DNA of 37,291 nt from Nitrospirota bacterium (GTDB lineage: Bacteria; Nitrospirota; UBA9217): contig DATIZR010000067.1 of the NCBI GenBank assembly GCA_035516965.1, forward strand, positions 1-37,291, given 5' to 3'. Positions 1 through 37,291 of this stretch are shown piece after piece. The notes beneath the pieces were generated by a model. The model searched no databases, was not told where the DNA came from, and saw nothing but the letters and a program-made list of their open reading frames with translations. The translations under genes and the position numbers were made by a program. How positions within the stretch are numbered: the stretch's first letter is position 1; each line of letters opens with the position of its first letter.

Positions 1-1
1 C

Positions 2-412
2 TACAACACCTACGTGAAGTCGGGCACCTTCAACGGCACCGTAGCGAGCGCCTACCTGTCGCTGGTTCCCTTCGAAGAAGGCCTGGCAATGAGCGCAGCC
101 AACTATGCGACCCTGAAGGGTCATGCCCAGACCAATGATTCACAGCTCGGCGGCATGAACGGCACGTCGCAGGTGATGTGCCTGTCCTGCCACAGGGCCC
201 ACGCAACGGCGTTCCCCGAAATGACCCGGTGGAGCAACGAGGGTGAGTTCATCGTGTACAACAGCCTGTATCCCGGCGTGGACAACACCGGCACCAGCTA
301 CTCAGTCGGCTACACCGCGGCAGAGTACAAGCAGGGCATGTATCAGAAGTCGGAAGCTTCGTTGGCTTCCTACCAGCGCTCGCTCTGCAACAAGTGCCAC
401 GCAAAAGATTAA
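2..412 (+). CDS. C-terminal part of a multiheme cytochrome c (5' end outside window)
   Basis: The reading frame is open from the first complete codon of the window to a TAA at 410-412, so only the last 136 residues are seen and the true start lies upstream. Two CXXCH heme c attachment motifs are visible: CLSCH (codons from 179) and CNKCH (codons from 386), the second almost at the C-terminus. The residues around the first motif (MCLSCHRAHA, followed by a tryptophan-containing stretch) and the closing LCNKCHAK resemble periplasmic or outer-surface multiheme cytochromes of metal- and sulfur-cycling anaerobes. Such proteins carry electrons in the periplasm or across the outer membrane. Total heme number, signal peptide and partners cannot be judged. 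An intrinsic terminator follows about 90 bases downstream, so this is probably the last gene of its transcript. Confidence 0.8.
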   Translation, partial: YNTYVKSGTFNGTVASAYLSLVPFEEGLAMSAANYATLKGHAQTNDSQLGGMNGTSQVMCLSCHRAHATAFPEMTRWSNEGEFIVYNSLYPGVDNTGTSYSVGYTAAEYKQGMYQKSEASLASYQRSLCNKCHAKD

Positions 413-831
413 TGAAGTAAGCAGGGGCTACAGACCGTTGAAACTGTGAGAAGAAGCATAGGGGCGATTTAATCTCCTCTCGCCTCGTCCAACCCTTCAT
501 CCCCAGCCGCAAAAGGCTGGGGTTTTCTTTCTGGTTTCATAAATAATAGAATATTAGTTTCCCGATCTCCTGTGCATCTACCCTATGTATCTCCCGAAGT
601 CGGAAGGGATCAGGTGGGGAAAGGCGGGGAAACGACAACTTCCAGAGGGGGGCATCTATTGCCCGGACGACCACGGAATAATTAGTCGCATAGTGGATAG
701 TATGATATAGTTGTTGGACGACAAATACTTCCTGTAAGTGTTGCTTCATCTGCGGGATTTTCAATTGGACAATTACTAGTTGTATGACCTACAGAGGCTT
801 GCCCCAGTCAATCACAGGAGTCACCAATTTT
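413..831. other. Non-coding stretch, no gene recognised
   Basis: Apart from the terminator at 501-533, no convincing gene is seen. A 75-codon open frame on the minus strand (537-764) has no ribosome binding site and no recognisable motif. The base composition shifts from GC-rich to AT-rich near 540, marking the edge of the AT-rich orphan-gene block. Confidence 0.5.
501..533 (+). terminator. Rho-independent terminator of the cytochrome gene
   Basis: CCCCAGCC (501-508) and GGCTGGGG (515-522) form a perfect 8-bp GC-rich stem with a 6-base loop, followed directly by TTTTCTTTCT. This is a textbook intrinsic terminator in the + direction. Confidence 0.9.
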
Positions 832-1310
832 ATGAAACTGGTATCACTTGCTGGCGTGTTGCTTTGCTGTGAGCTACTGATCGGCTGTGTAGAAATGTCA
901 CTCAACATAAGAGAGCCATACCAAGCCGACCCAGGCCACAATTTCACTTACCAAATCATTGACAATGGAAAAGCACCGCTGGAAGCTTTGTCCATTTTGC
1001 GTGAAAGAGTCATCGATCAATTAGATGCAGCGGGGCTGACCACGCAGAGCGGTTCCGGAGAGCCAAGGATAGTTGCGATCGTGGTCACCAAGTATAAATG
1101 CGGCCGAGTTGGGAGAAATTAGGGGTAGGGTCCATCGGGGGGACGGATTGGATTTCGACATCGATTGTAGTGAAAGATGCAATATCCCAGGCGGTGTTAT
1201 CGAGGTTCGAGGCCGAGTCAAAATATTCAAGCTCTCTGATCTCTCCTCGTAGACTGATGCAGAAACATGCGGATAAGATTGTCAACTATCTCAAAACGGG
1301 GAAGCCATAG
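832..1310 (+). pseudogene. Lipoprotein gene interrupted by a frameshift (possibly DUF4410-like)
   Basis: The ATG at 832 follows AGGAG (816-820). It opens a lipoprotein signal peptide with a short charged start, a hydrophobic core and the lipobox LIGC (Cys at about residue 19). The frame runs to a TAG at 1120-1122, ending in a stretch unlike the rest. A second frame opens at 1098 and continues to 1310 with sensible protein sequence (WEKLGVGSIGGTDW..., ending in an ADKIVNYLK helix). Adding one A to the AAA run at 1096-1098 would join the two frames without a break and give about 159 residues. The joined protein has the general shape of exported DUF4410-type lipoproteins, but that assignment is weak. 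It could be a true pseudogene or a one-base assembly error. Confidence 0.6.
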
Positions 1311-1423
1311 GCTCAGTCTGCGGGTTGAAAATAGTCCACTGCTGCTGAAATGGCAAACGAGTGATGCCGAACAAACACATGCAGAGAAATGAACCCAACA
1401 ACTCTAGATTTAGGAGGCGATCA

Positions 1424-2131
1424 ATGAGACGCGGACTTCTTATTCTTATGAATGTTATAAGCGTTCTGCTTTGGGCCCTTACCGCGCAGCCTGCAGAAAA
1501 TGTCGAAGGAAAAATATTTTACACCACTACTAACATTTGGTTCGATAATCAAAGTAACATAGAGTCGACGAATTACCTTAGGGGTCAATTTTTACCAATA
1601 GGCACAAAAGTAAAAATTACCGAAGTTCGGGATGGATCGAAACCAGTCATCAACACACTGGACCTGGAACAACGGCAAGATTGCATTCGGTTTCATGACT
1701 CGAGCGGCAAGTCATATAAAATTGTTTTCATTTCGAGACACGCCGCCGCGGGTGCCAGCGTCTGGGATTTGTTTAAGCAATACTTTTCTCAAAATGACCC
1801 AACGGCCGAAGGCGGAGCGTTCAGTTCACTGACGAACGAGGAGCAAAAGATGGTGAGGGCGGGAGAGACTGCTTTCGGAATGAGTAAGGCAGCGGTAATT
1901 ATGGCGTATGGGTACCCGCCGGCGAACAAAACACCGTCCTTGCAACTGAATAAGTGGATATACTGGGAGAATTTTTTCAAGACAAGAGCTATTTATTTCA
2001 AGGACGATAAAGTAGTCGCCGATTCAAAAACGAAAAAACCAGCTTCATCCATTGACGCATGTATCAAAGCATGCAGGGAATACACGAGTCGTACGTCTGA
2101 ACAGTGCTTTGATGAGTGTAAGCCGAAGTAA
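1424..2131 (+). CDS. Exported protein with a BamE/SmpA-like segment, function unknown
   Basis: The frame is open from 1361, but the ATG at 1424 is chosen because AGGAGG (1412-1417) lies at ideal distance and the resulting 235-residue protein begins with a clean signal peptide (MRRGLLILMN, hydrophobic core, ending near AQPA). The central part is AT-rich and unfamiliar. Residues about 155-195 (FGMSKAAVIMAYGYPP ... WIYWENFF ... IYFKDDKVV) follow the pattern 'G-s-xx-V-xxx-G-xP ... W-xY ... v-F-xdgkV' found in BamE/SmpA-type outer-membrane assembly lipoproteins. The lipobox of that family is absent. The tail is rich in cysteine (CIKACREY, CFDECKPK), suggesting disulfides in the periplasm. It sits among other exported orphans and ends in a strong hairpin shared with the convergent gene. 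Confidence 0.65.
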   Translation: MRRGLLILMNVISVLLWALTAQPAENVEGKIFYTTTNIWFDNQSNIESTNYLRGQFLPIGTKVKITEVRDGSKPVINTLDLEQRQDCIRFHDSSGKSYKIVFISRHAAAGASVWDLFKQYFSQNDPTAEGGAFSSLTNEEQKMVRAGETAFGMSKAAVIMAYGYPPANKTPSLQLNKWIYWENFFKTRAIYFKDDKVVADSKTKKPASSIDACIKACREYTSRTSEQCFDECKPK

Positions 2132-2162
2132 AGGTTTGGGCTGAGGAACGCAGCCCAAACCT
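2132..2162. terminator. Bidirectional terminator hairpin between convergent orphan genes
   Basis: A perfect 12-bp stem (2132-2143 with 2151-2162) encloses a 7-base loop and starts one base after the stop codon of the upstream gene. There is no long T-run on the + side. Read on the minus strand the stem is followed by TTTACTTC, a weak U-tract, so it may serve the convergent gene at 2176-2622 better. The 3' arm can also pair with a second GTTTGGGC at 2184-2191. Confidence 0.6.
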
Positions 2163-2175
2163 AAACGGTTCGCTG

Positions 2176-2622
2176 TTATATCTGTTTGGGCGACTTTTTC
2201 ATACTGCAGATGAACTCCAAGATATGTTCATTAAGGGAGTCAGGTACGATTTGTGTATAGAGCGAAGGAATATCAGGATATGAGAAATGTTGCACGATTT
2301 CTGACGAACCATCTCTATCGGCATATTCATTGATCTGGAGGAAGGCGGAGGCCCTTTCGTCGCAACGGTAGACTGCCAATATCTTCTCTGAGCTATATGT
2401 CTTCTCTGGAGAAGAGCTTAGGACTTCTTGGGGTCTCGTGTATACCCACTTTTCCCAAACCTTGATCTTGGGTCCGTTTATTCGCAGGGACTCCCTATCG
2501 ATAAATATTTTGATGTCCTGGGTCTGTGTGATTAAAAACCATTTGGAGGCGCTGCTGCTTTCGGCGATGGAACTCAAGAGCACAAAGAGGAGAATCGAGG
2601 CTTTGAAGTTCTTTAAACGCAT
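2176..2622 (-). CDS. Exported protein resembling the surface-adhesin E family
   Basis: The ATG at 2622 is preferred over the longer frame (2652) because GGAG lies six bases upstream on the minus strand and the product then starts with a standard signal peptide (MRLKNFKASILLFVLLSS, cleavage near SSSAS). The mature part of the 148-residue protein begins KWFLI and contains IFIDRESLRINGPKIKVWEKW, a YRCDERAS segment and a final ILEFICSM. This order (W-x-x-i, then 'D-xx-Si-r-xG', then VW, then one Cys in the middle and one near the end) fits the small periplasmic adhesin-E-like domain (Pfam Adhesin_E) seen in many Gram-negatives. The two cysteines may form a disulfide. No operon partner; convergent with the preceding gene. 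Confidence 0.6.
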   Translation of the reverse strand: MRLKNFKASILLFVLLSSIAESSSASKWFLITQTQDIKIFIDRESLRINGPKIKVWEKWVYTRPQEVLSSSPEKTYSSEKILAVYRCDERASAFLQINEYADRDGSSEIVQHFSYPDIPSLYTQIVPDSLNEHILEFICSMKKSPKQI

Positions 2623-2982
2623 GAAAGTCTCCACACGGAAAGCGTCGAGCATTTACTCATTAAAAATACCAGTCAAATTCTATCAAACACAAAAGTATTT
2701 GTAAATAATATAAGGTGTACGTAAAGTTGTTGTCTCATATTACCGGTCACGGGTGCCTGATTGTAGGTAAAGCTGACGAGGTTCAACAGCGTCCTTGAGA
2801 TGCTCATCTACTGGTAGCAGTATGGACTGTAACATCATCGCCTTTAACGGGGGTAAAAGGTTTGCGGGAATCAGTGGCAGGAATTATTTGGATCAACTGG
2901 ATGGAATCAATCGTACCGGCTGGCAGCAAACCCCAGGAATCTGCGCTTCATCAATGGATTTGAGTTTCCCTACGCACTGCCT
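2623..2982. other. Non-coding stretch between two minus-strand genes
   Basis: The first 150 bases are very AT-rich and should contain the promoter of the adhesin-E-like gene, but no clean -35/-10 pair was identified. From about 2790 the composition returns to the genome's normal range. A + strand open frame starting at 2795 runs into the antisense of the next gene and has no recognisable domain. Confidence 0.4.
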
Positions 2983-3774
2983 TCATCCCCCCGTCAATCT
3001 CCCCGCAAACTCCTCCCCCAGCACCACCATCGATTCGATGTCCAGATATCTCGGTGCTGTCACGTCCAGCAGGAGCTTGCACTGCGCGGGAAAATCCTCT
3101 TCCGGAGCGGCGTCATCGAACAGGAGCAGCGCGGGGTAGTGGGGGAAGAAGCGGAACTCGAAGGCCGCGTCGTGACTGCCCTTGATCACGGCAGGCACTC
3201 CGCCCAGCTTCAGGCAGGCGGAATGAAGCGCCTTCACGTTTCCCGAAAAATGCTGAGCGATCACCTCTTCCACGTGTCCGGCCCAGGCCTTGTCCTTTGC
3301 ATGGGAGGCCGGCACGGAGCCGAAGGTTATCCATTCTCCACGCGGGGCGGGCGGATCGGGCATGCAGAGGTGGTTACAAATGAGGATCGAGACCCAGGGC
3401 CGCGGCTCGTGACCCGCTGCATCGGTCACCTTATCCCTGGTGACGCGATAGGCCTCATTGAGGAAGCTGATCTCGATCGTATCCGCATTGACCAGCCGCG
3501 CCCCGAACAGGTGCCCGGCGCGCTCGAAGTTGAGCCCTCGTACCTTCGGGCGAAGCGATTCCAGCGCCTGTTCGTACACTGTGCCGGGTGAATCCCGGCC
3601 GCCGGACCGCTCCTTCTCAAGGATCGCACTCGCACTCTCGCTCAGGTTCACGCATTGGCCGGCCTTCGCCTGATGCGTCGCAAGTTTCGCGGCAAAGCCG
3701 AAGCAGGTCGGCGTCCCGCATTTTCCACAGTTCGTTTTCGGAAGCAGCTTGTAGATTTCTACAGCGGTTTTCAT
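2983..3774 (-). CDS. Fe-S domain protein with DUF3786 domain
   Basis: The 263-residue cytoplasmic protein starts with a 4Fe-4S domain of the kind found in the corrinoid iron-sulfur protein and electron-transport subunit B family: NCGKCGTPTCFGFAAKL followed by a fourth cysteine in GQCVN (about residue 41). This gives spacing C-X2-C-X4-C-X16-C. The rest, from about residue 60 (YEQALESLRPKV) to the end, matches the DUF3786 domain, which is found in strict anaerobes and has no known biochemical role. Pairing of these two domains is recurrent in acetogens, methanogens and sulfur-metabolising bacteria. It is divergent from the hemerythrin gene, with about 120 bases between starts. No strong Shine-Dalgarno is visible before the ATG. 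A role in one-carbon or low-potential electron metabolism is only an inference. Confidence 0.85.
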   Translation of the reverse strand: MKTAVEIYKLLPKTNCGKCGTPTCFGFAAKLATHQAKAGQCVNLSESASAILEKERSGGRDSPGTVYEQALESLRPKVRGLNFERAGHLFGARLVNADTIEISFLNEAYRVTRDKVTDAAGHEPRPWVSILICNHLCMPDPPAPRGEWITFGSVPASHAKDKAWAGHVEEVIAQHFSGNVKALHSACLKLGGVPAVIKGSHDAAFEFRFFPHYPALLLFDDAAPEEDFPAQCKLLLDVTAPRYLDIESMVVLGEEFAGRLTGG

Positions 3775-3842
3775 GGTATAAGAGTAACTTTTTTAACGCG
3801 GGCTGTCAAACTGATTACGGAGGAAAGCGCCATTCTGTCATC

Positions 3843-3871
3843 TTGACACGGGCACCATCGATTGTTAATAT
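3843..3871 (+). promoter_or_regulatory. Sigma-70-type promoter of the hemerythrin gene
   Basis: TTGACA (3843-3848) and TAATAT (3866-3871) are separated by exactly 17 bases. Transcription would start near 3878, leaving a leader of about 20 bases that contains GGAGGG (3888-3893). Confidence 0.8.
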
Positions 3872-3898
3872 CCATGATGATACGTCGGGAGGGCTGTC

Positions 3899-4318
3899 AT
3901 GGAATGGAACAAAACGCTGGAAGTCGGCATCGATACGATCGACAGCCAGCACAGGGAGCTGTTCAGGAGGATCAACAGGCTGGTCCTTGCCATAAGAGAG
4001 CACCGCTGCAAATCGGAAATCGACGGTGTGCTCAAGTTTCTCGATGATTATGCCAGAGTGCACTTCGCCGATGAGGCAAAGCACATGCGCGAAACCGGGT
4101 ATCCAGGCTATGAGGAGCAGCTGCGGGAGCACCAGAAGTACCTTGCGGCCTTGAAGGAGCTGAAGGAGCAGGCCGAGCAGCCCCGGATCTCCGGAGCGTC
4201 CTATGACCTCTCGGCAACGACCAATCAGGTGGTCGTGGACTGGATCGTCGATCACATCATGAAGGTGGACATGAGGTTCGGCGAGTTCCTCCGAAACAAG
4301 AAGGCCCATGACGTATGA
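3899..4318 (+). CDS. Bacteriohemerythrin
   Basis: This 139-residue cytoplasmic protein has the four-helix hemerythrin signature. It shows W3, the IDSQH motif with His18, HFADE with His55 and Glu59, H78 in the third helix, and a C-terminal DHIMKVDMRF segment supplying His and Asp ligands of a non-heme di-iron centre that reversibly binds O2. Such stand-alone bacteriohemerythrins act as oxygen scavengers, carriers or sensors in microaerophiles and anaerobes. GGAGGG (3888-3893) sets the start and a near-consensus promoter lies directly upstream. The usual second His of the third-helix HxxxH pair is replaced (YL at 81-82), as in some other bacterial members. Confidence 0.92.
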   Translation: MEWNKTLEVGIDTIDSQHRELFRRINRLVLAIREHRCKSEIDGVLKFLDDYARVHFADEAKHMRETGYPGYEEQLREHQKYLAALKELKEQAEQPRISGASYDLSATTNQVVVDWIVDHIMKVDMRFGEFLRNKKAHDV

Positions 4319-4323
4319 TTCTT

Positions 4324-4358
4324 GTTCCGCCATTGGGAAAATCGTCGAGGAGCGGAAC
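4324..4358 (+). repeat. Inverted repeat after the hemerythrin gene
   Basis: GTTCCGC (4324-4330) and GCGGAAC (4352-4358) are perfect 7-bp complementary arms with a 21-base loop. There is no T-run, so a terminator role is uncertain. Confidence 0.35.
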
Positions 4359-4436
4359 CCCGCCCTGCCTTTCATCCTGCGCCAAAGGTATCAGACAAAC
4401 GAGTGACTTCCATAGCCTGCCCGTTCATCTCTCGTC

Positions 4437-4465
4437 TTGACACATGAACATCAGTTCACTATACT
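4437..4465 (+). promoter_or_regulatory. lexA promoter
   Basis: TTGACA (4437-4442) and TATACT (4460-4465) are spaced by 17 bases, a near-consensus sigma-70 promoter. The predicted start near 4472 leaves a leader of roughly 110 bases before the lexA ATG at 4581. Confidence 0.8.
4445..4458. promoter_or_regulatory. Putative LexA operator (SOS box) inside the lexA promoter
   Basis: TGAACATCAGTTCA is a palindrome with 5-bp arms and contains GAAC-N4-GTTC, the core of the Bacillus-type SOS box. It fills the spacer between the -35 and -10 hexamers of lexA, so LexA bound here would block RNA polymerase. This is the expected layout for autorepression. The assignment rests on motif and position. Confidence 0.65.
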
Positions 4466-4580
4466 GAAGCTGGTCCTGCTGCGGTTTCCCGTACGAAGCA
4501 ACAGGACTTATCGGGACGGGATTCGTATCATCGCACTTCCTGCCCGCACTCTTGCCCTGCATACCGCTTTGGGGGATCCC

Positions 4581-5192
4581 ATGCCTCAAAAGATAACGAA
4601 ACGCCAGCAGGACATCCTGGACTTCATCCGTACGACCATCGCAGGCCGGGGCATGCCGCCCACGATCAGGGAGATCGGGGCAAAGTTCGGCATCCGCTCA
4701 ACGAACGGCGTGGATGGCCACCTCTCGGCGCTGGAGGCCCGCGGGCTCATCAGGCGGGACCGGGGAAAGTCACGCGGCATTCTGCTGCGGCCCGCTGACC
4801 GGACGACCGTATCCATCCCCCTGCTGGGGAGGGTGGCTGCCGGACAGCCCGTGCTGTCGCCGGAGAACCGGGAGGGCGAGGTCGTCGTGGACCTCTCTCT
4901 CTATGCTCTCAGGAGCGCAAACAATATCTTCGCCCTCCGTGTGAAGGGCGAGAGCATGGTGAACGCCCACATCCTGGACAACGACCTGCTGATCGTCCGT
5001 GCGCAGAACGCCGCGCGGGACGGCGAGATCGTCGTGGCGCTGTGGGACGGGGAGGCGACGGTCAAGCGCTTCTTCGCTGAAAAGAACCGCGTCCGTCTGC
5101 AGCCGGAGAACATTGCCATGAGCCCTCTTTTCGTCGACCGGGGCGAGCTGCTCATTCTCGGGAAAGCGATCGGCGTCATCAGGCGGCTGTAG
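4581..5192 (+). CDS. lexA: LexA repressor, SOS response regulator
   Basis: The 203-residue length is typical of LexA. Residues 1-70 form the winged helix DNA-binding domain (KRQQDILDFI, PPTIREIG, then STNGVDGHLSALEARGLI). The latent protease domain follows, with the Ala87-Gly88 autocleavage bond in GRVAAGQP, the nucleophile Ser125 in KGESM and the general base Lys162 in ATVKRF. RecA filaments trigger self-cleavage, releasing SOS genes. The ATG at 4581 is chosen because it yields the canonical N-terminus; the frame is open further upstream but that part is the promoter and leader. The recognition helix resembles Bacillus-type LexA more than the E. coli protein, in line with the GAAC-N4-GTTC site in its own promoter. 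Confidence 0.95.
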   Translation: MPQKITKRQQDILDFIRTTIAGRGMPPTIREIGAKFGIRSTNGVDGHLSALEARGLIRRDRGKSRGILLRPADRTTVSIPLLGRVAAGQPVLSPENREGEVVVDLSLYALRSANNIFALRVKGESMVNAHILDNDLLIVRAQNAARDGEIVVALWDGEATVKRFFAEKNRVRLQPENIAMSPLFVDRGELLILGKAIGVIRRL

Positions 5193-5197
5193 CCGCC
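5182..5197 (+). terminator. Hairpin across the lexA stop codon
   Basis: GGCGGC (5182-5187) and GCCGCC (5192-5197) form a tight 6-bp hairpin over the lexA stop codon. No T-run follows, so termination is doubtful. Confidence 0.25.
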
Positions 5198-5360
5198 GCT
5201 GCAAAGGCCCCTGTATCTCCCCGCGTCCGGCACCAGCGGTGCATGCCGCCTCAAGAACGCCCTCCGGACCCCGCGGTCCCTGCTCGACCATATGGCATTC
5301 GCCCCCGAAGTATGTTACTATGCATCATCTGGTCCGGTTCTTCAAGGAGCGCAGCCTGCG

Positions 5361-5534
5361 ATGAAAAGAGACGTCTGGATATTCCTGTTTGCCCTCGGCC
5401 TCCTGTTCTTCAGCTGGCCCCTCATGAGTGTGTTCCGGGACAACCTGGTCGTTGCGCTGTTCGTCATCTGGATCCTGTTCATCGCTCTTCTGTTCGTGAC
5501 CAGCATCCTTTCCAAGCGTGAGGACGGCAGTTAA
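5361..5534 (+). CDS. Small two-helix membrane protein preceding the symporter-kinase
   Basis: This 57-residue protein (start ATG 5361, AAGGAG at 5344-5349) has two predicted transmembrane helices separated by a short polar turn. They are roughly residues 5-23 (WIFLFALGLLFFSWPLMSV) and 28-50 (LVVALFVIWILFIALLFVTS), ending in KREDGS. Its TAA is immediately followed by the GTG start of the kinase gene, so the two are very likely translationally coupled. Pseudomonas cbrA is preceded by a comparable small membrane ORF (cbrX), and the layout here is the same, although I cannot show sequence relationship. A role in assembling or tuning the symporter-like sensor is a reasonable inference. Confidence 0.75.
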   Translation: MKRDVWIFLFALGLLFFSWPLMSVFRDNLVVALFVIWILFIALLFVTSILSKREDGS

Positions 5535-8477
5535 GTGTTTTCCCCCTGGACGATACTTGCGGTCATACTCTCCTATCTGCTCCTGCTGTTCTGCGTCGCC
5601 TATGTTGCCGAGCGCAAGGACCAGCGGGGAAAGAGCCTTGTTTCCAATCCCTACGTTTATTCGCTTTCCCTGGCCGTCTACTGCACCTCCTGGACCTTCT
5701 ATGGCAGCGTGGGAAAGGCCGCGAGCACCGGCCTGAGCTTTCTCGCCATTTACGTGGGCCCGACGCTCATGGCGGCGCTCTGGTGGATCGTTCTCCGGAA
5801 GATCGTCTATCTCGCCCGGGAGAACCGCATCACGACCATCTCGGACTTCATCGCCTCGCGCTACGGCAAGTCCCTTTCCCTCTCGACGCTCGTCACGATC
5901 GTTGCCGTCATCGGGATCACGCCTTACCTCGGCCTCCAGCTCAAGGCCGTGATGACCACCATCGCGATGCTTTCCGGCCGGCCCGAGGAGAGCCAGCTCG
6001 CCGGCTGGTCTATCTCGCTGCTCATCGGCATCTTTGCGGTCATGTTCGGAGCGCGCCGGCTGGACGCATCGGAGCGGCACGGCGGGCTTGTCTTTGCCAT
6101 TGCCTTCGAGTCGGCCATCAAGCTGGTGGTCTTTCTGGCCGCGGGGATCTTCGTCACCTACGGCCTCTTCAACGGCTTTGGCGACATCTTCACGAGGATC
6201 AAGGGGAGCCCGTATGCTTCGCTCATGAAGATCGGCACCGGCTCCGAGGTCAGCTATCTCGAGTGGACCTCGCTCACGTTCCTCTCGATGATGGCCATCC
6301 TGTTCCTGCCGCGCCAGTTCCATGTCGCCGTCGTCGAGAACTATTCGGCGAACCACATCAGGAAGGCCATGTGGCTCTTCCCGCTCTACCTCTTCCTGAT
6401 CAACATCTTCGTGCTTCCCATCGCGTACGGCGGCCTGCTCATCAATGGCATTGCAACCCCCGCAGACTACTTCGTGCTGAGCATCCCCATGCACTACGGG
6501 CACAGGCTGCTCACGCTCGCCGTGTTCATCGGCGGGTTCTCGGCGGCAACGGCCATGATCATTGTCGAATCCGTCGCCCTCTCGACCATGGTGACGAACA
6601 GCTTCGTGGTGCCCACGCTCTGGAACCTGAGCGCGATCAGGAACTTTCACGCCGTGATCCTGAACACGAAGCGGCTTGTCATCATCGGCTGCGTCCTGCT
6701 CGGCTATCTGTTCGCGGTCTCGATCGGAGAATTCTACAGCCTTGTGGACATCGGGCTCAAGTCCTTCGAAGCCGTCACCATCTTCGCGCCGTCCATCCTG
6801 CTGGGGCTCTACTGGAAGGGCGGGAACCGGAAAGGGGCGTTCGCCGGGATCCTTGCCGGATTCGCGGTCTGGACCTATACCCTGCTCATCCCGGCGCTGA
6901 TGCGGGCCGGCATCATCGAGCCGGGCGGTCTCCTGGAAGCCATATTCAACTCGCAGCTCCTCAACCCGACGGCGCTCTTCGGACTCCGGGGGCTCGACCG
7001 GTGGAGCCACTCCCTGTTCTGGGGAATGCTCCTGAACGTCGGGCTCTATGTCGGGGTATCTCTCTTTACGCGTCAGTCCGACGCCGAGATGAGCCAGGCA
7101 ATTATCTTCGTGGACTCCTATTCTCCCCTGCAGTTCACCAACCCGCGGCCCTCGACGATCGAGGAGATCGAGGACATCCTCGGCCAATACCTCGGCAGCC
7201 GGGAGGCGCGCGAAACGATCGAAGGGTTCCTGAGGCGGCACCGTCTTGAACGGGACTCACTCTCGACGGAATGGCTGCTGATGCTGAGGCAGGAGGCCGA
7301 GCAGGCGCTGTCGGGGGCGCTCGGGCCGACCATCAGCGCGCTCGTGTTCCAGGAGCGGGCCGTCCTGACCCATGAGGATGCGATCCGCGTTTCGGACTCG
7401 GTGCGCCAGATCTCGCGGAGCCTCACCCTGTCCCGTGAAGAACTGGCCGAAGCGAACCGCCAGCTTGCCATGTTGAAGGAATTCAGCGAGAGCATCATCG
7501 AGAGCCTTCCCCTCGGCGTCGCGACCCTGGACGACTCGCTGCGCGTGAAATACTGGAACCACGGCATGGAGATGATCACCGGCGTGGAGAAGTCCGACGC
7601 GCTGAACAGCGCGGCCGAAGACATGCTGACGTGTCTCGAACCACGGCTCTTTACGCCCGAGCTTCAGGAAGGGGAGATCACCTGCCGGCGGAACTTCGCC
7701 CCCCCCATCGTCCTCAAGGGACAGATCAACAGGCTCACGGGCGCGCAGAAGGGCTACGTGCTGGTCCTCGAGGACATCACCGAGAAAAAGAAGATCGAGG
7801 AAGAATTATTTCGCGCAACGAAGCACGCGAGCGTTGGCAGGCTCGCGGCCGGCGTGGCGCACGAGATCGGCAACCCCCTGGCATCCATCTCGTCACTGGT
7901 GCAGGAGATGCAGGCCGAGGAGGTGACGCCTTTCGTCAAGGGGTCCCTGGGAACCGTCAACGAGCATGTGCACCGGATCGCTCGCATCGTGCGGAGCCTG
8001 GGCGATTTTGCGCGACTCTATCCGCGTCAGAAGGTTCCCACGAGCCTCAGGGAAATCCTGGAGAACACCCTGAATCTCGTTCGCTACGACCGGCACTTCA
8101 AGAAGATCGGGATCCACACCGACGTAAAGGACACGCCGCCTCTCAAGATCGACCCGGACCAGATCCAGCAGGTCTTCCTGAACCTGGTCCTGAATGCCCG
8201 TGACGCGATGCCCGAAGGTGGAAGCCTGGACATTGCGATCCACCAGGCGGACGGACACGTGGAGATGCTGTTCGCGGACACGGGACGCGGCATCGACCCC
8301 GGGGTGCGGGACAAGGTCTTCGATCCCTTCTTCAGCACGAAGGGGCCGACCAAGGGAACGGGCCTCGGACTGTCCATCTGCTACAGCATCATCAAAGACC
8401 ACGGCGGAACGATCGAGGTAGACTCGGAACAGGGCAGGGGTACGAAGTTCATCATCAGACTTCCGGTCGAAACCTGA
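5535..8477 (+). CDS. Sodium/solute symporter-like sensor histidine kinase (CbrA-like)
   Basis: The 980-residue protein begins with about 13 transmembrane segments of the sodium:solute symporter family (residues about 1-510; for example YCTSWTFYGSVGKAAS and the ISDFIASRYGKS region). A linker with coiled-coil character (about 600-650) leads to a PAS domain (about 650-750, SLPLGVATLDDSLRVKYWN). The kinase core has His776 in AGVAHEIGNPLAS, the N-box NLVLNARDAMPEGG, then DTGRGID, FDPFFSTK and GTGLGLSICYSI. The fusion is typical of CbrA-type kinases, which sense or transport a nutrient such as histidine and phosphorylate an NtrC-type regulator; that partner is the gene at 8676. Its start is a GTG directly after the TAA of the small membrane protein, with no Shine-Dalgarno of its own at good distance. 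Confidence 0.92.
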   Translation: MFSPWTILAVILSYLLLLFCVAYVAERKDQRGKSLVSNPYVYSLSLAVYCTSWTFYGSVGKAASTGLSFLAIYVGPTLMAALWWIVLRKIVYLARENRITTISDFIASRYGKSLSLSTLVTIVAVIGITPYLGLQLKAVMTTIAMLSGRPEESQLAGWSISLLIGIFAVMFGARRLDASERHGGLVFAIAFESAIKLVVFLAAGIFVTYGLFNGFGDIFTRIKGSPYASLMKIGTGSEVSYLEWTSLTFLSMMAILFLPRQFHVAVVENYSANHIRKAMWLFPLYLFLINIFVLPIAYGGLLINGIATPADYFVLSIPMHYGHRLLTLAVFIGGFSAATAMIIVESVALSTMVTNSFVVPTLWNLSAIRNFHAVILNTKRLVIIGCVLLGYLFAVSIGEFYSLVDIGLKSFEAVTIFAPSILLGLYWKGGNRKGAFAGILAGFAVWTYTLLIPALMRAGIIEPGGLLEAIFNSQLLNPTALFGLRGLDRWSHSLFWGMLLNVGLYVGVSLFTRQSDAEMSQAIIFVDSYSPLQFTNPRPSTIEEIEDILGQYLGSREARETIEGFLRRHRLERDSLSTEWLLMLRQEAEQALSGALGPTISALVFQERAVLTHEDAIRVSDSVRQISRSLTLSREELAEANRQLAMLKEFSESIIESLPLGVATLDDSLRVKYWNHGMEMITGVEKSDALNSAAEDMLTCLEPRLFTPELQEGEITCRRNFAPPIVLKGQINRLTGAQKGYVLVLEDITEKKKIEEELFRATKHASVGRLAAGVAHEIGNPLASISSLVQEMQAEEVTPFVKGSLGTVNEHVHRIARIVRSLGDFARLYPRQKVPTSLREILENTLNLVRYDRHFKKIGIHTDVKDTPPLKIDPDQIQQVFLNLVLNARDAMPEGGSLDIAIHQADGHVEMLFADTGRGIDPGVRDKVFDPFFSTKGPTKGTGLGLSICYSIIKDHGGTIEVDSEQGRGTKFIIRLPVET

Positions 8478-8584
8478 AGGCATTGATCCGGGGAAGTCGA
8501 AGATGGTAAAATAAAAAAAAGGGGCCACTTCGCTGTCAAACATATCGAGAATCAGAGCCCATCGTATTATTGAAATGATCCTCG

Positions 8585-8613
8585 TTGCAGCGAGCCGCCG
8601 GAACTTATATTCT
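8585..8613 (+). promoter_or_regulatory. Possible promoter of the sigma-54 activator gene
   Basis: TTGCAG (8585-8590) and TATTCT (8608-8613) are spaced by 17 bases, about 60 bases before the start codon. The -35 lies inside the short palindrome CTCG-ttgcag-CGAG, which could be an operator. The match is moderate. Confidence 0.4.
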
Positions 8614-8675
8614 TCAATCTGCGATGTTCCTCTGCGCTGTATGCGGCGGTCTATCTGCTGACGAAAGAGGATTTC

Positions 8676-10025
8676 ATGTCCAAGAGCATACTGATCGTTG
8701 AGGATGAGGAGACGCTGAGGGAATCGATCAAGCGCATCTTCACCAAGGAAGGCTTCACCGTGGATGCAGCAGAGTCGGCGGAGCAGGGGCTTGCGCTGCT
8801 CGATGCCAATGCGTACGACGTGATCATCTCGGACATCATTCTGCCTGGGATGGACGGGATCGAGATGCTGAACAAGGTGCGGGAACAGATCCCGGACCAG
8901 ATCTTCATCGTGGTGACCGCCTACGCCTCGCTGGACACGTCGGTGAAGGCGCTCCGGGCCGGGGCGTACGATTACATCATGAAGCCGATCATCCATGAGG
9001 AGATCAAGCAGATCGTCCGGAATGCGCTCCGGCAGAAGAGCCTTCAGGCGGAGAACGTGCTGCTGAAGCGCGAGATCGCCAGGAGCTATGATTTCAGCAG
9101 CATCATCGGAGAGAGCCCCGCGCTCAAGGCGATCCTGAACGAGGTTCGGAAGATCACGGACACGAAGAGCAATGTCCTGCTGCTCGGCGAGACGGGCACC
9201 GGCAAAGAGCTGTTCGCGAGGATCATCCACCACAACAGCCCCCGGCGCGACATGCCCTTCGTGCCGATCAACTGTTCGGCGATCCCGGAAAACCTGCTCG
9301 AGACCGAGTTGTTCGGGCATGTGCGCGGCGCCTTTACGGGGGCCGTAGCGTCCAAGAAGGGAATCCTCGAGGAAGCGGAGGGCGGCACGGTGTTCCTGGA
9401 CGAGATCGGCGACATGAGCATGACGCTCCAGGCGAAGCTGCTGCGGGTCATCGAGGACCAGATTATCCGGCCGGTCGGCAGCACGAAGGGCAGCAAGGTG
9501 GACATCCGGTTCGTCACTGCAACGAACAAGGACCTGAAGGCGGCGGTGAAGCAGGGAACCTTCCGCGAGGATCTCTTCTACCGGATCAACGTGATCACCC
9601 TCCAGATCGCGCCGCTGCGGGAACGGAGGGAGGACATCAGGTCGCTGACCCGGCACTATCTTGAAAAATACTCGTACGAGATGGGCAAGCAGATCAAGGA
9701 TATCGCTCCGGACGCCATGGAGATCATGATGGGATATGAATGGGCGGGGAATGTGCGCGAGCTGCAGAACGTGATCGAGCGCGCCATCCTCATCTCCGAC
9801 GGCACGACGATCGGACCGGAGCACCTGCCCGGCGAGATGCGGGAGGCAGCGTCGTTCCCGCACCAGGTGTTCGAGAAGAGGCTCTCCATCGAGGACTATA
9901 CTAAGGCCCTCATCATGAAGTGCCAGGGCGAGTTCAACGAACAGCAGATCGCGGACATGCTCGGCATCACGCGGAAGTCGCTCTGGGAAAAACGCAAGAA
10001 GTGGGGCATCCCGCGGGAACGGTAG
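8676..10025 (+). CDS. Sigma-54-dependent response regulator, NtrC family
   Basis: The 449-residue protein has three domains. The first is a receiver (1-120) with acidic residues E9-D10-E11, phospho-acceptor Asp53 in IISDIILPG, the VTAYASL switch and IMKPI lysine. The second is an AAA+ domain (about 140-380) with Walker A GETGTGKE, the sigma-54 contact loop GAFTGA, Walker B GGTVFLDEIGD and the arginine-rich sensor. The third is a C-terminal Fis-type helix-turn-helix (QQIADMLGITRKSLWEKRKKW). It should activate promoters read by RpoN when phosphorylated. Its position 200 bases after the symporter-kinase makes that its probable partner, a CbrA/CbrB-like pair. The start follows AGAGGA (8667-8672). 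No sigma-54 promoter was recognised in the window, so targets are unknown. Confidence 0.93.
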   Translation: MSKSILIVEDEETLRESIKRIFTKEGFTVDAAESAEQGLALLDANAYDVIISDIILPGMDGIEMLNKVREQIPDQIFIVVTAYASLDTSVKALRAGAYDYIMKPIIHEEIKQIVRNALRQKSLQAENVLLKREIARSYDFSSIIGESPALKAILNEVRKITDTKSNVLLLGETGTGKELFARIIHHNSPRRDMPFVPINCSAIPENLLETELFGHVRGAFTGAVASKKGILEEAEGGTVFLDEIGDMSMTLQAKLLRVIEDQIIRPVGSTKGSKVDIRFVTATNKDLKAAVKQGTFREDLFYRINVITLQIAPLRERREDIRSLTRHYLEKYSYEMGKQIKDIAPDAMEIMMGYEWAGNVRELQNVIERAILISDGTTIGPEHLPGEMREAASFPHQVFEKRLSIEDYTKALIMKCQGEFNEQQIADMLGITRKSLWEKRKKWGIPRER

Positions 10026-10071
10026 GGCGGGGGTTCACGCAATTCACGTCGGAGCGGGCATTGGTTTGGCG

Positions 10072-10332
10072 ATGAACAAGAACAATCTCATGCGATTCCC
10101 CTGTTCCTTTCCCCTCAAGGTCATGGGGTTCAATACGGAAGCCTTTGCATCGGCCGCGCTGTCTATCATCGGGAGCCATCTCGGCGATGACGAGGCATCG
10201 TGCACCCGTCGTCTGAGCAGCGGCGATAAGTATCTTTCCCTTACGGTGACGTTCACGGCCCGCAGCAGGGACCAGCTGGACGCCATCTATCGGGAGCTGA
10301 ACAGCCATCCTCTGGTCCTGATGACCCTGTAA
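10072..10332 (+). CDS. YbeD/DUF493 family protein
   Basis: A small 86-residue soluble protein. RFPCSFPLKVMG near the N-terminus corresponds to the YPC-x-FPIKV-xG signature of the DUF493 (YbeD) family. The closing pattern VTFTARSRDQLDAIYRELNSHPLVLMTL matches the ferredoxin-like, ACT-like fold of that family. Its function is uncertain; E. coli YbeD lies next to lipoate genes and has been proposed as a regulator. ATG 10072 is chosen as start; a TTG two codons upstream is possible and neither has a strong ribosome binding site. It lies 47 bases after the sigma-54 activator and may be co-transcribed with it. Confidence 0.8.
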   Translation: MNKNNLMRFPCSFPLKVMGFNTEAFASAALSIIGSHLGDDEASCTRRLSSGDKYLSLTVTFTARSRDQLDAIYRELNSHPLVLMTL

Positions 10333-10419
10333 CGAACGCACTCCACGGCCCTTCTCCGATGCGTCATCCCTGACCTTCGCTTCCCCTTCCTCTCTCTCCC
10401 GTTTCAGCGCCGGTGCATG

Positions 10420-10448
10420 TTGCAGTGTCATGTTCACTTGATTATGCT
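10420..10448 (+). promoter_or_regulatory. Possible glgB promoter
   Basis: TTGCAG (10420-10425) and TATGCT (10443-10448) have a 17-base spacer. An overlapping TATACT (10448-10453) could be the alternative -10. Either gives a leader of about 25-30 bases ending in the ribosome binding site GGGAGG. Confidence 0.4.
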
Positions 10449-10481
10449 ATACTATGCAGCGTAAGGCTCGAGGGAGGGTGC

Positions 10482-12419
10482 ATGGGAACCAGGCAAACGA
10501 AGAAGAACCAGCAGGGCGCGGTCCACGGGATCAGTCTTCTGACCGAACATGACATCTATCTCTTCAGGGAGGGGAACCACTTCGGACTCTACGAGAAGCT
10601 CGGCTCCCATCCCATGGCCGTTGACGGCGTGGCGGGCACGCTGTTCGGGGTCTGGGCGCCGAACGCCTCGAAGGTCTCGGTGATCGGCGACTTCAACGGG
10701 TGGAACAACGACTCCCATCACCTGGGCGTTCGCCGCGACGGCTCGGGCATCTGGGAAGGGTTCATCCCGGGCGTGGGACAGGGAGCATTGTACAAGTATC
10801 ACATCGTGTCCCGGCATCACCATCATCAAGGCGACAAGGGTGACCCCTTCGCCTTCGCCTGGGAGACCCCGCCGCGAACATCCTCCGTCGTCTGGGACCT
10901 GAGTTTCGAATGGAACGATGCCCGATGGATGGCTGAGCGGCACGCGCGGAATTCGCTCCAGGCGCCCCTTTCGGTCTACGAGCTGCATTTCGGGTCGTGG
11001 CGCAGGGTGCCGGAGCAGGACAACCGTTCGCTCACCTACCGCGAGATGGCGGCCTACCTCCCCGAGTACCTGAAGGACCTGGGTTTCACGCACGTGGAGT
11101 TCATGCCTGTCATGGAGCACCCGTTCTACGGCTCCTGGGGTTACCAGGTTACAGGTTTTTTCGCGCCCACGAGCAGGTACGGCACGCCGCAGGACTTCAT
11201 GTTCCTCATCGAACGGCTGCACCGGGAGGGGATCGGTGTGATCCTGGACTGGGTGCCTTCGCACTTCCCGGGCGATGCCCACGGGCTCGTCTATTTCGAC
11301 GGCACGCACCTCTACGAGCACGAAGACCCGAAGAAGGGCTTCCACCCCGAATGGACGAGCCACATCTTCAATTACGGCCGCTACGAGGTGCGCAACTTCC
11401 TGATCAGCAGCGCCCTTTTTTGGCTCGACAAGTATCATGCCGACGGCCTCAGGATCGATGCGGTGGCATCCATGTTGTACCTGGATTATGCGCGCAAGGA
11501 TGGGGAGTGGATCCCGAACCAGTACGGCGGGAAGGAGAACATCGATGCCATTGATTTTCTCCGGAGCCTGAACCGCGAGGTGTACCGCGCGTTTCCCGAT
11601 GTCCAGACCATTGCCGAGGAATCGACGTCATGGCCCATGGTATCCCGGCCCGCCCATGTGGGGGGCCTTGGCTTCGGCATGAAGTGGAACATGGGGTGGA
11701 TGCACGACACGCTTGATTATTTTGAGAATGACCCCATCTTTCGCAAATACCATCACAACAACATCACCTTCAGCATCTGGTACGCCTTCTTCGAGAACTT
11801 CATGCTGCCTCTTTCCCACGACGAGGTGGTGTACGGAAAGGGCGCTCTGGCCGGCAAGATGCCGGGCAACCACCGGCAGAAGATCGCCAATCTCCGGCTC
11901 CTGTTCGGCTACCAGTTCATGCACCCCGGAAAGAAGCTGCTCTTCATGGGCGGCGAGATCGGTCAGTGGGCCGAGTGGAGCCATGAACAGAGCGTGGAAT
12001 GGCACCTCCTGCAGTTCCAGTCCCACTACGGCCTGTGGCAATGGGTGCGCGACCTGAACCGGCTGTACCGCAGCGAGCCGGCGCTCTTTGAACTCGATTT
12101 CGACGGCGCAGGGTTCGAATGGGTGGATTTCAGCGACCAGGAAGCGAGCGTGATCAGTTTTCTCCGGAAAGGCAGGTCGGACCGCGACCGGGTGCTCGTG
12201 GTGCTCAACTTCACGCCGGTGCCGAGGTTCAACTACCGGGTGGGCGTGCCCGAGGGCGGGTTCTGGCGGGAGCTGCTGAACAGCGACGCCGGGGAGTACG
12301 GCGGAGATGGGTTCGGGAACTTAGGCGGGCTCGATGCTACCGGAGAGCCTTGCCAAAGTCAGAACCATTCATTAACGATGACCATACCTCCTTTAGGCAT
12401 GGTCGTGTTCAAGAAGTGA
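10482..12419 (+). CDS. glgB: 1,4-alpha-glucan branching enzyme
   Basis: This 645-residue enzyme moves 1,4-linked glucan segments to 6-positions, making the branches of glycogen. The N-terminal CBM48 domain (about 45-140) shows GVWAPNASKVSVIGDFNGWN. The GH13 catalytic barrel carries the family landmarks MPVMEHPFYGSWGYQ, VILDWVPSHF, GLRIDAVASMLYLDY with nucleophile Asp326, the acid in IAEEST and the third Asp in LSHDEVVYGKG. A beta-sandwich C-terminal domain ends at VVFKK. ATG 10482 is preferred over the longer frame because GGGAGG (10472-10477) precedes it and the canonical N-terminus follows. It faces glgC, the other glycogen gene, across a 260-base convergent spacer. No glgA is present in the window. 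Confidence 0.96.
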   Translation: MGTRQTKKNQQGAVHGISLLTEHDIYLFREGNHFGLYEKLGSHPMAVDGVAGTLFGVWAPNASKVSVIGDFNGWNNDSHHLGVRRDGSGIWEGFIPGVGQGALYKYHIVSRHHHHQGDKGDPFAFAWETPPRTSSVVWDLSFEWNDARWMAERHARNSLQAPLSVYELHFGSWRRVPEQDNRSLTYREMAAYLPEYLKDLGFTHVEFMPVMEHPFYGSWGYQVTGFFAPTSRYGTPQDFMFLIERLHREGIGVILDWVPSHFPGDAHGLVYFDGTHLYEHEDPKKGFHPEWTSHIFNYGRYEVRNFLISSALFWLDKYHADGLRIDAVASMLYLDYARKDGEWIPNQYGGKENIDAIDFLRSLNREVYRAFPDVQTIAEESTSWPMVSRPAHVGGLGFGMKWNMGWMHDTLDYFENDPIFRKYHHNNITFSIWYAFFENFMLPLSHDEVVYGKGALAGKMPGNHRQKIANLRLLFGYQFMHPGKKLLFMGGEIGQWAEWSHEQSVEWHLLQFQSHYGLWQWVRDLNRLYRSEPALFELDFDGAGFEWVDFSDQEASVISFLRKGRSDRDRVLVVLNFTPVPRFNYRVGVPEGGFWRELLNSDAGEYGGDGFGNLGGLDATGEPCQSQNHSLTMTIPPLGMVVFKK

Positions 12420-12679
12420 AAGGGTGAATCAGAAGGGTGTCTTTAGGAGTCGCGGGTAAGCCATCATCCCGCTGTCGCCGCGGTTCCAGGAGCTCTTCTG
12501 GCTTTTACCCGTGCACAGCCTTTCCCGTCCATCAGCACTCTTTTAAAGTGCTTCGATAAGGGTTGCCGTGCATCGGCAGGGCCTCCCCCTTCATTTTTCC
12601 CCTACCGTGCACCTGCCTCCCGCATGCCGGGCCTCCCCTTGCCGGAAGCCCCTCATCTTCACCGTCGCCGGAGGCCGCA
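12420..12679. other. Convergent glgB-glgC spacer with short repeats
   Basis: No gene is seen. CCGTGCA occurs three times (near 12510, 12566 and 12605) and GGGCCTCCCC occurs twice (near 12581 and 12628), giving an imperfect direct duplication of about 30 bases. No clear intrinsic terminator was found for either gene. Confidence 0.4.
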
Positions 12680-13912
12680 CTACCGTGTCACGACCACGAT
12701 CCCGGACTCGGTCACGGTGCAGCCCCGCATCCGGTCCTCTTTCAGGTCGAATCCGATCTGCATGCCCGGGGGGATACAGACACTCTCATCAATGATGGCC
12801 TTCCTGATCCGGGCTCCCCGGCCGATCTGGACGTTCTCGAAGAGGATCGAGTCTTCGATGACCGCATAGCTGTGCACCCGGCAGGAAGGCCCGAGGATCG
12901 AGCGCCGCACCGCGCTGCCGCTGGTGATGCAGCCGCCGCACACGAGGGAGTCGAGGTTCTCTCCCCGCCGCCCCTCATCGTCGAACACGGTCTTTGCGGG
13001 CGGGAGGTTCCCCTGGTTCGTCAGAATGGGCCATTGATAATTGTAGAGGTTCAACTGGGGGCTGACGCTGATGAGGTCCATGTTCGCCTCGTAGTAGGAA
13101 TCCAGGGTCCCCACATCCTTCCAGTAGCCGCGTTCGTTCGACCCCATGCCCGGAACGGAATTGTCGAAAAAGCTGTAGGCGAAGATCTTGTCCCCCTGTT
13201 CGAGCATCAGGGGAATGATGTGCTTTCCGAAGTCGAGGTCGACGTGCTTGCGCTTTCCTTCTTTCAGAACCTCGATCAGCTTTGCCGTGGAGAAGATATA
13301 GTTCCCCATGGAAGCAAAGCAGGTGCTCCTGCCCGGCACGAGCGCCGGCACGGTTGGTTTTTCCACGAAGGATGTTACCTTCAAGTCCTCGTCCACGCAC
13401 AGGATACCGAATCGCTTCGCCTCGTCCGGAGTGACTTCAAGAGCCGCGATGGTGATGTCCGCCTTGTTCATGCGGTGGTAGGATATCATCTGGGCAATGT
13501 CCATCTTGTAGATATGGTCGCCGCCGAAGATGACGACGTACTCGACCTCCGACGATTCGATGAATTTGAGGTTGTGATAAATGGCATCAGCAGTGCCGGT
13601 GTACCACTGCTCGCCGATGCTGGTCGTCTGCGGTGAGATGGTGTCATAGAACTCCCCCAGCCCCACCCACTTGCTCCAGGACTCCTTGATGTGCTTGTTG
13701 AGCGAATAGGCCTGGTACTGGGTCAGGATGAAGGTCTTGCGGATGCCGGAGTTGAAGAGGTTGCTCAGGACGAAGTCGATGATCTTGTACTTGCCGCCGA
13801 AAGGGACGGCAGGCTTGGGCCTCCCGACGGTGATGGGGCTCAGCCGTTCGCCCTTGCCGCCGGCAAGGACCATGGCGATGGTATTGCGCGTGATATTGCC
13901 GCTCGAATACAT
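12680..13912 (-). CDS. glgC: Glucose-1-phosphate adenylyltransferase (ADP-glucose synthase)
   Basis: The 410-residue protein makes ADP-glucose from ATP and glucose-1-phosphate, the committed step of bacterial glycogen synthesis. It has the nucleotidyltransferase signature VLAGGKGERLSPIT followed by RPKPAVPFGGKYKIIDF, then FGGDHIYKMD for metal and sugar phosphate binding. It ends in a C-terminal left-handed beta-helix of hexapeptide type (GSAVRRSILGPSCRVHS, IGRGARIRKAIIDE). The ATG at 13912 is set by GGGAGG eleven bases upstream on the minus strand. Length and domain order are standard. It works with GlgB, encoded convergently. Confidence 0.96.
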   Translation of the reverse strand: MYSSGNITRNTIAMVLAGGKGERLSPITVGRPKPAVPFGGKYKIIDFVLSNLFNSGIRKTFILTQYQAYSLNKHIKESWSKWVGLGEFYDTISPQTTSIGEQWYTGTADAIYHNLKFIESSEVEYVVIFGGDHIYKMDIAQMISYHRMNKADITIAALEVTPDEAKRFGILCVDEDLKVTSFVEKPTVPALVPGRSTCFASMGNYIFSTAKLIEVLKEGKRKHVDLDFGKHIIPLMLEQGDKIFAYSFFDNSVPGMGSNERGYWKDVGTLDSYYEANMDLISVSPQLNLYNYQWPILTNQGNLPPAKTVFDDEGRRGENLDSLVCGGCITSGSAVRRSILGPSCRVHSYAVIEDSILFENVQIGRGARIRKAIIDESVCIPPGMQIGFDLKEDRMRGCTVTESGIVVVTR

Positions 13913-13996
13913 GCGTTGAGGACCTCCCAGGGAATTGCTCAGGACGGGTCACTATCCGGAAGTCGCTGCAGGGCACAGGGACGCCCTCTTTTCTAA

Positions 13997-14005
13997 ATTT
14001 TAGCA
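13997..14005 (-). promoter_or_regulatory. Possible extended -10 promoter for glgC
   Basis: On the minus strand TGCTAAAAT is an extended -10 element (TG-N-TAAAAT), about 85 bases before the glgC start. No good -35 hexamer is seen, as is common for extended -10 promoters. Confidence 0.35.
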
Positions 14006-14335
14006 GATTTCCCGTTTCATCACGGACTTTTTTGCATTCCCGCGATGAGCAGTAGATCTTCTGAATGACGGGTGTTTGTACCAGAGGGAAAGGATGGGAA
14101 CCGCAACCCCTATTCCCGGTATGGGGTCGTACGAGGGCGGGAGGAGTTGATAAGTGACCGGGTCGAAGGTTGTTTTCTTCTAGCGCAGTGGTATTGTGCA
14201 ACGTTGCTGACAACCTTATGAAGAAGAAGCAAACGCACAAGAACAGCAGCTTGCAGTGACGCACGATGGCCCGAAATCACGCAGCCTGACGGGATCGATC
14301 ACCCGCAACCCCCTCTGCGCTGACCGTCATTCGAT

Positions 14336-14365
14336 TTGGCCTGACCGATAGGGAAGTGATACAAT
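14336..14365 (+). promoter_or_regulatory. Possible promoter of the Spy-like lipoprotein
   Basis: TTGGCC (14336-14341), an 18-base spacer and TACAAT (14360-14365). The -10 is good and the -35 is weak. The leader is about 50 bases. Confidence 0.4.
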
Positions 14366-14419
14366 TGAAGAGGACGGGTTATCATCTATGCGCCGGAAAG
14401 ACGCAGAAAGGAGCATAAT

Positions 14420-14857
14420 ATGTTGAACAGGAAATTTTCTCCCTTGCTGATCTTCATTGTTCTCGCCGTTTTCGTGACAGCAGCAGGGTGTTCCCGGAAA
14501 ACCCCCGAAGAACGGGCACAGGGGATCGTGAACTCCATCTCCGAACGGCTGGATCTGAATGACGCGCAGAAGGCGAAGTTGAATGCGATCAAGGAAGAGT
14601 TCCTCCAGAGGGCGCCGGCGATGAGAAAGAGCCGGGAAGAGACCGGAGATCAGCTGCTCGCGCTCATGAGGAGCCCCCGGATCGACCCTGATCAGTTGAA
14701 GGCTCTGGTCGATCGGAACAAGGCCCAGGCCGATGATTTCATCGGCTTCCTCGGGGATAAATTCACCGAGTTCCATGACATGCTGACGCCCGAGCAGAGG
14801 GAAAAGGCTGCAAAGGAAATGGAGCGCTGGCGGGAACACGCGAGAGAACACCACTAG
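14420..14857 (+). CDS. Periplasmic Spy/CpxP-like (LTXXQ-type) lipoprotein
   Basis: The 145-residue product has a lipoprotein signal peptide with lipobox TAAGC (Cys24). The mature part is almost entirely charged alpha-helix. Two related segments, LDLNDAQKAKLNAIKEEF and MLTPEQREKAAKEMERWREH, correspond to the LTxxQ-type repeats of the Spy/CpxP/Zinc-resistance family, whose members are small helical periplasmic chaperones or metal and stress sensors. AAAGGAG ahead of the ATG supports the start. A long hairpin without U-tract lies just downstream. It stands alone; the function is inferred from family resemblance only. Confidence 0.75.
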   Translation: MLNRKFSPLLIFIVLAVFVTAAGCSRKTPEERAQGIVNSISERLDLNDAQKAKLNAIKEEFLQRAPAMRKSREETGDQLLALMRSPRIDPDQLKALVDRNKAQADDFIGFLGDKFTEFHDMLTPEQREKAAKEMERWREHAREHH

Positions 14858-14884
14858 GATGACGTCGAAAGGGGGCGTGAAAGA

Positions 14885-14911
14885 ACGTGCTCCGGATTGT
14901 CCGGGGCACGT
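14885..14911 (+). terminator. Long hairpin after the lipoprotein gene, no U-tract
   Basis: 14885-14896 and 14900-14911 form a 12-bp stem with one G-U pair and a 3-base loop, 28 bases after the stop codon. It lacks a T-run and may be a 3' stabiliser or an atypical terminator. Confidence 0.45.
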
Positions 14912-15051
14912 GCCCGTTGGTTGAGCGCCCGGCAGGCTACTTCGAATATACCGCGAGCTCATCTGCCTTCGATTCGCACTGAACCGTCACTTTGGCGCCA
15001 GGCTGGGTGGACTTCATCTCACACGACCATCCCGGAAGAGTATCGGGTTCA

Positions 15052-16092
15052 TCAGACCGGAATGATAGCTCTCAGTTTCTGCGGGAAGTCATCCTTGCCG
15101 GAATTTCTGAACAGCTCTACGACGCGTTCCCGCTCTCGCAGGAAGCGCGTATGCCCGTCCTTCCTTGTCCGTTCAACCACGCCCCAGTCCCCGCCATTGA
15201 TAAAGTCTGCATGGGCAGCCCTGATCTCCGGAAAGAGAGCGCGGGAAAACCCCTCCATCCGTGCGATGGTAAGGGCGAGGGCAGCCCGGTCTTCCGTCTC
15301 GATGATCTGTATCAGCGGGCCGACATCGGAGGTGTCCGCGATCAGGTCCTTCACGGCGCGGAGATAGTGTTCGTTCTTCCGGTCACCGGCAGCGGCAAGG
15401 ATATCCCTCCATTCGGGAATGCCCTCGCGGTGCTCTGCGACCTCATGGGCCAGGACCGTTTCCGCATAGCGCTCCGCCAGGCCCTGGAGGCGCCGTTCCA
15501 GGGTGTCGTCCATGATCTGGCGGTGATGAAATCCATACTGCGCGAAGGCATCTTCAAGAGCGGCATGGCGTTGTGTATGCAGTTCCGACAGCATGAAGTG
15601 GAGGAGATGCAGGAGTGGCTCGAGCCGCAGGTAGACCGATGTTCCCTGGAGCATGGCGGGTGCCGTGAGAAGGTCCCGCGCGGTCTCCGTTCCCGACGTG
15701 TAGACCGTCAGGCCCGAGACCTGCCGTGTTGACCGCAACTCAGCAAGAAAGAAGGTGGGTTTCAGGTACATGCCGTATCCGGCCCCGTAGACGAGGCCAT
15801 GCGGCTTGAGCGCGCGATTGACCTCCTCCACGTCAAAGGCGCCAAAGGATCGGCCGTCTACGGTAAGGTCCCGGAACTCCCGGTTCTCCAACTCCGGCCA
15901 GCGCGACTCTTTCTGCTCGATCCATGATGCGATATCGGTCCTGACGATGTTCGTCCAGGCCTTGAGTCCTTTTTCCGACCGGTAGAGGTCGCGATACCGG
16001 AGCAAGAGGCCGCAGATCGAGAAATAGCCCCAGTACCGTGCATCGGATACGTCACAATTGAACTTGATGTCTTCTTTCAGGCGATTGTCCAT
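15052..16092 (-). CDS. Conserved hypothetical protein (Sfum_1244-like)
   Basis: A soluble protein of 346 residues without signal peptide or membrane segment. ATG 16092 (MDNRLKEDIKFNCDVSDARYWGYFSICGLLLRYRDLY) is preferred; the frame stays open to 16158 but the added residues look unrelated. The N-terminal third is rich in aromatic residues, and the rest is predicted to be helical with several histidines (HHRQIMDDT, LAHEVAEHREGIP). It resembles the uncharacterised Sfum_1244 family found in sulfate reducers and relatives; I give this from memory and it should be checked. It is divergent from the aromatic amino acid operon, with about 160 bases between starts. No function can be given. Confidence 0.7.
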   Translation of the reverse strand: MDNRLKEDIKFNCDVSDARYWGYFSICGLLLRYRDLYRSEKGLKAWTNIVRTDIASWIEQKESRWPELENREFRDLTVDGRSFGAFDVEEVNRALKPHGLVYGAGYGMYLKPTFFLAELRSTRQVSGLTVYTSGTETARDLLTAPAMLQGTSVYLRLEPLLHLLHFMLSELHTQRHAALEDAFAQYGFHHRQIMDDTLERRLQGLAERYAETVLAHEVAEHREGIPEWRDILAAAGDRKNEHYLRAVKDLIADTSDVGPLIQIIETEDRAALALTIARMEGFSRALFPEIRAAHADFINGGDWGVVERTRKDGHTRFLRERERVVELFRNSGKDDFPQKLRAIIPV

Positions 16093-16178
16093 GGTACACG
16101 CACCCGGCCCATTATCCCGCCCTCGCAGAAAAAAGTAAACGGAGAAAGAAGCTGGCAAGGCAAAGACCTAAAAACCGC

Positions 16179-16207
16179 TTGCAACTGCTTATAAAATCAA
16201 CTATAAT
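16179..16207 (+). promoter_or_regulatory. Strong promoter of the aromatic amino acid operon
   Basis: TTGCAA (16179-16184), a 17-base spacer and a perfect TATAAT (16202-16207). Transcription should start near 16214, leaving a leader of about 36 bases before pheA. Confidence 0.8.
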
Positions 16208-16249
16208 TCCTGGTCTCTATCCTCTGGGGCCGGACATAGTATCATCGCC

Positions 16250-17332
16250 ATGTCAAATCAGAAAATTCAGGAACTGCGCAAAAAAATCGACGAGATCGAC
16301 GATAAGCTGATCGATCTTCTGAACGAGCGCGCAAAGATCGTCATCGAGGTCGGCAACGTCAAGAAGACGGAGAAGATCGACTTCCATTCGCCGTCACGCG
16401 AACGGGAGATCCTGGAGCGCATCGCGTCGCGCAACGCGGGCCCCTTCCCCCAGGACACGCTCAAGGCCGTCTACCACGAGATCCTTTCCTCGTCGCTTTC
16501 GCTCGAGCGTCCTCTGAAGGTTGCCTATCTCGGGCCTCGCGCCACGTTCACACACCAGGCAGGCATGCAGCAGTTCGGGCTTGCGGCACAGTACGTGCCC
16601 ACCGAAAGCATCAGGGACATCTTCCGGGAGGTGGAGCGGGGCAGGGCGGATTTCGGCGTCGTCCCCATCGAGAACTCCACCGAGGGCGTGGTGAACTACA
16701 CCCTCGACATGTTCATCGATTCCGACCTCAAGATCTATGCGGAGATCATGCTCGAGGTGTCCCAGAACCTGATGAACAAGTCGGGCAGGATCGAAGATAT
16801 CAAGAAGGTCTATACGCATCCCCAGGTGCCGGGTCAGTGCCGCCTCTGGCTCGAGAAGAACCTCTCCGGCATCCCGATCATGGACGCACCGAGCACGGCG
16901 CGAGCCGCTGAGATGGCCTCACAGGATTCCAGCATCGGTGCGATAGCAAGCGAAATGGCCTCCATGCTGTACGGCCTCCAGATCGTGGCCCGAAGGATCG
17001 AGGATAATCAGAACAACTTCACGCGGTTCCTGGTCATCGCGCCGAAGTCGCCGGGCAAAACCGGCCGCGACAAGACCTCGATCATGTTTTCCATCAAGGA
17101 CCGCGTCGGCGCCCTGTACGACATGCTCTCGCCCTTTGCCGCGAACGGGATCAATCTGAACCGGCTCGATGCCCGGCCCTCGGGCAGGAAGGTCTGGGAT
17201 TATGTCTTCTTCCTGGACATGGAGGGCCATTTCGAAGACCAAAAAGTCGCCGCTTCGATCGAACAGCTCAGGGTAAACTGCATGTTCCTGAAGGTCCTGG
17301 GGTCCTATCCCAAATGCGAGGACCGCCCATGA
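16250..17332 (+). CDS. pheA: Bifunctional chorismate mutase / prephenate dehydratase (P-protein)
   Basis: A 360-residue cytoplasmic enzyme that converts chorismate to prephenate and then to phenylpyruvate. Residues 1-85 are an AroQ-type chorismate mutase (LRKKIDEIDDKLIDLLNERAKI ... REREILERI). Residues about 88-265 are the prephenate dehydratase domain (VAYLGPRATFTHQA, PIENSTEGVVNYTLDMF, then NNFTRFLVI). From about 275 an ACT domain (TSIMFSIKDRVGALYDML ... NLNRLDARPSG) binds phenylalanine for feedback inhibition. It is the first gene behind a TATAAT promoter. No clear Shine-Dalgarno precedes the ATG. It starts the Phe/Tyr operon, with hisC following after a 150-base structured spacer. Confidence 0.95.
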   Translation: MSNQKIQELRKKIDEIDDKLIDLLNERAKIVIEVGNVKKTEKIDFHSPSREREILERIASRNAGPFPQDTLKAVYHEILSSSLSLERPLKVAYLGPRATFTHQAGMQQFGLAAQYVPTESIRDIFREVERGRADFGVVPIENSTEGVVNYTLDMFIDSDLKIYAEIMLEVSQNLMNKSGRIEDIKKVYTHPQVPGQCRLWLEKNLSGIPIMDAPSTARAAEMASQDSSIGAIASEMASMLYGLQIVARRIEDNQNNFTRFLVIAPKSPGKTGRDKTSIMFSIKDRVGALYDMLSPFAANGINLNRLDARPSGRKVWDYVFFLDMEGHFEDQKVAASIEQLRVNCMFLKVLGSYPKCEDRP

Positions 17333-17348
17333 ATCCCGTGTCAATGCT

Positions 17349-17423
17349 CAAAGTTCAAATCGATGACAGAGGAAGATCCCGATGGGCGGGTCATTGGTTT
17401 TGGTCATTGCGATCTGAACTTTG
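17349..17423 (+). repeat. Long inverted repeat in the pheA-hisC spacer
   Basis: Arms at 17349-17367 and 17403-17423 are complementary over about 19 bp with one mismatch and a 2-base bulge; the outer nine bases are CAAAGTTCA / TGAACTTTG. The 35-base loop contains a second GTCAT copy. As RNA this would be a stable hairpin. It may be a short mobile-repeat remnant, an mRNA stability element or a regulatory structure. Confidence 0.6.
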
Positions 17424-17435
17424 GAATTGAACTGA

Positions 17436-17450
17436 CGGGAACCGTTCCCG
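17436..17450. promoter_or_regulatory. 15-bp perfect palindrome upstream of hisC
   Basis: CGGGAACCGTTCCCG is a perfect palindrome (7 bp, central base, 7 bp) ending 32 bases before the hisC start. It could be an operator for a dimeric regulator or a compact hairpin; nothing in the window identifies a binding protein. Confidence 0.45.
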
Positions 17451-17482
17451 GCAATATTCACTCAACCCAGAGAGGTTTCGAC

Positions 17483-18559
17483 ATGATACGCGTTGCAGAC
17501 AATATCAAGAGCATTTCCCCCTATGTCCCCGGGAAGCCGATCGAGGAGGTCGAACGGGAAATGGGGATCTCCGGAAGCATCAAGCTCGCATCGAATGAGA
17601 ACCCCCTGGGGCCGTCCCCGAAGGCCGTGGCCGCGGTCAGGAAAGCGCTGGAAGGCCTGAACCGGTATCCCGACGGCAGCGGATTCTACCTCTCTCAGGC
17701 GCTCGCCAGGAACTATGGCGTGGACATCAGCCAGGTCATCCTGGGAAACGGCTCGAACGAACTTATCGAATTGGTCGTGCGCACCTTCGTTCAACCCGGC
17801 GAGGAGATCATCTCGGCGGACCCTTCCTTTGTGGTTTACAAGATGATCACCCAGGCAGCCGGAGGCACCAACGTGGTCGTCCCCTGCAAGGACATGCGGC
17901 ACGACCTGGACGCCATGGCGGAGCGGATCACGCCGCAGACCAGGATCGTGTTCATCGCGAACCCGAACAACCCGACGGGCACCATGAACAGCAAGACCGA
18001 GATGGACCGGTTCATGAGCAGAGTGCCTGATCACGTGATCGTCGCTGTGGATGAGGCCTATTTCGAATACGTGACCCACGCCGAGTATCCCGATTCCCTG
18101 GATCATCTGAAGCAGGGAAGGAACATTCTCGCGCTCAGGACCTTTTCCAAGATCTACGGCCTCGCGGGGCTCCGCATCGGGTACGGCATAACGACGCCGG
18201 AGATCGCCGAGCTGATGAACAAGGTGCGTCAGCCTTTCAATACGAACAGCCTGGCTCAGATCGGCGCCCTCGCTGCCCTGGCCGACCGGAAGCATGTCGA
18301 GAAGTCGATCGCGATCAACAACGAGGGGAAGCAGTTCCTGTACCAGTCCTTCCAACAGCTCGGCGTGTCCTTCATTCCGACGGAGACCAATTTCATCCTG
18401 TTCGAGACGGCGCAGGACTGCAAGGACGCGTACGCGGCGCTCATGAAGCAGGGGGTGATCATCAGGCCCATGGGCGGCAAACGGCTCCGGGTGACCATCG
18501 GCCTGCCCGAGGAGAACAAGCGGTTCGTGACCGAACTGGAGAAGATCGTGAAACAGTGA
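17483..18559 (+). CDS. hisC: Histidinol-phosphate / aromatic aminotransferase
   Basis: A 358-residue fold-type I PLP enzyme. Landmarks are LASNENPLGPSPKA, YPDGSGFYL, GNGSNELIELV, FIANPNNPTGT, VAVDEAYFEY, the PLP lysine in FSKIYGLAGLRIGYG and the phosphate-binding RVTIG near the end. This fits HisC, which transaminates histidinol phosphate. HisC-type enzymes in pheA/tyrA operons of many bacteria also transaminate phenylpyruvate and 4-hydroxyphenylpyruvate, and the location between pheA and aroF suggests that role here. ATG 17483 with AGAGAGG (17469-17475) is chosen; the frame is open to 17363 but that part covers the inverted repeat and palindrome. Confidence 0.9.
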   Translation: MIRVADNIKSISPYVPGKPIEEVEREMGISGSIKLASNENPLGPSPKAVAAVRKALEGLNRYPDGSGFYLSQALARNYGVDISQVILGNGSNELIELVVRTFVQPGEEIISADPSFVVYKMITQAAGGTNVVVPCKDMRHDLDAMAERITPQTRIVFIANPNNPTGTMNSKTEMDRFMSRVPDHVIVAVDEAYFEYVTHAEYPDSLDHLKQGRNILALRTFSKIYGLAGLRIGYGITTPEIAELMNKVRQPFNTNSLAQIGALAALADRKHVEKSIAINNEGKQFLYQSFQQLGVSFIPTETNFILFETAQDCKDAYAALMKQGVIIRPMGGKRLRVTIGLPEENKRFVTELEKIVKQ

Positions 18560-18628
18560 GGTCGCAAATCCAGCTTGCAACGCTCCATGTTCAGATCAAT
18601 GCCAAAACGATAATAAGCAGAAGTCTTG

Positions 18629-18649
18629 TCATTCGTCATTGATCATTGA
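18629..18649 (+). repeat. Three tandem heptamers in the hisC-aroF spacer
   Basis: TCATTCG followed by two copies of TCATTGA. The GTCATTG motif also appears twice in the pheA-hisC spacer (17390 and 17403), so these spacers share a short dispersed repeat. Confidence 0.5.
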
Positions 18650-18668
18650 TTTGCCATATGTATTTCTG

Positions 18669-18689
18669 AGCGGTCGCTCCGAGACCGCT
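18669..18689 (+). terminator. Hairpin before aroF
   Basis: AGCGGTC (18669-18675) and GACCGCT (18683-18689) form a perfect 7-bp stem with a 7-base loop, followed only by TTTGG. It is a weak terminator or attenuator candidate 30 bases upstream of aroF. Confidence 0.35.
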
Positions 18690-18719
18690 TTGGCAAGCCC
18701 GGATTGAGAAAGGATCGCC

Positions 18720-19733
18720 ATGATCATCGTTGTCAGACCCGATGCGACCGAGGAACAGGTCGAACACATCATCAAGAAGATCAGGGACCACGGCCTTCAG
18801 GCCCATGTCTCGAAGGGTACGGAGCGGACCATCATCGGAGCGATCGGTGACGAGGCGATCCTCCAGAGCCTGCCGCTCGAGGCCATCCCCGGCGTCGAGA
18901 AGGTGCTCCCGATCCTGAAGCCTTTCAAGCTGGCAAGCTGGGAGTTCCGGAAAGAGAAGACCGTCATCAACGTTCGCGGCCAGGAGATCGGCGGTGCTCG
19001 CATCGCGGTCATGGCCGGCCCCTGCGCGGTCGAGAACAAGACCCTGCTGGTGGAGATCGCGAAGGACGTGAAAAACGCCGGGGCGAACTTCCTCCGCGGC
19101 GGAGCCTTCAAGCCGAGAACCTCGCCCTATGCCTTCCAGGGGCTCGAGGAGGAGGGGCTCAAGTACCTCGCCGAGGCCCGCGACCGCGTGGGACTGCCGA
19201 TCGTAACCGAGGTGATGGACCCGCGGGACATCGAACTGATCGCACAGTACGCCGACGTGCTCCAGATCGGCGCGCGGAACATGCAGAATTTCCGGCTGCT
19301 GAAGGAAGTGGGCATGTGCAAGAAGCCCATCCTGCTCAAGCGCGGCATATCGGCGACCATCAAAGAATGGCTCATGTCGGCAGAGTACATCATGTCCGGC
19401 GGCAATCATCAGGTGATCCTGTGCGAGCGAGGCATCCGGACCTATGAGACGGCGACGAGAAACACCCTCGATCTGTCGGCCATCCCCGTGCTGAAGCAGA
19501 TGACCCATCTTCCGGTCGTCGTGGACCCGAGCCATGCCGTGGGCAAGTGGGACCTGGTGGCGCCTATGGCAAAGGCGGCAGTCGCGGCCGGGGCGGACGG
19601 CCTCATCATCGAGGTGCATTCCAACCCCGAAGAAGCCCTCTGCGACGGAGAACAGTCGCTCAAGCCCAAGAGCTTCAAACTGCTGATGGAAGAGATGCGG
19701 CCCATCGCAAAGGCTGTGGGAAGAGAGATATGA
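18720..19733 (+). CDS. aroF: 3-deoxy-7-phosphoheptulonate synthase (DAHP synthase, type I-beta)
   Basis: The 337-residue enzyme condenses phosphoenolpyruvate with erythrose-4-phosphate, the entry step of the shikimate pathway. Residues 1-70 are the ferredoxin-like regulatory domain seen in the Thermotoga/Bacillus-type enzymes ([21 protein letters not shown] ... GVEKVLPI). The KDO8P/DAHP synthase barrel follows, with [74 protein letters not shown] and [17 protein letters not shown]. The N-terminal domain normally confers Tyr/Phe feedback inhibition. GAGAAAGGA before the ATG sets the start. Confidence 0.95.
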
Positions 19734-19790
19734 TCAGTCTGAAGTGAGGAGTCCGGAGAGGTGGTAGCTGCAGGTTCTGCCTGCGAGGAC

Positions 19791-19861
19791 ATCGCAATGA
19801 CTTTAAAGAGAGGACACGTTTGGGCTGGGAGCGCGCCTGAACGCTCTTCTCTATTTTAAAG
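19791..19861 (+). repeat. Nested inverted repeat in the aroF-tyrA spacer
   Basis: CTTTAAA (19801-19807) pairs with TTTAAAG (19855-19861), then AGAGGA (19809-19814) with TTCTCT (19847-19852), then GAGCG (19829-19833) with CGCTC (19842-19846). Just upstream, ATCGCAATGAC (19791-19801) is the reverse complement of an 11-base stretch at 17403-17413 in the pheA-hisC spacer. The layout suggests a folded leader or a repeat-element remnant. Confidence 0.5.
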
Positions 19862-19884
19862 CCTGTGTTTTTCCCCGGCATAAT
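19855..19884 (+). promoter_or_regulatory. Possible internal promoter before tyrA
   Basis: TTTAAA (19855-19860), 18-base spacer and CATAAT (19879-19884). It is weak, but its -35 overlaps the 3' arm of the nested inverted repeat. Confidence 0.25.
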
Positions 19885-19914
19885 CATTGTTCTGTCGTTC
19901 ATCAGTAACTTTCT

Positions 19915-20775
19915 ATGATTCTTTTTCAAAATGTTACCATCATCGGCGTCGGCCTGATCGGCGGATCGCTCGCGAAGGCTTTGAAGGCCAAGGGCCTTGC
20001 CGGCACCATTGCGGGCACGGGCCGGAGGAGGGAATCCCTCGAAGAGGCGCTCAGGCTCGGAGTGATCGACCGGATCGGGCAGGGAAAGGCATATGGCGTC
20101 GAGGATGCGGACCTCGTTGTCCTCGCGTCACCCGTCGGCACCTTCGAGAGGATCATGCGGGAGATCGCGCCGCATCTGAAGAAGGGCTGCATCATAACCG
20201 ACGTGGGCAGTGTTAAGGGAAAACTGATCGCGGTCGTGGAAGGGGCTCTTCCCGCAGGACGGCACTATGTCCCGGCCCATCCGATAGCGGGTCGTGAGAA
20301 ATCAGGCGTCGCCGAGGCCTCGGAAAACCTGTTCCGGGACCGCCGCTGCATCCTGACACCGACCGAACGAACGGACGACAGGGCGCTTGAAACCGTGCGC
20401 GACATGTGGAGCCTGACGGGAGCGATCGTGAGCGTCATGGACGCGGACCTGCATGACAGGGTCTTTGCCGCGGTCAGCCATCTTCCTCATGTGGCCGCGT
20501 TCGCCATGATGTGTGCCGTGGCGGAGCTGAACACCGGGTCCGAAGATTACCTCGCATATTCCGGCGCGGGGTTCCGCGACTTCACCCGGATCGCGGCAAG
20601 CTCCCCGGAAATGTGGAAGGATATCTGCCTCATGAACCGCGATAACCTCATACCGATGATCGACCGCTACCTGTTCTCGCTGAACCGGTTCAAGCACGAG
20701 ATCATCGCCGGGGACGAAAAGCGTCTCGAAAAACACCTCCAGCTGTCGAGCGACGAGCGCCGGGGTATGGAATAA
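19915..20775 (+). CDS. tyrA: Prephenate dehydrogenase
   Basis: The 286-residue protein oxidises prephenate to 4-hydroxyphenylpyruvate with NAD(P)+, the tyrosine branch. The N-terminal Rossmann fold shows VTIIGVGLIGGSLAKALK. DLVVLASPVG and DVGSVKG follow, then the substrate-site motif HPIAGREKSGV and, in the helical C-terminal domain, SHLPHVAAFAM and YSGAGFRDFTRIAASSP. There is no C-terminal ACT domain, so feedback control must lie elsewhere. No Shine-Dalgarno precedes the ATG at 19915; another ATG at 19930 in the same frame is possible. Its TAA overlaps the aroA ATG by one base, indicating translational coupling. Confidence 0.94.
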   Translation: MILFQNVTIIGVGLIGGSLAKALKAKGLAGTIAGTGRRRESLEEALRLGVIDRIGQGKAYGVEDADLVVLASPVGTFERIMREIAPHLKKGCIITDVGSVKGKLIAVVEGALPAGRHYVPAHPIAGREKSGVAEASENLFRDRRCILTPTERTDDRALETVRDMWSLTGAIVSVMDADLHDRVFAAVSHLPHVAAFAMMCAVAELNTGSEDYLAYSGAGFRDFTRIAASSPEMWKDICLMNRDNLIPMIDRYLFSLNRFKHEIIAGDEKRLEKHLQLSSDERRGME

Positions 20776-22073
20776 TGTCGGACCTGGTCATCAGGCCGTC
20801 GCGCGGCGTCAGGGGCGATATCCTCCTGCCGGGAGACAAATCCATTTCGCACCGGTCGGTCCTGTTCTCTGCCATTGCCGAGGGCGATACCGCGATCAAC
20901 GGGTTTCTGGCGGGGGAAGATACGACCAATACGGTAAAAACTGTCCAGGCGCTGGGCATCACGGTAGACGGCGTGGGGAACAGCCGCATGGTCGTCCGCG
21001 GCAACGGTCTGGATGGCCTGCGGGAGCCGTCGGGCGTGCTTGACCTCGGAAACTCCGGCACGGGCATGCGGCTGCTTGCCGGCCTGCTCGCCGGCCAGAA
21101 CTTCTTCTCCATCCTTACGGGTGACGAGTACCTCCGCAAGCGGCCGATGGGCAGGATCGTGGAGCCCCTCCGGTTGATGGGAGCCATGATCGACGGCCGG
21201 TCCGACGGGAAGCTTGCCCCCCTTGCGATCCGGGGCGGGGGCAGGAAGACGAGGGCGATCGAGTACACGAGCCCGGTGGCGAGCGCGCAGGTGAAGTCGG
21301 CGGTGCTCCTCGCGGGCCTTTTCGCGGACGGCGAGACAACGGTGAACGAACCGTCGAAATCGAGAGACCACACCGAACGCATGTTCCGGTTCTTCGGCGT
21401 CGATGTGGCGGAGGCGGGGACGAGGGTCACGATCAGGGGGCGGCAAAGGCTCCGGGCGAAGGGAACGATCGAGGTGCCTTCCGATATTTCATCGGCCGCG
21501 TTCTTCCTCGTGGCCGCGGGCATCGTGCCCGGCTCCGATCTTCTCGTCAGGAACGTAGGCGTGAACCCGACGCGGACCGGGATCGTCGATGTGCTTCAGG
21601 CGATGGGAGCCGACATCACCCTGGAGAACCGGCGTGAACAGGCCGGCGAACCCGTGGCGGACATCAGGGCGCGGTACAGCAAGCTCCATGCCGTCGAGTT
21701 GTCGGGAGACGTCATCCCGAGGGCGATCGACGAGATACCCGTTCTGGCCGTTGCCGCCGCCTATGCGGAGGGAACGACGGTTATCAGGGACGCTGCCGAG
21801 CTCCGCCTCAAGGAATCGGACCGGATCGCGACCATCGCCGGGGAGCTCAGGAAGATGGGCGCAGAGGTCCGGGAACTTCCCGATGGAATGGAGATCACCG
21901 GGCGCGAACGGCTTGACGGTGCGCACTGCGAGAGCCACGGAGACCACCGGATAGCCATGTCCATGGCTGTTGCCGGACTTGCTGCGATGAATAACACGGT
22001 GATCCGCGACGCGGCCTGGATCGACACGTCCTTTCCCGGCTTCGAACGGCTGCTGCATCAGGCTGCGTACTGA
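20775..22073 (+). CDS. aroA: 3-phosphoshikimate 1-carboxyvinyltransferase (EPSP synthase)
   Basis: A 432-residue enzyme of the shikimate pathway, joining shikimate-3-phosphate and phosphoenolpyruvate. Landmarks are LPGDKSISHRSVLFSA, LDLGNSGTGMRLLAGLLAG, LRKRPMGRIVEPLRLMGA, SAQVKSAVLLAGL, KSRDHTERMF, DISSAAFFLVA and DEIPVLAVAAAYAEG followed by LRLKESDRI. The RPM-R-x-x-PL motif and overall pattern look closer to the class II (CP4-like) enzymes than to E. coli AroA, which is an impression rather than a measured result. The ATG overlaps the tyrA stop (TAATG). Confidence 0.95.
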   Translation: MSDLVIRPSRGVRGDILLPGDKSISHRSVLFSAIAEGDTAINGFLAGEDTTNTVKTVQALGITVDGVGNSRMVVRGNGLDGLREPSGVLDLGNSGTGMRLLAGLLAGQNFFSILTGDEYLRKRPMGRIVEPLRLMGAMIDGRSDGKLAPLAIRGGGRKTRAIEYTSPVASAQVKSAVLLAGLFADGETTVNEPSKSRDHTERMFRFFGVDVAEAGTRVTIRGRQRLRAKGTIEVPSDISSAAFFLVAAGIVPGSDLLVRNVGVNPTRTGIVDVLQAMGADITLENRREQAGEPVADIRARYSKLHAVELSGDVIPRAIDEIPVLAVAAAYAEGTTVIRDAAELRLKESDRIATIAGELRKMGAEVRELPDGMEITGRERLDGAHCESHGDHRIAMSMAVAGLAAMNNTVIRDAAWIDTSFPGFERLLHQAAY

Positions 22074-22231
22074 TCGTTCAAGGGCCGGTCCGGAGTCGGC
22101 GCCATCGTCGATAATGGATCACGCAGGCGGCCCCGGTCGCCCAGACCTGAAACAGGCCTACAAAAAATTGACCGGAAAAGAATAGCAACAAGGACCATGA
22201 ACAAAAACGAAACGGAGCCGCTTCTCTCGCC

Positions 22232-22912
22232 ATGCTGAACGGACAGAAACGACTTGTCATTGCCATCGATGGACCGTCGGGCGCCGGGAAGAGCTCCGTG
22301 GCCCGTCTGCTGGCCGAACGGCTCGGGTACCTTTACATCGACACCGGCGCCATGTACCGTGCGATCGGCTGGAAGGCCAGGCGCGACGGGATCGATCTTT
22401 CCGATGAGCATGGGCTGACCGGCCTGTGCTCCCGGACCGAGGTAACGATCAAACGGGACAACAGCGACCCGCGGATCTATGTGGACGGGGTTGATGTGAC
22501 CGGAGAGATCCGGACGCCGGAAATGGGAATGATGGCCTCTGCCGTGTCACGGTCGCCGGCAGTACGGGCCCGGCTCCTGACGCTGCAGCGGGAACTGGGC
22601 AGACAGGGCGGCGTCGTCATGGACGGAAGGGATATCGGCACGGTGGTGTTCCCCAACGCCGAGATCAAGTTCTACCTCGATGCGAGCCCGGAGGAGCGGG
22701 GGCTGCGGCGGTATCGTGAACTGCGGGCAAAGGGCATGGAGGTGGACCTTGCGCGCATAACGCGCGAGATCGTGGAGCGTGACGAGCAGGACAGCAAGCG
22801 CGCGCTCGCGCCGCTGAAGAAGGCAGATGACGCGCTGTTGATCGATTCGAGCGTGATGAGCATCGAAGAGGTAGTAGGCCGCATGGTAACGGAGATCGGC
22901 CGCATGTCGTAG
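22232..22912 (+). CDS. cmk: Cytidylate kinase
   Basis: The 226-residue enzyme phosphorylates CMP and dCMP with ATP. It has the P-loop AIDGPSGAGKSSVARLLA, the YIDTGAMYRAIGWKA motif of CMP kinases, the CMP-binding stretch RDIGTVVFPNAEIKFYLDA and the lid RREL-type arginines (RRYRELRAKG, then ERDEQDSKRALAPLKKADDALLIDSS). The only nearby purine-rich site is CGGAG 14 bases upstream, so initiation is not optimised. The order cmk-ispH-rpsA is common in Deltaproteobacteria, Nitrospirota and Firmicutes and marks this as core genome. Confidence 0.95.
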   Translation: MLNGQKRLVIAIDGPSGAGKSSVARLLAERLGYLYIDTGAMYRAIGWKARRDGIDLSDEHGLTGLCSRTEVTIKRDNSDPRIYVDGVDVTGEIRTPEMGMMASAVSRSPAVRARLLTLQRELGRQGGVVMDGRDIGTVVFPNAEIKFYLDASPEERGLRRYRELRAKGMEVDLARITREIVERDEQDSKRALAPLKKADDALLIDSSVMSIEEVVGRMVTEIGRMS

Positions 22913-23029
22913 GGTATGCGGCGTCTCCGGCCTTCCTTCCGGCCGGGAGCGGGCAGCCGAAAATCGGTTCGGCCGTCCGACCGACTCGTTTCAGGCCGAT
23001 AGTATCGCAGGGGTGCTGACGGGCAGAGC

Positions 23030-23881
23030 ATGGAAATCTTTCTGGCAGATAAAGCGGGTTTTTGTTTCGGAGTGAAACGGGCGATCAGTACGGCCTTTGA
23101 GGCGGCAGCGGGCGGGAGCGTGTATTGCCTGGGTCCGCTTATTCACAACCCGCAGGAGGTGGAACGTCTCAGCCGCGCCGGGGTCAGTACGGTAGAGCAT
23201 TTTTCCGCGCTCAAACCGGGAGACTCGCTCATCATCCGTTCGCATGGCGTTCCTCCTCAGGTGCTTGCGCAGGCGCGGGAAAAGGGCCTGCACATCATCG
23301 ATCTGACGTGCCCCTTCGTTGGCAAGGCTCAGCGCGACGCCGAGGGGCTCAAGAAGGAAGGGTATCAGGTTGTGGTGGTCGGGGAGGAAAAGCACCCGGA
23401 AGTCCAGAGCATCCTCGGGTATGCCGGAGAAAATGCCCTCGTTGTGGAAAAAGCCGAAGACATGGAGAGGATGAAGTTCAATGCCCGCATCGGCGTCGTG
23501 GCTCAAACCACTCAATCCTATGGTAATTTTTCTGAAATTGTGCTAAAATTACTCCGTCTTTCCAAGGAATTAAAGGTCTTTAATACGATCTGTAACTCGA
23601 CGAAGGAACGTCAGGACGCTGCCCGGATTCTCACCAGACAGGTGGACCTTATGCTCGTTGTCGGAGGCAGAAACAGCGCGAACACAAGCCGGCTCGCCTC
23701 GGTCTGCAAAGGCGAGGGCAAACCGACATATCATATAGAGGTTGCCGATGAAATACGGCCGGAATGGCTGGAGCACGCCGGGAAGGTAGGTGTGACAGCA
23801 GGGGCTTCAACGCCTGACTGGGTGCTGGAATCTGTTCTGAAAACATTACAGCGGCTGGGCGGTACCATCAACAACGAATAG
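23030..23881 (+). CDS. ispH: 4-hydroxy-3-methylbut-2-enyl diphosphate reductase
   Basis: The 283-residue Fe-S enzyme performs the last step of the MEP isoprenoid pathway, giving IPP and DMAPP. The three conserved cluster cysteines are present: Cys12 (GFCFGVKRA), Cys94 (DLTCPFVGKAQ) and Cys188 (NTICNSTKERQ). Further landmarks are LGPLIHNPQEVERL, IIRSHGVPP and VVGGRNSANTSRL, with VTAGASTPDW near the end. No extra S1 domain is fused here; rpsA is a separate gene that starts 40 bases downstream. A short AT-rich patch inside the gene (about 23520-23560) might hold an internal promoter for rpsA, but no hexamers fit well. Confidence 0.96.
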   Translation: MEIFLADKAGFCFGVKRAISTAFEAAAGGSVYCLGPLIHNPQEVERLSRAGVSTVEHFSALKPGDSLIIRSHGVPPQVLAQAREKGLHIIDLTCPFVGKAQRDAEGLKKEGYQVVVVGEEKHPEVQSILGYAGENALVVEKAEDMERMKFNARIGVVAQTTQSYGNFSEIVLKLLRLSKELKVFNTICNSTKERQDAARILTRQVDLMLVVGGRNSANTSRLASVCKGEGKPTYHIEVADEIRPEWLEHAGKVGVTAGASTPDWVLESVLKTLQRLGGTINNE

Positions 23882-23920
23882 TTGTGCATCGCAGCTCGCA
23901 ATCGGGAGGTAGTACGTTTC

Positions 23921-25621
23921 ATGAGGGATAATCACGAAGGCTTCGAGCAGGAAGAGAACGACAAGGCGGGCGGTCCCGAGCAGCAGACCGAATTCGAAAA
24001 ACTCTACGACCAGTCGCTCAAGAGTTTCAAGTCGGGGGGCCTTGTCCGTGGCCGAGTCCTCCAGGTGCGTTCCGGCTTCGTGATGCTGGATATGGGTTAC
24101 AAGTCCGACGGCATCATTCCGGTCGAGCAGTTCAGCGAAGAGGAGCTGAGAGCCTTGAAGCCCGGTGACGAACTCGAGGTCCTGCTCGAAGCCGCCGAAG
24201 ACCCGAATGGCAATCTCCTGCTTTCAAGGGAAAAGGCGAAAAAGATGGAGGTCTGGGACCATCTGAACCAGGCTTATCAGACCGGCGCTCCGGTCAAGGG
24301 GAGGGTGGTATCGACGACCAAGGGCGGGCTCACGGTCGATGTGGGGGGCGTCACGGCATTTCTTCCCGGTTCGCAGATCGATGTCAAACCTGTTCATGCC
24401 CTGCATACCCTCGTCGGCCAGGTCCTGGAGATGAAGATCATCAAGATGAACTCGGGACGCGGCAATATGGTCCTGTCGCGGCGGGTCCTGATGGAGAAGG
24501 ACCAGGATGCCAGGAGGCAGCAGACGCTCGCCTCGCTGACCGAGGGAAAGACCGTGCGCGGCGTCATCAAGAACATCACGGAGTATGGAGCATTCGTCGA
24601 CCTCGGCGGCATCGACGGTCTTCTGCATGTCACCGATATGTCCTGGTGCAGGATCAATCATCCCTCCGAGCTCTGCAAGGTCGGCGACGACATCGAAGTT
24701 GTTGTCCTGAAGTACGACCGGGAACGGCAGAAGGTCTCGCTCGGTCTCAAGCAGAAAACACAGGATCCCTGGCTCACGGTCGCGGAGAAATATCCCGTGG
24801 GGAGCAGGGTGCGCGGCAAGGTCACGAGCCTGACCGACTATGGCGCATTCGTGGAACTGGAGCACGGCATTGAAGGGCTCGTGCATGTTTCGGAAATGTC
24901 CTGGACCCAGAAGATAAAACATCCTTCGAAAATCCTCTCCGTGGGCGGCGTCATTGACACCCAGGTGCTTGCCGTGGATCCGACGGCCAAGCGCATCGCT
25001 CTCGGGATGAAGCAGCTCGAACCCAATCCCTGGCACAGCATCGGGGAGCGTTACCCGGCGGGATCGCAGGTCGAGGGCAAGGTAAGGACCATCACTGACT
25101 TCGGCGCCTTCATAGGCCTCGAGGAAGGCATCGACGGTCTTGTTCATATCTCGGACCTTTCCTGGACAAGGCACATCAAGCACCCTTCGGAGATCCTCAA
25201 AAAGGGGCAAACACTGAAGGCCGTCGTGCTGAGCACCGATCCCCAGAAGGAGCGGATATCGCTCGGGATCAAGCAGCTTGCACCGGATCCCTGGGAGAAA
25301 CTGATCCCGGAGCGCTACAAGGTCGGGCAGGATGAGCAGGTCAGGATCGCGAAAAAGGCCGATTTCGGACTGTTCGTCGAACTGGAGCACGGCATCGAAG
25401 GGCTGATCCCCACATCGGAGCTGCCGAGGGAAGGTCTTGATGTGAAAGAAGGCGATGAAGTGACCGCTCGCATCATCAAAGTGGACCGGTCTGACCGGAA
25501 GGTGGCGCTTTCCATCAAGGCCCATATCAAGGGGCGGGACCGGTCCAGCCTGAAGGAATACATGAGCCAGCAGCCAAAGCCGGATACCACCCTCGGCGCC
25601 CTGCTGAAGGAGCGGAACTGA
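23921..25621 (+). CDS. rpsA: 30S ribosomal protein S1
   Basis: 566 residues with six S1 (OB-fold) repeats. They begin at about residues 32 (RGRVLQVRSGFVMLDMG), 117 (GRVVSTTKGGLTVDVGG), 205 (RGVIKNITEYGAFVDLGG), 290 (RGKVTSLTDYGAFVELEHG), 377 (EGKVRTITDFGAFIGLEEG) and 465 (VRIAKKADFGLFVELEHG). Domains 1-2 anchor S1 to the ribosome; 3-6 bind mRNA. The last domain lacks the usual G-x-V start (QVRIAKK), as is common for terminal S1 repeats. ATG 23921 with GGGAGG (23904-23909) is chosen over an upstream TTG. sppA starts two bases after the stop codon. Confidence 0.96.
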   Translation: MRDNHEGFEQEENDKAGGPEQQTEFEKLYDQSLKSFKSGGLVRGRVLQVRSGFVMLDMGYKSDGIIPVEQFSEEELRALKPGDELEVLLEAAEDPNGNLLLSREKAKKMEVWDHLNQAYQTGAPVKGRVVSTTKGGLTVDVGGVTAFLPGSQIDVKPVHALHTLVGQVLEMKIIKMNSGRGNMVLSRRVLMEKDQDARRQQTLASLTEGKTVRGVIKNITEYGAFVDLGGIDGLLHVTDMSWCRINHPSELCKVGDDIEVVVLKYDRERQKVSLGLKQKTQDPWLTVAEKYPVGSRVRGKVTSLTDYGAFVELEHGIEGLVHVSEMSWTQKIKHPSKILSVGGVIDTQVLAVDPTAKRIALGMKQLEPNPWHSIGERYPAGSQVEGKVRTITDFGAFIGLEEGIDGLVHISDLSWTRHIKHPSEILKKGQTLKAVVLSTDPQKERISLGIKQLAPDPWEKLIPERYKVGQDEQVRIAKKADFGLFVELEHGIEGLIPTSELPREGLDVKEGDEVTARIIKVDRSDRKVALSIKAHIKGRDRSSLKEYMSQQPKPDTTLGALLKERN

Positions 25622-25623
25622 TC

Positions 25624-26526
25624 GTGGTGAAGAAGAATCCCGTTATCTTGGTTCTGGTGACCGCACTGGTGCTCGGCGCGCTCTTTTTCGGCATCCTCAT
25701 CGCGGCTGACCGCCTGTCCGGAAGGAGGGGAGTCCGAGGTCTCCCGGTCGTGGGCGCGGACAAAATAGCCCTCGTCAAAATTGAGGGTGTTCTCCTCCTG
25801 TCTGATCCCGTGGTCGAGGAAATCCGCTCCTATGCCGAGGATTCTTCCATCAAGGCCATCGTCATCCGCATCGACAGCCCCGGGGGAGGAGTGGTCCCTT
25901 CCCAGGAGATATACAACGCGGTCAAGAACGCCCGGAAGGAAGGCAAGAAGGTCATTGTCTCGATGGGTTCCGTTGCCGCTTCCGGCGGGTACTACATCGC
26001 CGCCGCGGCCGACAAGATCGTGGCGAACCCCGGTACGCTTACGGGCAGCATCGGCGTCAAGATGGAATTTGCGAACCTGGAGAAGCTGCTCGAGAAAATC
26101 GGCGTGAAGGGGATGGTGGTCAAGTCCGGCGAGTACAAGGACATCGGATCTCCATACCGGGAAATGACCGAGCAGGAGCACAAGCTGCTCCAGAATGTGA
26201 TCGACGACGTCCACAGTCAGTTCATCAAGGCTGTGGCTGAAGGACGCAGCATACCCGAAGCCGACGTGAGGGGCATTGCGGACGGCAGGATATTCACCGG
26301 CCAGCAGGCACTCGGCCTCAAGCTGGTCGACCAGATGGGGGACCTCGCCGACAGCATCCAGGTCGCCGGGGCGCTGGTGGGGATAAAGGGCAAGCCGACA
26401 ATCGTCGAAAAGAAGAAGAAAAATCCCTTCTTCGAATACCTGAAGGAAGAATCGGCGGCGTGGGTCGGCGACGTGGTGCAAAAGGCCGCGGGCAGCGCTG
26501 TGAAACTGCAATACCTGTATCATTGA
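25624..26526 (+). CDS. sppA: Signal peptide peptidase SppA, short form
   Basis: A 300-residue membrane-anchored serine protease that degrades cleaved signal peptides. An N-terminal transmembrane helix (about 6-26, ILVLVTALVLGALFFGILIAA) is followed by one protease domain of the S49 family. It has IDSPGGGVVPSQEIY, the nucleophile Ser in SMGSVAASGGYYIA and the catalytic-lysine region GVKMEFANLEKLLEKIG with KSGEYKDIGSPYREMTE. Length matches the short bacterial form rather than the double-domain E. coli protein. The start is GTG at 25624 (another GTG follows directly). AAGGAG (25607-25612) lies inside the end of rpsA, so the two genes are coupled. Confidence 0.94.
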   Translation: MVKKNPVILVLVTALVLGALFFGILIAADRLSGRRGVRGLPVVGADKIALVKIEGVLLLSDPVVEEIRSYAEDSSIKAIVIRIDSPGGGVVPSQEIYNAVKNARKEGKKVIVSMGSVAASGGYYIAAAADKIVANPGTLTGSIGVKMEFANLEKLLEKIGVKGMVVKSGEYKDIGSPYREMTEQEHKLLQNVIDDVHSQFIKAVAEGRSIPEADVRGIADGRIFTGQQALGLKLVDQMGDLADSIQVAGALVGIKGKPTIVEKKKKNPFFEYLKEESAAWVGDVVQKAAGSAVKLQYLYH

Positions 26527-26540
26527 GCGTCGAACTGAAC

Positions 26541-26549
26541 GGGGGGGGG
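26541..26549 (+). repeat. Nine-G homopolymer in the ribosome-binding region of the HU/IHF gene
   Basis: Nine consecutive G residues lie two bases before the ATG at 26552, where the Shine-Dalgarno should be. Such tracts are prone to slippage and to assembly error. Confidence 0.8.
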
Positions 26550-26551
26550 CC

Positions 26552-26836
26552 ATGACAAAAGCGGAGCTGGTAGACAAGATATCAGAAAAGAAACCCAATC
26601 TCACGAGGAAGCAGGTGGAAGTCGTGGTGAACACCGTTCTGGACGGGATCAAGGACGCGCTGTCCCGGGAGGACAAGGTCGAGATCCGGGGATTCGGCAG
26701 CTTCCGCATCCGGCACCGCCGCGCCAAGGAGGGGAGGAATCCGAAGACCGGTGAAGCGGTTTCCGTCCCGCCGAAGAAGGTTCCCTTTTTCAAGGCCGGC
26801 AAGGAGATGCGGGAAATGGTGGACGGGAAGCAGTAG
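26552..26836 (+). CDS. HU/IHF family DNA-binding protein (IHF subunit-like)
   Basis: The 94-residue protein belongs to the bacterial histone-like family that bends DNA. MTKAELVDKIS at the start, the GFGSFRIRHRRAKEGRNPKTGEAVSVP beta-arm with its proline and arginine tip, and FKAGKEMREMV at the end are diagnostic. Together they look more like IHF subunit beta than HU. Its place after rpsA and sppA matches the rpsA-himD neighbourhood of proteobacteria. The upstream G9 tract is the only possible ribosome binding site. Confidence 0.92.
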   Translation: MTKAELVDKISEKKPNLTRKQVEVVVNTVLDGIKDALSREDKVEIRGFGSFRIRHRRAKEGRNPKTGEAVSVPPKKVPFFKAGKEMREMVDGKQ

Positions 26837-26845
26837 CGCCGGCCG

Positions 26846-27381
26846 TCAAGCGTCTCTTTTTATCATTCCCTTCTGGATCGCGAACTTGATCAGCCCTGTT
26901 CGCGTATGAACGCCGAGTTTTTCTCCGACATTGGTTTGATGGGCGATAAGGGTCTTGACAGTTATCGAAAGTAGTCAGCCATTTTTTGTGCGTATACCCT
27001 TCCGCAACGAGCTTTAATACCTGCTTCTCACGGTCGCTCGGTTTCTCATAGGGCGTTTTCCTATCAGACTGCGGGTCTCCGTTGAGGTACCCGCTAGCCA
27101 CTTCCGTTGCGATCGACGCTCAAAAAACAGAGTTTTTCCAGCCCGAGCGCCTTGAGCGCCGTGGTAAGGTCGCTCCCGACCGCCTTCTTGAGCAAGTAAC
27201 CGAAAACCCCGGCCTTCAGCAAGCGCGATAGGTACTCACGAGCCTCATTCTTCGTCATCACCAGCACCTTCGTATCCGGATGCATTTTATTGATCTCGAT
27301 CGTTGCCTCGAGGCAACGGGAAGCACTACTCGTCAAATCTGCCGGCAACGGAAATTTGTGGTGAAAGAGGCCGGAATTCAT
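26846..27381 (-). pseudogene. Decayed LuxR-type response regulator (NarL family)
   Basis: Fragments of one protein are spread over three frames on the minus strand. The 5' piece (27381-27094) holds the second half of a receiver domain (IEINKMHPDTKVLVMTKNE, then YLSRLLKAGVFGYLLKK), but the phospho-Asp half is missing. After a frameshift near 27100 comes SDREKQVLKLVAEGYTHK, the start of a LuxR helix-turn-helix. Two further shifts around 26960-26980 are needed to read the rest (VKTLIAHQTNVGEKLGVHTRTGLIKFAIQKGMIKRDA), which stops at 26846-26848. At least three indels and loss of the N-terminus make this a pseudogene rather than a sequencing error. Confidence 0.85.
27301..27318. repeat. 18-bp perfect palindrome in the pseudogene
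   Basis: CGTTGCCTCGAGGCAACG is fully self-complementary. It lies in the receiver remnant about 120 bases before the NUDIX gene. Confidence 0.5.
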
Positions 27382-27436
27382 TTATAATAATCCAAAACCT
27401 CTCGGAACCGAGCGCGAGCCTGCAGGAGAGAATCCT

Positions 27437-28075
27437 ATGGAGAGCTTTGATGTGCTAGATTGCCGGGGTGGGAAAACCGGTGAACGCATAGCCCGTGACG
27501 ATGCCCACCGGAGCGGCGTCTGGCATGGCGCGTTCCATTGTCTCCTGTTTTCCGGCCGTGGGGACGGGGGCAGCGTTCTGTTCCAAAAACGGTCTGCACG
27601 GAAGAAGATCGCGCGTGGCAAGTATGACGTCAGCGTGGGCGGCCATTACGCGAGCGGCGAGAGTGCACGAGAAGCCGGGCCGCGCGAAATCAGGGAGGAA
27701 CTGGGGCTGGAGGTGAAGTTCGAGGAATTGGTCCCCCTTGGCCGCAGGATATTCGTGTATTGCTTCGCCCCTGGCGTCATGGAACACGAATTTCAGGATG
27801 TCTTTCTCCTCCCCCATGCGGTCGGCCCCGGCGAACTATCGCTCCAGCAAGAGGAGCTCGACGGCGTCATTGGAATGAACGTGGAAGAGGGGATTTCCCT
27901 GTTCTCCGGCAAAACCGTTTCAGTTAGCGCCCTCCTGCACAAGCCCGACCGCTCACAGGAACGCGTGGTAGTCTCGGCGGGAGACTTCGTTCCCAGCCTC
28001 GATCAGTACTACCTCAAGCTCCTGCTGCTTGCAAAAAGATATATCAGCGGCGAGCGTGAACTTCTGGTGATCTGA
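27437..28075 (+). CDS. NUDIX hydrolase
   Basis: The 212-residue soluble protein has the complete Nudix box (G-x5-E-x7-REU-x-EE-x-GU) starting at GHYASGE and closing with REIREELGL (about residues 72-94), which binds Mg2+ and cleaves nucleoside-diphosphate-linked substrates. HGAFHCLLFS and FQKRSARKKIARGKYDVSVGG before it, and LQQEELDGVIGMN after it, resemble the Idi/YfcD-type subgroup. A C-terminal extension of about 60 residues (VVSAGDFVPSLDQYYLKLLLLAKRY) goes beyond the core fold. AGGAGA at 27423-27428 supports ATG 27437. A TATAAT (27383-27388) lies upstream but with no well-spaced -35. The substrate is unknown. Confidence 0.88.
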   Translation: MESFDVLDCRGGKTGERIARDDAHRSGVWHGAFHCLLFSGRGDGGSVLFQKRSARKKIARGKYDVSVGGHYASGESAREAGPREIREELGLEVKFEELVPLGRRIFVYCFAPGVMEHEFQDVFLLPHAVGPGELSLQQEELDGVIGMNVEEGISLFSGKTVSVSALLHKPDRSQERVVVSAGDFVPSLDQYYLKLLLLAKRYISGERELLVI

Positions 28076-28199
28076 ACTTCTTTCTTGAGGCCATGGCGAT
28101 GAGCACGGGACAGGTTGCCTTTCTTCCGCTTCATCACGAGGTCCTTTCCCCGGGACGGCCAGGTGGCCCGGAGCAAAGAGGATTTCATCCTCATCTGAC

Positions 28200-28227
28200 T
28201 TGACTATCAGTGTAATTCAGGTAAACT
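28200..28227 (+). promoter_or_regulatory. Possible promoter of the Act/Qrc-like operon
   Basis: TTGACT (28200-28205), a 16-base spacer and TAAACT (28222-28227) give a fair sigma-70 promoter. The predicted leader before the cytochrome start at 28334 is about 100 bases. Confidence 0.5.
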
Positions 28228-28333
28228 TGGAACAGTTTCGTGTCCGGCTAAAGAATCAGCGACAAGGAGGGCGGGGGAGCAACGGGACGGAACTTCATGG
28301 TCTGCATCCATCGACCTCTCCCCGGCAAAGAGC

Positions 28334-28849
28334 ATGAAAATATCATGGCTTATCGGCGGTCTTGTGGTTGCGGCTCTCGCTCTCATCGCCGTCCTGATGT
28401 TCATGTACGTGCTGCCGCTGGATTTGCGGGACCGCTCCCCTATCCAGCCGCTCGCCTTCAGCCATAAGAAGCATGCCGGGGAAAATGGAATCCCCTGCCT
28501 TTTCTGTCACCGCTCCGCTCCGAAGTCGACGGTTGCGGGCATTCCCGCCGTGGCCGACTGCCGTGCCTGCCATCTGTTCATAGCCCGGGACTCTCCGGAA
28601 ATCAAGAAATTGATGGGATACTGGGACCGGAAGGAACCGATCCCCTGGGTCAGGGTCTACTGGGTTCCTGACTTTGTCTATTTCCCGCATATGATGCATA
28701 TACGGGCCAATCTCCCGTGCACCGGGTGCCACGGGGACGTTGCTGGCATGACACGCATCACCCGGAAACAGAAGATAGAAATGGGCTGGTGCCTGGGCTG
28801 CCACAAAGAGCACAAAGCGAGCATCGATTGCTGGACCTGTCATAAGTGA
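28334..28849 (+). CDS. Membrane-anchored pentaheme cytochrome c, ActA-like subunit
   Basis: 171 residues with an N-terminal uncleaved helix (about 4-27, SWLIGGLVVAALALIAVLMF) and a periplasmic domain with five CXXCH motifs: C55LFCH, C76RACH, C129TGCH, C153LGCH and C166WTCH. Additional histidines (FSHKKH, HMMH) can serve as distal ligands, as in cytochrome c7/class III proteins. Gene order and heme count agree with ActA of alternative complex III, which passes electrons from the quinol-oxidising core toward soluble carriers; QrcA of the Qrc complex is related but usually has six hemes. First gene of the complex operon; AAGAG precedes the ATG. Confidence 0.88.
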   Translation: MKISWLIGGLVVAALALIAVLMFMYVLPLDLRDRSPIQPLAFSHKKHAGENGIPCLFCHRSAPKSTVAGIPAVADCRACHLFIARDSPEIKKLMGYWDRKEPIPWVRVYWVPDFVYFPHMMHIRANLPCTGCHGDVAGMTRITRKQKIEMGWCLGCHKEHKASIDCWTCHK

Positions 28850-28857
28850 TCTGATGT

Positions 28858-28975
28858 TCTTCACAAAAAGGCGCAAAGACCAGAAGGAAAGACAGATTTA
28901 AACGGCATCAGCCGGGGCGAACATTATTGTATTCTTGGTTTACACTGTGAGCTTCGTGGCCTTGTGGGACAACAG
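28858..28975 (+). repeat. Imperfect inverted repeat in the ActA-ActB spacer
   Basis: TTCACAAAAAGGCGCAAAGA (near 28859) and CTTCGTGGCCTTGTGGGA (near 28952) are approximate reverse complements. They resemble the 'cacaaagacacaaag' short dispersed repeats common in intergenic DNA of environmental bacteria. The 141-base spacer has no gene. Confidence 0.35.
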
Positions 28976-28989
28976 TTAAGGGAGCTTGA

Positions 28990-31188
28990 ATGGATCGCCG
29001 GACTTTCTTGCAACTAAGCGGCATGACCGCTGCCGTGGCTGCGCTGGCCGGATGTAAATCGGCAAACGAAAAGCTGATACCCTACCTGATCCCGCCTGAT
29101 GAAGGGATTACGCCGGGGATTGCCAACTATTACGCCAGCACGTGCAGGTCCTGTCCTGCAGGCTGCGGCATCCTCGTCCGGGTGTCGGAGGGGAGGGCGA
29201 AGAAGATCGAAGGGAACCCCCTCCACCCCGTGAGCAGGGGAAAGCTTTGCGCCCGGGGGCAGGCCGCTCTGCAGGAGCTCTATCATCCCGATCGGGTTCC
29301 GCAGCCTCTCAAGCGTTCGGGAGCACGCGGTTCAGGCCAGTTTGCGAAGATCACCTGGGAAGAGGCGCTTACGCTCCTGGTGGGACAGCTGAAGGACCTG
29401 CAGCAGTCGAGGGCGACCGATCATCTTGCCTTCATGACGCCGCAGCTTACCGGCACCATGGCGGATCTGACAACGCGTTTCATGCGTTCCTACGGTTCAC
29501 CGAACCATGTTTCCTACGAACTGCTCGGACCGGACTGGCTTCGCACGGCGAATCGCAAGAGCTTTGGTCAGGCAAGCCTGCCCTATTACGATATGAGCGA
29601 GACGCGGTACCTGCTCAGCTTCGGTGCCGATTTTGTGGAGAGCCACTTGTCTCCGGTCCAGTATGGCTATGCCTTCGGCAGGATGCGCCAGGGCAGGGAC
29701 ACGGTGCGCGGCCATTTCACCTACATCGGAGGCAGGATGTCCCTCACGGCCGCCTCGGCAGACCGCTGGATGCCCGCGAAGCCGGGAAGCGAGGGCGTAC
29801 TGGCCCTGGGTATGGCGCGCCTTATCCTTTCCGAATCCCTTCATGACCAGGTTTCCCTCGCTGCGAACGGGCTTCGCAGGGAGATCCTGCTGGACAGGCT
29901 CAAGGCCTACGACCTCGCCCGGGTCGCGGAAGAGACGGGGCTCGCGGAGTCAGCTATTGCCGAAGTAGCCCGGGAGTTCGCGACGACCCGTCCCTCGCTC
30001 GCCATGGCAGGCGAGGCGGTTGCGTTCCAAAGCAACGGCCAGGAATCGGTTCGAGCAATCCAGCTCCTTAACGTGCTCGTGGGAAACCTGAACCGCGTTG
30101 GCGGAGTCTATCCGGACAACGGGTCCCCGGAGGGGACGACAACCTCGCTGAACGATCTCTTCTCTCTCATCAGGAAGATGAGCGCCGGCAGCATCCAGCT
30201 CGCCATGATCCAGGGCGACCCGATGCACACCGTTCCCCAGGCAACGAAATTCCAGGAGGCTCTCTCCAAGGTCCCGTTCATCGTAAGCTTCTCTACGCTC
30301 ATGGACGATACGGCGTTGCATGCCGACCTGGTCCTGCCGGACCACGCAGGGCTCGAGAGCTGGGGGGACGTGATGCCCCTTGCAGGCACGCGCGAGAACG
30401 TGATCGGGCTGATGCAGCCCGTGGTGAACCCTGTCTTCGATACGCGGCAGTCCGCCGAGGTCCTGATGGCCGCAGCCCATGAACTGGGCGGGATGATGAA
30501 GGCCGCATTTCCCTATGAGACGTACCTCGATATGCTGAAGGCCGGGATGAAGAAGCGGGTCACTCCCGCTGGTGCGAAGGACTTCGAGACGGCGTGGACA
30601 GAGCTGCTTCAAAAGGGCGGGCTTTTCACGTCGGGCCGCGCCGAAGCCAAAGGATTTCGGTGGCAGGCAGGCGCGGGTCTTCCCGCACCGGCGAAGCCGG
30701 ATTTCGCGGGCGATGAGAAGGAATTCCCGCTCCATCTTTCCGTTTACCCTTCCACTGCTTTTTACGACGGCCGCGGAGCTCCGTTTCCCTGGCTGCAGCA
30801 GCTTCCCGACCCCATGACCAACGTGGTCTGGGACAGCTGGATCGAGATCAATCCGAAGACTGCGAGTGAACTGGGCGTCAACTTCGGCGATCTTGTCGAG
30901 GTGACGTCGCCCCAGGGCTCGCTTCACGTTCCCGCGGTGATCTATCCCGGCATCAGGCCGGACATGGTGGCGATGCCTTTGGGTCAGGGTCACAAGGACA
31001 TGGGACGGTACGCTAAGGAACGGGGTGTAAATCCTCTCGGTCTTCTGGCTGTCGATACTAAAGGAAAGGAAATCCAACCGGCCTGGAATGCCACGCTGGT
31101 GCGGGTGAAAAAAATTTCGGAAAAAGGGGACCTGGTCACCATGGGAAATCCCAAAGGGAGCTTCCGGAGCGAGCTGATAGAAATTTAA
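28990..31188 (+). CDS. Molybdopterin-oxidoreductase-fold subunit (ActB1/QrcB-like), Tat lipoprotein
   Basis: The 732-residue protein starts with a Tat-type signal (MDRRTFLQLSG) ending in a lipobox LAGC (Cys22), so it is exported folded and lipid-anchored. Cys52, Cys55, Cys59 and Cys87 (C-X2-C-X3-C-X27-C) form the N-terminal [4Fe-4S] site of the family. The rest follows the molybdopterin-oxidoreductase fold to the C-terminal dinucleotide-binding-like domain (DSWIEINPKTASELGVNFGDLVEV ... MVAMPLGQGH). There is no cysteine after residue 87, so no Cys ligand for molybdenum is possible. Act and Qrc subunits of this type are known to lack the cofactor, and the same is likely here. It is a separate gene from the Fe-S subunit, unlike the fused ActB. 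Confidence 0.9.
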   Translation: MDRRTFLQLSGMTAAVAALAGCKSANEKLIPYLIPPDEGITPGIANYYASTCRSCPAGCGILVRVSEGRAKKIEGNPLHPVSRGKLCARGQAALQELYHPDRVPQPLKRSGARGSGQFAKITWEEALTLLVGQLKDLQQSRATDHLAFMTPQLTGTMADLTTRFMRSYGSPNHVSYELLGPDWLRTANRKSFGQASLPYYDMSETRYLLSFGADFVESHLSPVQYGYAFGRMRQGRDTVRGHFTYIGGRMSLTAASADRWMPAKPGSEGVLALGMARLILSESLHDQVSLAANGLRREILLDRLKAYDLARVAEETGLAESAIAEVAREFATTRPSLAMAGEAVAFQSNGQESVRAIQLLNVLVGNLNRVGGVYPDNGSPEGTTTSLNDLFSLIRKMSAGSIQLAMIQGDPMHTVPQATKFQEALSKVPFIVSFSTLMDDTALHADLVLPDHAGLESWGDVMPLAGTRENVIGLMQPVVNPVFDTRQSAEVLMAAAHELGGMMKAAFPYETYLDMLKAGMKKRVTPAGAKDFETAWTELLQKGGLFTSGRAEAKGFRWQAGAGLPAPAKPDFAGDEKEFPLHLSVYPSTAFYDGRGAPFPWLQQLPDPMTNVVWDSWIEINPKTASELGVNFGDLVEVTSPQGSLHVPAVIYPGIRPDMVAMPLGQGHKDMGRYAKERGVNPLGLLAVDTKGKEIQPAWNATLVRVKKISEKGDLVTMGNPKGSFRSELIEI

Positions 31189-31191
31189 GCG

Positions 31192-31219
31192 GTCAGCCGT
31201 CAGCTGTCGACGGTCAGCA
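31192..31219 (+). repeat. Four tandem heptamers between the MopB-fold and Fe-S genes
   Basis: Four consecutive 7-base units start at 31192, 31199, 31206 and 31213. Three are GTCAGC plus one variable base and the third unit is GTCGACG. CCGTC/GACGG within them can form a small hairpin. Confidence 0.55.
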
Positions 31220-31304
31220 TGAGAAGTCAGAAGGATGAAGGAAAGAAGGATATCTATTATAAGGAAACAGAAGTATATATCTTGAACCCAGGGACTTTGC
31301 TTCT

Positions 31305-32024
31305 ATGAAAAAACTGACAAGCCCGTACAAATGGGGAATGGTTGTGGACCTGGACCGCTGCACCGGGTGCGGGGCATGCGTTGTCGCCTGCCAGGCGGAG
31401 AACAATGTTGCGATCTGCGGAAAGAAGGAGGTCGCCGAAGGCCGCAATATGCACTGGCTTCGGATCGAGCGCTTCTGGGTGGGCGAATACCCCAACGTGC
31501 GCGTGAAGTTCCTTCCCGTGCTCTGCCAGCACTGCCATGATGCGCCCTGCGAACCGGTCTGCCCGGTTTATGCAAGCTACCACAACCCTGATGGCTTAAA
31601 CGGCCAGGTGTACAACCGCTGCGTAGGCACGCGGTACTGCGGGAACAACTGCCCTTATGCCGTTCGGGTCTTCAACTTTCACGACCATGAGCATGCCTGG
31701 CCGCCTCCGCTCAATAACCAACTCTCGCCGGATATCACGGTGCGTCCCCGTGGCGTGATGGAAAAGTGCTCCTTCTGCATCCAGCGCATCCGCAGGGCGA
31801 AAGAAGATGCCAAGGCAGAACGACGGCTGATCAGGGACGGTGAGGTGCAGCCTGCCTGCGCCCAAACCTGCCCGGCTGACGCCCTGGTTTTCGGCAACAT
31901 GGCCGATCCCCTGAGCCGCGTTTCCCGGCTCGCGCGCAGCCCGCGCAGCTTCCGGCTCCTGGAGCATCTGGGCACTCATCCGTCGATCAATTATCTCAAG
32001 GGAGGGGGACGGGAGCATGTCTGA
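31305..32024 (+). CDS. Four-cluster iron-sulfur subunit (ActB2/QrcC-like)
   Basis: The 239-residue ferredoxin-type subunit has four cysteine sets: C19-C22-C25-C29; C74-C77-C82-C86; C106-(T109)-C112-C116; and C155-C158 with C185-C189. In the third set the second cysteine of the normal CxxCxxxxC pattern is Thr109 (RCVGTRYCGNNCPY), which is the signature of a [3Fe-4S] cluster in ActB and QrcC. Three [4Fe-4S] and one [3Fe-4S] centres are therefore expected, forming a wire between the membrane subunit and the cytochromes. It has no signal peptide and should be exported together with the Tat-targeted MopB-fold subunit. Its end overlaps the next gene by eight bases. Confidence 0.92.
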   Translation: MKKLTSPYKWGMVVDLDRCTGCGACVVACQAENNVAICGKKEVAEGRNMHWLRIERFWVGEYPNVRVKFLPVLCQHCHDAPCEPVCPVYASYHNPDGLNGQVYNRCVGTRYCGNNCPYAVRVFNFHDHEHAWPPPLNNQLSPDITVRPRGVMEKCSFCIQRIRRAKEDAKAERRLIRDGEVQPACAQTCPADALVFGNMADPLSRVSRLARSPRSFRLLEHLGTHPSINYLKGGGREHV

Positions 32025-33387
32025 GCACGACATCGCAGCAAAGAGCGCCCCGCAACTGAACGACGAAATGCTCTCGTCCCTGCGGCCGCCGACCTGGAAA
32101 TGGTACGGCCTTGCTTTCTTTCTCGGCGCGGTCGTGGCCTGGGGGACGGCAGCGTTCACCTATCAAGTGATGACAGACATGAGCGTAACCGGACTGGACC
32201 GTCCGGTGATGTGGGGCATCTACATCGCCAACTTCGTGTTCTGGGTCGGCCTCTCGCATTCCGGGACCATGGTCTCCGCGATCCTGCGCCTCTCCCAGGC
32301 AAACTGGCGAAGGCCCATCCTTCGCGCTGCCGAGGCAATGACCGTTTTCAGCATCACCGTGGCCGGTCTTTTCCCGGTGATCCACCTGGGCCGGAACTGG
32401 GTGGTCTACTATTTCATGCCCTATCCCAATCAGCGGGGGCTCTGGCCCAACTTCCGTTCCGCCCTCCTGTGGGACGCGACGGCGATCACGACCTACATCA
32501 TCGGGAGCAGCCTCTTTCTCTACCTGGGGATGCTCCCGGACCTTGCGGTGGTGCGCGACCGCTCGACAGGCTGGAAGAAGAAGGTGTACGCCGTTCTCGC
32601 CATGGGGTGGCGGGGAACGGCCCGCGAGTGGGTCGTCTTCCGCCAGGCGTCGACGCTCATGGCGGCCCTCATCATCCCGGTGGCAGTCTCGGTGCATTCC
32701 ATCGTTGCCTGGGATTTTGCCGTCACCCTGGTCCCCGGCTGGCACAGCACCATCTTCCCTCCCTATTTTGTGATCGGTGCGATCACGTCAGGCGTTGCCG
32801 CGGTCATCACGCTCATGATCATCATCAGAAGGATCTTCCATCTTGAGGAGTATCTCACGCCGCTGCACTTCGACAACATGGGGAAACTTCTGTTGGTCAT
32901 CTGTCTTCTCTGGTCATATGCCTATTTCGTGGAGGTCCAGACAACGTGGTACGCCCACGAGCCGATCGAATGGGAGGTCTGGAGCTTCATGTCGGGCAAG
33001 TATACACCGTGGCTCATCCTGATGCTCATCGGCAACTCGGTACTTCCGGTTGCGGGCCTCTGCTTCAAGAAGATCAGACGTTCCATCAGGGCAATGCTCG
33101 TGATCACGCTGCTGGTCAACGTCGGCATGTTCATCGAACGCTATCTGATCATCGTGCCGTCGCTTTCTCATAAGAACATGCCCTTTGTCTGGGGGACCTA
33201 CTCCCCCTCGTGGGTGGAGCTTTCAGTTACCGCAGCAGCCTTTGCAGGGTTCACGCTCATGTACGTGCTTTTCGCGAAGTTCTTCCCCATGGTGGCGGTG
33301 ACCGATGTACGTGAGCTTGGGGTCAGGCATACCGATGTGAAGCTCGGCAGGGCTGAGGTGCATTCCCTTACGGAAGAAGAACACTAG
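32017..33387 (+). CDS. NrfD/PsrC-family membrane subunit, ActC-like
   Basis: The 456-residue integral membrane protein has about ten predicted helices. WYGLAFFLGAVVAWGTAAF is the first, and the segment LDRPVMWGIYIANFVFWVGLSHSGTMVSAILRL is the typical ActC/NrfD quinol-site region. VHSIVAWDFAVTLVPGWHSTIFPPYFV is the other conserved stretch. In Act and Qrc complexes this subunit binds menaquinol or ubiquinol and may form a proton path. GGAGGGGG (32001-32008) precedes the ATG, and the gene starts inside the Fe-S subunit gene, so translation is coupled. Only one NrfD-type gene is present; canonical alternative complex III has a second one (ActF), which is missing here. Confidence 0.93.
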   Translation: MSEHDIAAKSAPQLNDEMLSSLRPPTWKWYGLAFFLGAVVAWGTAAFTYQVMTDMSVTGLDRPVMWGIYIANFVFWVGLSHSGTMVSAILRLSQANWRRPILRAAEAMTVFSITVAGLFPVIHLGRNWVVYYFMPYPNQRGLWPNFRSALLWDATAITTYIIGSSLFLYLGMLPDLAVVRDRSTGWKKKVYAVLAMGWRGTAREWVVFRQASTLMAALIIPVAVSVHSIVAWDFAVTLVPGWHSTIFPPYFVIGAITSGVAAVITLMIIIRRIFHLEEYLTPLHFDNMGKLLLVICLLWSYAYFVEVQTTWYAHEPIEWEVWSFMSGKYTPWLILMLIGNSVLPVAGLCFKKIRRSIRAMLVITLLVNVGMFIERYLIIVPSLSHKNMPFVWGTYSPSWVELSVTAAAFAGFTLMYVLFAKFFPMVAVTDVRELGVRHTDVKLGRAEVHSLTEEEH

Positions 33388-33439
33388 ATTACGTTCAAAG
33401 TCCATGGTTATTAAAAAGCGATTCTCATGGAGCACAGCG

Positions 33440-33937
33440 ATGGAAACGCTCGGAACATTCAAGGACGTTGAAACGGCGACAAAGGCCGTGGACAGCCTGG
33501 TCAAGGCGGGGTTCAGCGAGGAGACGATCACCTCGCTCACATCCGCGCCTTATCCTGACGGCGTGATCGTCAAGACCGACCAGCGCACATGGTTCCGGTG
33601 GGTTTCTGTCGGGGGCGGGATCTTCGGCGCCTGTGCAGGCTTTCTCCTGGCTGCAGGGACTGCATATGTGTATCCCGTCCAGACCGGTGACAAACCGATC
33701 ATCGCCTCTTACCCGACCGGGATCATCATGTATGAGCTCACCATGCTCTTTGCCATTCTGGGCGCCATCGTGGGCATGTTCCTGGAAATGAAGCTCCCCC
33801 CCCGGGACGAGCGGGTCTATGACCCGGCGATCGGCGAGGGTTCCATCGGGATCAGCGTCACGGTGGACTCCCGGGAACAGATGAGCAGGGCCGGGAAGCT
33901 CATGGAGGCTGCCGGCGCTCTCACGATCAGGCATTGA
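33440..33937 (+). CDS. ActD-like membrane subunit (DUF3341)
   Basis: 165 residues. The N-terminal cytoplasmic ACT-like fold (METLGTFKDVETATKAVDSLVKAGFSEETITSL) and two transmembrane helices (about 66-84 and 96-118, separated by PVQTGDKPIIASYPT) are followed by a conserved tail EMKLPPRDERVYDP. This is the DUF3341 family, ActD of alternative complex III, which packs against ActC. ATG 33440 with TGGAG seven bases upstream is preferred over ATG 33404. A run of eight C residues (33796-33803) codes the PPR turn and could slip. DUF3341 is not part of the Qrc complex, so its presence argues for an Act-type assembly. Confidence 0.88.
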   Translation: METLGTFKDVETATKAVDSLVKAGFSEETITSLTSAPYPDGVIVKTDQRTWFRWVSVGGGIFGACAGFLLAAGTAYVYPVQTGDKPIIASYPTGIIMYELTMLFAILGAIVGMFLEMKLPPRDERVYDPAIGEGSIGISVTVDSREQMSRAGKLMEAAGALTIRH

Positions 33938-34008
33938 TGGTCGGTAGCCCTGGCTGATACAAGGAGCGAACGGGGAATATCGTTCTTGAGGATGGAGGCA
34001 CTTCAACG

Positions 34009-34464
34009 ATGAGGCTTAACGCAAAACTGATCATTCTCGCTGCCGTACCCTTGATGATGGCGGCTATCTGGATGGATGATCAGCAATCCTACAAGCCGTA
34101 CAAAGCGCCGGTCCTTTCGCCGCCCGCCGGAGCCGTTCCCGTTACGGGCAGGGAGACCGTTACGCAGGCATCGGAGCCCAGGAATCCCATGCCGGCCACG
34201 GACGCGTCGGTGGCGCAGGGGAAAGCGCTTTTCGACATAAATTGCGCCATGTGCCATGGCCAGACCTCGGCAGAGCGCGGACCCGTCGGTAAAAAACTTG
34301 TTCCTCCCCCGCCCGGCCTCGACCATGACATGGTGAAGGGCCTGAGCGACTCCACGATCTTCAAGGCCATCACCTTCGGTTTCGGACGCATGCCCGTATT
34401 TCAGAACAAGCTCACACCCCAGGAACGATGGGATCTGGTCAATTTCCTGCGGACCCGCACATAA
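34009..34464 (+). CDS. Monoheme cytochrome c, ActE-like
   Basis: 151 residues: an N-terminal signal or anchor helix (LIILAAVPLMMAAIW), a proline-rich linker (about 30-60), then one class I cytochrome c domain. The heme motif is C79AMCH and the probable distal ligand is Met128 in GFGRMPVF, with the usual closing helix TPQERWDLVNFLRT. It fits ActE, the monoheme subunit that hands electrons to a soluble cytochrome or terminal oxidase. The anchor lacks a lipobox, unlike ActE of Rhodothermus. GGAGG ten bases upstream sets the start. It is the last clear gene of the complex operon; no oxidase subunits follow. Confidence 0.9.
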   Translation: MRLNAKLIILAAVPLMMAAIWMDDQQSYKPYKAPVLSPPAGAVPVTGRETVTQASEPRNPMPATDASVAQGKALFDINCAMCHGQTSAERGPVGKKLVPPPPGLDHDMVKGLSDSTIFKAITFGFGRMPVFQNKLTPQERWDLVNFLRTRT

Positions 34465-34504
34465 GCGGCCGGTTCTCCCCGCCTCTCCGTGCTAAACTAG
34501 AAGC

Positions 34505-35884
34505 ATGTCCTCCTCCTACGATGTCATCATCATCGGTTCCGGGCCCGCGGGCATTTTTGCGGCGCTCGAGCTCGTCAAGAATCCCCGCCTCAAGATCCTG
34601 ATGATAGAAAAGGGCCGCGACATCAACCAGCGCTCCTGCCCCATGATCGATTCGTCTGTTTCCTGCGTCCAGTGCAGCCTGTGCGGCATCCTCTGCGGCT
34701 GGGGAGGGGCGGGCGCGTACAGCGACGGGAAACTTACGCTCACCTCCGAGTTCGGAGGATGGCTCAAGGACTTCCTCTCCCCCGGCGATCTTGCCGCTTT
34801 CATCGAATATGTCGATGGGGTCTATCAGTCCTTCGGGGCCGGGGGAATTGTCCACGGTGAGGATGACCGGGCGCTGGCGAGCCTCAAGAAAAAGGCAGCG
34901 GGGTACAATCTTGATCTCATACCGGCGCGCATCCGGCATATCGGCACGGACCTGTGCAAGGATGTCCTTCGCAACATCCGGCAGCATCTTTCCGGCAAGG
35001 TCGAGATGCTCTTCGACGTTCCCGTGGAGCAGATCAACTGCAGCGAGGGGTCCATCTGTGCGGTTACGACCGAGGACGGGAACCGGTACGACGCATCATC
35101 CGTGATAGCGGCCGTCGGCAGGGAGGGATCGTCATGGCTTGCCGGGGAAGCCAAGCGGCTCGGTCTTTCCCTGCGCAATAACCCCGTGGACATCGGCGTC
35201 CGCGTCGAACTTCCCGCGCACATCATGAAAGACATCACCGACGTCGCCTATGAGGGCAAGTTCCTGTATACTTCGCGCCGGTTCCGGGACCGGGTCAGGA
35301 CCTTCTGCATGAACCCCTACGGAGAGGTGGTGAAGGAAAACAGCGAGGGTATCTGCAGCGTGAACGGCCACAGCTACCGGAACAGGAAGACTGATAACAC
35401 GAACTTCGCCCTGCTCGTGAGCACTGACTTCACGGTACCCTTTGACGATCCCATTTCGTACGGCAGGTACGTCGCGGGCCTTGCGAACCTTCTCGGCGGG
35501 GGGGTGATCGTCCAGCGGCTCGGCGATCTGAAGATGGGGAGAAGGTCGACGCCTGAACGCATTGCCGAGGGTTCGGTCCGGCCGACGCTGGATGACGCAA
35601 CGCCCGGCGACCTGAGCTTTGTCCTGCCGTACCGGCACCTGCACAACATCACCGAAATGCTCGAGGCGCTGGACAATATCGCACCGGGCGTAAATTCGGG
35701 CGACACGCTGCTCTACGGAGTGGAGGTCAAATTCTACTCCATGAGGCTTAATCTGTCGCGGGTACTTGAGACGGAGGTGAAGAATCTCTTCGCCGTGGGT
35801 GACGGCGCGGGAGTGACGCGGGGGCTGATCCAGGCGTCCATTTCAGGGGTTGTTGCCGCACGGGAAGTGATGAAGAGGGTGTGA
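34505..35884 (+). CDS. FAD-dependent oxidoreductase with a cysteine cluster (COG2509 type)
   Basis: 459 residues. The N-terminal dinucleotide-binding motif IIIGSGPAGIFAALELV binds FAD, and the protein closes with LFAVGDGAGVTRGLIQASISGVVAA, the second FAD-contact motif. Residues 54-64 (CVQCSLCGILC) have the exact C-X2-C-X2-C-X3-C spacing of a [4Fe-4S] ferredoxin, followed by GWGGAGAYSDGKL. The family is usually annotated as uncharacterised FAD-dependent dehydrogenase; substrate and partner are unknown. It lies 40 bases after the ActE-like gene and could be co-transcribed. No Shine-Dalgarno is visible before its ATG. Confidence 0.85.
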   Translation: MSSSYDVIIIGSGPAGIFAALELVKNPRLKILMIEKGRDINQRSCPMIDSSVSCVQCSLCGILCGWGGAGAYSDGKLTLTSEFGGWLKDFLSPGDLAAFIEYVDGVYQSFGAGGIVHGEDDRALASLKKKAAGYNLDLIPARIRHIGTDLCKDVLRNIRQHLSGKVEMLFDVPVEQINCSEGSICAVTTEDGNRYDASSVIAAVGREGSSWLAGEAKRLGLSLRNNPVDIGVRVELPAHIMKDITDVAYEGKFLYTSRRFRDRVRTFCMNPYGEVVKENSEGICSVNGHSYRNRKTDNTNFALLVSTDFTVPFDDPISYGRYVAGLANLLGGGVIVQRLGDLKMGRRSTPERIAEGSVRPTLDDATPGDLSFVLPYRHLHNITEMLEALDNIAPGVNSGDTLLYGVEVKFYSMRLNLSRVLETEVKNLFAVGDGAGVTRGLIQASISGVVAAREVMKRV

Positions 35885-35959
35885 GGATTACACTTACTAT
35901 TCTGCACTGTCAATATTATAGTTAGGGCAAAGAATACTGGTAGAATCTTACACCATAAA

Positions 35960-36053
35960 GATTGGGCCGTTTCAGCCAATCAGTGATGGTTCTGCCACAA
36001 TCGAGGTGAAGAGCTCACCGAATTGTTATTGCGGCTGTCATAACCCAAATGAC
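35960..36053 (+). ncRNA. Candidate structured RNA or 3'-UTR element with three hairpins
   Basis: Three hairpins follow each other in the convergent spacer: GATTGG/CCAATC (35960-35965 with 35976-35981); ACAAT plus GGTGA (35997-36009) with TCACC plus ATTGT (36015-36026), separated by an internal CGA/GA loop suited to tandem sheared G-A pairs; and GTCAT/ATGAC (36037-36041 with 36049-36053). None has a U-tract. No known riboswitch consensus was recognised. It might be a 3'-end element of either convergent gene or an independent RNA. Confidence 0.35.
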
Positions 36054-36174
36054 GGAAGTCTTACGGCTAAGGAAAGAATAGAACAATCTTAATCCTCCAA
36101 CGACACGGGTAATTTTGATAAAATAGCGCAGGCAACTTTAATATCTTTCCCCTCCGAGGTTTGCTGTGAGGTCA

Positions 36175-37290
36175 TCATCCTTCTTGTGCAAGTTTTATAT
36201 GGGCGGTTGCCGTCTCCAATTCCCCGGCAATTTCCGAAAGACCCCGCACCTCGCTCGCCACCTCATCCGCCATTTTCTCCATGCTCTTCGATATATTTGA
36301 CGTAGACTCTATGTTCGTTGCGACGTCGGACGCCGTGGCCGACTGCTCCTCCACTGCCGTGGCTATCTGATTGATCTGGTCCCTGACCTGTGCAATCGAT
36401 TCCACGATAGTGTCCAGAACATTGTTCAGATTCTTGACTTGCCCGGACGCCTTTATCACCCCTTGAGAAGACTTTTGCATGGAAGCCGTGGTTTCGATCG
36501 ATTCGGATTGTATTGCGCTGATTTCAGCCGAGATTTCCGCCGTTGCCTGTATGGTTCTTTCAGCTAGTTTCCGGACCTCGTCCGCCACTACCGCAAAACC
36601 TCTGCCCTGTTCTCCGGCCCGGGCCGCCTCGATCGCCGCATTCAAGGCAAGCAGGTTCGTCTGGTCCGCGATCCCCTTGATGACGGTCACGATATTGCCG
36701 ATCTCTGCGGATCTCTTGTTCAGTTTTTCTATCATTGCCGAGAGTTCCAGCGTAGAGGAGTTGAGTTCATTGATCGTTTCTACCGATATGTTCGTGATCT
36801 GCTTTCCGCTTGTCGCGGTCTCCATTGCCTCCTTCGAGGTAGTGGCAGACTCTCCAGCGTTTTTTGCAATATCTGCGATCGTCTGGTTCATCTCCTCGGC
36901 AGCCACAGCGATCGTATGCGCCTGACTTGCCTGTTTTCTTGCCCCTTCCGAAGTGGATTCGGTGTGCTTTTTTACGGTATTGATCACCGGAGGGATTTTT
37001 GCGGAAGCGGTAATAATGGTTCTCAGCATGTTCGAAAAATGCTTGACGACAAGATCGACGCTCTGTGCCATCTGCGCGATCTCGTCCTTGCCTTCTACTG
37101 CAAGAGAGGTATCCGTATAGCCTTCACCCACCCGCCGCACTTTTTGTATCAAGGCCTTTATCGGCGCAAGCGTCATATGAACAAGAAGCAGCATGATTAT
37201 CGTCATGGCAATGATGCCGAGAAGGCCAAGGGTTCCAAAGAGATATTTCAGGGAACGTATCCGGCCGAATGACTCGTTAAGCGGGATCTT
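36175..37290 (-). CDS. Methyl-accepting chemotaxis protein, C-terminal part (5' end outside window)
   Basis: The frame is open from the stop at 36175 to the window edge, so the N-terminus is missing; ATG 37206 lies inside a membrane helix and is not the start. The visible part begins with the end of a periplasmic sensor segment, then one transmembrane helix ([20 protein letters not shown]), a HAMP domain ([19 protein letters not shown]), and a long coiled coil. The highly conserved signalling tip [20 protein letters not shown] with [13 protein letters not shown] binds CheA and CheW. The C-terminus ends [11 protein letters not shown] without a CheR-tethering pentapeptide. The ligand cannot be inferred. 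It is convergent with the FAD-dependent oxidoreductase gene. Confidence 0.93.
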
Positions 37291-37291
37291 G

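Follow-up and report, generated by a model that had tools for sequence, protein, structure and literature searches.

We are highly confident that positions 4437-4465 of the window (the whole stretch of DNA analysed, 37,291 nucleotides from a Nitrospirota bacterium) form the promoter of lexA with a LexA autoregulatory SOS operator set in its 17-bp spacer, an element that is real and probably functional. The initial annotation, which had placed a GAAC-N4-GTTC operator in the lexA promoter of a Gram-negative host, wholly between the -35 and -10 hexamers in a position suited to autorepression, holds in all these respects: its positions are exact to the base, TGAACATCAGTTCA (exact core at 4446-4457) lies entirely inside the 17-bp spacer (4443-4459) between TTGACA and TATACT, the next gene encodes canonical LexA, and the host belongs to the Nitrospirota. 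The operator is further backed by the same composite of hexamers and operator, which recurs at the lexA operons of relatives; a version displaced by one base precedes another SOS gene on contig C50 of this genome. This kind of control element is an ordinary and known one; what is new is the phylum, the flanks of the operator, a small regulon without recA, a second LexA-like gene and integrase targets.

The lexA promoter and its product

Table 1. Features of the lexA locus, in window coordinates.
Feature	Position	Strand	Basis
-35 hexamer TTGACA, lexA promoter	4437..4442	+	sequence, promoter scan
LexA operator TGAACATCAGTTCA	4445..4458	.	perfect 5+5 palindrome around 4 bases, within 17-bp spacer; sequence, composite conservation, shuffles, Markov null
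-10 hexamer TATACT, lexA promoter	4460..4465	+	sequence, promoter scan
candidate ribosome-binding site GGGGGA	4571..4576	+	by eye
lexA, 203 aa	4581..5192	+	winged-helix DNA-binding domain and S24 peptidase; profile matches, alignment to solved LexA

A promoter scan of 4319-4600 returned a single sigma-70-like promoter, that of lexA (Table 1), which matches 11 of 12 consensus bases, with 0.2 such promoters expected in shuffles. A longer open reading frame with a TTG start at 4437 was considered as the lexA gene and rejected, since its start falls inside the -35 hexamer. The product of the gene in Table 1 is canonical LexA: it matches TIGR00498 with 214.3 bits (cut-off 110.95), LexA_DNA_bind (PF01726) with 84.5 bits (cut-off 23.7) and Peptidase_S24 (PF00717) with 102.3 bits, and aligned with solved LexA it has the cleavage pair Ala87-Gly88 and the catalytic dyad Ser125/Lys162.

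From established LexA biology we infer how binding, repression, cleavage and induction would proceed at this locus. A LexA dimer on TGAACATCAGTTCA would cover the spacer, exclude RNA polymerase and hold lexA low; once DNA is damaged, LexA would cleave itself at Ala87-Gly88 under the action of RecA filaments, which would leave the operator free and allow lexA to be made anew, a case of autoregulation. One operator would in this way serve a small SOS regulon, consisting in this genome of lexA, a UmuD-like gene and the SRAP gene divergent from it, and taking in across the family the dinB-lexA operon, the second LexA-like gene and integron integrases as well.

The window contains a second exact GAAC-N4-GTTC at 21375-21386, inside the open reading frame 20775-22073; it has no T/A flanks, is not part of a composite and is probably a chance occurrence.

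Conservation and origin of the composite promoter

In a search of the genome for the motif, proposed as a check, the bare palindrome is not enriched; the -35/operator/-10 composite is decisive. In this genome GAAC-N4-GTTC has 75 occurrences and its reversed control 73. The longer TGAAC-N4-GTTCA occurs 7 times here (reversed 1) and 75 times in the 14 genomes of the family (reversed 10), and with 1 mismatch at 108 places in this genome (listed in part) against 26 for the reversed control. The reversed control misleads, however, as both TGAAC and GTTCA are frequent in this DNA: an order-5 Markov null, built from 410 kb of family DNA, predicts 72-93 exact sites for the 75 observed. Counting the bare palindrome was dropped as uninformative; what gives the motif its significance is the promoter composite, together with the conservation of that composite.

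The composite was defined as TTGACA-NN-TGAAC-N4-GTTCA-N-TATAAT with up to 3 mismatches allowed, and 15 sites were found in 10 of the 14 family genomes, the reversed control giving 0 and three Markov nulls, each about 45 Mb long, giving 0, 0 and 0. It could be argued that a chance palindrome fell inside a strong promoter, since its half-sites are common words and its genome-wide count equals the null, but this is hardly credible when dinucleotide shuffling of the 262-bp intergenic stretch, repeated 20,000 times, gives the 14-mer in only 5 cases (GAAC-N4-GTTC in 95), when the nulls hold no composite, and when all 15 composites stand at SOS genes, integrase genes or integrase tails. That the composite is conserved between genera largely refutes the chance reading.

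Eight of the 15 composites are followed by lexA or a dinB-lexA operon, five by integron integrase genes and two by integrase C-terminal tails. Behind the operon sites the order is a small ORF (6 of 8), then dinB, then lexA, although for G004 and G003, whose contigs end before lexA, the linkage to lexA is presumed. In several genomes the gene nearest to the dinB-lexA SOS promoter is this small ORF, which is conserved and about 80 aa long and gives a weak, below-cut-off match to DUF6504 (loci L250, L255, L256, L257, L260, L261 and L297). The lexA genes of relatives have no site directly upstream because lexA comes after dinB in the operon.

The dinB-lexA promoter of G001, a genome of the same genus, reads TTGACACATGAACAAATGTTCACTATAAT and matches the promoter of the window at 25 of 28 bases; four central bases differ and the ten palindrome bases are intact. 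A large gene at 5535-8477, downstream of lexA in the window, lies behind lexA in G001 too. Given this promoter match and the shared downstream gene, the window looks like the operon promoter with dinB lost, and most likely it is the old dinB-lexA operon promoter, kept beside lexA after the loss of dinB; no dinB remnants were found between promoter and lexA. The same facts, i.e., the missing dinB, the likeness to the G001 promoter and the changed central bases, would also suit an operator that was merely inherited from the operon and whose regulation has been lost. This is extremely improbable, as the palindrome bases were preserved although the central ones changed, and as the other site of this genome, on C50, is intact too.

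Upstream of the retained promoter (2983-4318) lie DUF3786 and hemerythrin genes, whose orthologues in G007:C101 are 66% and 64% identical and adjoin an integrase with an SOS promoter; that contig also carries the dinB-lexA site, at a distance of about 16 kb from this integrase promoter. Such a layout makes it plausible that a larger deletion or rearrangement joined the DUF3786-hemerythrin and lexA regions.

Outside the family the composite was found at 8 sites, one of them before lexA (G118) and one before a dinB operon (G033, GTAC variant), while the other six look like noise, two of them being at TetR-like genes (by eye). The variant operators TGTACAAATGTACA (L297, G033) and TGAACAAATGTACA (L257, G003) precede small ORF-dinB genes, and they look like steps from the GAAC to the GTAC half-site, the latter being cyanobacteria-like.

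A second LexA-like gene and the extent of the regulon

With the operator moved by one base (TTGACA-N-TGAAC-N4-GTTCA-NN-TATAAT), 33 sites were found in 25 of 148 Nitrospirota genomes and 17 of 72 genera, against 1 site for the reversed control and 0, 0 and 0 in the three Markov nulls. Loci were fetched for 30 of the 33 sites: 20 precede a LexA/UmuD-like gene (two of these, in G075, are short identical contig ends), 1 precedes umuC, and 9 are other or unassignable. The 20 LexA/UmuD-like loci span 8 Nitrospirota families, and umuC lies within 1.5 kb downstream in 7 of them. A site with an 18-bp spacer was observed before the gene of this second protein, LexA2, in G007, G010 and G012, and is presumably present in G009, where the search for the exact palindrome gives a site and that for the shifted composite does not.

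LexA2 of G004 scores above the cut-offs of both the NCBIfam UmuD model (127.8 bits) and the LexA model (126.3 bits); its LexA_DNA_bind match (20.0 bits) is under the cut-off of 23.7, and its LexA-like head contains an RSKNAV helix, so that the UmuDAb-type architecture, a UmuD-type C-terminal part with a DNA-binding head, is found in it. In a tree of 43 of the 48 aligned rows, drawn from four sets of loci and with weak deeper forks and flagged long branches, LexA2 forms a separate deep clade (support 100/100), while LexA1 forms its own clade beside the Bacilli sampled. Import of a Bacillus lexA gains no support from this tree, as the LexA of the window does not nest among the sampled Bacilli. 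Canonical LexA occurs beside LexA2 in G004, G007, G009, G010, G011, G013 and partly G008.

In this genome (G000) a perfect shifted composite stands at C50:27361-27389 before a UmuD-like gene, which shares its operator (L126:7370-7383, in locus L126:6838-8147 of G000:C50) with a divergent SRAP gene starting 96 bp away on the other side. The UmuD-like protein has no DNA-binding head, and the gene derives from LexA2 through loss of that head.

The operator in the window might be real and yet be bound by another repressor, of the LexA2/UmuD type or a phage-type S24 protein, rather than by the adjacent LexA. The second LexA-like family does carry the same operator in its own promoter, and G002 and G012, where LexA2 was found and LexA1 was not, keep their sites. 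On the other hand, the only other LexA-search match of this genome (C50) is without a DNA-binding head, as in G003, and no LexA2 was found in G001; in these three genomes (G000, G001 and G003) LexA1 is present, no intact LexA2 was found, and all of them keep the site. We therefore consider another repressor improbable, if less so than chance or a relic, and retain LexA itself as the reader of the operator. The composite is absent from G006, in which searches gave no LexA and no Y-family polymerase. G005 (assembly 74% complete) has sites without any LexA with an intact DNA-binding head being found, and fits only through its incompleteness. All genomes are draft assemblies, in which gene absence is soft evidence.

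The simplest reading is that both paralogues appear to use one operator. More broadly, we moderately favour a joint reading in which two deeply diverged LexA paralogues of the Nitrospirota share a spacer-set TGAAC-N4-GTTCA, the same operator also controls integron integrases, and the loss of one paralogue or its head leaves the regulon readable by the other; such sharing would run contrary to the duplication-divergence model, and SOS-controlled integrons would have been independently invented outside the E. coli-type motif.

The prediction of sites at recA and uvrA was not borne out. The B. subtilis regulon includes both genes; unlike there, no composite was found before recA at 8 examined of 9 family loci or at the 12 uvrA loci examined, and recA and uvrA are not supported as further targets. 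The 11.5 kb around recA of this genome (pgpA-cinA-thpR-recA-pilT-recX, names by eye) contain no site with up to 1 mismatch. Sites with 1-2 mismatches occur at 2 of 8 recA loci, in each case over 300 bp upstream (control 1 of 8), and sites with 2 mismatches at 3 of 12 uvrA loci (control 0), in an upstream-site check that left out the integrase locus L334 and both recA and the partial uvrA of G006, and in which several loci end near a contig edge. Regarding translesion polymerases, the 400 bp upstream of dinB (C93) and of umuC (C50) in this genome are free of sites at up to 1 mismatch. Among all 23 Y-family polymerase loci, a set that takes in imuB as far as PF00817 reaches, an exact site lies within 400 bp in 4, and one with up to 2 mismatches in 9 (control 3). 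As far as tested, the regulon is small and without recA.

Comparison with known systems and integron integrases

GAAC-N4-GTTC is known as the SOS box of Gram-positives (Firmicute and actinobacterial), among them Bacillus subtilis and Mycobacterium tuberculosis (PMC3323433), and the operator of the window agrees with it in core half-sites, spacing and its nature as a palindromic LexA operator in a promoter. The description of the box as Bacillus-like is therefore right for the core, but not for the flanks, the recognition helix and the phylogeny of LexA, all of which differ from the sampled Bacilli. T and A flank the core here and in 13 of 13 promoter composites of the family, in part because the search pattern prescribed these bases, whereas the Bacillus consensus has C/G flanks (CGAAC...GTTCG); among 80 fetched lexA loci, a set dominated by Bacilli, the 14 with an exact core within 250 bp of lexA have the flanks A/G (13) or C/G (1), read on the lexA strand. 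The recognition helix is RSTNGVDGHL in this LexA, compared with ASSSTVHGHL in Bacillus, and across the family LexA1 it is RSTNGV(D/E)(G/K)HL, or ASTNGVERHL in G009. LexA motifs vary strongly between phyla and are a model for the co-evolution of regulator and site (PMC8565304), and a GAAC core shared by LexA proteins with different recognition helices would serve as a natural experiment on the determinants of LexA specificity. Among the matches listed in the open-licence PMC literature, none describes a LexA site in Nitrospirota, including Nitrospira and Leptospirillum.

The regulons of Balneolaeota and Bacteroidetes (PMC7739468, PMC8565304) resemble the present one in a self-regulated repressor and in translesion polymerase and SRAP-type peptidase targets, and differ in that their motifs are unrelated to GAAC-N4-GTTC and that the Balneolaeota regulon includes recA. 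The model published in PMC8565304 is that lexA duplication leads to divergence of motifs, while the two paralogues here seem to share one, which if true would be an exception to that model. LexA2 is like UmuDAb of Acinetobacter (PMC11332147) in joining a UmuD-like protein with an N-terminal DNA-binding part, the action on polymerase genes being shown there and presumed here; it is unlike UmuDAb in its site, a simple TGAAC-N4-GTTCA palindrome, and in sitting beside canonical LexA in several family genomes. A host without LexA, typical of UmuDAb, is thus not what the LexA2 genomes present.

Ten integrase loci above the TIGR02249 cut-off were found in the family and none in this genome. The composite stands at 4 of the 10 (G010:C15, G012:C81, G007:C101 and G003:C128) and at one broken copy (G007:C53), the SOS-promoter integrase loci being L252 (G012), L254 (G010), L262 (G003), and L263 and L253 (G007); the remaining 6 of 10 are without it, and the G001 contig among the loci offers only 177 bp upstream. 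The integrase frame opens directly after the composite promoter and encodes an N-terminal extension, some 165 aa long, ahead of the integrase match; it is uninterrupted in G012, G010 and G003, while both G007 copies are broken (in G007:C101 by a frame change inside the gene). At L264 (G007:C2) and L251 (G002:C66) the composite abuts only the final integrase codons, the tails being recognised by BLAST in one case and by eye in the other; each seems to be an integrase gene with an internal deletion, and the two belong to different genera.

When 15 LexA motifs were looked for in 1,103 regions upstream of intI (PMC3108266), the beta/gamma-proteobacterial (E. coli-type) motif was the only one found. 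The integrases described here resemble the LexA-controlled ones of that source in having a LexA operator within the integrase promoter, with the GAAC motif in its place, and may be the first under a LexA box not of the E. coli type. If they are LexA-controlled, SOS-triggered cassette shuffling would have arisen more than once, with different LexA motifs.

An attC pattern finder returned 0 in four stretches beside SOS-promoter integrases and 0 in shuffled DNA, and so had no power, and a repeat search of two of these stretches gave one 221-nt tandem repeat and no attC family. When three G010 intergenic stretches divergent from intI were folded, two hairpins beat their shuffles (5 and 1 of 200) and one did not, which makes the two candidate attC-like elements. 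The open reading frames divergent from the integrase in this region (L376:5184-9550, G010:C15) include, besides these two hairpins, a toxin-antitoxin-like pair (by eye), and the region is possibly a small cassette array.
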